Made by a program: the position numbers and the translations under genes | Assembly: GCF_003950295.1 (NCBI RefSeq) | Contig: NZ_RHNP01000013.1 | Coordinates: forward strand, 1 to 60,112 | Reading direction: 5' to 3' | Source: Loigolactobacillus iwatensis | GTDB taxonomy: Bacteria > Bacillota > Bacilli > Lactobacillales > Lactobacillaceae | DNA length: 60,112 nt | Notes under the pieces: generated by a model | What the model was told of the DNA's origin: nothing | The model's input: the letters and a program-made list of their open reading frames with translations, nothing else | The model's database searches: none | Shown here: positions 1 through 60,112 of the stretch, piece after piece | Layout of the letters: every line of letters begins with the position of its first letter | Position numbering within the stretch: the first letter of the stretch is position 1

Positions 1-2
1 AA

Positions 3-42
3 TAAAAAAACAGCATTAGAAGTTGCCTAACTTCTAACGCTG
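3..42 (-). terminator. Rho-independent terminator of the surface adhesin gene
   Basis: An inverted repeat (stem arms around 11-24 and 29-42, four-base loop) is followed on the minus strand by a run of T. It lies about 50 bases beyond the stop codon of the large surface protein gene, so it most likely ends that transcript. Confidence 0.85.
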
Positions 43-94
43 TAAAATTGGCTATCAACAGGATTTGACAGAGAGCCGTTTATTTTCCTTCTAT

Positions 95-3000
95 TTAATT
101 TTTACGTTTTTTGAAACCAAACATTAACAAACCACTTAATTCCAATAAAAGTACACCTAACGCACTACTACTTTGTGCTTGTGTCTCGCCAGTTTGTGGT
201 AATTTAGTCATTTTATTTTTTTCAACAACTGGTACAGCCTTTGTCGTTGTGGCAGCCTGTTTTACTTTTTTGTTAGTAAAGCCTGTTACTAGTTGCTTAG
301 TTTTAACTAATTTTGTACTTGTTTTCCCAGTGACGGGTATTTTCTTGGTGCTTATCTTTGAAGCAACTACTTTTTTAGTAGCCTTAGTAGTCGGCTGGGA
401 TTGTGTTGGTACTGTCGGCTGGACAGCCGTTACTCGCTGATAAACATAGGTCACCGTTTGTGGTGTTGTTGTTAATGTCCCAGTTGCGGCTGCGCTACCG
501 GCGGCTAAACGCTCGTACGTATAACCTGCAATTGTTCCCGGACTTGTGGTATAACCCTTACCAACAAAGGCCCCATCTGGATAAACTGTGCTGCCAGTTC
601 CAAGACTGTTTCCTTGTTCATCTTCATACTGCACGGTCACAGTTGCCGCCTTAACTGGATTTTGCTGGTAGACATAAGTCACTGTTTGTGGTGTTGTTGT
701 TAATGTCCCAGTTGCGGCTGCGCTACCGGTAGCCAAACGATCATACGTATAACCTGTGATCGTCTTCGAGTCCGTGGTATAACCCTTACCAACAAAGGCT
801 CCATCCGGATAACTTGCGCTGCCAGTCCCGAGACTATTACCTTGTTCATCTTCATACTGAACGGTCACTGTCGCCGCCTTAACTGGATTTTGCTGGTAGA
901 CATAGGTCACCGTTTGTGGTGTTGTTGTTAATTTGCCACTAGCTGCAGCACTACCATTACCCAAACGCTCGTACGTATAGCCTGAAACCGTTCCCGGACT
1001 CGTAGTATAACCCTTACCAACAAAGGCCCCATCCGGATAAGCTGCGCTGCCAGTTCCAAGACTGTTTCCTTGTTCATCTTCATACTGAACAGTCACGGTT
1101 GCCGCCTTAACTGGATTTTGCTGGTAAACATACGTCACCGTTTGTGGTGTTGTTGTTAATGTCCCAGTTGCGGCGGCACTACCGGTAGCCAAACGATCAT
1201 ACGTATAACCTGAAACCGTTCCCGGACTTGTGGTATAGCTCTTCCCAACAAAGGTCCCATCTGGATAAGCCGCGCTGCCAGTCCCAAGACTGTTACCTTG
1301 TTCGTCTTCATACTGAACAGTTACCGCCGCACCATTTTGTTGGTAGACATAGGTCACTGTTTGCGGCGTTGTCGTTAATGTCCCTGTTGCCGCGGCACTA
1401 CCAGTAGCCAAACGATCATACGTATATCCTGAAATCGTTCCCGGACTCGTAGTATAACTTTTGCCAACAAAGGTTCCATCTGGGTAGGCCGCACTGCCAA
1501 TTCCAAGACTATTACCTTGCTCGTCCTCATACTGAACAGTTACCGCCGCACCATTTTGTTGGTAAACATAAATCACTGTTTGCGGCGTTGTTGTTAATTT
1601 GCCACTAGCTGCAGCACTACCATTGGCCAAACGCTCGTACGTATAACCTGCAATCGTTCCCGGACTCGTGGTATAACTCTTACCAACAAAGGCTCCATCT
1701 GGATAAACTGCACTGCCGGTTCCAAGACTGTTACCGGCCTCATCCTCATACTGAACGTTAGCAACAGCCTTTACGGTAACAGTAACAGTCTGATCGGTTT
1801 CATTACCGTCCTTATCCGTTACCGCGTAAGTAACATTATACGAGCCTGACTGTTTTGTATCAAAGCCACCATCATCTTTGACAACGATATTACTTGTAAT
1901 ATCGCCATCTTCAATATCGTTAGCGGTTGCCGTATTTTTTAGGTTGTAATCAACATCATAATCAACAACTTGGTTGCTAACTTCAAGTGAAGGATAGAAA
2001 CCATTTGTCCCCACCTTAGCAAAAGCCGAATTTAAATTAACCACATAATGAGAGGGTTCACTCGCACCTGGTTTTGTATAATCAATTGAAAAACCATTCA
2101 AATATTGAGCATTAGGGTCAGCACCCTTAACTGCATAAGTAATCAAATAAATGGCATCTGAAGTTGTATTACCTAAATTAATTTGAAAATTATGATCACC
2201 ATACGTAATTTCATTGGCAAACTGATCCGTCACGTCAACACCCAAATGCACAATTCTAATTGAATCAGGAATTAGTGTCTGATTTGTATCATAGGTAAAA
2301 CCTAATGTTACGTCACTATATGGTCCTAATTTCATACTTTGATTGTATGCATTTTGAAAATCCATTTCTCCTGAACTGAGCTTAAATAAACCATATTTGG
2401 TACCATCTTGTGTCGCGGTACCCACAAAGTTAGTAACGTTTGTCCCCGTATAGCTAGCAGTATTTTGCCAATATGGTGAAATGAGTGAGCTATCAGAATT
2501 ATCGGTATTGCCTGTGACTGTGATTATTGGATTGGCTACTGGAACAGCAATAATTGTCCCATTAGTATTTAAAATATTGGCCAAAATCGGTGCACCTTGC
2601 GTTACAGAGGTAGAATTATTAACGGCAAAAACTGGAATCTTAATTGTAACCTCCCCAAGCGTAGAGATTGTTTTAAGAAATTTAAATTTAATTTGATTAT
2701 TTGCCGTATCAACCGTCATTGCTAAATAATCGGGTAAATTCAACTCACTCGACTGTAAACTAGCATAACTCAGCACTGATGAATCAACCGTTAAATCCAA
2801 TTCAGTGCCCACCGGAATAGTATTTGTACTGAGATTGTTAATTGCAACACTTAAAGTAACGTTTTCATAAGGTGAAACATCTCCAGTTGCATTTGTATCA
2901 ATTGTGACATTGTCGGCCTGAAGTCCTTCTGTTACTGCCAACTCACTCAATTGGGATTCATTAGTAGCAGCTGTTCGTTCTGGGCTAACAATTTTAGCCT

Positions 3001-3724
3001 GTCGACCTGCATATTTCGCAGTGTCCATTGATTTTCCCGCACTTTGGATCTTCCCACCTACAGATGCCACGTCTGAAGTGGCTGTTGATTCTTGAGTTTG
3101 TGTCTTTCCAGACGAACTTTGATCTGTGCTCGCTGCTGAAGTATTGGCCCCAGAACTTGCTGCCGGAGCCGCACTCGTAGCCTTTGAATTTATTTGCGCA
3201 TCAGCCACTGAACCAGTCGTTGCAGAATCAACTTGCGCGTCCGCAGACGAGCTTTGACTGGCACTTACTGCTGATGAATTTGAGTTTGCTACAGAGCTTG
3301 CGGCTGTGGCCTCGCTTGAACTTTTTGAACCAATTTGTGAATTAGCAGTGCTTTGCTTAGGAGCCGCTGAATTGGCCTGTGTGCTCGCGGACGAACCTTG
3401 ATCAGAGCTCATCACTGAGGTATTGGCCACAGAAGTAGCCACCGGTACTGCCGATTCAGCGGTAGCCGCGCTATTAACTAAAGTGACCACTTGTCCTTGA
3501 TTTGAGTTTGTTGGCGCAATTGTCACTTGATCTGATTTGTTTACATTATTAGACTCATTGTTCACGGCTGCATGAACATTTCCTTGATTTAAAAATCCAC
3601 CACCAAAAAAAGCAATACTTAGTAAACCAGCAAATAACCATCGTTTACCAGATTTATACATTTTATAATGTAGTTTAGTTTGTGTTTCAAACGCCCGTAA
3701 TTTATTTTCTTTAACATTACGCAC
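95..3724 (-). CDS. Sortase-anchored MucBP-repeat surface adhesin
   Basis: Cell-wall-anchored surface protein of 1209 residues. From the N-terminus it has a KxYKxGKxW-type signal peptide (YKMYKSGKRW then a hydrophobic stretch, residues about 18-50), a Ser/Ala/Thr-rich low-complexity region to about 230, a beta-rich globular region to about 580, a DUF5011/Ig-like domain about 585-655 (IEDGDIT...), six MucBP-type repeats about 656-1096, a Lys/Thr-rich wall-spanning segment, and a C-terminal sorting signal LPQTGE plus hydrophobic stretch plus FKKRKN. The start is a GTG with AAGGG ten bases upstream. MucBP proteins of lactobacilli bind mucus or host glycans; that role is inferred. It is transcribed alone and ends at a strong terminator. 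Confidence 0.93.
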   Translation of the reverse strand: MRNVKENKLRAFETQTKLHYKMYKSGKRWLFAGLLSIAFFGGGFLNQGNVHAAVNNESNNVNKSDQVTIAPTNSNQGQVVTLVNSAATAESAVPVATSVANTSVMSSDQGSSASTQANSAAPKQSTANSQIGSKSSSEATAASSVANSNSSAVSASQSSSADAQVDSATTGSVADAQINSKATSAAPAASSGANTSAASTDQSSSGKTQTQESTATSDVASVGGKIQSAGKSMDTAKYAGRQAKIVSPERTAATNESQLSELAVTEGLQADNVTIDTNATGDVSPYENVTLSVAINNLSTNTIPVGTELDLTVDSSVLSYASLQSSELNLPDYLAMTVDTANNQIKFKFLKTISTLGEVTIKIPVFAVNNSTSVTQGAPILANILNTNGTIIAVPVANPIITVTGNTDNSDSSLISPYWQNTASYTGTNVTNFVGTATQDGTKYGLFKLSSGEMDFQNAYNQSMKLGPYSDVTLGFTYDTNQTLIPDSIRIVHLGVDVTDQFANEITYGDHNFQINLGNTTSDAIYLITYAVKGADPNAQYLNGFSIDYTKPGASEPSHYVVNLNSAFAKVGTNGFYPSLEVSNQVVDYDVDYNLKNTATANDIEDGDITSNIVVKDDGGFDTKQSGSYNVTYAVTDKDGNETDQTVTVTVKAVANVQYEDEAGNSLGTGSAVYPDGAFVGKSYTTSPGTIAGYTYERLANGSAAASGKLTTTPQTVIYVYQQNGAAVTVQYEDEQGNSLGIGSAAYPDGTFVGKSYTTSPGTISGYTYDRLATGSAAATGTLTTTPQTVTYVYQQNGAAVTVQYEDEQGNSLGTGSAAYPDGTFVGKSYTTSPGTVSGYTYDRLATGSAAATGTLTTTPQTVTYVYQQNPVKAATVTVQYEDEQGNSLGTGSAAYPDGAFVGKGYTTSPGTVSGYTYERLGNGSAAASGKLTTTPQTVTYVYQQNPVKAATVTVQYEDEQGNSLGTGSASYPDGAFVGKGYTTDSKTITGYTYDRLATGSAAATGTLTTTPQTVTYVYQQNPVKAATVTVQYEDEQGNSLGTGSTVYPDGAFVGKGYTTSPGTIAGYTYERLAAGSAAATGTLTTTPQTVTYVYQRVTAVQPTVPTQSQPTTKATKKVVASKISTKKIPVTGKTSTKLVKTKQLVTGFTNKKVKQAATTTKAVPVVEKNKMTKLPQTGETQAQSSSALGVLLLELSGLLMFGFKKRKN
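430..1757 (-). repeat. Six tandem MucBP-coding repeats
   Basis: Six tandem units of about 70 codons, each with the signature VQYEDEQGNSLG...YPDG...FVGK...YTT...GYTY.RL..G, ending TVTYVYQQN. The units are nearly identical at DNA level (shared stretches around 660-760, 890-990 and 1130-1230), so copy number can change by recombination. Small variations are swapped between units (AGYTYER/SGYTYDR, ASGKL/ATGTL), which suggests gene conversion. Confidence 0.9.
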
Positions 3725-3993
3725 AATAAATCATCCCTTAACCTAACCCTTAAAGAGCTAAAATTGTGATACCAACAAGTATATGGTACTACTTTATTAA
3801 GACCGTTCGAAACATAAATAGGCAATATTTTCACCCAAATTCAAATTAAATTCTTATGTAATTTGATAAGAGTAATTAGATAAATTATTCCAACCTTCAT
3901 TTTATGTACCCCTTACCAAAATTTATGAACCTCTAATCAAATAACTCGTTTACGAATAGATAATGCCTTAAATCATTTACTATTTTCCAAAAC

Positions 3994-4029
3994 AAAAAGC
4001 CCGCAAGACATTTAGCTTGAAGGCTTTTT
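3994..4029 (-). terminator. Terminator after the small membrane protein gene
   Basis: AAAAAGCC and GGCTTTTT arms enclose an inner CAAG/CTTG pairing. On the minus strand the stem is followed by a T-rich stretch, 20 bases after the stop of the 73-residue ORF. The rest of 3725-4048 holds no ORF with a ribosome binding site; it should contain the adhesin promoter, which I could not place confidently. Confidence 0.75.
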
Positions 4030-4048
4030 GATTTGGAAAGTGATTCAG

Positions 4049-4270
4049 CTACCGATCACTACGCAATTCATGTCGGTGCCGTGGATGTAAATAAAGACCA
4101 AATTTATTCATTACTACTAAAATCAAGGTTGCCATCACTAAACCAGTTAATACCAACATAATCGATGAATTGGTTGTTAGAACTGTGTATAAACAACCTA
4201 AAATAATGATAACTTGCAAGATCGTTGTTAGCCACAATATACGCGGCGACCTGGGCCGGTCAGATTTCAT
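4049..4270 (-). CDS. Small two-TM membrane protein, unknown function
   Basis: A 73-residue protein with two predicted membrane helices (about 11-32 and 37-55), a basic N-terminus (KSDRPRSPR) and a His/Arg-rich C-terminus (LHPRHRHELRSDR). A purine-rich AAGGA sequence precedes the ATG. It has its own terminator and lies close behind the 154-residue membrane protein gene on the same strand. I do not recognise the family. Confidence 0.7.
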   Translation of the reverse strand: MKSDRPRSPRILWLTTILQVIIILGCLYTVLTTNSSIMLVLTGLVMATLILVVMNKFGLYLHPRHRHELRSDR

Positions 4271-4342
4271 CCTTCATCATTCCTTCTTTACACATTTTAT
4301 ACTTGTATTGTAGCATGTTTCGGTCAACTTGCTACTATTTAA

Positions 4343-4807
4343 CTACCCTTTTTGAACAACAATTGCTGTTTCGGCGGGTAACTTATCTTCCAAAAATTGG
4401 TTTAAGTCAGTCATGTTTTGCTGAAAATCTAAAGCAATCACACGTTCCTTATCCGTTTGAAAAATAGCCTGAATTCCCTGTTTAGTTGCACGCAAAGTAA
4501 CTTTTTTAATGTGTGCGTAAGCCGTGTAACTAAAGAGAACACTATCAGTTAAGATTCCTGTTTGCGTCAAACCTGCACGTAGAAAGGCCCCCGCAACACA
4601 AGCAACCGCTAGAATTAAATTAATTATTTTCCCACCAATTGTTACTTTTTCCAAGGTCTCAATTAAAAAAACAACTGCCAAGGCACCAAATAAAATTGTG
4701 TACATCCAACTCATTAATGCATGATATTCTAACTGTTTTTGAATACCATATAAATAAACTAATAGGGCAATCGCCGCTATTAAAAGTACTCCCATCAACC
4801 ACAACAT
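4343..4807 (-). CDS. 154-residue membrane protein, paralogue of the one at 41272
   Basis: Unrecognised 154-residue protein. About the first 85 residues form three hydrophobic segments; the last 55 are soluble and predicted beta-rich (HIKKVTLRATKQG...). The start has AAAGGAG eight bases upstream. It has the same length and layout as the protein at 41272-41736, with matching landmarks (GLTxxxI before the soluble part, a VTL/ITL strand, an xIVVQ/SLVVR end), so the two appear to be paralogues. The soluble tail resembles the short PH-like domains seen on other small bacterial membrane proteins, but that is only an impression. Confidence 0.75.
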   Translation of the reverse strand: MLWLMGVLLIAAIALLVYLYGIQKQLEYHALMSWMYTILFGALAVVFLIETLEKVTIGGKIINLILAVACVAGAFLRAGLTQTGILTDSVLFSYTAYAHIKKVTLRATKQGIQAIFQTDKERVIALDFQQNMTDLNQFLEDKLPAETAIVVQKG

Positions 4808-5121
4808 TAGGCAGATCTCCTTTTGTCCAATATTTCTTGCTTAATTATACAAAGAAAAAGTGGGATATTTGGAAATCTCATTAAACTGTTGTAAAACGGT
4901 AACATTACCGTAATATATAGGCTGAATTCTGTTATTATTGTAAAATTTTTTAAAAGTAAGGCGCTTATCTAAATCAACCTCCCTTAAATAAGCCATTTTT
5001 GATTTAAAATTAAGATAATCTTGGCATGTTTTAAGTGAATAAAAAATCATGAAATCAAATAATTCATCATTTTTATTTCTCAGATCCAGTCCTACTCTTT
5101 ATAAAACGCCGATAGATTAGC
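4808..5121. other. Intergenic region without a supported gene
   Basis: A 314-base AT-rich spacer between divergently transcribed genes. A 69-codon open frame on the minus strand (4841-5050) has no ribosome binding site and looks accidental. I see no repeat or RNA structure. The right end leads into the promoter of the PocR-type regulator. Confidence 0.5.
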
Positions 5122-5150
5122 TTTACGGATCACTTAATTCTCGTTATACT
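5122..5150 (+). promoter_or_regulatory. Sigma-A promoter of the PocR-type regulator
   Basis: A -35 TTTACG (5122-5127), a 17-base spacer and a -10 TATACT (5145-5150). Transcription would start near 5157. That excludes the upstream in-frame codon at 5155 as the real start and supports the ATG at 5215. Confidence 0.65.
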
Positions 5151-5214
5151 AAAAATGGTTTATATGATTTATTACGATGTGGTGTGCAATATTTTTATAA
5201 ACGGAGGTGATGGC

Positions 5215-6222
5215 ATGTTAAATCGGCAAACTTACCTAGTGTCAAATCAAAAAGTACTTGATAAAATTCTACAGGAATTTACTGCAGCGACTGATTTGCC
5301 TACAATACTTGTTGATACACAGGGTAACGCACTTACTTCTAGTCATGGCTTCACTCCTTTTTGTCGACTTATGCGGCAAAATGAGGCAACTCAAAAGCTT
5401 TGCCAAAATTGCGACGTTGCAGGCGGCCACCTTGCCTTGAATAATAAGCGACCAACACCCTATCTTTGTCACGCCGGCCTAGTGGATTTTTCCTATCCCA
5501 TCATGCTTGATGACCAAGTCATTGCTTACATTATTTGCGGACAGGCCAAGGTTAAAGATGGTGCCGAACTCCAACCAATCACGGAACAAAAAACTACTTT
5601 ATCTACGAATGCTGCTTTAAAGTCAGCCTACACAGCCCTTCCATTCGTAAACTTAGATAAAGTTAAGGCAGCGGCAAAATTGCTCCAGATGATTATCAAT
5701 AATTACCTAACTGATATTGTCGATCAAACTTTAACTGTTGGCCCCTTTAGTTCAGTACCAAAATCAGTGCAACAAGGAGTCACATCAGCAAACGACGAGG
5801 CTTGGGCAACCAATAATCAAGCGACGCAGACCGCAAACATTGATTTTAAGATCCAACCAGCTGCGGCACAAACGGTAATTGATCATCCCCAAAAAGCCGA
5901 AATCAAAAAGGCCATTATTTACATTAACAGCCATTTAAATGAAACCATTACACTCAATGCCGTTGCTAAGCACGTCTTTTTATCTAGCTATTATTTAAGT
6001 AAGTTATTTAAAAAAGAAATGAATATTAATTTTGTAGACTACGTTAACCGGAAGAAAATCGATCGTGCCATAATTTTACTTCAGGACGCGACGTGGTCAA
6101 TTGATAGTATTGCCCATAATTTAGGCTTTTCACAAACTAGTTATTTCAGTAAAACTTTTAAAAAAACAACGGAATTATCCCCCAGCCAATATCGGAAGCA
6201 AATTCAAAAAAATAACGAGTAA
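5215..6222 (+). CDS. PocR-domain AraC-family transcriptional regulator
   Basis: DNA-binding regulator of 335 residues. The N-terminal half is a PocR-type sensory domain (residues about 10-165) with the Cys pattern FCRLM...LCQNC...YLCHAGL...ICGQ. The C-terminal 100 residues carry two AraC helix-turn-helix motifs (LNAVAKHVFLSSYYLSKLFK and IDSIAHNLGFSQTSYFSKTF). I chose the ATG at 5215 because GGAGGTGATGGC precedes it; an upstream in-frame extension begins before the predicted transcript start. PocR proteins usually control propanediol, cobalamin or glycerol genes, none of which lie here, so the target is distant or different. Confidence 0.88.
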   Translation: MLNRQTYLVSNQKVLDKILQEFTAATDLPTILVDTQGNALTSSHGFTPFCRLMRQNEATQKLCQNCDVAGGHLALNNKRPTPYLCHAGLVDFSYPIMLDDQVIAYIICGQAKVKDGAELQPITEQKTTLSTNAALKSAYTALPFVNLDKVKAAAKLLQMIINNYLTDIVDQTLTVGPFSSVPKSVQQGVTSANDEAWATNNQATQTANIDFKIQPAAAQTVIDHPQKAEIKKAIIYINSHLNETITLNAVAKHVFLSSYYLSKLFKKEMNINFVDYVNRKKIDRAIILLQDATWSIDSIAHNLGFSQTSYFSKTFKKTTELSPSQYRKQIQKNNE

Positions 6223-6225
6223 TGA

Positions 6226-6315
6226 TAGTTGTTTGCGCTGGGACAAAAGCCCTTGCCTCTTATTGTTTCCGATCATTATTCTAACGTGCGCACGACCGAC
6301 GTTTGTCCCACTTCC
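6226..6315. repeat. Dispersed intergenic repeat, family R, copy 1
   Basis: About 90 bases with the landmarks GGGACAAAAG, TTGTTTCCGA, CATTATTCTA, ACGTGCGC and TTTGTCCCAC. These recur in the same order near 7.7, 20.3, 26.5, 41.8 and 44.5-45.0 kb. It follows the pocR-type gene. A 94-codon open frame across it is not a gene. Confidence 0.65.
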
Positions 6316-6340
6316 GGCCATTTTCTTAAAATTTCAAAAA

Positions 6341-6384
6341 ATACAAAAACAGTGGCAGGTCAAGTATATTATGGCCTGCCACTG
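6341..6384 (-). terminator. Terminator of queG, probably bidirectional
   Basis: A perfect 10-base stem (CAGTGGCAGG at 6350-6359 and its complement at 6375-6384) is followed on the minus strand by a T-rich run. It sits about 50 bases past the queG stop and may also stop the convergent regulator transcript. Confidence 0.8.
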
Positions 6385-6432
6385 CTTTCTTCTAGCGCTA
6401 TAGTAGAACTTAATCAATTTTCATTAGGGCAA

Positions 6433-7596
6433 CTATTCCAACAATTTATTAATCTCCGCCCTAACATCAACGTCGGTCTCATTAAGCAGACGTTCCTTAA
6501 AAAAGCGGTGTAATTCGTCATTTAGACCACGGCTTAACTGCCCCACTGCCCAGACCGCAGTTAAACGAATTACTGGTCGTGGGTCTTCTTCAATCAACTG
6601 TAATAATAATGGCAGTGCACTACGATCCTTCATGTTGGCTAAAGCAATAATTGCGTTGCGTTGAAGCGGCTTCTTCCCCCGCCACGAGCCGGCTAAACGG
6701 CCAAATTGTTCTTTGAATTCACGGTTGCTTATCGTTAACATTGGTTGCAAGATTGGTGTTACTTCATCTACTCGTGGCTCCATTTCTTCGTGTAAATGAA
6801 AATCCTTTCCCCTATTAAATGGGCAAACTAACTGGCAAATGTCACAACCATAAATAACACTGCGTATTTCGGAACGGAATTCCTCTGGCATGACACCTTT
6901 CGTCTGCGTTTGGTAAGAAAGACACCGTTGAGCATTTAACCGTCCATCCCCCATCAAGGCCTGTGGTGGGCAATAATCAACGCAGCGTGTGCAAGTCCCA
7001 CACTGATTTTCTACTGGTGTATCTGGTTCAAAGGGAATATTAGTTATAATTTCACCTAAATAGACAAAAGACCCAAACTTTTCCGTTATTAGAAGTCCGT
7101 TGCGGCCAATAAATCCTAGACCAGCACGTTGGGCCACTGCAACATCACTTAGTTCGCCAGTATCCACCATCGGTTTGAAAGTGAAATCTTCTTCTGGAAC
7201 GGTAACATTAATAAAATCCACCAATTTTGTCATGCGGTCTCGTAAAATAAAATGGTAGTCTTCTCCCCAGGATGCCCGGGCAAAACTACCCCGCCGTTTT
7301 GTTCGATCACGCGGGGCCTTTTCTTGCATCCGACTTGGATAGGCCAATGCGATTGCGATAATTGATTTAGGCTGATCAAATATTTTCTCCGGATACAAGC
7401 GTTCTGCCATGACTTGGTGCTCAAAACCACTTGTATGCCCAGCAGCCTTTTGGGCCAAGAGACTTTCCTTCATCTCTGCAAACGGCGCTGCATCCGTGAA
7501 ACCAATTTGATCAATTCCAATTTCATTACTTGCGGCAATAATTTTACGTTTTAGATCATTATACAGGGTAGTCACCTCCCTTTTTATGCCTGCCAT
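6433..7596 (-). CDS. queG: Epoxyqueuosine reductase QueG
   Basis: Cobalamin-dependent iron-sulfur enzyme that performs the last step of queuosine synthesis, reducing epoxyqueuosine in tRNA. Two 4Fe-4S motifs are visible, [12 protein letters not shown] (about residue 195) and [10 protein letters not shown] (about 250). The C-terminal 80 residues form HEAT-like repeats ([18 protein letters not shown]...). The upstream ATG at 7596 has no ribosome binding site, while a strong AGGGAGGTG lies eight bases before an in-frame CTG at 7566. Translation may therefore begin there, giving about 377 residues, which fits the family. Monocistronic, with its own terminator. Confidence 0.93.
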
Positions 7597-7669
7597 TTTT
7601 AGACTGTATTTTTAAATTAGGTTCCTGAATTACGTTTAATTCTGGATGCTAAGGCCGCTTATTTGCGGC

Positions 7670-7835
7670 TGGAAAAAAGTCCTGGCCTTACTATTTTCAG
7701 GTGCTACTTTAGAACATGCGCCAAAGGTCTGGGTTCACGTGCCTAACGGAAGTATTTGAAAAAGCGATTGGATTAGCCTACGTTATGCAGTAAACCTAAA
7801 ATCGACTTTTTAGCCCCTCCTTGTTTAGCCCTACA
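7670..7835. repeat. Family R copy 2, carrying a collapsed foldback element
   Basis: The sequence follows the 41.8-kb copy (ACATGCGCC, TCTGGGTTCACGTGCCTAAC, TTAGCCTACGTTATGCAGTA, CGACTTTTTAGCCC). The central hairpin of that copy is replaced by GGAAGTATTTGAAAAAGCG. The junction CCTAAC/GGAAGT is also found, on the other strand, at the end of the foldback element inserted at 44.6-44.9 kb. This fits a deletion product of a once-filled site. Confidence 0.7.
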
Positions 7836-7858
7836 ATTATTGTCCCATTGCTTATAAA

Positions 7859-7887
7859 TTGCTTTTGCAAATCGTCCTTGTTATGCT
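7859..7887 (+). promoter_or_regulatory. Promoter of the 61-residue protein gene
   Basis: A -35 TTGCTT (7859-7864), a 17-base spacer and a -10 TATGCT (7882-7887), with transcription starting about 25-30 bases before the start codon. Confidence 0.6.
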
Positions 7888-7920
7888 GAGTTTACACACA
7901 TCAGGAAGGGAGCCACGATA

Positions 7921-8106
7921 ATGTCACAACAAACTGACTTACAAAAGCATCTCCAGACCATTCAAAATAACGAATTTGATCCGAAAAGTATTCAGCACAA
8001 CACTTTCCGTTCCTGCATTCACCGTAGTGCTCAAAACCTTGGCTTCGTAAAGGACAACCAATTAACTAAACGTGGACACGAGCATTTAAAAATTAAACTA
8101 ACTTAA
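7921..8106 (+). CDS. Small basic protein, unknown function
   Basis: A 61-residue soluble, basic protein that is not part of a longer frame. Support comes from GGAAGGGAG nine bases before the ATG, a promoter-like sequence upstream and a strong terminator directly downstream. It has no signal peptide or membrane segment. The middle (HNTFRSCIHRSAQNLGFV) could form an amphipathic helix and the end is Lys/His-rich. I do not recognise the family. Confidence 0.72.
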   Translation: MSQQTDLQKHLQTIQNNEFDPKSIQHNTFRSCIHRSAQNLGFVKDNQLTKRGHEHLKIKLT

Positions 8107-8126
8107 CTTCAGCACACAACCATAAG

Positions 8127-8160
8127 GGTTCAGGACAAAAGCACACTTTTGTCTTGAGCC
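8127..8160. terminator. Bidirectional terminator between convergent genes
   Basis: A 15-base stem with one G-U pair (8127-8141 and 8146-8160, loop of four) is followed by TATTTTGTT on the plus strand. It ends the 61-residue gene and touches the stop codon of the convergent YdcF-type gene. Confidence 0.85.
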
Positions 8161-8753
8161 TATTTTGTTGTCTTTGCGTATGCTAACGGTATTTGCCAAA
8201 GCATTTTAGCATAAGTTTGACCAAAATATCGTAATCGATCTTGGTACGTCATTTCCTTCGGGTAAGGAGCCGGACTTAGCGTATGCTTAATACCGTATTT
8301 ATTAGCATAAAAACTCGCCTTCCGATTATGCCAAGGTACGGTCACGATCAGACAACGTTGCAGTTGAAACTGGCGCAATAATTTCAACGAAAAAGAAAAA
8401 TTCTCAGCAGTGTTGCTGGCTTGCCGCTCGCGAATAATTGCTGCTTGCGGTATACCACGTGCGATCAATCCCTGAGCCATGACGTCGGCCTCAACGAATT
8501 GATTGTGGATTGCCCCACCAGACACCAAGACGTATGAAGCAAGCCCCTGACGGTACAGCTGGACTGCCTGATCTAAAACAACCCGTAAAGTTGGTGTTTC
8601 CCTCCCGTGAGCAGTAGCCGGATGACCTGGAATCAGAATAACATCACTACGCTGGTGCCGATTTTTTCGTGCTTTAGGGTAAGCAAACACTGGTATGCTG
8701 GTAACAATTAAAATACCTGCCAAAAAACTACCCCAAAAAGTTTTTCTCCTCAT
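8160..8753 (-). CDS. YdcF/SanA-type (DUF218) protein
   Basis: A 197-residue protein with an N-terminal signal/anchor (residues about 5-25) followed by the DUF218 fold: DVILIPGHPA, LVSGGAIH, EADVMAQGLIARGIP, the conserved NTAENFSFS, and TVPWHNRKASFYANKYG. Family members are exported or membrane-bound and linked to envelope integrity; their reaction is not firmly known. It lies 18 bases behind the 149-residue ORF, so the two are probably co-transcribed. Confidence 0.85.
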   Translation of the reverse strand: MRRKTFWGSFLAGILIVTSIPVFAYPKARKNRHQRSDVILIPGHPATAHGRETPTLRVVLDQAVQLYRQGLASYVLVSGGAIHNQFVEADVMAQGLIARGIPQAAIIRERQASNTAENFSFSLKLLRQFQLQRCLIVTVPWHNRKASFYANKYGIKHTLSPAPYPKEMTYQDRLRYFGQTYAKMLWQIPLAYAKTTK

Positions 8754-8771
8754 CCTCAGGTCACCCCTTCA

Positions 8772-9221
8772 CTAAATTTTACCTTGTTTAATTAAGATTC
8801 GTAGTACTTGCACCATATGGTCACTTTTTATACCAGTAAATTGGGTCACTGGTATTGGAAACGCCAGAATTTTGGTCAATGTTGCTCGATCTAATTCAGA
8901 AGCGGTTCGGCCGGCCAATTCCGAATCATCAATGCCAGTTAAGCGGATGCCGTGTAGAAAAAATTGAACCAACGCCTGAAAATAACGGTCATCTACCACT
9001 TCTTCACCACTTTGTTTTGTGTCGGCACGTTTCAATAAATAGATTGGCACAACGTTTTCGTTATGGTAAAAATCAGTAATAATTTGTGAATATTCCGCCG
9101 CTGATGAATTTGTATCAAGTTGGGCGTACTCCCCTGCTCGTAATTGTTGGACGGCGTTATTTACGATTAGAACACGTTGAAATCGTTGTACTGTTTCTTC
9201 GTCATTTTCCAATATAATCAC
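8772..9221 (-). CDS. Hypothetical 149-residue soluble protein
   Basis: No signal peptide or membrane helix. The composition is acidic to neutral, with long predicted helices (EDEETVQRFQRVLIVNNAVQ). I see no catalytic motif and do not recognise the family. It is the first gene of a probable two-gene unit with the YdcF-type gene. It diverges from the lipoprotein gene across a short promoter region. Confidence 0.65.
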   Translation of the reverse strand: MIILENDEETVQRFQRVLIVNNAVQQLRAGEYAQLDTNSSAAEYSQIITDFYHNENVVPIYLLKRADTKQSGEEVVDDRYFQALVQFFLHGIRLTGIDDSELAGRTASELDRATLTKILAFPIPVTQFTGIKSDHMVQVLRILIKQGKI

Positions 9222-9291
9222 TACCTTTTGAGTTAATCATAACATGCCAGTCATTAAATTTTTGTCACTATTTCAAGACCAACCCCAGAGA

Positions 9292-9300
9292 TGTTATACT
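9292..9300 (+). promoter_or_regulatory. Extended -10 promoter of the lipoprotein gene
   Basis: TGTTATACT is an extended -10 (TG one base before TATACT). The -35 region 17 bases upstream is poor (TTCAAG). The predicted start lies about 30 bases before the chosen ATG at 9337. Confidence 0.5.
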
Positions 9301-9336
9301 AGAAGAAACATTAGAATGAATTGGGGTAAGAAGAAT

Positions 9337-10245
9337 ATGCGGAAATCATTAACATTACTGACAGCCGTTCTAAGTATGGGATTACTTTTAGGTGGTTGTG
9401 GCAAACAAAGTCAAAAGAACCAGACAAAGGCCGAGTCAACAAGCCTTGCGTCCAAGCAGCATTTATCTAATTTTCAGCTCCAGCAAAAATACGTTGCCCT
9501 GACTGATGCGGCTATGAAACCAGTTAATTTGATTAACCAACAAACTGATAGTTCTAACCAAAAATTATCTGCTAGTTTGACGTCAACTAAGCAAAAAGTA
9601 CAAAAGATCCAAAAAGAACTTCGTGCCAATCAAAATAACCCTAAACTGACAAAAAGCTTGCAGCACTATGCCAAAACAATTTTGACGCTTGTCAGTTCCG
9701 TTGGCTCAAGTAATAATAATAGTTACTCAACTAGCTTCACAAAGCTTAACACCGAGGCTCATGATATCGCTAAAACTGATTTTAATAACGAAATTCCTGA
9801 TTCTTTACAAAATTCTTTAAACTATCAGGCCGAAAATAACACCTACGCCTCGGGCAATATTATTAACACTAAGGGTTTCCGAATTACCTTTACTAAAATT
9901 CAAATTGTCTCTGACGATAGTAATGGTAAGGTTGTCCTCTTCAACTACACTTACCATAACAAACATAAAACGGCTACTACACCACAAACTGATCTAAATA
10001 AATATGGTGTTTTTCAGCAAAATGGTGTTGACTTAAGCACTGGCACACCGGCTAGTTCGTATATTTCAAGTAACTCAAATTATAGCACCGCGGCACAACA
10101 AGCCACGACAGCAGTTGAGCCCGGGAAAACGGTAACGGCTGTTGCTAGTATCGAGCTAAAAGACGATAAGGCAGCGGTTAACTATGAAGGAAATAATCCT
10201 AGCACTCATAAATCAATTGGTACAATAACCATCAAATTACAGTAA
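9337..10245 (+). CDS. Lipoprotein with DUF5067-like C-terminal domain
   Basis: A 302-residue lipoprotein. The ATG at 9337 is preceded by GGGGTAAGAAG and directly begins a lipoprotein signal peptide (MRKSLTLL...) with lipobox LLGGC, so the anchoring Cys is about residue 20. A helical, Lys/Gln-rich region (about 45-165) is followed by a beta-rich domain from about 180 (FRITFTKIQIVSDDS...VLFNYTYHN... to TITIKL) resembling the DUF5067 immunoglobulin-like domain of Firmicute lipoproteins. Function unknown; it sits on the outer face of the membrane. A strong terminator follows directly. Confidence 0.85.
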   Translation: MRKSLTLLTAVLSMGLLLGGCGKQSQKNQTKAESTSLASKQHLSNFQLQQKYVALTDAAMKPVNLINQQTDSSNQKLSASLTSTKQKVQKIQKELRANQNNPKLTKSLQHYAKTILTLVSSVGSSNNNSYSTSFTKLNTEAHDIAKTDFNNEIPDSLQNSLNYQAENNTYASGNIINTKGFRITFTKIQIVSDDSNGKVVLFNYTYHNKHKTATTPQTDLNKYGVFQQNGVDLSTGTPASSYISSNSNYSTAAQQATTAVEPGKTVTAVASIELKDDKAAVNYEGNNPSTHKSIGTITIKLQ

Positions 10246-10251
10246 ACAGAA

Positions 10252-10294
10252 AAAAAGGGATGGGGTAAAAATAAATTTTACCCCATCCCTTTTT
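10252..10294. terminator. Bidirectional terminator
   Basis: A perfect stem of about 17 bases (AAAAGGGATGGGGTAAAA and its complement) with a five-base loop and A/T runs on both sides. It ends the lipoprotein transcript and can also end the convergent rexBA transcript. Confidence 0.92.
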
Positions 10295-10348
10295 GCTGTT
10301 TTAAACAGCTTTTAATGAATAAAATTCCAACCACTAACCTTTTAAAAG

Positions 10349-13300
10349 CTAATTAACTGCCACAAGCTTGCCAACCGCCAATAAATAAAGGTACTTAGCA
10401 GTTACTGGACGCTTCAAAATTTGACCAAGTGCCGCAGCATAAAGGTTTAATTGCCCCGAATATCGTTGCTTAATTGCTTGAATTCCGGCATCTGGTTTGT
10501 TTTTAGCAACCCGATCGGTTTTGTAATCAAACAGAATCACTTGGTCAGAAAGAACTAGATAACCATCCATAATCCCATGAATCAATACCGGAGCATCATT
10601 TTGCTGGTTAAAGTCCGCAAATAATTGTTTGGCCGGTAATAACATGGAAAACGGTGCTTCACGCGTCACTTGATCAGGGTTCGCCAATAGTAATTTTCCT
10701 AACGAACTAGCAAAAAAATTAATTAAATTGGAAACATTAACCTTTTTTGCCACGGCATCCGTCAAAATACCCGCTTCGACTAAACGCGTCAACGTTTCTC
10801 CAATTATTTCATCCGTGGGTGGTACGTGTAAATCTAGTTCTTGTAACACTAAATGAGTTGCACTCCCAATTTCTGCTGGTGTTGGTGCCGTAACTGTCTG
10901 CATAAATTTGGGCACCATAAAATCATGATTAACGAAACGATGCTGTCCTTTTGGCGCACCATTCAGTTGCAAAGGATTCATTTCACTATTATCAGGGTCA
11001 TCAAATAACCGCTTCACTTCGGATACCGATTGATAGGCCGTTGTTTGGGTGGCCGTTACATCGGGATAGTTTAGATTTAGAACTTGCTCAATCTGGGCCT
11101 GCCGCTCAACGGAACCTTCTGGCTGTGTTGTTTTTGCCGTTGTTTCATCTAACCAAGTCGTCGCCGCTTCAGTCGTTGCCTGTAGCGGATCAGTTGGCAA
11201 CACTTGCTGCTTATTGGCAAAAGTTATTTTGAACTCCGTTTTATCAAGTGTCAGGCCGGAAAAATCACTATTCTGTGTTAACAATTCCTGATCAAATTGC
11301 GGGTGCCGGATTAAGCACATCCCAATCCAATCCATAAAATTAGTCACGTTACTTCTAGTGGTTTCATTCAAAACTAGGTGTTCACTTTGTAGCGCCGCCT
11401 GCCATTTTTTTACAGCCGTTTTTTGATCGGGGTAAGAGCCTACAATATAGAGTTGCTGCTCAGCGCGTGTCAAAGCAACGTATAATAGCCGCATTTCCTC
11501 GGCCGCTTGTCGTTTTTTAACCTGTGCCTTGATAACCACCTGCTGCGGGGTTGGAATTTTAACTCGCCGTTCAGGTTCTAAGTAAGTGATTCCGATCCCC
11601 GCACGATCATCTAGTATATAGTCCTGCCTTAAACTAGTCTGATTAAATTCATGGTTGGCATCCATCAAGAAAACAACGGGAAATTCAAGCCCTTTACTAC
11701 CATGAATTGTCATTACAGACACAGCGTTCTCCGTTGTTTGGGTTGGCGCCTCAGCCAGATCCTTATTCTTTTCCTGCATCTTTTCGATAAAACGTACAAA
11801 CTGAAAAAGGCCCTTAAAGCTACTTGCCTCATAGGCGTGCGCCCGTTCATAAAGAGCGTGAAGATTGGCCTGCCGCTGAGCTCCTGCAGGCATACCACCG
11901 ACGTAATCAAGAAAACCAGTTTCCTGATAAATAGTCCAAATCAACGTCACTAATTGATTTTGGCGCGCTAAAGTTCTAAATTCATCAAGCTGGCCTAAAA
12001 AACGATCAATTTTCTGGGCCAATTTTTGTTGAAACTCATTACCAGTAGTAAAATTCTGGTGAAATCTAACCACTGCCGCATAATAATCACCTGTTCGCTT
12101 AGTTATCCGTAAGAAGGCCAATTCGTTTTCATCCAGACCAACAATTGGCGAACGTAATACACTTACCAGCGGAATATCCTGATACGGATTATCAATCACA
12201 CTTAGTAAGGCCATCATAATTTGAATTTCTGTCGTTTGAAAATAATTCTGTGCATCATTAACCACAACTGGAATTCCCAGCTGTTTGAATAATTCCGTAA
12301 TTACAAGGTTATTTTTACGCGTAGGTGTTAGTAACACAATGTCCTGGTATTTTAAGTCACGCTGTTTACCTGGATGAAGATGACGATCGTATATTTGACT
12401 ATGATCGGCAATTAATTTTTTAATCCGCTGACCAGCCATCATAATCTGCCCTTGTGCTTTATCATCGATTGAAAAGCTTTCATCCACTGGCTCGGCATTT
12501 TCTTCCTGAGTCGCTTGGGCCTTTGCTTCGTAAATCATAACCTCGGCGTGGGGTGTCATCGGCGGGTACTTTGCACTGGCAACTAATTTGGCACTGTCAT
12601 CGTAAGCCATTTCTCCAACCTGTTCATCCATTAGTTGGCTAAAAAGAAGATTGATAAAATTAGTGACATTAGTAACTGAGCGAAAATTATCTGCTAAAAC
12701 AATGCGTTCGCCCACCGCCGAATCGGTAAATTCCTTATATTTGGCCAAAAATAGGCCTGGATCAGCCAAGCGAAAAGCATAAATAGATTGCTTAACATCG
12801 CCCACCATAAATAAATTTCCTGGGTTATTTTTCGCAACTGTCGTCAGAATAGTTTCTTGAAGTCGATTAATATCCTGATACTCATCAACTAACACTTCAC
12901 TAAATTTCTGCTGTAATGTTTGGCGTGTTTGTTGACCGCTTTCGGAATTGGCAGTAAGAATCTGTAACGTAAGGTGTTCGAAATCACTAAAATCCAAAAC
13001 GTGGCGTCGCCGTTTTTCCTTAGTAAAGGCGTCACTAAATTGACGAACGACATCGACTAAGCTTTGAATTAACTTGGCCGCAGCCTGCATAACATTCAAA
13101 GCCTGTTGTTCATCAAGAGCAAAATAATCCACCGCTAACTGACTAATTTGTTTTTTTACTTGCTTTCGATACTCCAATATTTGCTCTTTTGTTGCTTTGG
13201 CCTCATCGGACAACTTACGCAACCCTGGCGCCCGCTCAAATTTAAAGTTGGTTAGATTTTGCCGAATTGTGTTCCAATTATCTGCTTCTAATGTCGTTTG

Positions 13301-14083
13301 TAGTTGCTGAATTTTTTCACCATCACTAGCCAAAACTGGGGAAAATTTTTCCAACTCATCCACCGCTAATTGTCGCGCACTGGCCAAATCATTTTGAGCC
13401 TGGGTTAATTGTGCTTCTAATAATGGACGTAACTGCTTTTGAAAGAACTCACTTGCCGTTAAGCTTGAACCAGATACTTGGTAAGACGTCACTAACTGAG
13501 TTAACCAGGCAACTGGATCGGGATTGGCGTTAGCAAAATCAAACAGCCTGAACACTAAATCATTTAGACCATCGTCGTTGCGATCATTAGAAAAATTTTG
13601 AACTAACATCGTAAAATCATTGGCCCCATCACCATAAAGCTTTTCCCGTAATTCATCCCAAACTTCTTCGCGTAGCAGTAAATTCTCTGTATCATCGGTT
13701 AATAAACGAAATTCAGGATCTAAGTCGATAACGTAATAATAGCGCTGAATCAATTGTAAACAAAAGGCGTGTAACGTACTAATATTAGCTACTGATAATA
13801 GCGTTAATTGATGCCGTAACTCCTGTTGCTGTTTTCCTGGTGTGGCTGCCTGAATGGCCTGCTCAAGCGCAGTCTGAATTCGCTGGCGCATCTCAGTAGC
13901 AGCAGCGTCAGTAAACGTCACAACTAATAGCTCATCAATACTCGTACCGTGTAATATTTTTTGAATGACTCGCTCAACTAAAACAGTTGTCTTACCTGAG
14001 CCAGCCGAGGCCGACACCAAAATATTAGTTCCTTGCGCCACAACTGCTCTTTGCTGGCTTGCCGTAAAAGTTGCTTTTGCCAT
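10349..14083 (-). CDS. rexA: ATP-dependent helicase/nuclease subunit A (RexA/AddA)
   Basis: UvrD-type helicase plus nuclease subunit of the RexAB recombination nuclease (RecBCD counterpart), which processes double-strand breaks for RecA. Walker A is at residues 25-32 (ASAGSGKT), with helicase motifs DEYQDINRLQE, VGDVKQSIYAFR, MTIHGSKGLEFPVVF and LLYVALTRAEQQLY. The C-terminal RecB nuclease motif is GIMDGYL...DYKTD at about 1170-1190. The ATG at 14083 (GAGGAAGGAAG upstream) gives 1244 residues; an earlier in-frame codon lies inside rexB and is rejected. It starts one base after the rexB stop. Confidence 0.96.
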   Translation of the reverse strand: MAKATFTASQQRAVVAQGTNILVSASAGSGKTTVLVERVIQKILHGTSIDELLVVTFTDAAATEMRQRIQTALEQAIQAATPGKQQQELRHQLTLLSVANISTLHAFCLQLIQRYYYVIDLDPEFRLLTDDTENLLLREEVWDELREKLYGDGANDFTMLVQNFSNDRNDDGLNDLVFRLFDFANANPDPVAWLTQLVTSYQVSGSSLTASEFFQKQLRPLLEAQLTQAQNDLASARQLAVDELEKFSPVLASDGEKIQQLQTTLEADNWNTIRQNLTNFKFERAPGLRKLSDEAKATKEQILEYRKQVKKQISQLAVDYFALDEQQALNVMQAAAKLIQSLVDVVRQFSDAFTKEKRRRHVLDFSDFEHLTLQILTANSESGQQTRQTLQQKFSEVLVDEYQDINRLQETILTTVAKNNPGNLFMVGDVKQSIYAFRLADPGLFLAKYKEFTDSAVGERIVLADNFRSVTNVTNFINLLFSQLMDEQVGEMAYDDSAKLVASAKYPPMTPHAEVMIYEAKAQATQEENAEPVDESFSIDDKAQGQIMMAGQRIKKLIADHSQIYDRHLHPGKQRDLKYQDIVLLTPTRKNNLVITELFKQLGIPVVVNDAQNYFQTTEIQIMMALLSVIDNPYQDIPLVSVLRSPIVGLDENELAFLRITKRTGDYYAAVVRFHQNFTTGNEFQQKLAQKIDRFLGQLDEFRTLARQNQLVTLIWTIYQETGFLDYVGGMPAGAQRQANLHALYERAHAYEASSFKGLFQFVRFIEKMQEKNKDLAEAPTQTTENAVSVMTIHGSKGLEFPVVFLMDANHEFNQTSLRQDYILDDRAGIGITYLEPERRVKIPTPQQVVIKAQVKKRQAAEEMRLLYVALTRAEQQLYIVGSYPDQKTAVKKWQAALQSEHLVLNETTRSNVTNFMDWIGMCLIRHPQFDQELLTQNSDFSGLTLDKTEFKITFANKQQVLPTDPLQATTEAATTWLDETTAKTTQPEGSVERQAQIEQVLNLNYPDVTATQTTAYQSVSEVKRLFDDPDNSEMNPLQLNGAPKGQHRFVNHDFMVPKFMQTVTAPTPAEIGSATHLVLQELDLHVPPTDEIIGETLTRLVEAGILTDAVAKKVNVSNLINFFASSLGKLLLANPDQVTREAPFSMLLPAKQLFADFNQQNDAPVLIHGIMDGYLVLSDQVILFDYKTDRVAKNKPDAGIQAIKQRYSGQLNLYAAALGQILKRPVTAKYLYLLAVGKLVAVN

Positions 14084-14084
14084 T

Positions 14085-17000
14085 TTAGTCTTCCTTCCTC
14101 TGCCGTTTTTCAGCCGCCAACATAGCCACAACATCCTCTGGCTGGAGTGTATTTAATTGGTGGTAATTATTTTCCGGTAGCATAGCGTCAAATTGGAAAA
14201 TTGACTTATACGGTGAGTACTGTAAGGCAGTATGATTATCTGGCCACTTAACCGGATTTAATTTTAAATCCCCATTAAAAATACCCTGTGCCGCCTGTCT
14301 AATTAACGTCTCGTTATGCTGAAGTAGCAACTCTAACTCACTTTCAGTAACCAGGTTACTTTGGTGAGGACTATAGCCGCCACTTGCCTTTTTATAAAGC
14401 GGGTAAACCTGTGAGTAGCCACTCTTTTCATCAGCTAAATCTTGATCCAAATTATCAAGCAACGTTAAATCATTTAATAAAATCCCATCATATTTATTGG
14501 TTGCTAGTAATGCATCATCAAACCCTTTGCTAAGTACGTCCTTTAGCTTTAACTTAGGATTCTGTAAATGCATGTATAGTGCCCCAGCCAGCTTTACCGC
14601 GTTACCACCGGCCAATTGACCCACATTCTTTTTCATTGCGTCTAAATAGGTTAACATCTGCAAGGCCAGTCCATAGTAAGCATCGCTGAAACTAAACTTA
14701 TGCTCACTAGATTTATAATCCACAATTCCTAAATAACGTTCTTGGCCAACAACCAATTGATCAATGCGATCAATCTTCCCTCGAACGTGAACCGCACGTC
14801 CCTGTGGCAGATTAAAGTCTAATGATTTCAGTCCTTCTTTGCTACCGACATGGCCAAATAAAACTTCCGTTCGTAGTGGCGCCATCCGTGATTTTTGGCC
14901 CTGATGTTGCAGCGCATGACTCATTTGTTTAACCGTTCCGGCCAGTTGCCGAGCAATATAGGCCATCCGGTTAGAACTATTTAAAATCTGAAATTGGGGC
15001 AACTCGCGCATTTCGTTTAAAATATGATCTACTAAGTGATCGATTTCCGTTAGTTTTAATTCGGCGATCGTTCGCCCATCGGCCTGTACTTGACGTAATA
15101 AATGATCCAACGCCATATGGTAAAATTCTCCCGTACTAGCCGGTGACAGTTCGAAAACATCACGCTCACGTAATTTTAAACCGTACTTTAGAAAATAAGC
15201 GTATTCATTTTGATAAAATTCCTCGAGCTTTGAAATGGATGTATTAATCGATTTACCATACAAACTGGTAACAATGTCAGGCTTTAATTGCACTGGAATA
15301 TTCCGATAATTCAAACTGGCCATTAGTTTTGCCGTCAGCTGTTGATAATTAGGATCTTGACGTAATAGGCGGTAAACGTAAAGCCAAGCCACTGGCAGCT
15401 CTTTCTTCTGCGCAATTGCATCTCGACTGATTTGAATTAAATTAGTCAAAGCACTTCGCTTCGAGCCTACATACGTTGCAATTTTATTTGCCGTCAACTG
15501 CGGGCACGTCGGGCAATACTGCCAAGTTAAATGAAAATAGCGCCGAATTCGTTCAACGTATGGCGACGGCTGTAATGAAGCACCATCATCCGCCGTCATA
15601 GGGTAAGTAAAAATAAGCCGCTCTTTCCCGCTCAAAAACGCTAAATAATTAAGGTACGGTTCAAAGGCCATCTGGGCCAACGCGCCATCTGGTAAATAAT
15701 GTTCCGCCGGTAGTGTCGCGGTTAGCTTTTCTTGATCACTGTCTGAAAGCAATTGGTTTTCACCTATTCGGTCAGGCATGACCAAATTAGTGGCGCCAAT
15801 CATAAAAATTACTTTACGCTCATCAGTTTGAACAATCCCCGTTTCCGAAACTAGCACCTGATCCAAAGTTGATGGAATTTGTGAATAACTGGCGCCCTGA
15901 AATCCAGCCTGAAAGAGCGCCAAAAAATTGGTACTATCAAAGTCACTATCGCCTAAAATTGTGACGTATTCATCCAACATACTGCAGAAAGTCTGCCAAG
16001 TTTGTTCTGGTTGTGCTGCGGCCGTTAAATTACCACGTTCAACCGCCTGATCACGCCAATTTAATAGTTGATCAGGTACGCCCCATTTGACTAAAAACTG
16101 ATAAATTGCCACAACGGCCTGGCTCCCAGTTTTAACGTAATCTAACTTTTTAAAAAGCGGTGGTAAACTTTGCTTAATAAAATTCCGAATAATGTTAACT
16201 TGCTTAGTTATCACTTGATCACGGTCCGAGACGGTTCCAAAATCTTGCTCATCAAAGCGGTAGTACTGCCAGTCGTCTTTACGTAACCATTGTTTTCCGG
16301 TAAAGCCAAACTTCAACACCATATTTTCGGTTAAATCAACGGCCTGCCGAAAATCTTCGAGTGCCATTGTTTTACCCTGAACCTTAGGTAAAAAAAGCTC
16401 TGTTTTTAATAAACGCATCATATCCTGATAACGATAAAAATGATCTTTAACTGCAAACAGCGCATTAATTAATTCAACTAAAGGATGATCAACCATGCTG
16501 TGTTGTAAATCATCAAAGTAAGGAATTTGCTGCTTTTGAAAAATTGGTGCCAAAATTGTTTCGTAAGCATCTAAATGCCGTGTTAACACCAAAAAATCCC
16601 GGTAGTGGTAACCCTCTAGCGCAACCATTTGCCGAATTTTAGTCGCAACACGCATAACTTCTGCATACCGAGTGTCAGTACACATTAATTGGAGCGTGGT
16701 CGCTTGCGTTAGGGTTTCACTTTGAATATTCCCGCCGTTGGTTGACTGAATCCAATAATTTTCTAATTGTTGTAAGCCCGCACTCACCCGCGGCTGTTGA
16801 GCCCGCAAATCCGTCGCAATTGGAATATGAAAACGGCGTGCAGTTTGATAGAGTTGGTGGTAAACCTTACCTGATTGAAAAAAGAGATTTTCTAAAGTGG
16901 GCAATTCATTAGTATAGGCTTGATCAAGGGTTAAACTAACCGTTACTTTAGCCGCGTGTGTCAACAAGGTTGTTAGTAAACGATATTCTTGAGCCGATAA

Positions 17001-17639
17001 TTGTGCAAAGCCTTCAATGTAAAAATAACTGTGACTTAAATCTTCCTGGGCCAAATAGTCACTTAAAGCGTTGAGTAAATCTGTATTTGCAACGTACCGG
17101 CCAGCCATCGCTGCATCAAACGCCTGATAGATTACCGCTAAATCGGCCACTTTAGCCGCAATATCTGCCTTAGGATCTAATTTTTCGCCGATTGCTTGTA
17201 GATCTTCGCTAGTAACACAGCCAGTTTTTAAGTTCATTAACTGATCAACCAATTGGGCAATGAAACCTGGCTGCGTTAACTCGCCCCGAAAAATTGTTAG
17301 TTCGGCCGCATGCTGCGTAACAGTTTGATACATCAGCATATTCAATCCAGCCTTATCTAACCTTGGCAATTGATAATAAGGTGTGTTCTTCATGAAATAC
17401 CAAGCCAACCGTGAAAACGAAAAGACCTGTACGTTTTGTTCAGCGTAAACCATTGAAGTCTTAGCTTGCCGCTGCTGTAACGCATTTAAAATGGCAACTT
17501 CTGAACTAAACTTGATGTGGTTAGGAATCAAATAAAAAAAATGGCCCTCTGGATCAGCATCTAACTGCCGACCCAACTGTGCTAACATCACTCTTCGGTG
17601 GTCTTGGCTGGCCTTTCCAATTACAAACTGTAAGCTCAT
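14085..17639 (-). CDS. rexB: ATP-dependent nuclease subunit B (RexB/AddB)
   Basis: Partner of RexA, 1184 residues from the ATG at 17639 (AAAGGAAG six bases upstream). The N-terminal nucleotide site is degenerate (VIGKASQDHR in place of a Walker A), as is usual for RexB. The nuclease motif GIVDYKSS is at about 975. The cysteines that hold the 4Fe-4S cluster in Bacillus AddB are absent: the last three positions read LQYSPYKSIF, and the upstream one (about residue 808) falls in YQNEYAYFLKYGLKL. First gene of the rexBA operon. Confidence 0.95.
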   Translation of the reverse strand: MSLQFVIGKASQDHRRVMLAQLGRQLDADPEGHFFYLIPNHIKFSSEVAILNALQQRQAKTSMVYAEQNVQVFSFSRLAWYFMKNTPYYQLPRLDKAGLNMLMYQTVTQHAAELTIFRGELTQPGFIAQLVDQLMNLKTGCVTSEDLQAIGEKLDPKADIAAKVADLAVIYQAFDAAMAGRYVANTDLLNALSDYLAQEDLSHSYFYIEGFAQLSAQEYRLLTTLLTHAAKVTVSLTLDQAYTNELPTLENLFFQSGKVYHQLYQTARRFHIPIATDLRAQQPRVSAGLQQLENYWIQSTNGGNIQSETLTQATTLQLMCTDTRYAEVMRVATKIRQMVALEGYHYRDFLVLTRHLDAYETILAPIFQKQQIPYFDDLQHSMVDHPLVELINALFAVKDHFYRYQDMMRLLKTELFLPKVQGKTMALEDFRQAVDLTENMVLKFGFTGKQWLRKDDWQYYRFDEQDFGTVSDRDQVITKQVNIIRNFIKQSLPPLFKKLDYVKTGSQAVVAIYQFLVKWGVPDQLLNWRDQAVERGNLTAAAQPEQTWQTFCSMLDEYVTILGDSDFDSTNFLALFQAGFQGASYSQIPSTLDQVLVSETGIVQTDERKVIFMIGATNLVMPDRIGENQLLSDSDQEKLTATLPAEHYLPDGALAQMAFEPYLNYLAFLSGKERLIFTYPMTADDGASLQPSPYVERIRRYFHLTWQYCPTCPQLTANKIATYVGSKRSALTNLIQISRDAIAQKKELPVAWLYVYRLLRQDPNYQQLTAKLMASLNYRNIPVQLKPDIVTSLYGKSINTSISKLEEFYQNEYAYFLKYGLKLRERDVFELSPASTGEFYHMALDHLLRQVQADGRTIAELKLTEIDHLVDHILNEMRELPQFQILNSSNRMAYIARQLAGTVKQMSHALQHQGQKSRMAPLRTEVLFGHVGSKEGLKSLDFNLPQGRAVHVRGKIDRIDQLVVGQERYLGIVDYKSSEHKFSFSDAYYGLALQMLTYLDAMKKNVGQLAGGNAVKLAGALYMHLQNPKLKLKDVLSKGFDDALLATNKYDGILLNDLTLLDNLDQDLADEKSGYSQVYPLYKKASGGYSPHQSNLVTESELELLLQHNETLIRQAAQGIFNGDLKLNPVKWPDNHTALQYSPYKSIFQFDAMLPENNYHQLNTLQPEDVVAMLAAEKRQRKED

Positions 17640-17659
17640 CGTCAACTTCCTTTCATAAA

Positions 17660-17810
17660 GTGTTTGAAAAAGCGCCCGGGTTCTACGCCACAAATACAAT
17701 TACAGGACCCACAATTATGCTTTCCAAGCTAATTTGTCTAAGCGCGCCAGTCATTGCAAAAATTAGCCAAACAAAATATGGCGGGTACAGTAATCTACTT
17801 TTTCACACAC
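17660..17810. repeat. Foldback element (family P), diverged copy upstream of rexB
   Basis: Begins GTGTTTGAAAAAGC and ends CTTTTTCACACAC, the paired outer arms of family P. An internal complementary pair (CTAATTTGT / AAAATTAG) is visible. It lies in the rexB 5' region. The length (about 151 bp) and interior differ from the 111-bp copies in the trp leaders. Confidence 0.5.
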
Positions 17811-17925
17811 GTTTAAATCGGTTTGGAAAATACGATTAAACTACCTTCCTGCTTACTTTAATTTTACCATAAAACTTAGTATAATCCTCGTTTGCTTTGA
17901 ACGTATGTTTGCTTTTGATTTTTAA

Positions 17926-17974
17926 AATAATGGTAGTAAATTTGCAAGCGTAACGCAAATTTACTACCACTATT
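17926..17974. terminator. Bidirectional terminator after pepD copy 1
   Basis: A perfect 15-base stem (TGGTAGTAAATTTGC at 17931-17945, complement at 17955-17969) flanked by A-rich and T-rich runs. It is about 65 bases past the stop of the minus-strand dipeptidase. Between it and the foldback element, a TATACT-like -10 on the minus strand (17878-17883) may serve rexB. Confidence 0.8.
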
Positions 17975-18037
17975 TTTAAAGATAACTCATTCATTTAATT
18001 AAACTACACAAACAAATCTCCAGAATATTACCTTGCA

Positions 18038-19459
18038 CTATAAATTATCGCCTGGCTCAAAAGTAATCGGTGATAAGTTTAACGATTGCTTGACTAATGA
18101 GTCCATTAATAATTTAGTGTTTTTAGTAATTTTAGCTGCCGCTAACTCATTTTGTTGCGTTAAATAATCGGTTAATTTGGCCCCACTTAGCTCAGCTGCC
18201 TGTTGGTCAGTTAACTCAACGGCATTCCGTACTTGCGCTTGGCAAGCATCGCGATACTCATTAATTTGCTCAACAAAATCATGATAGTGAGGTTCAACTA
18301 GGACGCCCAATGACTTATAAAGCCAGTAAGCATTGTCTAAATCAACCGCTTTAGTCGTATTGCGATAATTTTCTGGCGTATCATTAATGTTAGTGAAGAA
18401 CGGCACGTACGGGCTGTATGCAAAAAAGCCCATCGCTATCCACTGAATACCGGCGTACTCCGGCGCCACATGGTTACGAATCTGTAAAATATGTGACACT
18501 TGATTACGATCTAACGCAATTGAACGGAAAGTTGTTTTCTGTTCTTTTGTTCCTTTTCCAAAAGGATCATACGGTGTTTCTTGATAATGCGAACTCAAAA
18601 AGTACTGTAAATCCTCCACTGCTAATTTACGGTCAGCGTGTTGGATAAACGGAATTTCTTGACTCGTTGGCTCTTGTTCAACACTCGGTGTAAATAAGCG
18701 CTGACCATACCAAGCTCGAGGCGTATTATAATGGGCATCACTTTCAGTGTGTGTTCCAAAAATTTGCCGATAATTAAAGTGCCCTGGATGAGCATTTAAA
18801 TGATGATCGGCAACAAATTTAGCCAAATCAGTTGACCACATAAACTGTTCTGGTTGGTCAAAATCAATTTCCTGAATATTAATCTGATTAGGGGCAATGG
18901 CGTAAGCGTCATCAGGAATTCGTTGGGCAATCCAATGGTGCCCACCTGCTGTTTCCATGTACCAAACCTCATCATGATCAGAAAAAGCAATTCCGTTACT
19001 TTCACCTGTTCCGTATTTTTCAATTAAATCGCCTAATCGTTGAACACCAGCGCGGGCCGAGTCAATGTATGGTAAAACAAGCGTCGTCATTGCCTCTTCA
19101 TTAAGCCCATTCAGAACCAGTGGATCAAAACCTAATACCCGGGGGTTTGTAAAAGTTGTCTCCGTTGCGGACATAGCAACGTTCTTTTCGTTAATCCCGG
19201 CTTCTTCATAAAAGCCATCGTTGGGCCGATAATTAGGCTCTGCTGTGTAACGGTAAGCGTGCGCCGGTAACGGCACAACCATCCCAGTTTCTGGAGAAGT
19301 AAACACTTCACCCTTTGAAGCTCTTGCGGCATGTACAACGAATTTTTTTGGATTGATTGGTCCGTATCCATCCTCGTTTCTGGCAATCATAGTTGAACCA
19401 TCGAGACTTGCCTTTTTTCCGACCAAAATGGCAGTACACGATGAGTGTTTAGTTGACAT
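18038..19459 (-). CDS. pepD: C69-family dipeptidase PepD, copy 1
   Basis: Cytosolic dipeptidase of peptidase family C69 (N-terminal-nucleophile hydrolase), 473 residues. The family signature is at the N-terminus: SSCTAILVGKKASLDGSTMIARNEDG, where Cys8 is the expected nucleophile. Other conserved blocks are NEKNVAMSATET, DSARAGVQRLGDLIEKYG, VWYMETAGGHHWIAQRIPDD and FGTHTESDAHYNTPRAWYG. I chose the ATG at 19459 because AAGGGAG lies seven bases upstream. It is monocistronic. A clear paralogue lies at 23216-24646. Confidence 0.94.
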   Translation of the reverse strand: MSTKHSSCTAILVGKKASLDGSTMIARNEDGYGPINPKKFVVHAARASKGEVFTSPETGMVVPLPAHAYRYTAEPNYRPNDGFYEEAGINEKNVAMSATETTFTNPRVLGFDPLVLNGLNEEAMTTLVLPYIDSARAGVQRLGDLIEKYGTGESNGIAFSDHDEVWYMETAGGHHWIAQRIPDDAYAIAPNQINIQEIDFDQPEQFMWSTDLAKFVADHHLNAHPGHFNYRQIFGTHTESDAHYNTPRAWYGQRLFTPSVEQEPTSQEIPFIQHADRKLAVEDLQYFLSSHYQETPYDPFGKGTKEQKTTFRSIALDRNQVSHILQIRNHVAPEYAGIQWIAMGFFAYSPYVPFFTNINDTPENYRNTTKAVDLDNAYWLYKSLGVLVEPHYHDFVEQINEYRDACQAQVRNAVELTDQQAAELSGAKLTDYLTQQNELAAAKITKNTKLLMDSLVKQSLNLSPITFEPGDNL

Positions 19460-19643
19460 TTTGCCACTCCCTTTCATACTTTAAGTTTAGTCGTTTGCCA
19501 AAAACAACGCAATAGTGGTGGGAGCGTTTAGATTTTGAACATTAGTCCAAAGCACGTTCAGAAATACTTCTTTTAACCTACTAAAAAAGCACAGTTACCC
19601 CTACCTAATCGTGGCGTAACAGCACCCAATAAATTTATTATTT

Positions 19644-20147
19644 TTATGATGCCACTAACGACGTTCTTACCCGACCTATCATTCCGGTAAAATCAGGGTG
19701 CTTTTGCACAAAAACAGCCAGATTTCGTTCAGGCAAATCCGTTAGCGGAATAGTCTTGTATAGCGTTGGATCAATTGTCGCGTAGGCTAACACTTTTTGA
19801 TTGTTCGTCAAAACAACCTGAATGGCCGCGGCCAAACTAACCGCCCGCACCAAATAAACTTCCCCCACACGGACCGTCAAACGGTAAATTGGTACACCAA
19901 CGTTTTGTTGTTGCCGCGGTCGGCGACTACGCCTAATTGAGCCGATTTTTTCAGAATTTTTTAATTCTTGAGCCAAATCCGTCGTAATTTCATGAACCAC
20001 TTTTATTTCATGACAAATTGCACAATTGGCCGGCCGGCTTCCTGCTTCGTGGTCAGCAACATGTTGTGTATAAAGGTCCGCTAAATAAATCAACATTTTT
20101 CGTTGTTTTTCCTTCAACAATTGTCGTTCTGTTTCCAACAATATCAC
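19644..20147 (-). CDS. Hypothetical 167-residue protein with a CxxC motif
   Basis: Unrecognised soluble protein. The N-terminal half is helical and charged and contains CAIC (about residue 42) close to several His residues (HVADHEAG, CHEIKVVHE), which could bind metal. A basic linker (RRSRRPRQQQ) is followed by a predicted beta-rich domain (PIYRLTVRVGEVYLVRAV). No membrane segment. Transcribed alone on the minus strand. A DNA- or RNA-associated role is possible but not supported. Confidence 0.6.
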   Translation of the reverse strand: MILLETERQLLKEKQRKMLIYLADLYTQHVADHEAGSRPANCAICHEIKVVHEITTDLAQELKNSEKIGSIRRSRRPRQQQNVGVPIYRLTVRVGEVYLVRAVSLAAAIQVVLTNNQKVLAYATIDPTLYKTIPLTDLPERNLAVFVQKHPDFTGMIGRVRTSLVAS

Positions 20148-20212
20148 CTACAATCAAAAGAAAAATTATATTTATTACATTTATATTACAATAGTATTAC
20201 GACAAAGTCAAA

Positions 20213-20260
20213 AAATAGCAGGCTAAACCCAGAATTAAACCCGGTTTAACTTGCTATTTA
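20213..20260 (-). terminator. Terminator of the NlpC/P60 gene
   Basis: AAATAGCA and GGTTTA-type arms pair around an inner loop, and a T run follows on the minus strand. It lies about 130 bases past the NlpC/P60 stop, beyond the family R fragment, and directly upstream of the 167-residue gene. Confidence 0.65.
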
Positions 20261-20290
20261 TGAAAAATGATTATTTAAATTAAAAAAGTA

Positions 20291-20398
20291 ACTGGGCAGC
20301 TACTTTGCCACAAGAACGGCCATCGTACACAAAATTAAGAAACTGGGACAAAAATTCTAGCCTCTTATTGTTTCCAAACACTCCCTAGTTTATAAAAC
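20291..20398. repeat. Fragments of dispersed repeats (family R copy 3 and a foldback fragment)
   Basis: TTTGCCACAAGAACGGCCATCG (about 20305-20326) matches the inside of the composite element at 44.8 kb. It is followed by GGGACAAAAATTCTAGCCTC and TTGTTTCCAAACACTCCCTA, the truncated left half of family R. The fragment runs up to the end of the NlpC/P60 gene. Confidence 0.55.
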
Positions 20399-21145
20399 AT
20401 GGACACCAAATGATGGCATAAAGTAATTTGAAATTGTCTCGATTTCAACGCTTTGTCCTGGTTGTGGTGCAGCAACATATTGATTATTTCCAATATAAAT
20501 GCCTACATGGTAGGTTGCACCAACGCCACCCCAAAATACAAGGTCACCAGGTTGCATTTGATTAAGCGCAACTTGCTGGCCGGCGCTTTCCTGAGAAACC
20601 GTGTAATGATTCAGTTGAACCCCAGCCTGACTATAGGCGTAGGCAGTTAACCCTGAGCAATCTAGTCCCTGACCGGGTGTTACACCGCCCCAGACATAAG
20701 GAACACCAATCTGTGACTTAGCAGCAGCCACCACTTTTTGGGCCGCAGTTGTTGTTTGTTCAGTTGTCGTCGTTGTTTGCTTTTGATTAGTCGTTGTTGC
20801 TGCAGTTGGTTGTGCCGCTGTCTGCGCTGTCGTTACAGTAGGCTGATCATCAGTTGCCTTTAAGTACTTCGCCGGTACCCATTGATCGTTACCGATGTTA
20901 TACCATTTTTCACCTAAGGCCTGTTTTGTGCCTTCAATATTAACGGATTGTCCTTCAACTAAATAGCGTAAGGGCCGTGGTGCATTTGAGTTGTTATCCC
21001 AAACAGTCGTCGCACCACCATGATATGTAACGGTCCCCTTGGTTGCAGCATCAGCACTTGTTGTCTGGATGCTCAATAACGTTACACCGGCAATTCCAAC
21101 CACACCAGCCGTTATAACCTTCGTTAAATTCTTTTTTGCTGTCAT
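20390..21145 (-). CDS. Secreted NlpC/P60 peptidoglycan endopeptidase
   Basis: A 251-residue secreted cell-wall hydrolase. It has an N-terminal signal peptide (about 1-33), an SH3-like wall-binding region (about 36-95, ending WYNIGNDQWVPAKYL), a Gln/Thr-rich linker (about 97-133) and a C-terminal NlpC/P60 domain. Catalytic Cys is in DCSGLTAYAY (about 162) and His in ATYHVGIYIGN (about 216). Such enzymes cut the D-Glu to diamino-acid bond of peptide stems, in cell separation or autolysis. Monocistronic. Confidence 0.93.
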   Translation of the reverse strand: MTAKKNLTKVITAGVVGIAGVTLLSIQTTSADAATKGTVTYHGGATTVWDNNSNAPRPLRYLVEGQSVNIEGTKQALGEKWYNIGNDQWVPAKYLKATDDQPTVTTAQTAAQPTAATTTNQKQTTTTTEQTTTAAQKVVAAAKSQIGVPYVWGGVTPGQGLDCSGLTAYAYSQAGVQLNHYTVSQESAGQQVALNQMQPGDLVFWGGVGATYHVGIYIGNNQYVAAPQPGQSVEIETISNYFMPSFGVHVL

Positions 21146-21457
21146 AATATGTACCCCTCACTAAGAATGAACTTTCTAACTCCAACCACCACTATAACTG
21201 ACCGAAATTACAGGCCTATGACTTGCATATGACAGCCCCATTACAAATGAAAAATATTAGACAAATATTTTTATTAATAGCGTTGTTAATAAGAATGGCT
21301 CTAGCAGTTTACTATGGCCAGCACTTTTCTAACATCATTACTTAACTTTGCGAATAACAATTTGAATCCAAGCGAAGGTCTGGCTTTTAGGCGCAACTTC
21401 TTGTATTATTAACATATTAGAAACAAAACCTAATTGAACAATAAAGGTGGCGATGAA
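21146..21457. other. Divergent intergenic region
   Basis: A 312-base spacer between the divergent NlpC/P60 gene and the 91-residue ORF. It is AT-rich with no supported ORF and no repeat copy. It must hold promoters for both genes, but I could not place one with a good -35/-10 pair. Confidence 0.4.
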
Positions 21458-21733
21458 ATGCTGAGAAAAACTAAAAACTTTTTAAAGGCAAATGGCTTTC
21501 ATTACAAAAAAAATTATGTATCGCCATTGATCGCACCTGAGAATTATTACGTCCTACGTTTCGGCAGAAATCATCTAAATAACCGTTATGTTGTTCAGTA
21601 TAGTTACACTTGGACTGGACGAATGAAAATTAGTTCGATCAATTTGCGTTTACATGGTCAAAAACGACCACGAATTTTTAAAAATGAAACACAGCTACTT
21701 GCTTATTTACGTAAACACCTTAAATTATCTTAA
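21458..21733 (+). CDS. Small basic hypothetical protein (91 residues)
   Basis: A basic, probably cytosolic protein of 91 residues. The ATG at 21458 has AAAGGTGG seven bases upstream; an in-frame TTG at 21434 lacks such a site. The sequence reads as an alpha/beta mini-domain (FLKANGFHYKKN, a central YVVQYSYTWTGR strand, a LAYLRKHL helix). I do not recognise it. A strong shared terminator follows. Confidence 0.65.
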   Translation: MLRKTKNFLKANGFHYKKNYVSPLIAPENYYVLRFGRNHLNNRYVVQYSYTWTGRMKISSINLRLHGQKRPRIFKNETQLLAYLRKHLKLS

Positions 21734-21748
21734 TTTTGGTGCTAAAAA

Positions 21749-21805
21749 ATGTGGAGTACGAAACTTTCGGATAGCTATGAAAGTTTTCGTACTCCACATT
21801 TTATT
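21749..21805. terminator. Bidirectional terminator between convergent small genes
   Basis: A long, almost perfect stem (AAATGTGGAGTACGAAA... with a complement ending CCACATTTT) has A and T runs on both sides and serves the converging 91- and 77-residue genes. Confidence 0.9.
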
Positions 21806-21815
21806 TTGTTATTGA

Positions 21816-22049
21816 TTAAAGCATATCCCAAATCAAAGCAACATCTGGCGAAACTGTATTTGCTGGTGCAACATCAAATCCCACTGCTTTACCAGTATCT
21901 AGCGAACCGCCAGCAACAGCCAATTGTTTCTTGTTTGAGAAGTCTTTAGTAACGGCGTCAGTTGCTGCGTCCAACGAATCAAATTGTGCATGATAAGTAG
22001 CACGCAAACCACCATTGAAATAAAAACTAACTTTATAATATCTGTTCAT
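21816..22049 (-). CDS. Small hypothetical protein (77 residues)
   Basis: An acidic 77-residue protein with a good ribosome binding site (GGAGGAAG) and a terminator directly after the stop. It starts with a predicted beta strand (RYYKVSFYFNGG), then a helix (SLDAATDAVTKDF), and ends in a Val/Asp-rich tail. No signal or membrane segment. Family not recognised. Confidence 0.65.
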   Translation of the reverse strand: MNRYYKVSFYFNGGLRATYHAQFDSLDAATDAVTKDFSNKKQLAVAGGSLDTGKAVGFDVAPANTVSPDVALIWDML

Positions 22050-22252
22050 GACTTATCTTCCTCCATAACGGGCATTTCTTTATAGCATACACTACTAGAT
22101 AATCTCCGCCAATCATTAAATGAAGCGCGTAACATCAGAGCGTGGTCTAAAAAACATTCAGATTCTACTTTGTAAATTCTAAGAGCAACCCTGCAAACTA
22201 TTCTTTAAGAATTTGAAATCCGGCAAAAAAGTAACTCGTAGGCTTAGTTAAA

Positions 22253-22780
22253 CTACGTATGATTGACGTTAGTGGGCCACCGTTCATGTTTATTCAGGTT
22301 GTAAAGCCAATCATCCTGACCATTATAAAATGACGCTATGCCTAAAAAAGCACACAAAATGGCAAACCAACTGCGAACATCTACAATTGGCATTAACGTA
22401 GGTAAAAGCCAGCCAATACCTAAAGCAACAATTAAGTTGAGTAGCCCGTTTATCCAACCACCAACACCAACAAAATCAAGTAAGAGCCCGTGACGCGATA
22501 ACGTTTGATCGTTATTTTGCCGAGCAACAAGCCCAGCCGGCCACTGCCAGGCCAAGTTTATAACAAGTGCACCAAGCACAAAAACTATTGGCAGCCACCA
22601 AACCGTTGTATCTACGGACCAAAAATTATGGCGGTTGCCTAAGCGAATCGACTTGGATAACATAACAACCCAAAAGAAATCAAAAAAGATAATTGGTAAA
22701 CAATAAATAAAACTAAACACAACCAATCGATTAAATTTGTTGCGTTGCTTAACCTCTACCACATTATGATCTTGTAGCAT
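22253..22780 (-). CDS. Multi-pass membrane protein, unknown function
   Basis: About 175 residues from the ATG at 22780, with four or five membrane helices (for example FSFIYCLPIIFFDFFWVVML and LLNLIVALGIGWLLPTLM). The first 25 codons of a longer open frame lie inside the upstream gene; the chosen ATG overlaps that gene by 17 bases, typical of translational coupling. I do not recognise the family. Partner of the 72-residue membrane protein. Confidence 0.65.
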   Translation of the reverse strand: MLQDHNVVEVKQRNKFNRLVVFSFIYCLPIIFFDFFWVVMLSKSIRLGNRHNFWSVDTTVWWLPIVFVLGALVINLAWQWPAGLVARQNNDQTLSRHGLLLDFVGVGGWINGLLNLIVALGIGWLLPTLMPIVDVRSWFAILCAFLGIASFYNGQDDWLYNLNKHERWPTNVNHT

Positions 22781-22982
22781 AACGTGCTTGCTTCGTTCTT
22801 TCACGCTCAATTTCATGTTGTTCATGGTAGATGGCCAATTTAAAGACGCCATGAATGGTTAGTGCGAGCGGTATTACGTGGATTAATGCCATTGGAATTA
22901 ACAATTGTGGCTTTGTGACCAACGGTTTTAACCCTCTGGCCATATCAGCATGTTTGGAATGAAACTGTTTGTGTTTTAACAT
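22764..22982 (-). CDS. Small single-TM membrane protein (72 residues)
   Basis: A very basic N-terminus (MLKHKQFHSKHADMARGLK), one long hydrophobic segment (LLIPMALIHVIPLALTIHGV) and a charged C-terminal helix (HEQHEIERERTKQ). A perfect AGGAGG lies eight bases before the ATG, inside a 45-bp sequence repeated 105 bases upstream (see the repeat at 22989). It is the first gene of a two-gene operon. Confidence 0.72.
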   Translation of the reverse strand: MLKHKQFHSKHADMARGLKPLVTKPQLLIPMALIHVIPLALTIHGVFKLAIYHEQHEIERERTKQARYATRS

Positions 22983-22988
22983 AAAATT

Positions 22989-23139
22989 TACCTCCTAAGA
23001 GCTTTAATGTTAATTTTGCGCAAGCGCTAAAATACTTATTCACGGAGGATGTCCATTCTCCTAACACGTACTTCGCATCCTGGAAACATGGCCCTCCTAA
23101 GAGCTTTAATGTTTATTTTTGCGCAAGCGCTAAAATTAA
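22989..23139 (-). repeat. Tandem repeat with stem-loop core (family C) in a 5' leader
   Basis: On the minus strand a block of about 43 bases (ATTTTAGCGCTTGCGCAAAA... to CTTAGGAGG) occurs twice, 105 bases apart (ends near 23095 and 22989). The second copy supplies the ribosome binding site of the 72-residue gene. Between them lies GGAGG...GCCATGTTTCC...GGAGAATGGACATCCTCC, which can fold as a stem. The same arrangement recurs on the plus strand at 59990-60112. Confidence 0.7.
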
Positions 23140-23215
23140 TATCTACTTAGAGCAGTGATTAATGGATCAATTTTAGTTTAACACGTTCATAGACAAACAG
23201 TCGTATAAAACGTTG

Positions 23216-24646
23216 CTACAAATTAGGATCCATTTTAAAAACAAGCCTAGATAATTCAGCGCCTTGCGTTGTTAAATCGGCCAATAACTTTTTAGTGGCC
23301 TGATTATAATGGGCAGCAATTTCATGATTTTGTTGGGTTAAATAAACCGTCAATTCATCACCGGCTAAATTTTCTGCCTTCGCATCAACACTTGCTATTT
23401 TTGTACGAGCCCATTGTGATAACTCTTTTTGATAGTCTAGATCGGCCTGAATAAATTCGGCATAATGCGATTCAACGATCATTGCCAATGCCTCATACAG
23501 CCAATAAGCGCTGTCCAGTGACATCTCCTGGGGCAGCTTACGGTAAGATTCATCCGTGTCAGTTGCGTTGCTAAAAAAAGGAACGTGCGGACAGAAACTA
23601 GGAACGCCAAACCCAAGCCATTGCACACCGGCCGCCCCATTTTTACTGTTGTCACGCATCTGCAAGATATGAGAATTAGCAGTTCGCGATAATGAAATTG
23701 CCCGGTAAGTTTTTTTATCATGTTCACTACCATGACCTAGCGGATCGTATTTGGTTTCATTGTAATGTGATTTCAGAATATACTGAACATCTTCCACCGT
23801 AATCTTTCGGTTTGCTCGCCGAATAAATGGTAGATTGGGTGATTCTGGTTCTTGCTCAATTTCGGGATTCAAATAGCGCTGCGCAAACCAAACTCGTGGT
23901 GTGTTGTAGTGATGATCCTTTTCCGTATCCGTACCAAAAATATGTCGGAAATTCCACTGATCAGTATCTGGATTCAGTTGATTTTGCTCAACAAATTGTT
24001 GAATTCCATCAGCCCACATATAATTATTTGAATCAGAAAAATCAATCGCTTCAATCGCAATTTGATTTGCCGCCACAGCGTAACAATCATCAGGAATTCG
24101 AACAGCAACCCACTGATGACCGGTAACAATTTCCATATACCAAACCTCATCACTATCACTGAATTGCACACCGTTACCCTCTGCTGAACCGTATTTTTTT
24201 ACTAACTCGCCTAGATAGCGAACACCCGCACGAGCCGAATCAATAAACGGTAGGACCAACGTTGTCATTGAGTCTTCGGCCAAACCATTTTCCACAAACG
24301 GATCATACGCTAAAACGCGCTCGTTTGCATAAACACTTTCCGTTGCACTTTCACCAACGTTTTTTTCGTTAAATCCATCTTCTTCGTTTGGCCCATCACT
24401 TTGATCGCCATTCGGTGTCGAAGTATAACGATAACCACGCTCAGGTAGCGGCACTGTTAAACCATTATAGGGTGAAGTGTAAATTTCCTGACGACCAGAA
24501 ACAGCTGGCTGAACCAAAAATTTTTTGGGGTGAATCGCGATTAAACGATCCTCGTTACGCGAAATATAGGTTGCGCCATCAAGTGACGCCTTTTTGCCCA
24601 CCATTATTGAGGTGCAGGCGGAAAGCTCAATTCTATCTGTCATCAT
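23216..24646 (-). CDS. pepD: C69-family dipeptidase PepD, copy 2
   Basis: A 476-residue dipeptidase of family C69, paralogous to the protein at 18038. It has the same N-terminal signature (SACTSIMVGKKASLDGATYISRNEDR) with the expected nucleophilic Cys at about 10, and the same conserved blocks (NEKNVGESATES, DSARAGVRYLGELVKKYG, FGTDTEKDHHYNTPRVW). AGGAG precedes two adjacent ATG codons at 24641-24646. Monocistronic. Retaining two copies suggests different substrate ranges or regulation, which is an inference. Confidence 0.93.
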   Translation of the reverse strand: MMTDRIELSACTSIMVGKKASLDGATYISRNEDRLIAIHPKKFLVQPAVSGRQEIYTSPYNGLTVPLPERGYRYTSTPNGDQSDGPNEEDGFNEKNVGESATESVYANERVLAYDPFVENGLAEDSMTTLVLPFIDSARAGVRYLGELVKKYGSAEGNGVQFSDSDEVWYMEIVTGHQWVAVRIPDDCYAVAANQIAIEAIDFSDSNNYMWADGIQQFVEQNQLNPDTDQWNFRHIFGTDTEKDHHYNTPRVWFAQRYLNPEIEQEPESPNLPFIRRANRKITVEDVQYILKSHYNETKYDPLGHGSEHDKKTYRAISLSRTANSHILQMRDNSKNGAAGVQWLGFGVPSFCPHVPFFSNATDTDESYRKLPQEMSLDSAYWLYEALAMIVESHYAEFIQADLDYQKELSQWARTKIASVDAKAENLAGDELTVYLTQQNHEIAAHYNQATKKLLADLTTQGAELSRLVFKMDPNL

Positions 24647-24901
24647 TCAATCTCCTGTCACTATATTTTATTTACCACTCTAATTATGCGATATTTTTCG
24701 GATAAAAAGAGTAGCATTTACAGCGATAAGCCTTTGACTCCAAAAAGAGCCACACTCCATCACTGCGCAAATTTATTTCTAAGTAAACCCGATTGGCCTG
24801 CCATTAACAAATCTGAAGAACAGCATAGTGCGCTTAACTTACAAAAAAGTAGTTTTTGCGAAACGTATTAGTTTGTGTCTGAATGCTTTTTCAAACACGC
24901 T

Positions 24902-25234
24902 CTAGTTTAAGTCAATTAAAATCTTTTTTGCTTTCGGCTGAACATCTACGTTTTCAACAAAGCGACTTAACTCGGCGTGTAAACTTGCCATGCTTGGATT
25001 TTTTAAATGATAAGTTGTTTTCATTTTTTGAATAATGTCAGCGTTAAAATTATTATTTGTATCTAATTGATCAACAGCCGCATAGTGGCGGTTAACGTAG
25101 GCCGCAAAAAATTCAATCAAGCCATCTGGTGCTTCATCAAAATTGGAATCACCTGTCATCTGAATTTTAAACTCATTTGTTAACGGCTTACCATCAGCAG
25201 TTAACGTTTTTAATAATTGAAATAAAGTCAGCAT
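24902..25234 (-). CDS. Hypothetical 110-residue protein, family shared with 41957
   Basis: A soluble, mainly helical protein of 110 residues starting MLTLFQLLKTLTADGKPLT. It resembles the 108-residue protein at 41957 in length and at both ends (LxxFxxxxxxDGxPxxxxxxxx and VENVDVQPKAKK / VVEVDTKPSTKQ), so they are probably distant paralogues. No known motif. A foldback-element fragment (TTTTTCAAACAC) lies just after its stop. Confidence 0.65.
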   Translation of the reverse strand: MLTLFQLLKTLTADGKPLTNEFKIQMTGDSNFDEAPDGLIEFFAAYVNRHYAAVDQLDTNNNFNADIIQKMKTTYHLKNPSMASLHAELSRFVENVDVQPKAKKILIDLN

Positions 25235-25339
25235 TTTATTATCCCCTTAATTAAATAATGAATCTTCTTTCATTGTAGACCTTTTTACTGTTTATAAGTA
25301 TTGAAAGCTTACAAAACGAATCACTAAAAAAAGAGGATA

Positions 25340-25413
25340 AAAAAAGGATCAGTAACGGGTACCAAAGATTAATCATTCAATCTTTGAAACCCACCTACTG
25401 ACCCATTTTTTTG
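25340..25413 (-). terminator. Terminator overlapping the end of the SAP-domain gene
   Basis: A long interrupted stem (GGATCAGTA..GGGT..AAAGATT and its complement) with A and T runs outside. The last few codons and the stop of the minus-strand SAP-domain gene lie within the first arm. Confidence 0.8.
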
Positions 25414-26342
25414 TTCCAATTTTGTTGAGCCTGGCCATAGAGGTGCTGTAATTGTAATTCATCTCCGGCCAACGAATAGCCTATAATCTGATCCATTTCT
25501 TGATCACTAAATAATTGAAAAGGTAACCTGAGTTGCTTTCGTAATTGACTAAAATTGGCCAAAATATCCGGTAACGTCAAATTAAACTCTGTCATTAATT
25601 GTTTTAAAACAACAACATAATAATCCTCAATTTTATAATAGGTTAGTCGATAATCTAAAACATCATGCTGCCGTAACAACTGTTCCAAGTTGAAATTTGG
25701 CTGTGCCATCGACAAACCTGCCAATTCAATGGCAATACTTTGCAGCAGGCCACTGAGTGCGCTTCCGTAACGCCGCCACTCATAATTATTTTGAAAGGTT
25801 AAGTGAGCAACTAAATAACGGCGACTCCAGTAACCAGTATCTGCCGCTTGTTCATCGGCCGCCACCAGCAGCTGCATAATCGTTTCTCTCTCAGATAGGC
25901 CTGAATGCGGTAACTTTATTAGCCCAGCCTGCTTATAATCAATAATCCCTGGTGCGTAATGATTATGAATAATTCGCAAATAACTGTTTTGCCTTAATAT
26001 TTGCGCACCAAGCTCAGTCACCTGATAAAATTGTAATGAAAAAGTTTGGCCAATTAACCTAGGTTCACACTGTTGATTAATTCGCCTGACCAAATCTGCC
26101 TTGCGACCACTAATTTTTAACCCTTCAAAACGCAAAAATGTTTTTAACTGTGCAACTGTATAGTGTGGCAAAACAATCAGTGGATCCTTTGTTATAGTTA
26201 GATAGCCTTGTGTTACCAAATCCGCTAAGTAGGTCTTTGGATCTACACGATAATGTAGCCACCAAAACGGCTGATTAAGCTGATAATGACTGTTTTGATT
26301 ATTTGCTAAACTCAAGGCTAGTATCTCCATTTTTGTTAACAT
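25395..26342 (-). CDS. SAP-domain protein, unknown function
   Basis: About 315 residues from the ATG at 26342 (AAGGGA upstream; a GTG one codon earlier is also possible). Residues about 60-90 (YTVAQLKTFLRFEGLKISGRKADLVRRI) match the SAP motif, a helix-extended-loop-helix element that binds DNA or RNA in other proteins. The rest is helical, Leu/Gln-rich and unrecognised. Bacterial SAP proteins occur in phage and chromosomal settings, and nothing phage-like surrounds this one. It ends inside its terminator. Confidence 0.75.
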   Translation of the reverse strand: MLTKMEILALSLANNQNSHYQLNQPFWWLHYRVDPKTYLADLVTQGYLTITKDPLIVLPHYTVAQLKTFLRFEGLKISGRKADLVRRINQQCEPRLIGQTFSLQFYQVTELGAQILRQNSYLRIIHNHYAPGIIDYKQAGLIKLPHSGLSERETIMQLLVAADEQAADTGYWSRRYLVAHLTFQNNYEWRRYGSALSGLLQSIAIELAGLSMAQPNFNLEQLLRQHDVLDYRLTYYKIEDYYVVVLKQLMTEFNLTLPDILANFSQLRKQLRLPFQLFSDQEMDQIIGYSLAGDELQLQHLYGQAQQNWNKKMGQ

Positions 26343-26439
26343 CACAGTTCCCTTCTTTAACTGTTTCTAAACTACTCAGTGATAACCTAACTGTCAACTA
26401 AATAAAATAGAAGTCTGCTAAAAATTTTCAGAGATACAA

Positions 26440-26532
26440 ATAGTAAGCGGCCAGGACTTTTATCCTGACCGCTCACTATTTTCGACCATTACTCTAGAAC
26501 GTGCGCCAAAACCGAATTTTGTCCCACTCCCA
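26440..26532. repeat. Dispersed intergenic repeat, family R, copy 4
   Basis: Starts with a strong hairpin (AGCGGCCAGGA / TCCTGACCGCT), then CTATTTTCGA, CATTACTCTAGAACGTGCGCC and TTTTGTCCCACTCCC, as in the 41.8-kb copy but without the central segment. It lies just after the stop of the collagen-like protein gene. Confidence 0.7.
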
Positions 26533-26556
26533 TCCAATTTTATAATAATTCACTTT

Positions 26557-26994
26557 TTAGTTAGTAATCGAAACCAAACGTGCTTGACGTTCTCGGGCCA
26601 GCCGCGCAGCAGTCTTTTCCTCTACCCGCAAGGATAATGCCGAGAAAATTACCATTGGTGCCGTTAAAAATGCTTCTAGGCCAAAAACCATAAAGGCCAA
26701 ACCTTTCATCGATAAGTGTTGTTGGTCTAAAGCAACAATTTGCTCTTTTAAAGTTGACCAAAAGCTCTTCGTCTGCTGAGCTATATTACTAGGACGTCCA
26801 ACGTTCCCAACATTGCCGGTTTGACCAACACGCCCAGTATTTCCAGAGTTTCCACTATTGCCATCGGATGGCTCGCTAAGTTCAATCATTGAATTAGCCG
26901 GTACTGCCGTGTTCGGACAAAAAGTATCAATTGCAACAAATTGAAACGCCAAAAATAGCAAGTAAATAAAAACCAAATTATGCCTAACATTCAT
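26557..26994 (-). CDS. Membrane protein with a short collagen-like segment
   Basis: About 145 residues from the ATG at 26994; an upstream in-frame ATG at 27045 has no ribosome binding site. It has an N-terminal hydrophobic signal (LVFIYLLFLAFQFVAI), then eight consecutive Gly-X-Y triplets (GNS GNS GNT GRV GQT GNV GNV GRP), a short helix and a C-terminal membrane segment (LAFMVFGLEAFLTAPMVIFS) with a basic tail. Eight triplets is short for a stable triple helix. Function unknown. Confidence 0.65.
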   Translation of the reverse strand: MNVRHNLVFIYLLFLAFQFVAIDTFCPNTAVPANSMIELSEPSDGNSGNSGNTGRVGQTGNVGNVGRPSNIAQQTKSFWSTLKEQIVALDQQHLSMKGLAFMVFGLEAFLTAPMVIFSALSLRVEEKTAARLARERQARLVSITN

Positions 26995-27179
26995 CAGCCT
27001 AACCCCACATTTTCTCTTTAATTCAGTACTACAAATAAAGCGCATACATTAATGTACAAAAAAATAACCGCCTATTCGTGCTTTCAAAGAATATCCTAGC
27101 AAATAATTATGATAGAATGATTAAAAAATGATAAGAGCCGGTTCATTAAAGACTCTAGTCATCCATAAACAACTAAATT

Positions 27180-27207
27180 TTGCTTTTTTATTTAGTTGTG
27201 CTAAACT
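27180..27207 (+). promoter_or_regulatory. Promoter of the probable 6S RNA
   Basis: A -35 TTGCTT (27180-27185), a 16-base spacer and a -10 TAAACT (27202-27207), placing the transcript start near 27214. Confidence 0.5.
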
Positions 27208-27213
27208 AATTTT

Positions 27214-27410
27214 ATGCGATGAGTCGAGTAAACCAAACATTGGATAGTGATGTCTAGTGTTCCGCACAAGCGGCAGTCCGAGGGGACGATAACTACTTGT
27301 AGTTATTAGTGGTCATTCGATACAGGCCACCTCTTTTCGTTATAACGAGCAGCGACTTTTTGATTGTGGAGTCAATAAGTCATACAACTGTAGAGGCTTG
27401 GTCTGTGTTA
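27214..27410 (+). ncRNA. ssrS: Probable 6S RNA
   Basis: A non-coding transcript of about 196 bases bounded by a promoter and a terminator. It contains GTTCCGCACAAGCGGCAGTCC followed by GAGGGGACGATA, close to the conserved 5' part of 6S RNA (GTTCGCAAGCGGGCCAGTCC in E. coli). The ends can pair as a long closing helix (ACCAA with TTGGT, ATAGT with ACTGT), with hairpins in the middle (ATAACTAC / GTAGTTAT and GTGG / CCAC). 6S RNA sequesters the housekeeping RNA polymerase in slow growth. The identification rests on motif resemblance and size; another structured RNA is possible. Confidence 0.6.
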
Positions 27411-27441
27411 AGCGGTCACTATGTGATCGCTTTTTTATTTT
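27410..27441 (+). terminator. Terminator after the probable 6S RNA
   Basis: AAGCGGTCAC and GTGATCGCTT arms with a three-base loop are followed by TTTTTTATTTT. Confidence 0.85.
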
Positions 27442-27495
27442 GCTGAATATTTTTAAAGTTGGCGTGTATTAAAAAATGTATTCTTGAAGCAACTC

Positions 27496-27527
27496 CCCCC
27501 GGTATTAGATTTTAGTCCAATACGGGG
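27496..27527. other. GC-rich isolated hairpin
   Basis: CCCCCGGTATT pairs with AATACGGGGG around a loop of about 12 bases. It has no T run next to it and lies 150 bases before the dedA-type gene. It could be part of that gene's leader. I recognise no riboswitch consensus. Confidence 0.4.
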
Positions 27528-27676
27528 GTCCACTTCATGGCCACACTTTTTTTCATTTAAACGTTATATTTTTATAAATAACTAAAACGGCTAACGACAA
27601 ATAACTTAATCTCTGGTACACTCGATGCTAGTTAATTAATAATATTACGAAAGTCCGAACTGGAGGGATCGCTTTT

Positions 27677-28330
27677 ATGAGCGCTTTGATTGATTTTGTT
27701 TTACACATTGACAGCCACCTGATTACAATCGTTAACACATTTGGCAATTCTAGTTATTTTATTCTTTTTGCCATTATTTTTGTTGAAACTGGCGTTGTCA
27801 TTCTTCCCTTCCTCCCTGGTGATTCACTGCTATTTGCCGCGGCCGCCCTTGCCGCCAACCCCATTTATCATTTAAATATCTGGGTATTTATCTTGCTATT
27901 TCTCATTGCCTGTATGGCAGGTGATTCTTCAAATTACTGGATTGGCCATAATGCAGAGCGACTCCTTTCTCGTTACAAGTGGTTCCGCCGTTTTATTAAT
28001 GAGGACAGTCTAGCTAAGGGCCAAGAATTTTTTGAAAAGCACGGGGCCGTTTCAATTATCTTGGCTCGTTTTATGCCCATCATTCGGACCTTTGTTCCGT
28101 TTGTTGCTGCTGGTGCGGGCTTCCCTTACCGTAAATTTATTCGTTATAATTGGATTGCATGCATTGCCTGGGTTGCACTTTGTACCGGCGCCGGCTACTT
28201 CTTTGGTAACATTCCAGTTGTCAAAGAACACTTCTCGGCCGTTATTATTGGCATCATTGTGGTTTCCTTAATTCCAGCAGTTGTTGGCTTCATTAAGGGT
28301 AAAACATCTCCGAAAGAAAAAATTGATTAA
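27677..28330 (+). CDS. DedA-family membrane protein
   Basis: A 217-residue polytopic inner-membrane protein of the DedA (SNARE-associated/VTT) family. Typical features: an ETGVVILPFLPGDSLLF motif near the N-terminus (residues about 36-52), GDSSNYWIGHNAER, and the highly conserved LARFMPIIRTFVPFVAAGAG with its functional Arg residues. Family members are implicated in lipid (undecaprenyl phosphate) flipping and membrane homeostasis. TGGAGG precedes the ATG. Monocistronic, with a strong terminator. Confidence 0.93.
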   Translation: MSALIDFVLHIDSHLITIVNTFGNSSYFILFAIIFVETGVVILPFLPGDSLLFAAAALAANPIYHLNIWVFILLFLIACMAGDSSNYWIGHNAERLLSRYKWFRRFINEDSLAKGQEFFEKHGAVSIILARFMPIIRTFVPFVAAGAGFPYRKFIRYNWIACIAWVALCTGAGYFFGNIPVVKEHFSAVIIGIIVVSLIPAVVGFIKGKTSPKEKID

Positions 28331-28406
28331 AAATAATATACTTGGCGTTAAAAAAGTTTAATTAATACTAACTAAATTGAAAACTTGGATTAGTTTTACC
28401 TTCTAA

Positions 28407-28453
28407 AGGAACGATTTCATCTTGTTAATATCAGGATGAAATCGTTCCTTTAT
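28407..28453 (+). terminator. Terminator of the dedA-type gene
   Basis: A perfect 17-base stem (AAAGGAACGATTTCATC and its complement) with a 13-base loop, followed by a T-rich stretch. Confidence 0.92.
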
Positions 28454-28560
28454 TTTACCTTATAATGGGTCAATTCATGATCTGCGCAAATAACATCAAA
28501 TTTATTGATAAAGTGATATGGTTAAAAATTTATCTCACATCTTTGCAATAGATATAAAGG

Positions 28561-28614
28561 ATTCCCCTATAGTTGACAAACTCACATTATTTCATTTGTC
28601 AACTATAGGGGAAT
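28561..28614 (-). terminator. Perfect 20-bp inverted repeat at the end of the dlt operon
   Basis: ATTCCCCTATAGTTGACAAA (28561-28580) and its exact complement (28595-28614) are separated by 14 bases. It follows the last gene of the minus-strand operon by 65 bases and probably acts as a terminator, although no T run follows. The rest of 28331-28679 holds only the dedA terminator and AT-rich spacer. Confidence 0.55.
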
Positions 28615-28679
28615 TATATCAGCCACAGATATAACCTAATCTCTAATTATTTACAATCTAAGCAGTTAAAACAATTCTC

Positions 28680-29543
28680 CTAATAATTTGGCACCTGTAG
28701 TTGCGGCCGATTTTGCTGTTGATCAGCCTTGGGTATATTTTCCCGTAACAGATATTGGCCCATTACATTAACAATTTGTTTATTTTCTGGCAAGTCAGAA
28801 TGATTAGTATTCGCACCCGTCACGATAATTTCGGTATAATTTGCTACTTGATTTTGAAAAATATACTTGCCACTATCAACACTTATAAAGGGAACAATTC
28901 CATCTCCTTTATAATTTTCAGTTCCTGCAATTGAATAGACTCTCATTTTTTTTGACAGTCTATTCCTATGTGCAATCAAGTCTTTCAACATTGGCGTTTT
29001 TTTGGACGTCTTTTTTTCTAAATTAAATGGTGTTGCAATTGTCATTAATCGATCAATTTTATTATTTTTCGGTAAATATTTTTCCAAAAAGAACGTCAAA
29101 ACTAATCCACCATTGGAGTGCCCCATTCCAGAAAAATGATTAAAATGATACATCCTGGCTAATTTTTGGTAAGCAATGCTAAACCACTTGGCCTGTCGTT
29201 TGATATTAGCATAGCCATCGTGATTATCCTGAAAGCCTACCACAATAAATGGCCGTTTATCTCTAGGCTTTAAATGACCGCTGAATTTTAATTGACCATT
29301 AGTTTGTACGGTAACCTTTAAAAGACTGCGTTTTAAGCTACGTTTATTTAACAATATTACAAGAGAATCAAATCGATTTTGATTTGCTGAACTCCCTGGC
29401 ACTAGGAAAATGGGATCCATCGGTGATTGAAAATGAGTTTGCTGTAAATCAATTGATTTCTTCTGCCATTGATATCCTGATACGCCAATAATCATTGTAA
29501 ATAATACAAGCAATAATCCGTACCAAAAATTTTTTTCTTTCAT
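28680..29543 (-). CDS. Membrane-anchored alpha/beta hydrolase (DUF915 type), dlt operon
   Basis: About 287 residues with an N-terminal membrane anchor (residues about 5-25) and an extracytoplasmic alpha/beta hydrolase domain: IFLVPGSSAN, the nucleophile elbow MGHSNGG (about residue 145), GDGIVP with the likely Asp, and TNHSDLP with the likely His. DUF915 hydrolases of lactobacilli are putative cell-surface esterases or lipases. The ATG at 29543 lies two bases after the EIIC stop, and an in-frame TTG at 29549 would overlap it, so translation is probably coupled. It is the last gene of the extended dlt operon, which suggests an envelope ester as substrate (inference). Confidence 0.85.
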   Translation of the reverse strand: MKEKNFWYGLLLVLFTMIIGVSGYQWQKKSIDLQQTHFQSPMDPIFLVPGSSANQNRFDSLVILLNKRSLKRSLLKVTVQTNGQLKFSGHLKPRDKRPFIVVGFQDNHDGYANIKRQAKWFSIAYQKLARMYHFNHFSGMGHSNGGLVLTFFLEKYLPKNNKIDRLMTIATPFNLEKKTSKKTPMLKDLIAHRNRLSKKMRVYSIAGTENYKGDGIVPFISVDSGKYIFQNQVANYTEIIVTGANTNHSDLPENKQIVNVMGQYLLRENIPKADQQQNRPQLQVPNY

Positions 29544-29545
29544 AC

Positions 29546-30814
29546 TCAATCGCCAACTTTACTAGTTAGGTTATATTTATCATTTAGCCTCACAAAAGGT
29601 AAATAAATACCCGTTGCAATGCCCAAATTGAGTATTCCAACCAATAATGCTACCCAATTACCGCCAGTTGCTAAAAATCCCTTCAAGAATCCAGGTGTTG
29701 TCAGTGGGACTGGATAAACAGCTGCTGGCATCAAATGTAGGCTAAAAAATAGCCAAGCAACTAGACACGCTACGATTGGTGTAATGACCAACGGAATTAC
29801 TAGTAACGGATTAAATAAAACCGGCATACCAATCAATAAGGGTGAATTCAAATTAAAGAAAGTGGGTAAGAAGCTTACTTTAGCCATGTACTGTAAGCGG
29901 TGATTATGCGATCGCAATAATAGCGCAATTAACAAGGCCAACATCATTCCGCCGCCACCGACAAAAGCATAAGTGTCGTATATGGCATGTAAATTAACTG
30001 GATACGGAATATTTTCTAAATGATGGTGCTGCAATGCATAATTCAAATTTTGTACCGAGAATATTGCATCATTGTGTCCATCAGCCAAATTGAGCGGCCC
30101 GGAAATCCCAATAATCATTAATAAATTACTAATTAAAACAATAACTAGTAACAGAAAAATATTTGTACCCCAATTGGCAGTTAACTGTGTAAATATCGTA
30201 CTTGGCATTTCCGTAAAACCGTTGGCTACATTTGCATAAAATACCGCTGCTATGCTGGCAACAATTAACGTAAAAACAAGTATTGCTAACAGTTGATGCC
30301 TAACAAAGCGTCCTAACAACCAACTCACAAAAAGACCGATTATAATTGCTTCAAAGATACCGTGAAGTGTTACACCACTATAATTTAACGTTAAATTCAA
30401 CGTACCATGCTTAGTTTCACCCGTGAATAGCGATTGATTATTGCACACCCATAAAAATGTCCCACTGATCATTCCGGCTAACCATTCATTTTGATGTTTT
30501 AATTTGGCGGCATTAGCGGCCACTAAAAAGGCAATCCAAATCACTACCAAATTATTAATTAAAATATCCAAGCTAGAAAAGAAATTACTAAATGAAACAT
30601 AATTTGGCAACCACCTACTAACATGATAAAGCTGATTAAAAAAGCCGTTTGGAATAAAAATTGTTTTGTCAACTAAAGCAATGAATGCCCCTAATGTAAC
30701 AACTGGAAAGGCGGTCATTAATGACCTTATAGTTACTTGGTACAATCTACGTTTACTAAGATTATTGCTAAAATTAACCAAATTATTTTCTAATTTCTGT
30801 TTAAAATATACCAA
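29546..30814 (-). CDS. Orphan PTS EIIC-type permease in the dlt operon
   Basis: A 422-residue membrane protein of the lactose/cellobiose (Lac) PTS EIIC family, with about ten helices. Diagnostic parts are YDTYAFVGGGGMMLALLIALL and NSPLLIGMPVLFNPLLVIPL. It starts at TTG, five bases after a perfect AGGAGG. No EIIA or EIIB is encoded nearby, so phosphotransfer would need subunits from elsewhere, or the protein does something other than sugar uptake. Its position between the DltE-like and DUF915 hydrolase genes, with tight spacing, points to a cell-envelope role. Confidence 0.85.
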   Translation of the reverse strand: MVYFKQKLENNLVNFSNNLSKRRLYQVTIRSLMTAFPVVTLGAFIALVDKTIFIPNGFFNQLYHVSRWLPNYVSFSNFFSSLDILINNLVVIWIAFLVAANAAKLKHQNEWLAGMISGTFLWVCNNQSLFTGETKHGTLNLTLNYSGVTLHGIFEAIIIGLFVSWLLGRFVRHQLLAILVFTLIVASIAAVFYANVANGFTEMPSTIFTQLTANWGTNIFLLLVIVLISNLLMIIGISGPLNLADGHNDAIFSVQNLNYALQHHHLENIPYPVNLHAIYDTYAFVGGGGMMLALLIALLLRSHNHRLQYMAKVSFLPTFFNLNSPLLIGMPVLFNPLLVIPLVITPIVACLVAWLFFSLHLMPAAVYPVPLTTPGFLKGFLATGGNWVALLVGILNLGIATGIYLPFVRLNDKYNLTSKVGD

Positions 30815-30835
30815 ATTAACCTCCTGAAATAAATT

Positions 30836-32023
30836 TCAAACCTGTTTTTCAACTGTATTTGAAAAGAAATCAGACTCCTTGTATTTAGCCATAAAACGCG
30901 TATTAATTAACAATTGATCAAAGCTTTTTGCTAAACTTCTTACCTTAAACAGTGGTTCTTGATAATTACTTAGTAAGATAATTGCATTTTTTCCATTTGG
31001 ACTAATGTGAATTGAAGATTCAAAACCATATCCGGCACCGTTAGTTAATTTGACGCGCCCTTGTGTATAAAAACCCGCCTCATATTTAGTATTTGATCCG
31101 CCTTGGTAGAGCTGATGTAAAGATTGTGCCGAAACTATTTTTCCTGCCAAAATTGCACTTTCAACACGATAAAGATCACCAACACTCATATAAACCTGAC
31201 CAGTCCCCAGTTCATCATGTTCTAGGGCCGCATCATTACCACTAGGCTTAGTATAAATTAACACTTCCGGAATATCGTTTTTTCCATAATAACCACTTGC
31301 TAATGAAATACAATTTGGTAAATCATAGGCAAACGCCGTATGTTTCAAGCGTAATTTTTTAATGATCTGTCCATAAAATAGTTGTTGGTAACTTTGGTGT
31401 GTAATCTTTTCTAAAATACCAGATAGAAAATTAAAATTAACCGCCTGGTAATCCCATCTGCCATTCATCTCATTGTGATAGCGCACTCGCGAAATATCAC
31501 TCTGAATAATCTCTGAATCAGATTTAACAGCATTCGGTCCAACAGAACCTTGCATAGACAGTCCAGAAGTCATATTTAACATCTGACGAATTGTAATATT
31601 TCGACTACCAGGAATACCTGGATAAAACATACTTAATCGATCTGATAATGTTAGCCTATGTTTCTCCACTTGCTGCATTATCAGAACAGCAGTAATAGAT
31701 TTTTGGATAGAATCAATTTCGTACATGGTGTTTTTATAATTTTTAATGCCATTCTTAGCGTCAGAATAACCGGAGTAATAACTGGCTACTTTTTTCCCAT
31801 TCTTATACATTTCGGCAGAACCAATATAATTTTCGTGGGTTAATGTTTGCACTAATTTATTCTGAGCCTTTGAATCAACTTCACTACTGACCAAACCTAC
31901 TTTTCTTGCCTTCACATTTTGCCAATGCGCATTAACAGTACCCCTAAATAAAAGTGTGCCAATCAAAACAGCCACGACAGTGAAGAATATTTTGGCTAGC
32001 CGAGATCGATTTAACAAGGCCAA
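30836..32023 (-). CDS. DltE-like serine hydrolase (beta-lactamase/PBP fold)
   Basis: A 395-residue membrane-anchored serine hydrolase of the class C beta-lactamase fold. It has an N-terminal membrane segment (about 10-30), SxxK motif SIQK (about residue 106) and the Tyr motif YQAVNFN (about 194). In Lactiplantibacillus plantarum the dlt operon contains a related hydrolase (PbpX2, now DltE) reported to remove D-alanine from lipoteichoic acid. Ten bases downstream of dltD, this gene is a good candidate for that role. The start is a TTG; a second TTG two codons on is equally placed. A carboxypeptidase or other esterase function is possible. Confidence 0.82.
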   Translation of the reverse strand: MALLNRSRLAKIFFTVVAVLIGTLLFRGTVNAHWQNVKARKVGLVSSEVDSKAQNKLVQTLTHENYIGSAEMYKNGKKVASYYSGYSDAKNGIKNYKNTMYEIDSIQKSITAVLIMQQVEKHRLTLSDRLSMFYPGIPGSRNITIRQMLNMTSGLSMQGSVGPNAVKSDSEIIQSDISRVRYHNEMNGRWDYQAVNFNFLSGILEKITHQSYQQLFYGQIIKKLRLKHTAFAYDLPNCISLASGYYGKNDIPEVLIYTKPSGNDAALEHDELGTGQVYMSVGDLYRVESAILAGKIVSAQSLHQLYQGGSNTKYEAGFYTQGRVKLTNGAGYGFESSIHISPNGKNAIILLSNYQEPLFKVRSLAKSFDQLLINTRFMAKYKESDFFSNTVEKQV

Positions 32024-32032
32024 CAGCCCCTT

Positions 32033-33289
32033 TTATTCATTTTTTACAGTATTTTGCCAGTTTTTAGAAAAAAATCTATTTTGAATTATATAATTCGGCT
32101 GTGGTTGTTTATTCGTCAAAAATGGATTAACTGTTTGATCAACCTTTAACCAACCACGCCAGCCTAAGTGAATTGTGTCTTCCATAAAGTACTTTTCGTT
32201 ACCATAATCAGATAGGTCCAACACGTTATTAAATCCTTGTTGCCTTAATTGATATTCGATTTTCTGATCTGTTTGCCGAATCATAGGTATAGATAAACCA
32301 GTGTAATCAGCCCAACGAGCATTGATAGGCGGAATAATGAATTGTACGTTAACGTGCCATTTAGCAAACTGATTTAGCACAAGTTCAAAATCGCTATATT
32401 CTGGTGACCGACGATAATCCAACTTAGTTTGCGAATCTTTTAGGTCTTTGATTCGATTACCACTCAATCGTGTTTTATAAAATGTATTTTTAATGCCTAG
32501 TTTGTTGTTGGTTGTTTCACGACGTCCAACTTTTACCGCTAAATGATTTAGTTTGCTAATCGAATAATGTGCGGGCAAACTTTTTTCACCTTTTTGAACC
32601 TTAGCTAAATTATTATTCAATTGGAAACGCGAAAATAAAGAATCTTCATTTAATAAAATTGTCTCTTTAAATTTTAAAAACATTTTTTGAAATTCAGAAA
32701 CAGGTTTGCCATGTTCAACATTTTCAAGTGCCGCCTCACCAATTTCGCTAGAACGACCTGATGGCATTTCAAGTAATCGTTTGGCCGCATATCGATCAGC
32801 AGTATCATTTTTAGCATTGATAATCCAATCAATTGTTTGCAATGGTGAATAGTAAAAACCAAAAGCATCGGGACGCTGCCCTTCCTTTGTAAACCACTGT
32901 GGTGAAATAATAAAAATTACTTTTTTACCTTTTAATTGCGTTCCTAAATTTTGCATTGTAAAATAATGCGTTAATGATTGCGATCCAGCGTTACCTAACA
33001 AAAACGGTCGATAAGAACGATGGTATTTTGCGGCCAATACTGATGGATGAAATTCGTCTAGCCTAGACAACTCTGAGGAACCAAAAAAGGGAACGTAACC
33101 ATTTTCTAACGCCTGCTGTTTAATTTTGCGTCCCCGAAAAACTTTCGGAGATAATGAAACTGCCGCCTTTTTTTCTGTCTGTGAATTAAAATGTCCAAAT
33201 CCAATTGGTAAAGATAATAGTAGAATCAGTAACCCAGCGGCAATTATCACAGGCCCAAATATCAACCATAATTTACCTTTTGTCTTCAT
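32033..33289 (-). CDS. dltD: D-alanyl transfer protein DltD
   Basis: A 418-residue protein with one N-terminal membrane helix (about 8-30) and an extracytoplasmic SGNH-like domain: Ser in FFGSSELSR (about 70) and the Asp/His pair in [12 protein letters not shown] near the C-terminus. DltD works with DltB in the last steps of D-alanine transfer to teichoic acids. It overlaps the dltC stop by four bases (ATGA). Confidence 0.95.
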
Positions 33290-33519
33290 TTCATTGATTC
33301 CACCTTCGCAATGATTTTATTAGGTGTATCCCACTCACTGCGATCAAATTCAGATACCGGTACATCAATGCCAAACCTTTCTTGTAATTCTAATAATAGT
33401 TCTACTGTTGCCATAGAATCGATCATTCCTGAATCAAATAAATTTTCGTCTAAATTACCGCTAACATCTGATCCTGTTAAATCTTTTAAAATATCTACTA
33501 CTGTTTGTTTTGTACCCAT
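33286..33519 (-). CDS. dltC: D-alanyl carrier protein DltC
   Basis: A 77-residue acyl-carrier-type protein. The phosphopantetheine Ser is in [12 protein letters not shown] (about residue 36). DltA loads it with D-alanine, and DltB uses it at the membrane. It lies 26 bases behind dltB. Confidence 0.95.
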
Positions 33520-33545
33520 ATTAATTACCCCTTATTTTATAGAAT

Positions 33546-34763
33546 TTAGCGTGCTGAAAACCAAAGTGTATTTAAAAAACCGGAAAAAATTAAAAAGCTA
33601 AAACAAACAACGTTAAACGTTATAAAAATTGCAATTCCCTCTGTTAATCGATTATGTGGTAACTGCCGGTGCTTCTTCTTAAATCCTAACCAATAATCAT
33701 TAATAATGATGGCCCCAGCGTGAAAGAGTCCATAAACGATATAATACCAAGTCACGCCGTGCCAGAAGCCCATAATCAAGAAATTGGCTAAATAGGCTAC
33801 TTGTGGAATTCGCTTACGATTTTTAATCAAACGATGTTTCATAATAAAAAATGTCAAACGCATGAAAATAAAATCACGGAACCAAAAGGACAAAGTCATG
33901 TGCCAACGATTCCAAAAATCTTTAATATTATGTGCTTTAAATGGTTGATTAAAATTCATTGGTGTCTCAATTCCCATTAAATAGCTCGCAGCAACTGCGA
34001 ATAGACTGTAACCAGCAAAATCAAAAAATAGATACATGCTGTAAGTGTACATATAACCAACTAGTGCTAGAGAAATCCCAGTGTGAAAAAACGCTTCTCG
34101 ATGCATAATTGCAATATGTGCAATCTTAGGAAGCATCATTGTCCCAAATAAGTAACTCAATATAAATTTATATAGAAAACCTAAGAAAATATAGTGAACT
34201 GCTTTGTCCAACATTTGGAGGTAATGTTTACGATCTGGTATCTGTATATAATCATGCTGGAAACGCCGATACCGATCGATTGGCCCAGAGGAGATAGTTG
34301 GAAAAAATAGTAAAAATCGCGCAAACATAATTGGATCAAACTTTTTAATCGTTCCGTCCCGCATTTCCATAACCATCTGCACTGATTTAAACGTCAAATA
34401 GCTAATCCCTAAAAAGCCAATTAAAGACTGGCGACCCACCTGAATTGCTGGTGTGATTTTAACAATTACAAGAGGAATAATACTTAGTATCACTGTGCAA
34501 ACAAATACCCACGTTTGATTGGCACGTCTTTTATACACAGCATAACCGCCAACAACTATAAACTGATAAACAATATATCCGATTAGCGCCAATCCCTGTT
34601 GCCACTTTGAACCACCAAAAATTAGAAGTAAGAAAATCGCGGAAATGATTGTTTGGTAAACAACGAATCGCTTACCAAAATATAAACCAATCATTAGTGG
34701 TAATAATCCCACTAATAAATAAACAAAATACATCGGATTGCCATACGGTTGTAAATTAATCAT
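33546..34763 (-). CDS. dltB: MBOAT acyltransferase DltB
   Basis: A 405-residue polytopic MBOAT protein that passes D-alanine from DltC across the membrane. The conserved catalytic His is in FWHGVTWYY (about residue 335), after the FKAHNIKDFWNRWHMTLSFW motif. The start overlaps the dltA stop by eight bases. Confidence 0.95.
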   Translation of the reverse strand: MINLQPYGNPMYFVYLLVGLLPLMIGLYFGKRFVVYQTIISAIFLLLIFGGSKWQQGLALIGYIVYQFIVVGGYAVYKRRANQTWVFVCTVILSIIPLVIVKITPAIQVGRQSLIGFLGISYLTFKSVQMVMEMRDGTIKKFDPIMFARFLLFFPTISSGPIDRYRRFQHDYIQIPDRKHYLQMLDKAVHYIFLGFLYKFILSYLFGTMMLPKIAHIAIMHREAFFHTGISLALVGYMYTYSMYLFFDFAGYSLFAVAASYLMGIETPMNFNQPFKAHNIKDFWNRWHMTLSFWFRDFIFMRLTFFIMKHRLIKNRKRIPQVAYLANFLIMGFWHGVTWYYIVYGLFHAGAIIINDYWLGFKKKHRQLPHNRLTEGIAIFITFNVVCFSFLIFSGFLNTLWFSAR

Positions 34764-36267
34764 TTGAGTTAGCCTCTTTAATCATGGCCTTGATATCGAC
34801 TTTACCATTGATCGTTAATGGCAAAGAGGAACGGTACTCAAATCGCTGTGGAATCATGTACGCCATCATTTCTTGCCGCAGTTGCTGTTTTAAGGCCTTT
34901 GTCACTTCAAATGCAGGTCTGCTAGTATTATTTTGTAAAACGACATAGGCGTTCAGCGCCGTAACTTTATGCTGTCGATTATATTTAGGCACTGCCACTG
35001 CTGATTTTATCAATTCTTGTTGATTTAAATAATGATTAACTTCCTCTAGCTCAATTCGATAACCGTTTAATTTAATTTGAAAGTCGATTCTGCCTTTGTA
35101 AAATACTAAACCAGTTGCGTCAACCGTTCCCAAATCACCAGTATGATAGAATTGTTGACTTTCCCCCAAAAAGACTTGTTTAGTTTTTTGAGGAGAATTC
35201 AGATAACCTTTTGAAACACTTGGACCACTAATAATAATCTCACCAGCCTGATTTTGCGCATTCAGGTTATCAAGTTTGATAGTAGTATCTTGTTTGGCAT
35301 ATCCAATTGGCAACCGTTGGTATTTATCAAGTATTGCATTAGTAATTTCAATTGCAGTGACGGCAACGGTTGTCTCCGTCGGCCCGTAAGTGTTAAAAAT
35401 TAGAGCATCTGGAAAGCGCTGCTTTAACCTAACTGCAGTTTGATGGGTTAATTCTTCACCACAAAATAGAAAATGAGATAATTCGGGGTATTTACTTTGT
35501 TTGAAACTTGGTTCGAGCAAACAAATATCAATTAACGATGGTGTAGACACCCAGACATTTAATGCAAGCTTAGGCAACGTCTCGAATAACGATTTAAAGT
35601 TGTCAGTTACCTCCTTGGGTAGTACCTGCAACGTTCCCCCCATGACCAACGTGGGATACAAATCCATCACTGATAGATCAAATGAATATGGTGCTTGAGA
35701 TAAGATCACTGGCCTTTCAGGAACATTAAAATCACTGACTAACCAATTAACAAAACTCAATAAATTCCGATGGCTAATTTGAACACCTTTTGGTTTACCT
35801 GTGGTTCCAGAAGTGAAAATAATATAGAAATTTTCATTATTTTTTACTGAATGGGTCAACGGATACTGGTTAGATTGTCGGAAAATCGCTTCTAACTTTG
35901 CTATCTCAATCGTCTTAACTGCCTGCAATTTCACCGGCAAGGGTTGGATAGCGATCACTAACTCTGGTTGGGCAATATTCTGAATCATTGTAAGCCGATC
36001 CTTAGGTGAATGTTGATCAACTGGAATATAGGCATGCCCGGATTTGACACACCCTAAAAATGCCACAATCATTGAAAATGTTTGATCACCATAAACCATA
36101 ATTGGTGATCCACTGGTCAAATTCAACCCATCAATATAACCAGCCAATGCATCCGAATAGTTTTTTAGTTCACGATAAGTATTAGTTTTGCCTAAATAAT
36201 CATATGCAATTGCGGTTGGCGTTTTTTGAGCAATCTCATCAATTGCCTTAATAATATCCATTGTCAT
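34756..36267 (-). CDS. dltA: D-alanine--carrier protein ligase DltA
   Basis: Adenylate-forming ligase that activates D-alanine and loads it on DltC; about 503 residues. It has an AMP-binding motif (FTSGTTGKPKGVQISH), FNTYGPTE and a C-terminal catalytic Lys in LPLTINGKVD. The open frame extends to a TTG at 36285, but the ATG at 36267 (or the one two codons later, MDIIKAIDE) lies behind GGGAG and matches the usual family start. Thirteen bases separate the dltX stop from the TTG. Confidence 0.94.
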   Translation of the reverse strand: MTMDIIKAIDEIAQKTPTAIAYDYLGKTNTYRELKNYSDALAGYIDGLNLTSGSPIMVYGDQTFSMIVAFLGCVKSGHAYIPVDQHSPKDRLTMIQNIAQPELVIAIQPLPVKLQAVKTIEIAKLEAIFRQSNQYPLTHSVKNNENFYIIFTSGTTGKPKGVQISHRNLLSFVNWLVSDFNVPERPVILSQAPYSFDLSVMDLYPTLVMGGTLQVLPKEVTDNFKSLFETLPKLALNVWVSTPSLIDICLLEPSFKQSKYPELSHFLFCGEELTHQTAVRLKQRFPDALIFNTYGPTETTVAVTAIEITNAILDKYQRLPIGYAKQDTTIKLDNLNAQNQAGEIIISGPSVSKGYLNSPQKTKQVFLGESQQFYHTGDLGTVDATGLVFYKGRIDFQIKLNGYRIELEEVNHYLNQQELIKSAVAVPKYNRQHKVTALNAYVVLQNNTSRPAFEVTKALKQQLRQEMMAYMIPQRFEYRSSLPLTINGKVDIKAMIKEANSND

Positions 36268-36297
36268 AGCTCTCTCATCTCCCAAAAAACATGTTAT

Positions 36298-36444
36298 TTA
36301 AAATTCATTGTAGATAAACTTGCTATTGTTAATACCGCTATAACCATATAAATAAACTAAAACTAACAATATCAAAAAATAAAAAATGGTTTGTAAAATA
36401 AATTTAACCCACGGCTTAGTCACTATTATTTTCAAACGTGCCAT
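36298..36444 (-). CDS. dltX: Teichoic acid D-alanylation accessory peptide DltX
   Basis: A 48-residue protein beginning MARLKIIVTKPWVKFILQT. It has one membrane helix (about residues 14-35) and ends in FIYNEF, the conserved C-terminal motif of DltX whose Tyr is reported to take part in D-alanine transfer outside the membrane. The start has AAAAGGGATGA upstream. It is the first gene of the dlt operon. Confidence 0.93.
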   Translation of the reverse strand: MARLKIIVTKPWVKFILQTIFYFLILLVLVYLYGYSGINNSKFIYNEF

Positions 36445-36501
36445 TTAAACTTCATCCCTTTTTATCTTTAAAATATTAACCTTTAAATCAAATTGCCTTA
36501 C

Positions 36502-36563
36502 CAATAAAAATAGCCCTTCAAGTATTAATTACAATTCTTATTGTAATCAGTACGCGAAAGGCT
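36502..36563 (-). terminator. Terminator between the two-component genes and dltX
   Basis: On the minus strand AGCCTTTC (36563-36556) pairs with GAAGGGCT (36519-36512). An inner perfect hairpin (ATTACAAT / ATTGTAAT, 36528-36547) sits inside, and ATTTTTATT follows. It would stop the kinase transcript, so the dlt genes probably have their own promoter in the 60 bases before dltX or are reached by partial readthrough. Confidence 0.75.
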
Positions 36564-36605
36564 TCTACTCATAATTTCTGAACAAATTCTTAAGGATTCT
36601 CAGAA

Positions 36606-38012
36606 TTAGCTCTTGTTCTTTTTTAAAGTTACAACAAAACAACTGCCATGGGGTACATTGTCTTGTACTTTAATCTCGCCATGGTTCAGCTCAACCAACT
36701 GTGCCGTGATTGCTAACCCAAGTCCTGAACCATTAATTTTTTGAGAACGAGATTGATCTGCACGATAAAAGCGATCAAAAATGTGCCACTTATCTTGACC
36801 CTTGATTCCAGCTCCTTCATCATTAACTTTAACTTGAATATCATTAAATCGATCGGTTACTTCAATACTAATGGTCGACTTAGCAGGTGAATATTTATGC
36901 GCATTATCTAATAATGCAGTTATAATCTGCTCGACACTATCCTGATTAGCATAAACAATAATATTATTCGTGTCCTTCAAAATCAAATGCTGCGTAATTT
37001 GTTGCCGATAATTCTTGCAAATCTTGCTCAATAAACTGCTTAAATTGAAATGTTTCAATTCCAATTTAGCATGATCCATTCGCGATAATTGTAATAGATT
37101 TTCAATCAATCGCTGCATTCGCAAGGATTCTGAATCAATATAGGCCAGTGATGTAGGTACTATATCAGGATGCTTTTCGCCATGTCGGTGAATCAAACTA
37201 ATATGTCCCCGAATCCCCGCCAATGGTGTTCTTAATTCATGTGAGGCATCTGAAACAAATTGATGTTCATGTAGCACCTGTTTATTAAGTGTCCCCAGCA
37301 ATCGATTAAATTCAATACTTAAATCATGTACCTCTTGCGGATTATCAAAAATTGGTAGCGATTCATGGTAGGTAATGTTTTCAGTGTTATTAATTTTGTG
37401 AGTTGCTGTCGTCAAATCTACTAATGGCTTATTAAGTCGCTGTGCCAATCTAGAGATGAACCATAATCCGATTAAAAAGCTAAACGCTACTATCAAACTA
37501 ATTGTTTCTAAGATTTCTTCAAAAAGATGAACAACATTATTTAAGCTTAACCAAATTTCATATTTAATTTTTGGTTGTTCGTTAGTATTGTGACCACTAC
37601 GATCATAATCAACTGTGTGATAATAAACGCCTTGTTCAGATCGATATTGAATATTTTTTAACAGTGGCCATGAATGAAATTTTTCGTTTAAGAATGCTTT
37701 AGTGTGAGGTGAGTAAAACTCTTTTTGCGCTTGATTAGGAATATTTACTTTCACTTTTACAAAAGTATTACTCGTATCAAGTGTGCTCTCGCTTCTCCAG
37801 AGAATCCAATCTGGTTTATTATCAACGAGTGACCGTTTTAAAACTATCATCAAAGACTCGGCATCTTTACGTTTATTACTGACTAATCGATAACCAACGA
37901 TGGTAATAATTGAGCTGCTCATTAATAATGTAATTAGAATTAAAATAATGGCATATGATTTAGTAATCTGTGCCGCATTTGTATTACTATTTTTCTTTTT
38001 TTTCATTAACAT
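36606..38012 (-). CDS. Sensor histidine kinase (EnvZ/OmpR-class)
   Basis: A 468-residue membrane kinase. TM1 is at about 17-40, followed by an extracytoplasmic sensor of about 120 residues, TM2 at about 165-187, HAMP, the HisKA box FVSDASHELRTPLAG (His about 262) and a C-terminal ATPase domain with N box (LLDNAHKY), DEGAGIKG and GSGLGLAI. It overlaps the response-regulator gene by 26 bases. Directly upstream of dlt on the same strand, it may control dlt genes in response to envelope or cationic-peptide stress; that is inferred from position only. Confidence 0.92.
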   Translation of the reverse strand: MLMKKKKNSNTNAAQITKSYAIILILITLLMSSSIITIVGYRLVSNKRKDAESLMIVLKRSLVDNKPDWILWRSESTLDTSNTFVKVKVNIPNQAQKEFYSPHTKAFLNEKFHSWPLLKNIQYRSEQGVYYHTVDYDRSGHNTNEQPKIKYEIWLSLNNVVHLFEEILETISLIVAFSFLIGLWFISRLAQRLNKPLVDLTTATHKINNTENITYHESLPIFDNPQEVHDLSIEFNRLLGTLNKQVLHEHQFVSDASHELRTPLAGIRGHISLIHRHGEKHPDIVPTSLAYIDSESLRMQRLIENLLQLSRMDHAKLELKHFNLSSLLSKICKNYRQQITQHLILKDTNNIIVYANQDSVEQIITALLDNAHKYSPAKSTISIEVTDRFNDIQVKVNDEGAGIKGQDKWHIFDRFYRADQSRSQKINGSGLGLAITAQLVELNHGEIKVQDNVPHGSCFVVTLKKNKS

Positions 38013-38697
38013 TATCGTCTCTCAGTGTATAACCTACCCCACGAACAGTATGAATTAACGGCTTATTTTCAAAGTCAATTTTATTTCGTAAATAACGAAT
38101 ATAGACATCAACGATATTTAACTGCCCTTGAAAATCTACCCCCCACACTAGATTCAAGAGCTCATCACGAGTCAAAGTTTCTTCCTTATGCTTAATCAAA
38201 CTTAATAATAAATCATATTCTCGTTGGGTCAATTGAATTACTTTACCAGCTCGACGAACCTGACGAGATTTTGTATCAAGCAATAAATCGGCTATTTTAT
38301 AACTTGTTTGGGATGCGTTATTTTGTTTTTTATCTCGCCTTAAGGCCACTCGTATACGTGCTAATAGTTCCTCAATTTCAAATGGTTTTGTAATATAATC
38401 ATCCGCACCATTGTCTAGTCCAGCTACTTTATCTCCAACATAATCACGTGCCGTCATCATAATTATTGGCACATCATCGTGCCTTCGAATTCGTCGCATT
38501 ACTTCTAATCCATCTAACTTTGGCAACATCCAGTCCAATAAAATTAAATTGATTTGCCTGGATTTACTCGTGTAATCGGTCAAGGCCTCTTTACCATCTC
38601 TGGCAACAATTACAGCATAATCCTCAAATTTCAACTCCGTCTGCAAAAAAGAAATTAGACTTTCCTCATCTTCAACTAATAAAATTGTTCTTCTCAT
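37987..38697 (-). CDS. OmpR-family response regulator
   Basis: A 236-residue regulator from the ATG at 38697 (GAGGAGAAG upstream; the nine codons before it are not needed). The receiver domain has the EDEE acidic pocket, phospho-Asp in LLDWMLPKLDG (about 54), MMTARD and the Lys in DYITKPF. The C-terminal winged helix contains VIQLTQREYDLLLSL and YIRYLRNKID...VRGVGYTL. First gene of the two-component operon. Confidence 0.95.
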   Translation of the reverse strand: MRRTILLVEDEESLISFLQTELKFEDYAVIVARDGKEALTDYTSKSRQINLILLDWMLPKLDGLEVMRRIRRHDDVPIIMMTARDYVGDKVAGLDNGADDYITKPFEIEELLARIRVALRRDKKQNNASQTSYKIADLLLDTKSRQVRRAGKVIQLTQREYDLLLSLIKHKEETLTRDELLNLVWGVDFQGQLNIVDVYIRYLRNKIDFENKPLIHTVRGVGYTLRDDNVNEKKEK

Positions 38698-38910
38698 TTT
38701 AGACTTCTCCTCAATCCAACTCATTTCATCAAATTACACATACTTTGCAATTACACTCACCTAGGACTATAAAGTGAAACAGTAAAAAAAGTCAATGCTC
38801 CTTTGAGAAACATTACTGCGACATAAACGATTCGGCTAAAAAGTCTTAAAAATTACTTCTACTAATATTTTCTGACGAATAAACAAGCTCTAATCTAAAT
38901 ATTTAACGCC

Positions 38911-38960
38911 AAAAATGGCAACTCCTAGCAAAATAAAATTTTACTGCAGTCGCCATTTTT
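38911..38960 (-). terminator. Terminator of the GNAT gene
   Basis: AAAAATGGC and GCCATTTTT arms with a second ACT/AGT pairing inside. It lies about 50 bases past the GNAT stop. Confidence 0.8.
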
Positions 38961-39012
38961 ATCTGTTATTAAATTTTATTTATAGTCGTCACTCGCCAAG
39001 TAAATAGAGTTG

Positions 39013-39606
39013 CTAACTTGCCATCACAGCCTTCGTTGGTTCAAGGTCCAGCTGCATATGGTAATATTTATGATCGCCAATTAACTTTGTCCCCACAGTT
39101 TCGTAATCAAAGCGCTGGTACAATTTTTTTGCACTAGGATTAGCAAAATCAACATTCAAACCAATTGTTGTCATGTCGTCACGTTGAACGTAATTCGGCA
39201 ATGCCTTTAGAAGCTTACCGCCAATACCGTGCCCCTGATAATTTGGATCCACAGCAATCGAATCCAAGTACCATTCATCCGTAAAAGTTTCTGACTCAAG
39301 CTCTAAAGGCTCAACAGCAAAAGCAGCGTTTTTAGCGGATAGGCGCGTCATAACAGCATCAACAGCGTCCTCATTTTCATCAGGATAACCAAATGCTACC
39401 CCAACAATTCGGTGATTAATTTCGGCCACCACGGTCGTTGCCTTACCAGACAGATAAGCATCCGTTTGGTAAGCGGCCCTGATGACCTTCAGCAGGTCAC
39501 CGTCAGGAACGTCTTCGAGCTCTTCCAACTGCATTTCGTCATAAATAAGATTGATAAGTGGGGCGATCTGGCCCGCGTCATCTTTCTGTGCTTCTCTAAT
39601 TATCAA
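39013..39606 (-). CDS. GNAT-family N-acetyltransferase
   Basis: A 197-residue GNAT enzyme. The acetyl-CoA pyrophosphate loop is VDPNYQGHGIGGKLLKAL (motif A, about residues 130-147), followed by GLNVDFANPSAKKLYQRFDYETVG (motif B). It starts at TTG with GGAGGG upstream. The substrate cannot be told from sequence. Monocistronic. Confidence 0.88.
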   Translation of the reverse strand: MIIREAQKDDAGQIAPLINLIYDEMQLEELEDVPDGDLLKVIRAAYQTDAYLSGKATTVVAEINHRIVGVAFGYPDENEDAVDAVMTRLSAKNAAFAVEPLELESETFTDEWYLDSIAVDPNYQGHGIGGKLLKALPNYVQRDDMTTIGLNVDFANPSAKKLYQRFDYETVGTKLIGDHKYYHMQLDLEPTKAVMAS

Positions 39607-39765
39607 AAAATTCCCTCCGTATCATACCTCGGCATCCACAAACACATTTAATGATTGGATTAAATGCAGTTTACTGTTCATGACCTATCGTATGTAATTA
39701 TTAGTATAGCTAAGGAAGAAATTCATGTCAAAAAGATAGCCTTGATTAAAGCGCTTTCTTGAAAA

Positions 39766-40110
39766 CTAATTATTTAACTTAGGGCGCTTTTCAAAACACT
39801 CTCGCTCTAATTGCTGCAGGTGGGGTAATAAAACGGCTTGTGGTTGATAGCCCGTGACCCGCTGGTAAGGCCTTCCCTGCCAAAAAATCATTAACGTTGG
39901 TAGGCCCTGAACGCCGCACGCCTTGGTACTTTGTGGATTCTGATCCACATTTAAGCGAACTACCTTTAATGCGGAAATATTTTGCTCGCAAGCTAGTAGA
40001 ATTGGGGTCATCTTCTGACATGGCGCACACCATGCCGCACAAAAATCCACCAAAATAAAACCGGCCGCCGTCGCCGTGACAAAGCTTTTATCAGTAATAT
40101 TCTTGGCCAT
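39766..40110 (-). CDS. Thioredoxin-like protein with WCAPC active site
   Basis: A 114-residue thioredoxin-fold protein with active site AAWCAPCQK (residues about 26-34), LNVDQNP and the cis-Pro loop GLPTLMIF. The canonical WCGPC is changed to WCAPC, so the redox potential may differ. No signal peptide, so it is cytosolic. It lies 16 bases after the phosphatase gene and is likely in its operon. Confidence 0.88.
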   Translation of the reverse strand: MAKNITDKSFVTATAAGFILVDFCAAWCAPCQKMTPILLACEQNISALKVVRLNVDQNPQSTKACGVQGLPTLMIFWQGRPYQRVTGYQPQAVLLPHLQQLERECFEKRPKLNN

Positions 40111-40126
40111 TTTTCAGTATCACTTT

Positions 40127-40780
40127 CTATAAATGGTTGTAAACTGGTTGACTTAAGAAACTAGTATCATTCCACCGAATTTTTTTGTATTGCCGACCGT
40201 CACTAGTCGTCAAAACACTGATACTGGTGTTATCAATGTAGCCATCCGCCAATAATTGATCGTAGGGCACCCCTAATAAACTACGCATTAAGATTGTCAA
40301 CATCGTTCCGTGCCCAACAAAAAGAAGTGTTTGGTCGTTATCAGCCGAGACAACTTGCTGCATAAAACCGACACCACGCTGAACAACTGTTTGAAAAGGT
40401 TCGCCATTAAAACTAGCTGGATTAAAAGCACTTGGTGCGTGTACAAAATTATAATATTGGGGGTGGTCAGTATAATCTTTAATTCGGTGCCCTTCCCAAT
40501 CGCCTAAACTCATTTCACGCAATGGTTCAGCTAGACGAATTGGTTGGGGTGTTTCTAGTTGAGCATTATTCTGCCGCAACACTACTTCGGCAGTTGCAAC
40601 CGCGCGCATTTGCGGACTGGCATAAATACGATCAAATAAAATGTTCTGTAAGGACTCGCCGGCCTCCTTAGCACCACGAATTCCAATTGGCATTAAAGGT
40701 GTATCAACTAGGGCCCCATTTACACGACCTTGAGCATTCATTTGAGTAACACCGTGGCGAATAAAATAACAAGTCGTCAT
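40127..40780 (-). CDS. Histidine phosphatase family protein (phosphoglycerate mutase-like)
   Basis: A 217-residue protein from the ATG at 40780 (GGAGATAG upstream). It carries the phosphate-binding RHG motif in CYFIRHGVT (about residue 8), the acidic LREMSLGDWEGH and the second His in LLFVGHGTML (about 163). The family includes cofactor-dependent phosphoglycerate mutases and broad phosphatases. This length and the WEGH motif favour a small-molecule phosphatase. Operon with the thioredoxin-like gene. Confidence 0.88.
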   Translation of the reverse strand: MTTCYFIRHGVTQMNAQGRVNGALVDTPLMPIGIRGAKEAGESLQNILFDRIYASPQMRAVATAEVVLRQNNAQLETPQPIRLAEPLREMSLGDWEGHRIKDYTDHPQYYNFVHAPSAFNPASFNGEPFQTVVQRGVGFMQQVVSADNDQTLLFVGHGTMLTILMRSLLGVPYDQLLADGYIDNTSISVLTTSDGRQYKKIRWNDTSFLSQPVYNHL

Positions 40781-40915
40781 GTCACTATCTCCATTTCTTT
40801 TACTATCTCTGCCTATCATAGTAATTTATCGGCAAAGATGCAAAACAAAATTTGGGCCTAATGTTCCGAAATTATTTTTTTAAGTACTTCTGTGACTAAA
40901 TTAGATCATGTTTGA

Positions 40916-40947
40916 AAAAATGTCACTTTAATTAGCGACATTTTTTG
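40916..40947. terminator. Stand-alone terminator-like hairpin
   Basis: AAAAATGTC and GACATTTTT arms with a short loop lie 135 bases upstream of the phosphatase start and 320 bases before the next plus-strand gene. It could end a short unannotated transcript or be a degenerate leader. Confidence 0.45.
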
Positions 40948-41199
40948 TGGTATTCGTCAATCAGCTTTAAAAGATTACATTAAGAAAGGTTTCTAATTGA
41001 CGTTAAACCGGTATAATGATTTTATAGAGTTAGATCATATGTTTTAGTCACTTTTTAGTTTTTGTTGCTCCGCAATATAACATTTACAACTAACTTTATT
41101 CTTCAGTATTTAAAACGATAAATAACAAACTAGGAAGTGCTCCCCAGGCCGTACTAAAAATTACTTTTGTTAGTTTTTCTACTCAATTTGGCCTAAACA
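40948..41199. other. Upstream region of the 154-residue membrane protein gene
   Basis: AT-rich spacer with a perfect TATAAT at 41012-41017 on the plus strand but only a weak -35. It could drive the gene at 41272 with a long leader that would include the short foldback copy. No ORF with a ribosome binding site. Confidence 0.35.
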
Positions 41200-41236
41200 T
41201 ATTTGAAAGAGCCGCTTCCTGTGCATTTCCAAACAC
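41200..41236. repeat. Short foldback element (family P)
   Basis: ATATTTGAAAGAGCCGCTTCC followed by TGCATTTCCAAACACT is a mini version of the family P hairpin (compare 43808-43844). It lies 35 bases before the gene at 41272, in its probable leader. Confidence 0.55.
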
Positions 41237-41271
41237 TCCCTAGCTTTAACCTATTTACAAGGAGGACAAAC

Positions 41272-41736
41272 ATGACTTTTTTTTGGCTATTTTTTGATGT
41301 TTTAATCTTAATCAGTATTGCCGTCTCAGTTTACTGGCAATCACAGATTACCGTCCGTGCTAAATATAATTTCAGCTCACTGATTTACGGCATGATTTTC
41401 GGCGTTCTATTAATGATGTATCCGTCACCTGGTTTAATCTGGTTAGTTTTAGTTGCCGGATTTATTCTAATGAATATTATTTCTGGTGTTGGCGGTCTGA
41501 CTACAAACCGGATTATCGGTAACGGCTTCTTTTACCCAACGATCGTTCGTTTCAGTGATCTTGCCACCATCACATTAACCAATCAGCCAATGCCTGGTCA
41601 ACGCCATTTAGTTATTGCCATTTTCACCCTAAAACGCGGTCGTAACGTTCGCTTAAATTTTGGTCAATCAACGGAAGTTTTAATTGATGCACTACGTCCA
41701 AATTTACCAACGGAAGTTTCATTAGTTGTTCGTTAA
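41272..41736 (+). CDS. 154-residue membrane protein, paralogue of the one at 4343
   Basis: Three N-terminal hydrophobic segments (FFWLFFDVLILISIAVSVYW, SLIYGMIFGVLLMMY, GLIWLVLVAGFILMNII) precede a soluble, predicted beta-rich tail (DLATITLTNQ...IAIFTLKRGRNVRLNF). I chose the ATG at 41272 because a perfect AGGAGG lies six bases upstream. The open frame extends 23 codons further, but through the foldback repeat. Same length and layout as the protein at 4343-4807. Function unknown. Confidence 0.78.
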   Translation: MTFFWLFFDVLILISIAVSVYWQSQITVRAKYNFSSLIYGMIFGVLLMMYPSPGLIWLVLVAGFILMNIISGVGGLTTNRIIGNGFFYPTIVRFSDLATITLTNQPMPGQRHLVIAIFTLKRGRNVRLNFGQSTEVLIDALRPNLPTEVSLVVR

Positions 41737-41754
41737 AATTAAATTATCTACACT

Positions 41755-41803
41755 AAAAAAGAAGGCTGGGCCAAAATCAAATTTTGGCCCAGCCTTCTTT
41801 TTT
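41755..41803. terminator. Bidirectional terminator at the head of family R copy 5
   Basis: A perfect stem of about 20 bases (AAGAAGGCTGGGCCAAAA and its complement) with a short loop and A/T runs on both sides. It serves both the plus-strand gene at 41272 and the convergent gene at 41957. Confidence 0.93.
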
Positions 41804-41945
41804 ATTTCCGAACATTATGCTAGAACGTGCGCCAAAAGTCTGGGTTCACGTGCCTAACTACAGCTAATCCAATAACCATAGTACGGTTATTAGATTAGCC
41901 TACGTTACGCAGTAAACCCAAAACCGACTTTTATCCCACTCCCGC
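41804..41945. repeat. Dispersed intergenic repeat, family R, copy 5 (uninterrupted)
   Basis: The complete form of the family: TTCCGAACATTATGCTAGAA, CGTGCGCC, TCTGGGTTCACGTGCCTAAC, a central hairpin (GCTAATCCAATAACC / GGTTATTAGATTAGC), CTACGTTACGCAGTAAACCC and GACTTTTATCCCACTCCC. It serves as the unfilled reference for the interrupted copy at 44.5-45.0 kb. Confidence 0.8.
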
Positions 41946-41956
41946 ATTTCTTTTAT

Positions 41957-42283
41957 TTAGAGTGTATCTTGAAACATCAAGTTGACTTGCTTAGTGCTTG
42001 GCTTAGTGTCGACTTCAACCACGATTCGTTTTAAATCCTTTTGAAAACTTTCATTGGTAATTGAAGCACCCGTTTCGGCACGAATATCAGCAATTTCCAT
42101 TTTATTCAATTCAAAATTTTGGGTAACGTAACGTGTCGTATAAAAATAATTATCGTAAATCTGCGCAAGAACTGTTAAAGGAATGTGCAGTGCCGCCTTG
42201 CGATCAGCTACTAGTTCGTAATCCGTACGCATGACTGGCTGGCCGTCAATTAAAGCCGTTTGAAAAAATTCAGAAAGTTTCAT
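41957..42283 (-). CDS. Hypothetical 108-residue protein, family shared with 24902
   Basis: A soluble 108-residue protein starting MKLSEFFQTALIDGQPVMR, with predicted helices and strands and no known motif. Its ends resemble those of the 110-residue protein at 24902. AAAGAGG precedes the ATG. It lies behind the metC-type gene but is separated from it by a terminator. Confidence 0.65.
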   Translation of the reverse strand: MKLSEFFQTALIDGQPVMRTDYELVADRKAALHIPLTVLAQIYDNYFYTTRYVTQNFELNKMEIADIRAETGASITNESFQKDLKRIVVEVDTKPSTKQVNLMFQDTL

Positions 42284-42308
42284 TAAATAACCTCTTTAAA
42301 ATTTTATT

Positions 42309-42342
42309 GAGCGGCTGGCCTAAACCACAGGTTGGGTCGCTC
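42309..42342 (-). terminator. Terminator of the metC-type gene
   Basis: GAGCG..CC..AACC and GGTT..GG..CGCTC pair with small bulges; an AT-rich tail follows on the minus strand. Confidence 0.6.
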
Positions 42343-42361
42343 CATAAGCCATCATACCATA

Positions 42362-43483
42362 CTACTTTGCCGCAGCAATTGCTTGAACTAAATCATCAAT
42401 CAAATCGGCCGTTCCTTCAATGCCAACGGATAATCGCAATAAATTAGGCGTAATTCCTAGAGCTTGACGCCGTTTCTCCGTCATATCAGCGTGTGTTTGA
42501 ACTGCAGGTACAGTTAGTAAGCTTTCCACGCCACCTAGACTTTCAGCAAACGAAACAACCTCTAAATGTTGTAAGAATTGATCAACACTATAGCTTTTAC
42601 TTAAGTAAAAACTAATCATTCCACCATGTCCCGGGTAAAGAACCTTGTCAATTGCGTTATTTTTCTTTAACGTTTGGACAATTGCTTGAGCATTTTCTTC
42701 TTGTTTGGCCAAACGTAAAGGCAACGTTTTCAAACTACGAATTAAGAGCCAACAGTCAAAGGGATCAAGATTGGCACCAGTCGTTATAAAGTTAAACCGT
42801 AATTTATCAGCAATCTCGTTGTTGCGCGTCATGACAGCTCCGGCCAACAAATCGTTATGCCCGCCAAGGTATTTCCTTGCGCTATGTAAGACGACATCGG
42901 CCCCTTCATTTAGTGGCTGCTGCAGCAATGGGGTGTAAAACGTGTTATCAACAATTACTTGCACTGAGCCTTGGGCGTGGGCAAGCTGGGCGGTCTTTTC
43001 AATACTAATAATCTTCATCGTTGGATTCGATGGCGTCTCAATCCAAACTGCCTTTGTGGTCGGCTGTAATAAATCTTGTAGCTTATCAAAATTTTGTCCA
43101 TCCCATAAATCAAATTGAATGCCATAATTCTTCGTTAACAGATCAAAAAAACGAAAAGATCCACCGTAAAGATCATCTGACGTAATAATTCGGTCACCCG
43201 TTTTAAATTGTGATAACACTAGTTGAATTGCCGCCATCCCTGAAGTTAGGGCAAATGCATCAGTGGCATCTTCCAATTTAGCTAATGTTTGTTCCAAAAC
43301 ATCACGGGTTGGTGTCGTTACGCGGGAATAGTCGTAACCCGTTGATTGCCCTAAGCCAGCGTGACGAAACGCGGTTGATAGATACAGTGGTGTTGAAACA
43401 ACTCCTGTTTTTACATCATCCGTTCGATTGCCTGCCTGTGCTAAAATTGTTTCAATTGATCGTTTATTACTTTCTTTTGCCAT
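42362..43483 (-). CDS. Trans-sulfuration PLP enzyme (cystathionine lyase/synthase type)
   Basis: PLP enzyme of the Cys/Met metabolism family, 373 residues. Conserved features: [25 protein letters not shown] (phosphate binding), [11 protein letters not shown], and the PLP Lys in [11 protein letters not shown] (about residue 203). It is most likely cystathionine beta- or gamma-lyase (MetC/MccB type), but cystathionine gamma-synthase cannot be excluded. A Met-specific T-box lies directly upstream, which favours a methionine-pathway role. AAAGGAGCG ribosome binding site. Confidence 0.88.
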
Positions 43484-43503
43484 CTTTTTTCGCTCCTTTA
43501 AAA

Positions 43504-43745
43504 TAAAAAAAGCCCCTCAGCAAATTAATGCCAAAGGGCGCAACTGCGCGGTACCACCTTTATTTTAGAAAATTATCTTTCTCTTCGGATCTAACAATCC
43601 TTAACCTGATAACGGCGGTTACCGCAACTACTTAATTTTCTGTAATTGGTTTCTCCAAGACCATTTTTCGGCTGCCGCCTACCCACTTCCAGCAACGTGG
43701 ACTCTCTAGCTCATAAGGCAACCGTACTTATCTCTTCAGCAAAAC
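43504..43745 (-). promoter_or_regulatory. T-box leader, methionine (AUG) specifier
   Basis: On the minus strand: AGAGAG and the stem I distal region; a specifier AUG (complement at 43662-43664) followed by a purine and UCUU, which pairs with AAGA at the stem I base (43733-43736); the T-box AAGGTGGTACCGCG (43547-43560); and a terminator (GCCCTTTGG... GAGGGGCTTTTTTT). Uncharged tRNA-Met would let transcription continue into the metC-type gene. The AUG assignment fits gene function. Confidence 0.88.
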
Positions 43746-43807
43746 TTCCTAGCGTTCTGTTTGGAAAATACTTTTAATAGTGTTTATCTAACTAATTTAG
43801 TGTAAAC

Positions 43808-43844
43808 ATGTTTGAAAAAACAGCTTCCTGTGCTTTTTCAAACA
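43808..43844. repeat. Short foldback element (family P)
   Basis: ATGTTTGAAAAAACAGCTTCC followed by TGTGCTTTTTCAAACACT forms an almost perfect hairpin. It carries only the arms of family P, as if the interior had been deleted. It lies just upstream of the Met T-box, between divergent genes. Confidence 0.65.
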
Positions 43845-43929
43845 CTCTCTAGCGTTATTATAGGACTGTTAAAATGAAAAGTAAATGAGACAGATTAAAT
43901 TAATTTCATTTAAGAAAGGAACTTATTAA

Positions 43930-44454
43930 ATGCCACAATTTAAAATTGGTCATTTGCTTACAGATTCAGTTACTCATTATCAGGAACAAATCACTTACGA
44001 AATTAATAACGATGGTTTAAATATTTTTCTGGCCTTAAATCGACCAACATTAAATGAACGCACAGCCATTCAAAGTGGCAAAATCAACTATACTGTCACG
44101 AAGGCTGACAATATTATTTTGAATTTATTGCAATTTACACCGCTCAATTGGATGTTGGCCCCCTATAATCGCTTTTTAGAAACCAATTTTGATGTCCAAA
44201 AGTTTACTACCGAAGCCAATCATGATCAATTAAACGCTGATTTTATCTTTGTTGATGGAAGTACTGGTATTTTACTTGATTACAAAATTCTCCAATTGGC
44301 ACCTGCTTACTGGCGACGTTTGAGTAGTCTCATCAGCCAACAACAATTAATGCAACCAGAAACTTATAATCAGCGACTGGAGCAATTGCTCAAAAAACAA
44401 CGGCCCAAGGACTGGCTAAATGGTTTACCGATCTATACTTTAGATCAATTATAA
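43930..44454 (+). CDS. Hypothetical 174-residue protein
   Basis: A soluble protein, rich in predicted beta strands in the first half (QITYEINNDGLNIFLALNRP, GKINYTVTKADNIILNLLQF) and helical with a basic C-terminus. AAAGGAA precedes the ATG. No known motif. Monocistronic. I do not recognise the family. Confidence 0.68.
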   Translation: MPQFKIGHLLTDSVTHYQEQITYEINNDGLNIFLALNRPTLNERTAIQSGKINYTVTKADNIILNLLQFTPLNWMLAPYNRFLETNFDVQKFTTEANHDQLNADFIFVDGSTGILLDYKILQLAPAYWRRLSSLISQQQLMQPETYNQRLEQLLKKQRPKDWLNGLPIYTLDQL

Positions 44455-44516
44455 ATCCAACTTTGGACTGAGCATATTTGCTGCGCAGGCTGCTAAAATA
44501 TGGTATAAATTTTAAA

Positions 44517-45008
44517 ACGGAGTGTGCTAAAAGTCGGTTTTGGGTTTACTGCGTAACGTAGGCTAATCTAATAACCGCACTGTGGTTATTAGATTAGCTG
44601 TAGTCGTGTTTGAAAAAGCAGATTCCTGCGGTTGCCATGTTTCAACTTGGCGATTTTCGCCGTAGTTGAATGGACAACGGATGAAGTATCAAGATTATTA
44701 GCGTACTTGACTAATAATCCTCAATTGCGGAATAGTAGCTACAACAGCCAAATCACCTTTTTCAAAGGTAATTCGTCTGTTTAGGCTAACCCTCAGAGCC
44801 ATGTTTCTTGCGGCACGAACTTTGCCACAAGAATGGCCATCGTTCGTAGCATCAAGATTATTAGCGGTCTAGGCTAATAATCCCCAATTGTGAAGTAGAA
44901 TCTAACCGCTTTTTCAAACACTTCCGTTAGGCACGTGAACCCAGACTTTTAGCACACGTTCTAGAGTAATATTCGAAAAAAATAAAAAGCTAGGACTTTT
45001 GTCCCGGC
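44517..45008. repeat. Family R copy 6, interrupted by a foldback element
   Basis: Reverse orientation relative to copy 5. The left part (44517-44603) runs from AAAAGTCGGTTTTGGGTTTA to TTAGATTAGCTGTAG. The right part (44927-45008) runs from TTAGGCACGTGAACCCAGAC to ACTTTTGTCCCGGCC. Joined together they match copy 5 across GCTGTAG/TTAGGCACG. About 323 bases are inserted between the two parts. Confidence 0.8.
44606..44921. repeat. Composite foldback element (family P) inserted in family R
   Basis: Begins GTGTTTGAAAAAGC and ends GCTTTTTCAAACAC, a perfect 14-base inverted pair. The 316-bp interior is composite. Two stem-loop modules start GCCATGTTTC and end GAATGG (44634-44674 and 44801-44832), and two copies of ATCAAGATTATTAGCG...CTAATAATCC..CAATTG (about 44690 and 44850) also lie inside. 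No ORF is present. Confidence 0.75.
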
Positions 45009-45037
45009 CGCTACTTTCATTGGATGGGGGAAAGCCT

Positions 45038-45631
45038 ATGAGTACAGCGACGTCACGCCGTTTAATTAATTTGATTTCACTTGCCGGTCTTGGAATTTCC
45101 ATTTGGTTTACAATTTATTGTTTTCAATTAGGCGTTTTCAAGAATACTTCTGCCTTACAGGGCCTAGTTGAACAAGCTAAGTTTTTTGGTCCACTGCTTT
45201 TTATTGTTCTCCAAATTGTCCAAGTTGTGATTCCTATCATTCCAGGTGGAATCAGTTTGGCGGCTGGTGTCCTGATCTTTGGGCCAGTTGAAGGATTTGT
45301 CTACAACTACATTGGCATTGTTCTCGGTTCAATCATTGCCTTTCTTTTAGGACGTCGTTTTGGCAAACCACTTGTCCATCATTTAATCAGCGATAAAATT
45401 TACAACAAATATATTGGTTGGCTTGATAATCAAAATCGCTTTACTAAGCTATTCGCCATTGCCATTTTCTTACCAGTAGCACCAGATGACGTTTTGTGTT
45501 TACTAGCCGGCCTGACAAAAATGTCACTTAAAACCTTTAGCTTAATTATTATCTTAGGTAAACCGGCCACCATTCTCGCCTATAGCTACGTGTTAGTTTA
45601 CGGTGGCACCTTATTGAGCCACTTTATTTAG
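45038..45631 (+). CDS. TVP38/TMEM64-family (VTT) membrane protein
   Basis: A 197-residue polytopic membrane protein, distantly related to DedA. It has ILQIVQVVIPIIPGGISLAAG and LGRRFGKPLVHHLI, then IAIFLPVAPDDVLCLLAGLTKMS, the VTT-domain landmarks. The ATG at 45038 follows GGGGGAAAG; the open frame starts earlier inside the repeat. Likely a lipid-scramblase-like membrane homeostasis protein by family. Monocistronic. Confidence 0.88.
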   Translation: MSTATSRRLINLISLAGLGISIWFTIYCFQLGVFKNTSALQGLVEQAKFFGPLLFIVLQIVQVVIPIIPGGISLAAGVLIFGPVEGFVYNYIGIVLGSIIAFLLGRRFGKPLVHHLISDKIYNKYIGWLDNQNRFTKLFAIAIFLPVAPDDVLCLLAGLTKMSLKTFSLIIILGKPATILAYSYVLVYGGTLLSHFI

Positions 45632-45702
45632 AACTAGTAATTTTCATACACGTTTACACTAACTTAGTCAGGTAAATACTTTCTATTCAATCTAATCCAA
45701 AT

Positions 45703-45756
45703 AAAAAAGATAATTGTTTAAGCCCTTCAAAATGGGCCTGAGCAATTATCTTTTTT
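45703..45756. terminator. Bidirectional terminator between the VTT gene and the trp operon
   Basis: AAAAAAGATAATTG and its complement, with an inner GCCC/GGGC stem and A/T runs on both sides. It ends the trpDCFBA transcript and the convergent VTT gene. Confidence 0.9.
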
Positions 45757-45764
45757 AGGTTACG

Positions 45765-46550
45765 CTATTCAGCACTTAAAACTGGTAGGGCTGCTTTCAT
45801 TTCCTGAGCGTACTTTTTTAAGGCTGGCGCCGCGTTTGTACCGTGTTGGGCCACAAGTTTTACGATCGCGCTGCCAACGATCACGCCGTCGGCAATTGCG
45901 CCAAGTTCGCTTGCCTGCTCTGGCGTATGAACGCCAAAACCAATTGCGGTTGGTGTGTCAGTATATTGTCGAATTTGCTGAATCAGTTGATGTAAATCCG
46001 TTTTGATTGTATTTCGCGTTCCAGTGACACCCATTGATGAAACGACGTAAATAAAACCAGTAGCGTGTTTCACAATTTTTTCAATTCGGTGCCCTGAAGT
46101 TGGTGTTACTAGCGGAATTAAGTCAACAGCATACTTGGCCGCAATTGGTGCCAGATCATCCTTTTCTTCGTAAGGCATATCGGGAATGATTAGGCCAGAC
46201 ACCCCTAATTTTTGACAACGAGCGCAAAATTTATCGTAGCCGTATTTAAAGACAATATTTAAGTACGTTAAAAAGACTAACGGCACAGCTGTTTCCTTGC
46301 GAATTGCCGCGACAATTTCGAAAATCTTATCCGGGGTTACGCCAACTTTAAAAGCACGCAAATCGGCCTCTTGGATAACCGGGCCATCTGCTACTGGATC
46401 AGAAAAAGGAATACCTAATTCAACTAAATCGGCACCGCCCTCTGCTAAAGCAACCACATTTTTCACCGTGCTGTCTGCGTCTGGATCATCGGCAACAACA
46501 AAACCGATAAACGCTTTTTTATTTTGAAAAACTTTCGCTAGTTCACTCAT
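45765..46550 (-). CDS. trpA: Tryptophan synthase alpha subunit
   Basis: Cleaves indole-glycerol phosphate to indole and glyceraldehyde 3-phosphate, and channels indole to TrpB; 261 residues from the ATG at 46550. Catalytic Glu is in [15 protein letters not shown], where the Asp is also seen, and the phosphate loop is [10 protein letters not shown]...[16 protein letters not shown] lies nine bases upstream. The start overlaps the trpB stop by eight bases. Last gene of the operon. Confidence 0.96.
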
Positions 46551-47739
46551 TAATATCAACTCCCCGGTATTTTGCGATTGAGGCAACATCTTTGTCCCCG
46601 CGTCCAGATAAAGTACAAATGATTACTTGGTCTTTACGCATTTTTGGTGCCATTTTTTCAACGTATGCAACTGCATGAGAACTTTCAATCGCCGCAATGA
46701 TACCTTCCGTTTTAGCAATGTATTCAAACGCATCAACGGCCTCATCATCAGTGATACCGACGTACTGGGCCCGACCACTTGCATTTAAAGCAGCATGTTC
46801 TGGTCCAACACCTGGATAATCAAGCCCAGCAGAAATGGAATAGACTTTATCAATTTGGCCAAACTTATCTTGTAGGAATACAGATTTCATACCGTGAAAA
46901 ATACCTGTGGAACCTCTCTCTAGCGTCGCTGCCGTTTGATCGGTATCAACACCACGGCCGGCTGCTTCACAACCAATGAGCTGCACGCTAGGATCGTTAA
47001 TAAATTCCGCGAAGCTTCCAATGGCGTTACTACCGCCACCAACACAAGCAACAATCGCATCTGGCAGCTTACCGGTTTCCTTTAAAATTTGTGCTCGTGC
47101 CTCACGACTGATAACACTTTGAAAATCACGGACCATCTCGGGAAACGGATGGGGTCCAACAGCCGAGCCAATGACGTAAAAAGTATCATCTACCCGACTA
47201 GCCCATTCCTGCATCGCCGCGTTAATTGCGTCCTTTAAGACCATTGAACCGCTCGTCACCGAATGAACTTTAGCACCTAATAACTCCATTCGGTAAACGT
47301 TTAATTTTTGCCGGTCAGTATCCATTTTACCCATGTAAATTTCACAGGACATACCGAACAAGGCTGCAATTGTAGCCGTAGCAACACCGTGTTGACCGGC
47401 GCCAGTTTCGGCGATTAAACGTGTTTTCCCCAAACGCTTGGCCAACAATGCTTGGCCGATAACATTATTAATTTTATGGGCCCCAGTGTGATTTAAATCC
47501 TCACGCTTAAAGTAGATTTGTGCACCCCCTAAATCATCACTCATTCGCTTTGCGTGGTACAACAGTGATGGTCGATTAGCGTAGTTATTTAGTAGGTCAG
47601 TTAGCTCTTTTTGAAATTCAGGATCATTCTTTGCTTCATTGTAGGTCGTTTCAATTCGCTCTAATTCAGTCATTAGCGTTTCTGGAATATATTGACCACC
47701 ATAAATGCCGTAACGTCCTTTTTTTTGTTTTTCAATCAT
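46543..47739 (-). CDS. trpB: Tryptophan synthase beta subunit
   Basis: PLP enzyme that condenses indole with serine to tryptophan; 398 residues. The PLP Lys is in [11 protein letters not shown] (about residue 86), with [10 protein letters not shown] for phosphate binding and [11 protein letters not shown] near the C-terminus. Seventeen bases separate it from the trpF stop. Confidence 0.97.
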
Positions 47740-47756
47740 TTTTTCGTTCCCCTTTA

Positions 47757-48344
47757 TTAATGGTTTCCGTGGACTAATTGAACCATTTGCCGCATTTTAA
47801 CCGGATCTTTAACGTTTGCTGTTTCAATCCCACTAGAGACATCAATCACAGCTGGCGCAACTGTCGTGATTGCTTGTTTCACATTGGCCAGTGTAATGCC
47901 GCCAGCTAAAAAGATTGGTTGCTTAACGTTTGCCGGTATTTTCTGCCAGGCAAACGTTTTGCCAGCACCTTTACCACCATCAAACATTACAGCATCGGCC
48001 CTAGTTGATTGATAGGTTTGTTGTTGTAGATTAACAACCTGAATCACCTTTGCGCCAGCTTGCTGCAAAGTTTGAACGGTCGTCTCATCTTCTTGCCCGT
48101 GCAATTGGATAATTGTAATTGCTCCACTTTGGTAGGCCGCCAACATAGTTGCAATTGGCGCGTTAACAAACACCCCAACACTTTTAATCTGTGCCGCTAA
48201 TTGTTGCCGGAACTTCAGCGCAGTCGCTAAATTAATTTGCCGGTGACTTTTAGCAAAGACGAACCCGGCATAATCTGGTTGGACCGCGTTTGCCGCACTA
48301 ATATCCTGCGGTCGAAATAATCCACATAACTTAACCTTGGTCAT
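47757..48344 (-). CDS. trpF: Phosphoribosylanthranilate isomerase
   Basis: Amadori rearrangement of phosphoribosylanthranilate; 195-residue TIM barrel. Catalytic Cys is in [11 protein letters not shown] (residue 7) and Asp in [25 protein letters not shown] and DVSSGIE are the phosphate site. The start overlaps the trpC stop by four bases (ATGA). Confidence 0.95.
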
Positions 48345-49129
48345 GCCAGCACCTGGCCTTTTAATTGGGCCAACATTTGTACCTTATTCGTTGCCCGCAT
48401 CATGGTCTCACCAATTAAAACGCCGTTAATACCGTCTTGGCGCAGGCGGTCAACATCGGCGGCAGTCTTAACGCCGCTTTCCGAAATAAAGGCAATTTGA
48501 CTTGGCACTAAACGCCGTAAACGTAAACTCGTTTGTAAATCTACCGTAAAGTCCTTTAAATTACGATTATTTACGCCGATGATCCGTGCACCGGCTGTTA
48601 GGGCTTGTTGTACTTCTTGTTCATCATGAGCCTCAACAATCGCTGAAAGCCCTAAACTCGTTGCCAATTCTAAATAGTTTTTTAACTGCTCTGGGCTTAA
48701 AATCGCACAAATCAACAAGATGACTTGAGCACCATTAGCCTTTGCTTGATAGATCATGTAAGAATCAATCGTAAAATCTTTGCGCAAAACTGGCACTGGC
48801 ACCTGAGCGGCAACTTCCTTTAAATACTTCAACTGACCTTTAAAATAAGTGGGCTCAGTTAAAACTGAAATTGCTTCAACTCCGGCGGCTACATAGTCTT
48901 GAGCAATTTGCAGATAAGGAAAATCGGCAGCAATTTCGCCCTTTGAAGGGGAAGCCTTTTTGATTTCGCAAATAAAATGTAAACCAGGTTGGTGCAACAT
49001 TTTCTCAAAAGGGAAGTTAGTTGTTTTAGGTATTTTTGCAACCTGTTGTTGTAATTTCGCCAATGGTAAATGTTGTTTATCCCTTGTAACTCGCACCTTA
49101 GTGACTTTAACTAAATCATCTAAAATCAT
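48341..49129 (-). CDS. trpC: Indole-3-glycerol phosphate synthase
   Basis: Ring closure to indole-glycerol phosphate; 262 residues. It has [15 protein letters not shown] with the catalytic Lys, [21 protein letters not shown] and [13 protein letters not shown]. The start overlaps the trpD stop by four bases. Confidence 0.96.
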
Positions 49130-50145
49130 GCGGCCACCGCTTCCTGGCTAAGTTGAATAAAGGCAGCAAGTTTAGCTGCAGCCTTACCGGAATCAATGGT
49201 TTTGGCCGCTAAATCAATGGCCTGTTGAAGCGTTAACTCAGGATGCGCAATGTGCAATGCACAGCCAGCGTTCATTAAAACAACATCCCGTTGTGGTCCT
49301 TTTTTACCGGCTAAAATATCCCGCGTGATTTGGGCATTATCGGCTGGCGTACCCCCAACTAAATCGGCCGGTTGACAACGTTTCAAACCAAATTGTTCAG
49401 GAGTAATAGCGTAAGAACTAAATTCTCCTTGTTGCAATTCACAAACCTGTGTTGGCCCAGTTAACGAAACCTCATCCAATCCATCGGCACCGTGAACAAC
49501 CATTGCGTTCTTAACCCCAAGCTGTTGTAATACGTGAGCCATTGGTTCTAAGAGTGATTGATCATAAACACCTAAAAGCTGCATTGTTGCCCCTGCTGGA
49601 TTTGCTAGCGGCCCAAGGATGTTGAATAAAGTATGAATGCCCAAACTCTTACGTACTGGTGCAACGTATTTCATCGCCTGATGATATTCCTGAGCAAACA
49701 AGAAACAAATTCCAATTTTGTGTAAAATGGCTTCACTCGCTTCTGGGGTAACGTCGATTTTAACACCCAGTGCTTCTAGGACATCAGCGGCACCGCTACG
49801 ACTTGAAGCTGCCCGGTTACCGTGTTTAGCAACCGGAGTTCCAGCAGCCGCAATCACTAAAGCAGAAGTTGTTGAAATATTGAAAGAATTAGAATGATCA
49901 CCGCCAGTTCCGACAATTTCTAAAACAGGTTCTTGAGCATCAAATTGTAACGCATGGGCACGCATTGCACTGGCCGAGCCAGCAATCTCCGCGATCGTTT
50001 CGTGTTTCATTGCCAAAGCCGTTAAGAGACTAGCAATTTGGCTATCCACCGCTTTACCACTCATAATTTCATCAATCACTTGTTCTGCCTGTTCAAAGGT
50101 CAAATCCTGTTGGTCAGTTACTGTTTTAATCGCTTCTTTAATCAT
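49126..50145 (-). CDS. trpD: Anthranilate phosphoribosyltransferase
   Basis: Transfers phosphoribose from PRPP to anthranilate; 339 residues. It has the glycine-rich PRPP motif [16 protein letters not shown] (about residues 77-92), [21 protein letters not shown] and [23 protein letters not shown] precedes the ATG. First gene of the trpDCFBA unit. It follows a mini-ORF by 21 bases and lies behind its own Trp T-box. Confidence 0.96.
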
Positions 50146-50166
50146 GTTAATTCCTCCAATTTTGTT

Positions 50167-50241
50167 TTACGTCATTGTCATGTCTTGTTCATTAGTCGAT
50201 TCAATAATGCGTTGCCACCGTTTTCCGGGTAATTGTTGCAT
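50167..50241 (-). CDS. Leader mini-ORF (24 codons) before trpD
   Basis: A 24-residue open frame, MQQLPGKRWQRIIESTNEQD then MTMT. AAGGAG lies eight bases before the ATG, as good as for any gene here. It has one Trp codon (position 9). The first nine residues are identical to those of the mini-ORF before trpE. It may couple translation to trpD or influence the transcript, or it may simply be a remnant of the duplicated leader block. Confidence 0.5.
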   Translation of the reverse strand: MQQLPGKRWQRIIESTNEQDMTMT

Positions 50242-50264
50242 GGTTTTCACTCCTTAGTTAGATA

Positions 50265-50420
50265 GTGTTTGAAAAGGCGGTTAGATTCTGAGGATTACTA
50301 ACGATGTCGATCGGACTAAGGTGAACCGAAGTCCGAATCGCAGCCTAAACAGACGAATTACCTTTGAAAAAGGTGATTTGGCTGTTGTAGCTAACCGCAG
50401 GAAGCTGCTTTTTCAAACAC
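50265..50420 (-). repeat. Foldback element (family P), long copy before trpD
   Basis: Outer arms are GTGTTTGAAAAGGC and GCTTTTTCAAACAC; second arms are GGTTAGATTCTGAGGATTA and TAGCTAACCGCAGGAA. At 156 bp it is 45 bp longer than the related copy before trpE, with an extra interior containing its own inverted pairs (ATTACCTTT / AAAGGTGAT). It lies between the T-box terminator and the mini-ORF, so it is in the mRNA leader. Confidence 0.75.
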
Positions 50421-50477
50421 GTTTACGTCGAATCTCTTAAAAAAATCATTAAACTAGTTTCAAACTAATAATTCATT

Positions 50478-51160
50478 AAAAAAACACCGCGAAAAAAATC
50501 CGCCCATAACAATCTCTTGTTAAGGACGGATTTTTCCGCGGTGCCACCTTAATTCAGTCACGAAATTAGTCTATTCCAAAAAAAGATAAACTAACTAATC
50601 TCGTCACTACGCTTAGCAAGGGACAAACATCCCTCCGGCAACTGACGCGTGCCTGACGTCAAACTGTAGTAAGAGTGAGAAAAAAGCTGCTCAACTTCTG
50701 GAAGCTAGCTTTTTTCTCACGTTTCCATTCCGGTGAAACTGCTTCTACCTGGATTATGGAAACGTGAAATGCAAGACAGCTTCCTGCGGTTAGCTACATA
50801 AGTCGTCTCGGTCATTACATGACCAAGCCGCCTTATTAGGCTAATCCTCAGAAGCTAACCATCTTTCATTTCACTCTTTTCCATTCCGGTGAAACTGCCT
50901 CTACCTGGATGGTGGAAACGTGGCCCAAAAGACAGATTACTCCGAATAGCGACGTTCACCAAATCATCCGCTTCGCGAATAATTCGGCAAACTAGGCTAT
51001 TCTCCGTAATCTAACCGTCTTTTGGTCCACTCTTTTCGAGTTTGCCCTCGGTGGTCCATTTAATTGTCTGCGTTCGACTGCCATTCTCAGCACCGGCAAC
51101 TCTCTTTACGTGCACAACAATCTTGATCTCCACCTCATCGGTTTTTGAACGATATTTGAT
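50478..51160 (-). promoter_or_regulatory. T-box leader 2, tryptophan (UGG) specifier, before trpDCFBA
   Basis: On the minus strand: the stem I base GGTGG (complement at 51130-51134) pairs with CCACC (complement at 51050-51054); the specifier UGG (complement at 51056-51058) and an A lie just before it; stem III (ACGAGATTAGT / ACTAATTTCGT); the T-box AAGGTGGCACCGCGG (50536-50550); and a terminator pairing CACCGCGG..ATCCGTCC with GGGCGGAT...CGCGGTG plus T run (50478-50541). About 680 bases, more than twice the usual length, because a tandem foldback array sits between stem I and stem III. Confidence 0.93.
50675..51030 (-). repeat. Three foldback units in tandem inside T-box leader 2
   Basis: Units at 50675-50720 (46 bp, shortened), 50764-50874 (111 bp) and 50920-51030 (111 bp), joined by 43-45-bp linkers that are themselves hairpins (GTTTCCA...TGGAAAC). 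Outer arms differ between units but pair within each: GTGAGAAAAAAG/CTTTTTTCTCAC, GTGAAATG..AAGAC/GTCTT..CATTTCAC, GTGG.CCAAAAGAC/GTCTTTTGG.CCAC. The set is framed by AAGAGTG/CACTCTT. Confidence 0.85.
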
Positions 51161-51168
51161 TGACACTA

Positions 51169-51197
51169 ACATTAAAACTAACTGTGCAATTTGTCAA
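51169..51197 (-). promoter_or_regulatory. Promoter of the trpDCFBA T-box leader
   Basis: TTGACA on the minus strand (51192-51197), a 17-base spacer and a weak TAATGT (51169-51174). It corresponds in position to the trpEG promoter, but the -10 has diverged. It begins 34 bases past the trpG stop, so readthrough from trpEG is also possible. Confidence 0.55.
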
Positions 51198-51230
51198 CAT
51201 ATTTTTAAAAACTAATTTAATATTAATCTT

Positions 51231-51815
51231 TCAACTTTCACAAACGGCTAAAAAGTTTCTTACAATTTGGCGACCCACCGTTTCATCAGTCATGATTGAT
51301 TCGGGATGGAACTGAACACCATAAACTTGGTGTTCTTCATCGGCTAAGGCCATAATCTCACCCTTGGCCGTTTTTGCCGTAATCTGTAAGTTGGTTGGAA
51401 AATTTGCCTGCGCCGCAATTAACGAATGATAGCGCGCAGCCTGAAATTTAGTAGGACAAGCATTAAACAACGTACTTGCTTGTTGTACCATAATTTCTGA
51501 TGGCTTACCGTGCATCAATTGTGCCGCGGCGACAACCTGCCCACCATACGCGACACAAATGGCTTGGTGTCCGAGGCAAACACCAAATAATGGTATTTTA
51601 CCAGCAAACTTTTCAACAACTGCCAAGGTCACTCCAGCATCCTCTGGTCGGCCAGGCCCTGGAGAAAGAATAATACCGCTTGGGTTCAGGTCCGCAATCT
51701 GTGTTGTCGTCAGTTGATCATTTTTTACCACACGAACTTCTTCTTGGGTCATTTGACCAACAAGTTGGTACAAGTTATAAGTAAAACTATCGTAATTATC
51801 AATTATTAACAGCAT
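51231..51815 (-). CDS. trpG: Anthranilate synthase component II (glutamine amidotransferase)
   Basis: Class I glutamine amidotransferase, 194 residues, supplying ammonia to TrpE. The triad is Cys in LFGVCLGHQAI (about residue 80) with His and Glu in VQFHPESI near the C-terminus. ILSPGPGRPEDAG is the conserved turn. It overlaps trpE by 17 bases. The Trp T-box favours TrpG over the folate enzyme PabA. Confidence 0.95.
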   Translation of the reverse strand: MLLIIDNYDSFTYNLYQLVGQMTQEEVRVVKNDQLTTTQIADLNPSGIILSPGPGRPEDAGVTLAVVEKFAGKIPLFGVCLGHQAICVAYGGQVVAAAQLMHGKPSEIMVQQASTLFNACPTKFQAARYHSLIAAQANFPTNLQITAKTAKGEIMALADEEHQVYGVQFHPESIMTDETVGRQIVRNFLAVCES

Positions 51816-53271
51816 AATGCACCTCCTGTTTTGCGACTTGTTGCAAAGCCGTCACAACTGACCGTGCCTTATTGTTAAATTCTTGATATTCGTATTTGGC
51901 AATGCTATCAGCCACAATACCGGCGCCGGAATGGACAACTAGATTAGTTCCTTTTCGATAAGCCAAACGAATGCCAATACATAAGTCCAAGTCACCATCA
52001 AAATCCAAATAACCAAGACAACCACCGTACAAGCCACGCTTATTTTGTTCCAGTTCATTGATCAACTGCATGGCACGAACTTTAGGCGCTCCGGATAAGG
52101 TCCCTGCTGGCATCAAGGCATCGAGAATATCAATGCTAGATTGATCTGATCTGACCTCGCTTTCAATTGTTGAACCAAGGTGCATCACTTGGCTAAACCG
52201 TAATAATTGGCGACAGCTAGTAACCTTAACACTACCAAAACGACTAACCCGGCCTAAATCGTTTCGGCCTAAATCGATTAACATATTGTGCTCAGATAAT
52301 TCCTTTTCATTATGTTGCAGCTCCGCGGCCAGACGCTGATCTTCGGCCTCCGTTTTACCGCGACGCCGAGTGCCAGCCAACGGATAGGTCACTAATTGTG
52401 TTCCCTGTCGACTAATTAAAGTTTCTGGTGAGGCCCCTAATGCTTCAAAATCACCATCCTGAAAATAAAATTGATACGGCGATGGGCTTTGGTGAAATAA
52501 GGTTGGTGCTGCGGCAAATAAACTACCGGCCATATCCGCGTGCTGTGGATTAGATAGAATTAACTGAAAAATATCTCCCGCGACAATATGTTGTTTGGTT
52601 TGTTCAACTAAATTCGTAAAGGTTGGCAAATTAAACTGCAGTTGTAAGGCTGACTTTAGTTGTAAAGTTACCGGGACAAAACTCTGTTGTAACTGTAGAA
52701 TAGTTCGTTTTAATTTACCAAGTTGCACCTGTACCTGTTCAAATCGATTATTTAATTCATTTGTTGGTACAATCTGGCTTAACGTCACAATTTTAGTCCG
52801 TTGATTATAAGCAATAACTTGATCGGCCAATAACAGATCAACATCATCCAATTGATAAGGATCACTGACACTGGACGATAACGTTGGGTTAGCGTACTGA
52901 GCATAATCGTAGGCAAAGTAACCTACCAGTCCCCCTTGAAAAGGTGGTGAATCTGGTAATTTAGGCGTTCTAAACCTGTTCAATAATTCTTCTAGGTAAG
53001 GTTTAATTGCTGTCTTTTTAGTTGTTGTCTTTCCATTTTTGATTACCGTTAATTGCCCGTTGCGGTAATGGATTTTCATTTTAGGTTGATAGCCAATAAA
53101 GGTATAACCATCTAACTTCGGCTTTGGTGCACCCGTTAGTAAATAACTAGTATGTCCCTGTTGGCGCAAGTGGCTGACCAAATTAAGTGGGTTAAACTGC
53201 AATACTTTAAACTGCATCGTTACTGGAACTGCTGGATAATCAGCATAAATTGCTAAATCTTCTTTTTTCAT
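51799..53271 (-). CDS. trpE: Anthranilate synthase component I
   Basis: Chorismate to anthranilate; 490 residues from the ATG at 53271 (GTGAGG nine bases upstream). It contains PLAGTRRRGKTEAEDQ, ELSEHNMLIDLGRNDLGR and LMPAGTLSGAPKVRAM, and the C-terminal GAGIVADS. The N-terminal feedback region is LTGAPKPKLDGYTFIG. An upstream in-frame ATG at 53325 lacks a ribosome binding site and overlaps the mini-ORF. First enzyme gene of trpEG, behind T-box 1. Confidence 0.95.
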   Translation of the reverse strand: MKKEDLAIYADYPAVPVTMQFKVLQFNPLNLVSHLRQQGHTSYLLTGAPKPKLDGYTFIGYQPKMKIHYRNGQLTVIKNGKTTTKKTAIKPYLEELLNRFRTPKLPDSPPFQGGLVGYFAYDYAQYANPTLSSSVSDPYQLDDVDLLLADQVIAYNQRTKIVTLSQIVPTNELNNRFEQVQVQLGKLKRTILQLQQSFVPVTLQLKSALQLQFNLPTFTNLVEQTKQHIVAGDIFQLILSNPQHADMAGSLFAAAPTLFHQSPSPYQFYFQDGDFEALGASPETLISRQGTQLVTYPLAGTRRRGKTEAEDQRLAAELQHNEKELSEHNMLIDLGRNDLGRVSRFGSVKVTSCRQLLRFSQVMHLGSTIESEVRSDQSSIDILDALMPAGTLSGAPKVRAMQLINELEQNKRGLYGGCLGYLDFDGDLDLCIGIRLAYRKGTNLVVHSGAGIVADSIAKYEYQEFNNKARSVVTALQQVAKQEVHYAVNN

Positions 53272-53297
53272 TTTTAATCGCCTCACAATTGATTTTT

Positions 53298-53348
53298 CTA
53301 AGTTGCCATCAATTGTAAACGCCATCGTTTTCCAGGTAATTGCTGCAT
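53298..53348 (-). CDS. Leader mini-ORF (16 codons) before trpE
   Basis: Encodes MQQLPGKRWRLQLMAT. AAGGAG lies eight bases before the ATG. The first nine residues match the trpD leader mini-ORF exactly, with synonymous changes (TTACCT / TTACCC, CGA / CGG). It ends 26 bases before trpE. Possible translational coupling or leader-peptide function; not demonstrated. Confidence 0.5.
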   Translation of the reverse strand: MQQLPGKRWRLQLMAT

Positions 53349-53371
53349 AGTTTTCACTCCTTAGTTAGATA

Positions 53372-53482
53372 GTGTTTGAAAAGGCGGTTAGATTCTGAGG
53401 ATTAGCCTAGATTGCCGAATTATTCGCGTAGCGGATGATTTGGTGATCGTAGCTAACCGCAGGAATCTGCCTTTTCAAACAC
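53372..53482 (-). repeat. Foldback element (family P), 111-bp copy before trpE
   Basis: Exactly 111 bp between GTGTTTGAAAAGGC and GCCTTTTCAAACAC, which pair perfectly. Second arms are GGTTAGATTCTGAGGATTA and TAGCTAACCGCAGGAATC. It lies between the T-box terminator and the mini-ORF, as in the trpD leader. Confidence 0.85.
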
Positions 53483-53512
53483 GTTTAAGCTGAATCTCTT
53501 GAAAACTTAATT

Positions 53513-54105
53513 AAAAAAAACACCGCGAAAAAAATCCGCCCATAACAATTTCTTGTTAAGGACGGATTTTTCCGCGGTGCCACCTTAATTCAGTCACGAA
53601 ATTAGTCTATTCCAAAAAAAGATAAACTAACTAATCTCGTCACTACGCTTAGCAAGGGACAAACATCCCTCCGGCAACTGACGCGTGCCTGACGTCAAAC
53701 TGTAGTAAGAGTGAGAAAAAAGCTGCTCAACTTCTGGAAGCTAGCCTAGAATTGTAACTAATTTTCGCAGAAAATTTGTTATGATTCGTAGCTAGCTGGA
53801 AGAAGTTAACTTTTTTCTCACGTTTCCATTCCGGTGAAACTGTCTTAACCTGGATTGTGGAAACGTGAAATGCAAGACAGCTTCCTGCGGTTAGCTACAT
53901 AAGTCGTCTCGGTCATTACATGACCAAGCCGCCTTATTAGGCTAATCCTCAGAAGCTAACCGTCTTTCATTTCACTCTTTTCGAGTTTGCCCTCGGTGGT
54001 CCATTTAATTGTCTGCGTTCGACTGCCATTCTCAGCACCGGCAACTCTCTTTGCGTGCACAACAATCTTGATCTCCACCTCATCGGTTTTTGATGCTATT
54101 TATTG
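53513..54105 (-). promoter_or_regulatory. T-box leader 1, tryptophan (UGG) specifier, before trpEG
   Basis: Nearly identical to leader 2 outside the foldback array. Stem I base GGTGG/CCACC (complements at 54075-54079 and 53995-53999), specifier UGG (complement at 54001-54003), T-box AAGGTGGCACCGCGG (53572-53586) and terminator (53513-53578). Uncharged tRNA-Trp would allow trpEG expression. About 590 bases long because of two foldback units. Confidence 0.94.
53711..53975 (-). repeat. Two foldback units in tandem inside T-box leader 1
   Basis: Units at 53711-53821 (111 bp) and 53865-53975 (111 bp), joined by a 43-bp hairpin linker (53822-53864). Arms are GTGAGAAAAAAG/CTTTTTTCTCAC and GTGAAATG..AAGAC/GTCTT..CATTTCAC. 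The first unit is the full-length form of the 46-bp unit in leader 2; the second is almost identical to the middle unit there. Confidence 0.85.
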
Positions 54106-54111
54106 TTTCAA

Positions 54112-54140
54112 AGCATAGAAGACTACTAACTCTTTGTCAA
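54112..54140 (-). promoter_or_regulatory. Promoter of the trpEG T-box leader
   Basis: TTGACA (54135-54140 on the minus strand), a 17-base spacer and TATGCT (54112-54117). The transcript starts near 54105. Confidence 0.8.
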
Positions 54141-54229
54141 CTATTTTTTATAAAACAAATTCAGCATTTATTATTGGTATATACCCCATTATCAAGACCA
54201 ACAGCCGTTGAGTGGATATCATCGTATAA

Positions 54230-54258
54230 TTGGTATCCTAAAAAGAAAGCGCTATAAT
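54230..54258 (+). promoter_or_regulatory. Promoter of fbp
   Basis: A -35 TTGGTA (54230-54235), a 17-base spacer and a perfect -10 TATAAT (54253-54258), about 45 bases before the fbp start. Confidence 0.7.
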
Positions 54259-54302
54259 GGCCTTATAAATATGAATTTAAAAATTTAAGGAGTTTTCACT
54301 TT

Positions 54303-56222
54303 ATGAATGAAACTGATCTTGCTTTACTAAAAGCTAAGTACCCAACTAAGACTGCACTTGCCACCGAGCTCATTAACCTCGAGGCAATTTTGAATTTACC
54401 AAAAAGTACTGAGGCCTTTATAAGTGATATCCACGGTGAATACGATGCATTTCAACACGTTTTACGCAGTGGCTCTGGTAACGTCAAACAAAAAGTTGCG
54501 GCCCTTTTTGCTGGAAAAATGACAAAAAATAAAATTAGCAACTTTTCATTTTTGATCTATTACCCGAAAGAACGGTTAACGGCCATTAAAAAGCGCTACG
54601 CTAGTAACGAAGAGCTTTGCCAGTGGTACCTAGACACCTTTACACGTCTAATCTCATTACTCCACTTTGTCTCAACAAAGTACACCCGCTCTAAAGTTCG
54701 AAAGGCATTAAAACCAGAGTTTGTTTACATCACTGAGGAGCTACTCTACGCCGATTTAGATAGCGTTGATAAATTACAGTACTATAGCAAAATCACCGAA
54801 AATATCATTACTTTAGGTCAGGCCGACGCCTTTATTATCGCAACTTGCCATAGCATTCAACAATTGGTCGTTGATCATTTACACATTGTTGGTGACATTT
54901 ATGATCGTGGGCCTTACCCGGACAAGATCATGGAACGACTAATGCAGCATCATTCCTTAGATATTCAGTGGGGTAATCATGATATTCTTTGGCTGGGTGC
55001 CGTCTCTGGCTCGCAGCTTTGTTTAGCAAATTTACTGCGAATCTGTGCACGTTACAATAATTTAAGTATTATCGAGGACGCTTACGGCATCAATTTACGC
55101 CACTTAGCGTTGTTTGCCGAAAAACATTACCAAGATAATCCAGCATTTCAACCAAAGCTAATGCACAATGAGCGCCCATTATCGGCCGCCGAAAAATTGC
55201 AGATAACACAAATTCACCAAGCAATTGCCGTAATTCAATTTAAGCTAGAAGGCCCGGCCATTGCCCGGCGACCTGAATTCAACATGGCCCACCGCGCGAT
55301 GTTAGATAAAATCGACTACGCCAAGCAAACAATTGAGCTAAAAGGCAAAACTTACCAGTTAGAGAATACCTGTTTTCAAACCATTGATCCTAAAGCACCC
55401 TATCAATTAACCCCAGAAGAACAAGATTTAATTGATCAGCTTACAACTGCGTTCATGCAGTCCGATAAATTACGCCGGCACATGGCATTCTTGGTAAAAA
55501 AAGGTAGTATGTACCTCACTTACAACGATAATTTGATTTTTCACGGCTGTATTCCCGTGGACGATAAAGGCAAGTTTCAAACTTTCCGCCTAAACGGAAA
55601 AGATTACGCAGGTCCAGAACTACTAACCGTTTTCGAAAAAAATTTGCGCGAAAGCTTTGCGCACCCACATACGACAAACGACCAGGCAACTGATCTCCTT
55701 TGGTATTTATGGACTGGACCTTTATCACCACTATTTGGCAAACATGACATGACCACGTTTGAGCGCTATTTTATTGCGGACAAAGAAACGCACTTTGAAG
55801 CGCCGAACGCTTACTATCGATTACGCCACGAAACTTGGTTTGTGGACCAACTATTAGAAGCCTTTGGACTTGATCCAAACACTGGCCACATTATTAACGG
55901 TCACACACCTGTCAAAAAGGGCCAGAGTCCAATTATGGCGGATCGAAAAATGCTAGTTATTGATGGTGGCTTTTCTAAGCCTTACCACAAAACAACCGGC
56001 ATTGGTGGCTACACACTGCTATATAATTCTTACGGAATGCAATTGGTGACCCACCAGCCATTCACTTCACGAGCAGATGCAATTGCAAATCTAACCGATA
56101 TTATTTCCACTAAACGAGTTGTAGATCAAGTCAGTCACCGTAAAATGGTGGCCCAAACCGATATTGGAAAAAAGCTCATTAAACAAGTTCGCCTGTTAAA
56201 GGAACTAATGCTCACAAAATAA
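54303..56222 (+). CDS. fbp: Class III fructose-1,6-bisphosphatase
   Basis: Gluconeogenic phosphatase, 639 residues, the usual length of the Firmicute class III enzyme. It has a metallophosphatase core: FISDIHGEYDAF (about residue 40), HIVGDIYDRGPYP, WGNHDILW, and INGHTPVKKGQ with VIDGGFSKPYHKTTGIGGY near the C-terminus. AAGGAG lies about nine bases before the ATG. Monocistronic, divergent from trpEG. Confidence 0.97.
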   Translation: MNETDLALLKAKYPTKTALATELINLEAILNLPKSTEAFISDIHGEYDAFQHVLRSGSGNVKQKVAALFAGKMTKNKISNFSFLIYYPKERLTAIKKRYASNEELCQWYLDTFTRLISLLHFVSTKYTRSKVRKALKPEFVYITEELLYADLDSVDKLQYYSKITENIITLGQADAFIIATCHSIQQLVVDHLHIVGDIYDRGPYPDKIMERLMQHHSLDIQWGNHDILWLGAVSGSQLCLANLLRICARYNNLSIIEDAYGINLRHLALFAEKHYQDNPAFQPKLMHNERPLSAAEKLQITQIHQAIAVIQFKLEGPAIARRPEFNMAHRAMLDKIDYAKQTIELKGKTYQLENTCFQTIDPKAPYQLTPEEQDLIDQLTTAFMQSDKLRRHMAFLVKKGSMYLTYNDNLIFHGCIPVDDKGKFQTFRLNGKDYAGPELLTVFEKNLRESFAHPHTTNDQATDLLWYLWTGPLSPLFGKHDMTTFERYFIADKETHFEAPNAYYRLRHETWFVDQLLEAFGLDPNTGHIINGHTPVKKGQSPIMADRKMLVIDGGFSKPYHKTTGIGGYTLLYNSYGMQLVTHQPFTSRADAIANLTDIISTKRVVDQVSHRKMVAQTDIGKKLIKQVRLLKELMLTK

Positions 56223-56365
56223 GAATTAATTATTATTTTGTTTATTCTGTTTATCTATTGGAACTTATGGTATTCTTTCTAGGTGTCTTCGTTAATTGTT
56301 TACACAATTACTATAAGATAAACTAAAAATAAATGAACATGTTTCCAACAACAGGAGGTCTAGTT

Positions 56366-57925
56366 TTGGACTATGAACAATTAATGCTGACAAAGACTGA
56401 TTATTCATTCTATCAGTTTTATGAATTATTAGATAAAATTCGGCCGGCAGTCTATACCGTCAATGAATTGGCGGAACGTACCGAGATGTCTTATCAGAAG
56501 ACTTATAACATGGTGCAAGACATCAATCAGCAAGTACAAGCCTATTTGCCAGAACAAAAATCATTTTTGACTGAACATGGTGGCGTGGATACACGCAAAC
56601 TATTTGTATCATTAGATCGTTATCGTTTTGAAATCATTCAGGCCAACCTACCATTCAAATTACTTTGGTACATGCTGACCACGGAGAACCCCACCATTGA
56701 AATCTTTTGTAAGGATAATGATGTTAGTAAATCAACTGTTTTTCGCAAACTCAAGTTATTCAATGATTTTCTAAAACGTTTTAAACTACACATGCGCTAT
56801 AAAAATTTAGCAATTGTCGGTGACGAACGCTATACTCGGTTGGTGCTTTATCAAGTTATGCGTATTACTGCACGGGAACAGTCCATTAACATTTTTCCAC
56901 CAGAGCTGCGCGAAGAAGTTCAACAAGTCCACAACCTTATCTTTCAAAATATTGATGTGTTTGAAGAATTACATGACACTGAGGATATTGACTTTGTTGT
57001 CGCAATCTTTTTACTTCGTGAGCACCACGGCTTTTACGTTAATAATGATTCTCGCTACCAAGCACTAACGGCCGAAAATCCTAATTATAATATCGATGTC
57101 TTGGCTCCGATGCTAGATGTTCCCGAAAATCGACTGGCTGGTGAACTTAATTTTGCTTTCTTCTTACTGAATTATCCGCCAATTTTCCGTGATGCTAACA
57201 GCAACTTTTTACAACGAACTTTGAGATTTTATTCGCGTACAGAAAATATTATTTGGTCACTAGTTACCGACTGCCTTAAAGTGATTCAACATAACGATTT
57301 TAACGACGAAGTTGACTTAACTCAAGATCGACTTCTTCTAGGTAATTTATTAAATACAACTTTGGGTTCATACATTTTACGGGGACCTTTTCCTGCATTT
57401 ACTTATGTGCCAATTAATGATTCAGTTCTTCGTTTCGGAAAAAACAAATTGTACCTAGATATTGATTATTATTTTAATCATCTACCGCAGAATTTTCGCG
57501 CTTTTTCTTCCGTTAAAGATCAGTTAATTAATGCTTTCTACCAATTCATTATGCGTAATTATGTTAGTTACGATAAGAATTACCAGCTGAAAATTGGCCT
57601 TTACATGGAAGAAAGTAATCTGACGTACCAGGACTATCGCGACCTGTTAAACGGTATTCCTTACTTTAAAGTAACACCTTACTTCACAAAATTCGCCGAA
57701 CAATATGATGTGGTTGTAACAACTTCTGCATCACTTTATCGAAAACACGCCCAGCGCGGTAACTACTTCTTCTTTGATGTTGAAACTAGCGATATTTTAG
57801 GCGGTTTGTACCAGCAATTGCAGACCTACTACGCTAAGCACATCTTAGGCGGACATTTAAAGAACAGCACCTCAGCTAGTAAAACAAAACCCGCTGGCCA
57901 AGATGATACTTCTTCGGAAAATTAG
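56366..57925 (+). CDS. Mga-like transcriptional regulator
   Basis: About 519 residues. Two N-terminal helix-turn-helix regions (YTVNELAERTEMSYQKTYNMV and NPTIEIFCKDNDVSKSTVFRKL) are followed by a long Mga/PRD-like helical domain and an EIIB-like C-terminal part (residues about 415-490), then a hydrophilic tail. I chose a TTG at 56366 because a perfect AGGAGG lies seven bases upstream; an in-frame ATG at 56333 has none. Mga-type regulators in streptococci control virulence and sugar genes. The target here is unknown. Confidence 0.8.
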   Translation: MDYEQLMLTKTDYSFYQFYELLDKIRPAVYTVNELAERTEMSYQKTYNMVQDINQQVQAYLPEQKSFLTEHGGVDTRKLFVSLDRYRFEIIQANLPFKLLWYMLTTENPTIEIFCKDNDVSKSTVFRKLKLFNDFLKRFKLHMRYKNLAIVGDERYTRLVLYQVMRITAREQSINIFPPELREEVQQVHNLIFQNIDVFEELHDTEDIDFVVAIFLLREHHGFYVNNDSRYQALTAENPNYNIDVLAPMLDVPENRLAGELNFAFFLLNYPPIFRDANSNFLQRTLRFYSRTENIIWSLVTDCLKVIQHNDFNDEVDLTQDRLLLGNLLNTTLGSYILRGPFPAFTYVPINDSVLRFGKNKLYLDIDYYFNHLPQNFRAFSSVKDQLINAFYQFIMRNYVSYDKNYQLKIGLYMEESNLTYQDYRDLLNGIPYFKVTPYFTKFAEQYDVVVTTSASLYRKHAQRGNYFFFDVETSDILGGLYQQLQTYYAKHILGGHLKNSTSASKTKPAGQDDTSSEN

Positions 57926-58005
57926 AAATCACTTTTGAAGAACTAGATTTCTGCATTTTACCAAACTTTTTCTAATAATAACTGACTTCACACGACAATC
58001 TAAAA

Positions 58006-58065
58006 GTGACCCAGGAAGCATAAGAATTAGACAACTAATTTCTACGCTTCCTGGGTCATTTCTTT
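58006..58065 (+). terminator. Terminator of the Mga-like gene
   Basis: TGACCCAGGAAGC..AGAATTAG and its complement form a long interrupted stem followed by TTTCTTTT. Confidence 0.85.
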
Positions 58066-58075
58066 TGCAAGTTAC

Positions 58076-58104
58076 TTAACTTTTTCAATGTTTTTCGGTA
58101 AAAT
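58076..58104 (+). promoter_or_regulatory. Promoter of the HAD phosphatase gene
   Basis: TTAACT (58076-58081), a 17-base spacer and TAAAAT (58099-58104), 25 bases before the start codon. Confidence 0.55.
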
Positions 58105-58128
58105 GAAGACTACTCAGGAGGCATTCAA

Positions 58129-58938
58129 ATGACAGCCAAACTTATTGCATTAGACCTTGACGGCACAACGCTTAATAATAACGGACAGCTTAGCCAAAAA
58201 ACAACCCGGATACTTAAGGCAGCTAGTCATGCCGGTCATAAAGTTGTGATTACAACTGGCCGCCCGGACAATATCAGCGAAAACTTTTACGATGAACTTG
58301 ACCTGACAACCCCGATGATTAATTTTAACGGTGGTTTAATCCACATTCCTCATCACCACTGGGCCGCAGAGTACCAAGCAACTTTGCAAACCAAACTAGT
58401 ACTCGCTTTACTAGAGCTCAAGAAACGCTTTGCCTTAAAGGCCATTGTAGCTGAGGGAAAGCAGTTTATTCTAACTGATCGACCTTTTCAGGACATTCCG
58501 TTTATGCCAAATATGCTACACCCAAAAGTACTGCTCAATTCGGCGAGTTTAAAGCAAGAGCCAATTTCAGTCACTCTTTTTACTAATGCACTAACCTTCC
58601 CCGCACTTCAGCAAACAATCCAATCAGAGTTTCCAATGGTTGTTGCACAAACTTGGGGTGCCTGGAATGGTGATAATGCGGCCTTAGAAATCGTAAAAAA
58701 GGCTACTCGCAAGTCTACTGGTATTCATTACTTACTTAATCATTTCAATATGACGGCCAACAACGTCATTGCGTTTGGTGATGATTTTAATGATCAAGAT
58801 ATGCTAGAATCTGCCGGCTGGGGTGTCGCTATGGCTAACGCTCAACCAGCGGTGAAGGCCGCCGCCAATACTGTGATTGCGGAAACAAATGACGAAGACG
58901 GCGTTGCTAACTACTTACGAAATTATCTAGCCCTATAA
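58129..58938 (+). CDS. Cof-type HAD-superfamily phosphatase
   Basis: A 269-residue HAD hydrolase of the Cof subfamily (cap C2B). Motif I is ALDLDGTTLNN (residues 6-16, nucleophile Asp8), motif II VITTGRP, motif III the Lys in ALEIVKKATRKSTGI, and motif IV VIAFGDDFNDQDML. Members dephosphorylate sugar phosphates or flavin/PLP-type substrates; the substrate cannot be told. AGGAGG precedes the ATG. Confidence 0.94.
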   Translation: MTAKLIALDLDGTTLNNNGQLSQKTTRILKAASHAGHKVVITTGRPDNISENFYDELDLTTPMINFNGGLIHIPHHHWAAEYQATLQTKLVLALLELKKRFALKAIVAEGKQFILTDRPFQDIPFMPNMLHPKVLLNSASLKQEPISVTLFTNALTFPALQQTIQSEFPMVVAQTWGAWNGDNAALEIVKKATRKSTGIHYLLNHFNMTANNVIAFGDDFNDQDMLESAGWGVAMANAQPAVKAAANTVIAETNDEDGVANYLRNYLAL

Positions 58939-58939
58939 A

Positions 58940-59371
58940 CTAAATAATATAATCACGAATAAACTGTTGATCGGCTTGAAAGCGTTCGGCTACTGGCGTT
59001 AGCGGCCAAGCAACTTCATTACAGAAAATCAATTGTTCGTCCTTGAAACGCCATAAACTCAAGACATCAATTTGATCTTCTTGCGTTAATTTAGTTGTTA
59101 TTTTTACAATGTAATGAACGGTGACCGCCTGCTCGTCTTCGGCAAAAATACAATCATGGACAACAAGTTCGTTAATCGTTGCCTTAGGTGCGGCGGCCAA
59201 ATGGTGTAGTCGTTCTAAATAACGGGTGTAGTTAATATTCTGCCCGTTTAAAACGACAATCAGTTCGTTGCTAAGATATTGTTCCACTTGTTCTAATTGT
59301 TGTTTTTGAATAACCTGTTGCAGTAAATTTAGAACTTGTTGTTTCGCTATTTCAGGAGTCACGCCTATCAT
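58940..59371 (-). CDS. SnoaL/NTF2-like domain protein
   Basis: A 143-residue protein with the NTF2-like pattern: two N-terminal helices (ILQQVIQKQQLEQVEQYL), NGQNINYTRYLERLHHL, then alternating beta strands (ATINELVVHDCIFAEDEQAVTV, IDVLSLWRFKDEQLIFCNEV). The fold serves many small-molecule functions, so none is proposed. AAGGAA lies close to the ATG, and a GTG three codons later is better spaced. Confidence 0.7.
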   Translation of the reverse strand: MIGVTPEIAKQQVLNLLQQVIQKQQLEQVEQYLSNELIVVLNGQNINYTRYLERLHHLAAAPKATINELVVHDCIFAEDEQAVTVHYIVKITTKLTQEDQIDVLSLWRFKDEQLIFCNEVAWPLTPVAERFQADQQFIRDYII

Positions 59372-59432
59372 TTCCTTTTAATTTTAATCCGCTAGATTTA
59401 AAATGAAGTTAATAACCCACCGGGAGCTAATT

Positions 59433-59978
59433 ATGAAATCTTTTCAAGCATTTTCAACTTTGAACCTACCCAATTATCAATTACGCTTTTTGAACACCGT
59501 GGCCGCTAAGGACATCTTTTCATTGCGCCATGATTCAAGCGTTGCTGCGGCTTCTGGCCGTAACACCGATCAAACTCTTGAGCAAACAATGGTTTATATT
59601 TATAAAATGATGACTGGCGTTAGTCGCCAGGACTTTTTAATGTGGGGAATTATGACTAAGGAAACAAACGAATTTGTAGGTTTAGTGCAGCTTTGGAATT
59701 TTAATACTAAACAAAACTCAGTTGAAATTGGCTACGAAATTCTTCCTAGCTGGCAGCGGCACGGTATCATGACTGAAATCTTAACCGAATTGATTCGCTT
59801 TAGCTTCAACGAGCTTAATTTGAAGCAGCTAAAGGCCGTAACTGCAGCCACCAATCAACCCTCCCGTAAACTTTTAGAAAAAGTCGGTCTTAAGCAGGAT
59901 CCCTCTTTCCACAAAAACACGTATAGTTTAGAAAAACAAAAAATTGAACTAGTTCAATACCTTGCTAACAAACAATAA
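59433..59978 (+). CDS. RimJ/RimL-type GNAT acetyltransferase
   Basis: A 181-residue GNAT from the ATG at 59433 (GGGAG six bases upstream; an earlier in-frame ATG at 59403 lacks a site). Typical of ribosomal-protein-type N-acetyltransferases: RLRHDSSVA-like start, FVGLVQLWNF, VEIGYEILPSWQRHGIMTEI (acetyl-CoA loop) and NQPSRKLLEKVGL. The substrate is unknown. Confidence 0.88.
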   Translation: MKSFQAFSTLNLPNYQLRFLNTVAAKDIFSLRHDSSVAAASGRNTDQTLEQTMVYIYKMMTGVSRQDFLMWGIMTKETNEFVGLVQLWNFNTKQNSVEIGYEILPSWQRHGIMTEILTELIRFSFNELNLKQLKAVTAATNQPSRKLLEKVGLKQDPSFHKNTYSLEKQKIELVQYLANKQ

Positions 59979-59989
59979 AGATTAAAAAC

Positions 59990-60112
59990 AGCCGTGTATT
60001 GGATTTTGTGCCCACACAAAATAGACATTAGAGCACTTAGGAGGTGCCATGTTTCGAGTTCGCGTACTTCGCGTTAGGAGAATGGACATCCGCCGTGTAT
60101 AAGATTTTGTGC
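59990..60112 (+). repeat. Family C repeat at the right edge of the window
   Basis: CCGTGTATTGGATTTTGTGC (59993-60012) recurs as CCGTGTATAAGATTTTGTGC (60093-60112), a period of 100 bases. Between them lie a hairpin (ATTTTGTG / CACAAAAT), ACTTAGGAGG, and GCCATGTTTCGAGTTCGCG...GAGAATGGACATCCGCC. This is the same order as in the leader at 22989-23139. The array probably continues beyond the window. Confidence 0.7.

Follow-up and report, generated by a model that had tools for sequence, protein, structure and literature searches.

Foldback units in the tryptophan T-box leaders of a Loigolactobacillus are copies of a dispersed family of imperfect palindromes

Introduction

The foldback units that interrupt two tryptophan T-box leaders in a window of 60,112 nt (the whole stretch of DNA analyzed) from Loigolactobacillus iwatensis are copies of a dispersed, apparently mobile family of imperfect palindromes of the Lactobacillaceae and not an invention of the T-box. 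We consider it quite probable that they are RNA-folding mobile palindromes of the REP or EFAR kind, which were inserted into stem II as an inverted and tandem array. The finding offers an origin for an otherwise puzzling insert of T-box stem II and brings to light a large family of structured repeats in lactobacilli. It also suggests that several hundred bases of mobile palindrome can be accommodated by a riboswitch.

Results and Discussion

Foldback units in two trp leaders

The genes trpE-trpG, as well as trpD and the genes downstream of it, are located on the minus strand of the window and are each preceded by a tryptophan T-box leader. According to Pfam, the gene 3′ of the first leader encodes TrpE, followed by TrpG, and the gene 3′ of the second fits TrpD; Pfam naming covers seven proteins, and trpC, trpF, trpB, trpA and accC were named by reading. 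The trpE leader is composed of stem I with a UGG specifier (by reading), an extended stem II, the T-box GGTGGCACCGCG and a terminator. Units were scored with R1, a covariance model made from 25 copies aligned gap-free over 124 columns.

53530-54093, minus strand: T-box leader of trpE; RF00230 match of 55.1 bits (E 3.3e-10), below the gathering score (93)
53865-53975, minus strand, sense: unit B of the trpE leader, 111 nt; R1 129.8 bits at 53856-53979
53822-53864: linker hairpin B/C of the trpE leader, inverted 3′ flanks CACGTTTCCA/TGGAAACGTG (by reading)
53711-53821, plus strand, opposite orientation: unit C of the trpE leader, 111 nt; arms GTGAGAAAAAAG / CTTTTTTCTCAC; R1 91.3 bits at 53707-53830
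53372-53482, plus strand, opposite orientation: post-terminator copy before trpE, 111 nt; arms GTGTTTGAAAAGG; R1 137.2 bits at 53368-53491
50494-51148, minus strand: T-box leader of trpD; two split RF00230 matches, 35.8 and 34.4 bits
50920-51030, minus strand, sense: unit A of the trpD leader, 111 nt; arms GTGGACCAAAAG / CTTTTGGGCCAC; R1 109.9 bits at 50911-51034
50875-50919: linker A/B of the trpD leader (by reading)
50764-50874, minus strand, sense: unit B of the trpD leader, 111 nt; arms GTGAAATG / CATTTCAC; R1 126.9 bits at 50755-50878
50721-50763: linker B/C of the trpD leader (by reading)
50675-50720, plus strand, opposite orientation: unit C of the trpD leader, shortened to 46 nt; R1 40.6 bits at 50671-50729
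50265-50420, plus strand, opposite orientation: post-terminator copy before trpD, 156 nt, of which 45 nt are a nested module X (about 45 nt); R1 64.9 bits at 50261-50429

R1 matches and reading confirmed five foldback units in the two leaders, four of 111 nt and one of 46 nt, as an earlier note on this DNA had described them. Their arms are complementary within a unit and different between units, again as described there (leader 1 of that account is the trpE leader). Linkers do join the units; the B/C linker turned out to consist of the inverted 3′ flanks of an inverted pair, and it forms a hairpin because the ends of units B and C are inverted. All six copies that were folded beat 200 dinucleotide shuffles each, with z values from -6.6 to -10.8; three of the six came from the window (unit A, unit B of the trpE leader and one post-terminator copy). 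Weaker or partial R1 matches were located elsewhere on the minus strand of the window, at 41818-41943 (54.1 bits) and 44736-44788 (48.1 bits). Over the 232 nt between stem II and the terminator (50478-50709 and 53514-53745) the two leaders are 100% identical (rounded) and their unit contents differ, which points to a recent exchange between the leaders.

A dispersed family in Lactobacillaceae

An explanation by the T-box alone was dropped after a genome search had found family copies elsewhere. The family core of 111 nt, written with flanks, runs from the AGAGTG arm through a 4-nt bulge, TGAGNATTAGCCTA, a variable hairpin usually carrying a GNA triloop, TAGCTAANCG and the second arm to CACGTTT. 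BLAST of the genome returned 43 family matches, while R1 gave 123 full or partial matches, a lower bound (150 of 1646 candidates scored). One 5′ end alone was present in 97 copies with at most one mismatch, compared to a single copy of the reversed control pattern. Inspection of these 97 ends by eye for a larger autonomous element bounded by them revealed widely spaced inverted pairs, one at C12 (about 2.8 kb) and one at C23 (about 4.2 kb). A second stretch of about 55 nt follows many copies (by eye).

R1 matches occurred in all eight genomes of the genus, with 12 to 95 in each of the other seven (up to 150 candidates scored per genome), and in at least 82 of 201 Lactobacillaceae genomes, representing 18 of 40 genera. 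The order sample contained matches in at least 22 of 246 genomes, nine from the same family and 13 weaker ones from other families, and none was found among the best-scoring candidates of 248 other genomes in the phylum sample. In the family, order and phylum searches filters were stricter and the 14 or 17 top candidates of each genome were scored, which makes their counts lower bounds. Twelve printed matches from outside the genus keep most constant letters and differ in arms and hairpin. Sequence was read for three of the 13 matches from other families of the order (L207-L209), which comprise the outer module only. Copies also reside on plasmids of Latilactobacillus curvatus (three records), one of them about 8 nt downstream of a DUF2188 gene (measured from the match start) and another at a distance of about 200 nt from one gene, with the next gene following after about 19 nt. 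Two copies (L110:940-1063 and L111:6120-6243) have unusual flanks in common (CACGACTACAGC / CACGACTGCAGC, then a strong hairpin) and are perhaps composites carried by another repeat. Rfam yielded no match at gathering score in the window, and searches of openly licensed papers turned up no account of this repeat family in lactobacilli.

Position and polarity of the copies

In 26 of 60 loci, drawn from three genomes that represent three genera, a same-strand stop codon lies no more than 15 nt from the 5′ end of the element; among 58 top loci the distance is at most 12 nt in 31, the two sets having five loci in common. The mirror arrangement, in which the 3′ end is at most 15 nt away from an opposite-strand stop codon, was found in 2/60 loci, a 5′ end near a divergent start in 3/60 and a 3′ end near a start in 1/60; for these counts open reading frames were called by length alone. 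The 60 loci are 20 of 133 matches in G114, hand-chosen among the better-scoring ones listed with tandem neighbours mostly left out, the best 20 of 69 in G064 and the best 20 of 52 in G005, where one partner of an inverted pair was left out. The reading frames of acetate kinase, a RidA-like gene and one further gene end inside the element (L116, L122 and L140), which thus supplies their last residues and stop codon. Orientation relative to replication was rejected as the cause of the polarity, as 32 copies are leading and 28 lagging with the origin assumed at the contig start. Such a strong polarity towards stop codons is not expected for neutral insertion and was counted against the best explanation.

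These positions would suit a host-useful RNA element at mRNA 3′ ends, acting through ribosome stalling near stops or mRNA stabilization and being mobile only secondarily. In E. coli, REPs located up to 15 nt from a stop codon lower translation (PMC12306157). However, both sites and units differ between close species, and several trp copies are reversed and do not follow a stop codon. We hold this alternative, which overlaps with the best explanation and differs from it in what selection acts for, to be somewhat improbable.

The insertion of mobile RNA-folding palindromes, which we prefer, is consistent with the distribution of empty sites. Between accB and accC the element is present in the genome of the window and in L. 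backii and absent in three relatives. Relatives lack copies at several other orthologous sites as well; at the L132 locus one of them (G002) has a degenerate look-alike. Absence in the relatives would probably reflect gain of the element and not loss. No clear target-site duplication was visible by eye in five loci compared. Insertion into existing hairpins was also considered, and by eye none was seen at the element-free junctions of the accB, L128, L132 and def loci. MITEs are characterized by fixed terminal inverted repeats and a target-site duplication; in the present family the GTG/CAC ends are nearly constant and the arms are not.

Covariation and joint change of the arms

The earlier note had offered selection on pairing, or a copying process that rewrites both arms, as reasons why the arms change in step; both received support. 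In the 25 copies, 95.1% of cells pair and 26 of 47 pairs show two-sided change, and the covariation score of 0.412 compares to 0.153 for shuffled and 0.06-0.10 for slid alignments. A divergent set with a mean identity of 59% comprised 27 of 39 copies after removal of near-duplicates, unused for R1 and from outside the two closest genomes. Here 90.5% of cells pair, a share inflated by the structure-rewarding model with which the set was found, two-sided change occurred in 40/47 pairs and the score was 0.663 (shuffled mean 0.192, maximum 0.237). Covariation runs along the whole unit, including the 27 divergent copies, and a genome-wide lack of covariation, which would have spoken against selection on pairing, was found in neither set.

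Across genera G·U outnumbers A·C, by 170 to 22 in the 3055 cells of 65 copies and by 66 to 17 in the 1269 cells of the 27 divergent ones, counts to which few columns with shared ancestry contribute much and for which no nominal p-value was used. The 65 copies are matches of exactly 124 nt and at least 82 bits taken from 180, leaving out repeats of one place, L150:1308-1431, opposite-strand matches, length variants and nested copies. Owing to this excess one strand folds, namely the strand as written in the family core, and since G·U is tolerated more than A·C, selection would act on a single-stranded fold, most likely RNA. Unpaired letters are constant, too: A4 and G19 in 65/65 copies, A34 in 63/65, and the G and A of the GNA triloop in 60/65 and 62/65. 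They are weaker in the divergent set (GNA: G 20/27, A 24/27; CTA: 17/27, 21/27 and 24/27). Because copies in the trp leaders occur in both orientations, folding of one RNA strand cannot explain all copies.

Orthologous pairs gave further insight into how arms change. Comparison of 25 L. backii loci with those of the genome of the window paired 15 by script, one of which (L275) was without a usable stretch. Three loci (L279, L283 and L288) are identical to their orthologues and L282 differs by one letter. At L273 and L286 the site is occupied by an entirely different unit, both arms included; at L150 and L284 the genome of the window has an extra palindromic module nested at TAGCTA^ACCG, and L280 shows a more complex difference. 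Between L292 and L097, eight clustered differences make the 5′ inner arm reverse-complementary to the 3′ arm over 21 letters, with flanks identical over the 60 nt compared on each side. Templating by the opposite arm would leave such a change, as would exchange with an inverted copy, and L277 partly resembles it. A symmetry search matched 56 copies, one of which is symmetrized; a process of this kind therefore exists without erasing the conserved imperfections. The two arms change together in three ways: through paired changes, through replacement of the unit as a whole and, in a single orthologous pair, through rewriting of an inner arm. Selection on pairing, hairpin-templated copying and unit exchange would act together in this.

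Further palindromic modules of about 103 nt and about 45 nt nest in units at TAGCTA^ACCG and GGATTA^GCCTA. They were seen in L094, L312 and L302 of the genome of the window, in L181 of L. backii and at 50265-50420 of the window, and their presence varies between the two close species.

Hairpin-templated copying at replication might alone keep the arms paired, in which case the family would be a selfish palindrome at the DNA level and its RNA inert. GNA triloops are very stable in DNA, and the frequency of this loop in the family and the symmetrized L292, with L277 in part, fit such a process. Yet the imperfections persist, and the single symmetrized copy of 56 possibly arose by exchange with an inverted copy. 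Moreover, neither the bias of G·U over A·C nor the polarity towards the gene strand is expected from copying of DNA, the replication orientation being even. We therefore regard a purely DNA-level palindrome as unlikely. Selection on pairing and templated copying both produce covariation and are difficult to separate; the many copies with their natural orthologous pairs provide a test bed for doing so.

Insertion into stem II of the T-box

The units had been placed between stem I and stem III by the earlier note. According to the Rfam alignment of the trpE leader and to predicted folds, they sit at the apex of stem II (CTCGAAAAGAGTG ... CACTCTTACTACAG). RF00230 aligns the trpE leader with the units as a stem II insertion and the trpD leader in two pieces. 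Matches to RF00230 with stem I, stem II and T-box/antiterminator assign both leaders to the T-boxes at scores below gathering (55.1, 35.8 and 34.4 bits), the alignment being interrupted by the insert; the uninterrupted leaders of L. bifermentans reach 98.2 and 94.4 bits. Unit B scores best in sense, whereas unit C of both leaders and both post-terminator copies score best opposite to the transcript. B and C form an inverted dimer, AGAGTG-B-CACGTTTCCA-loop-TGGAAACGTG-C-CACTCT, whose outer AAGAGTG/CACTCTT pair extends stem II. The inserts of 273 and 364 nt are self-contained, with 0.35 and 0.42 expected pairs to the remaining leader in the predicted fold.

Several copies in both orientations would thus have been inserted into the stem II apex. 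If, as predicted, the array closes on itself atop the stem II helix and leaves stem I, the base of stem II and the antiterminator free, the trp T-box most likely remains functional, its stem II being longer and branched. As regards the T-box, a tolerated insertion into a part of known variability is the simplest view: a paper on T-boxes gives a span of about 10 to 200 nt for the stem II region and notes 'curious insertions in every domain' (PMC7583486). In the present case the insert alone measures 273 and 364 nt, and its origin is identified. No T-box with such an insert was described in the openly licensed papers searched.

Close relatives were compared as well. TrpE of the window is 99% identical to that of L. 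backii JCM 18665, to which our Loigolactobacillus is close. The L. backii genome compared here (G007) is that of this strain, its trp loci being contained without any difference in L011; likewise, the two leaders of G006 are contained in L068 of L. bifermentans. Both trp leaders of L. backii carry paired units, in sets that differ from those of the window, so that the random, unpaired sequence which would have argued against pairing was not encountered. In its trpD leader, 82/83 inner letters of the C arms match the reversed B core, and the same count holds for the post-terminator arms and the reversed A core. The two trp T-box leaders of L. bifermentans are plain, with an ordinary stem II and no units. 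The distance to the T-box motif is 218 and 239 nt in L. bifermentans, 511 and 602 nt in the window and 461 and 511 nt in L. backii. The leader pattern was not matched in the other five genomes of the genus.

A T-box-specific regulatory domain, affecting antitermination timing or offering RNase III sites, had been put forward in the earlier note. Inserts of this size in stem II would delay the antiterminator, and both L. backii leaders keep theirs. Nevertheless, the units are widespread away from T-boxes, their number and identity vary between leaders and relative to L. backii, and L. bifermentans does without them. Timing or RNase III cleavage thus found no support of its own and is quite improbable, while the other suggestion of that note, a mobile palindrome tolerated at this place, agrees with the family, the element-free sites and the position in stem II. 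A family of intrinsic terminators or attenuators, to which hairpins directly after stop codons might point, is very improbable, as GTTT and no longer U tract follows the hairpin and copies are found in the accB-accC interval and, within the trp leaders, ahead of the T-box terminator.

Relation to known repeats

EFAR are palindromic repeats of Enterococcus faecalis, reportedly described by De Gregorio and colleagues in 2009, and are said to integrate into stem-loops, of which remnants stay at their termini. At the element-free junctions compared here no hairpin was visible by eye. EFAR are listed among MITEs and often adjoin coding sequences (PMC3733652), and Efa-1 is 163 bp long, present in 65 copies and forms two adjacent stem-loops (PMC2267715). 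Compared by description, EFAR and Efa-1 are likewise palindromic repeats of a member of the Lactobacillales, and the stretch of about 55 nt behind many of our copies recalls the second stem-loop. The weak matches from other families of the order (L207-L209) share the outer module of the family.

REP elements measure 20-40 bp and carry a GTAG or CGTC tag (PMC3733652), 446 of 4,072 are located within 15 nt of stop codons in E. coli (PMC12306157), and BIMEs form alternating arrays (PMC2817692). Imperfect palindromes, proximity to stop codons in some copies (26/60 within 15 nt here) and alternating arrays are common to both. In contrast to REP, which is tied to Y1 transposases, the family has units of 111 nt with AGAGTG/CACGTTT ends and no GTAG or CGTC tag, and Pfam Y1_Tnp (PF01797) had no match in the genome at E ≤ 0.001; REP with a RAYT was rejected on this ground. 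BOX, RUP and other MITE-like repeats are short, non-coding, structured and near genes (PMC3733652), as is our family, whose arms, unlike theirs, are replaced wholesale yet stay paired and for which no target duplication was seen. By analogy, the family would work like REP/BIME and resembles EFAR; lacking tag and transposase it is not filed as REP, nor is it filed as EFAR.

For mobile palindromes that fold as RNA, movement would be brought about in trans by an enzyme, and the folded strand would matter as RNA, both between cistrons and where mRNAs end on the 3′ side, similar to REP in E. coli. A wider proposal, which we put forward with little confidence, is that lactic acid bacteria have a class of structured, mobile RNA elements, family-wide in distribution, of which these are members. 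They might insert on the coding strand where translation ends, perhaps via RNA or a terminating transcript, their fold being kept by selection; in the trp operon they would have been taken into the riboswitch and would rebuild stem II by unit exchange and inversion.

Short open reading frames downstream of the leaders

Short ORFs in which KRW(Q) recurs, with a Shine-Dalgarno-like motif, were noticed in the interval from the T-box terminator to trpE. The ORFs of the window are as follows.

53298-53348, minus strand: short ORF before trpE, MQQLPGKRWRLQLMAT and stop
50167-50241, minus strand: short ORF before trpD, MQQLPGKRWQRIIESTNEQDMTMT and stop

A search that picked ORFs containing W found a short ORF with RW in 34 of 46 loci (L011-L050, L053-L057 and L068), 30 of them with KRW. 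The peptides are otherwise unlike each other, for example MKRWQF and MKRTTKRWQPTIF, each followed by a stop codon. Such an ORF could possibly encode a second Trp-sensing leader peptide.
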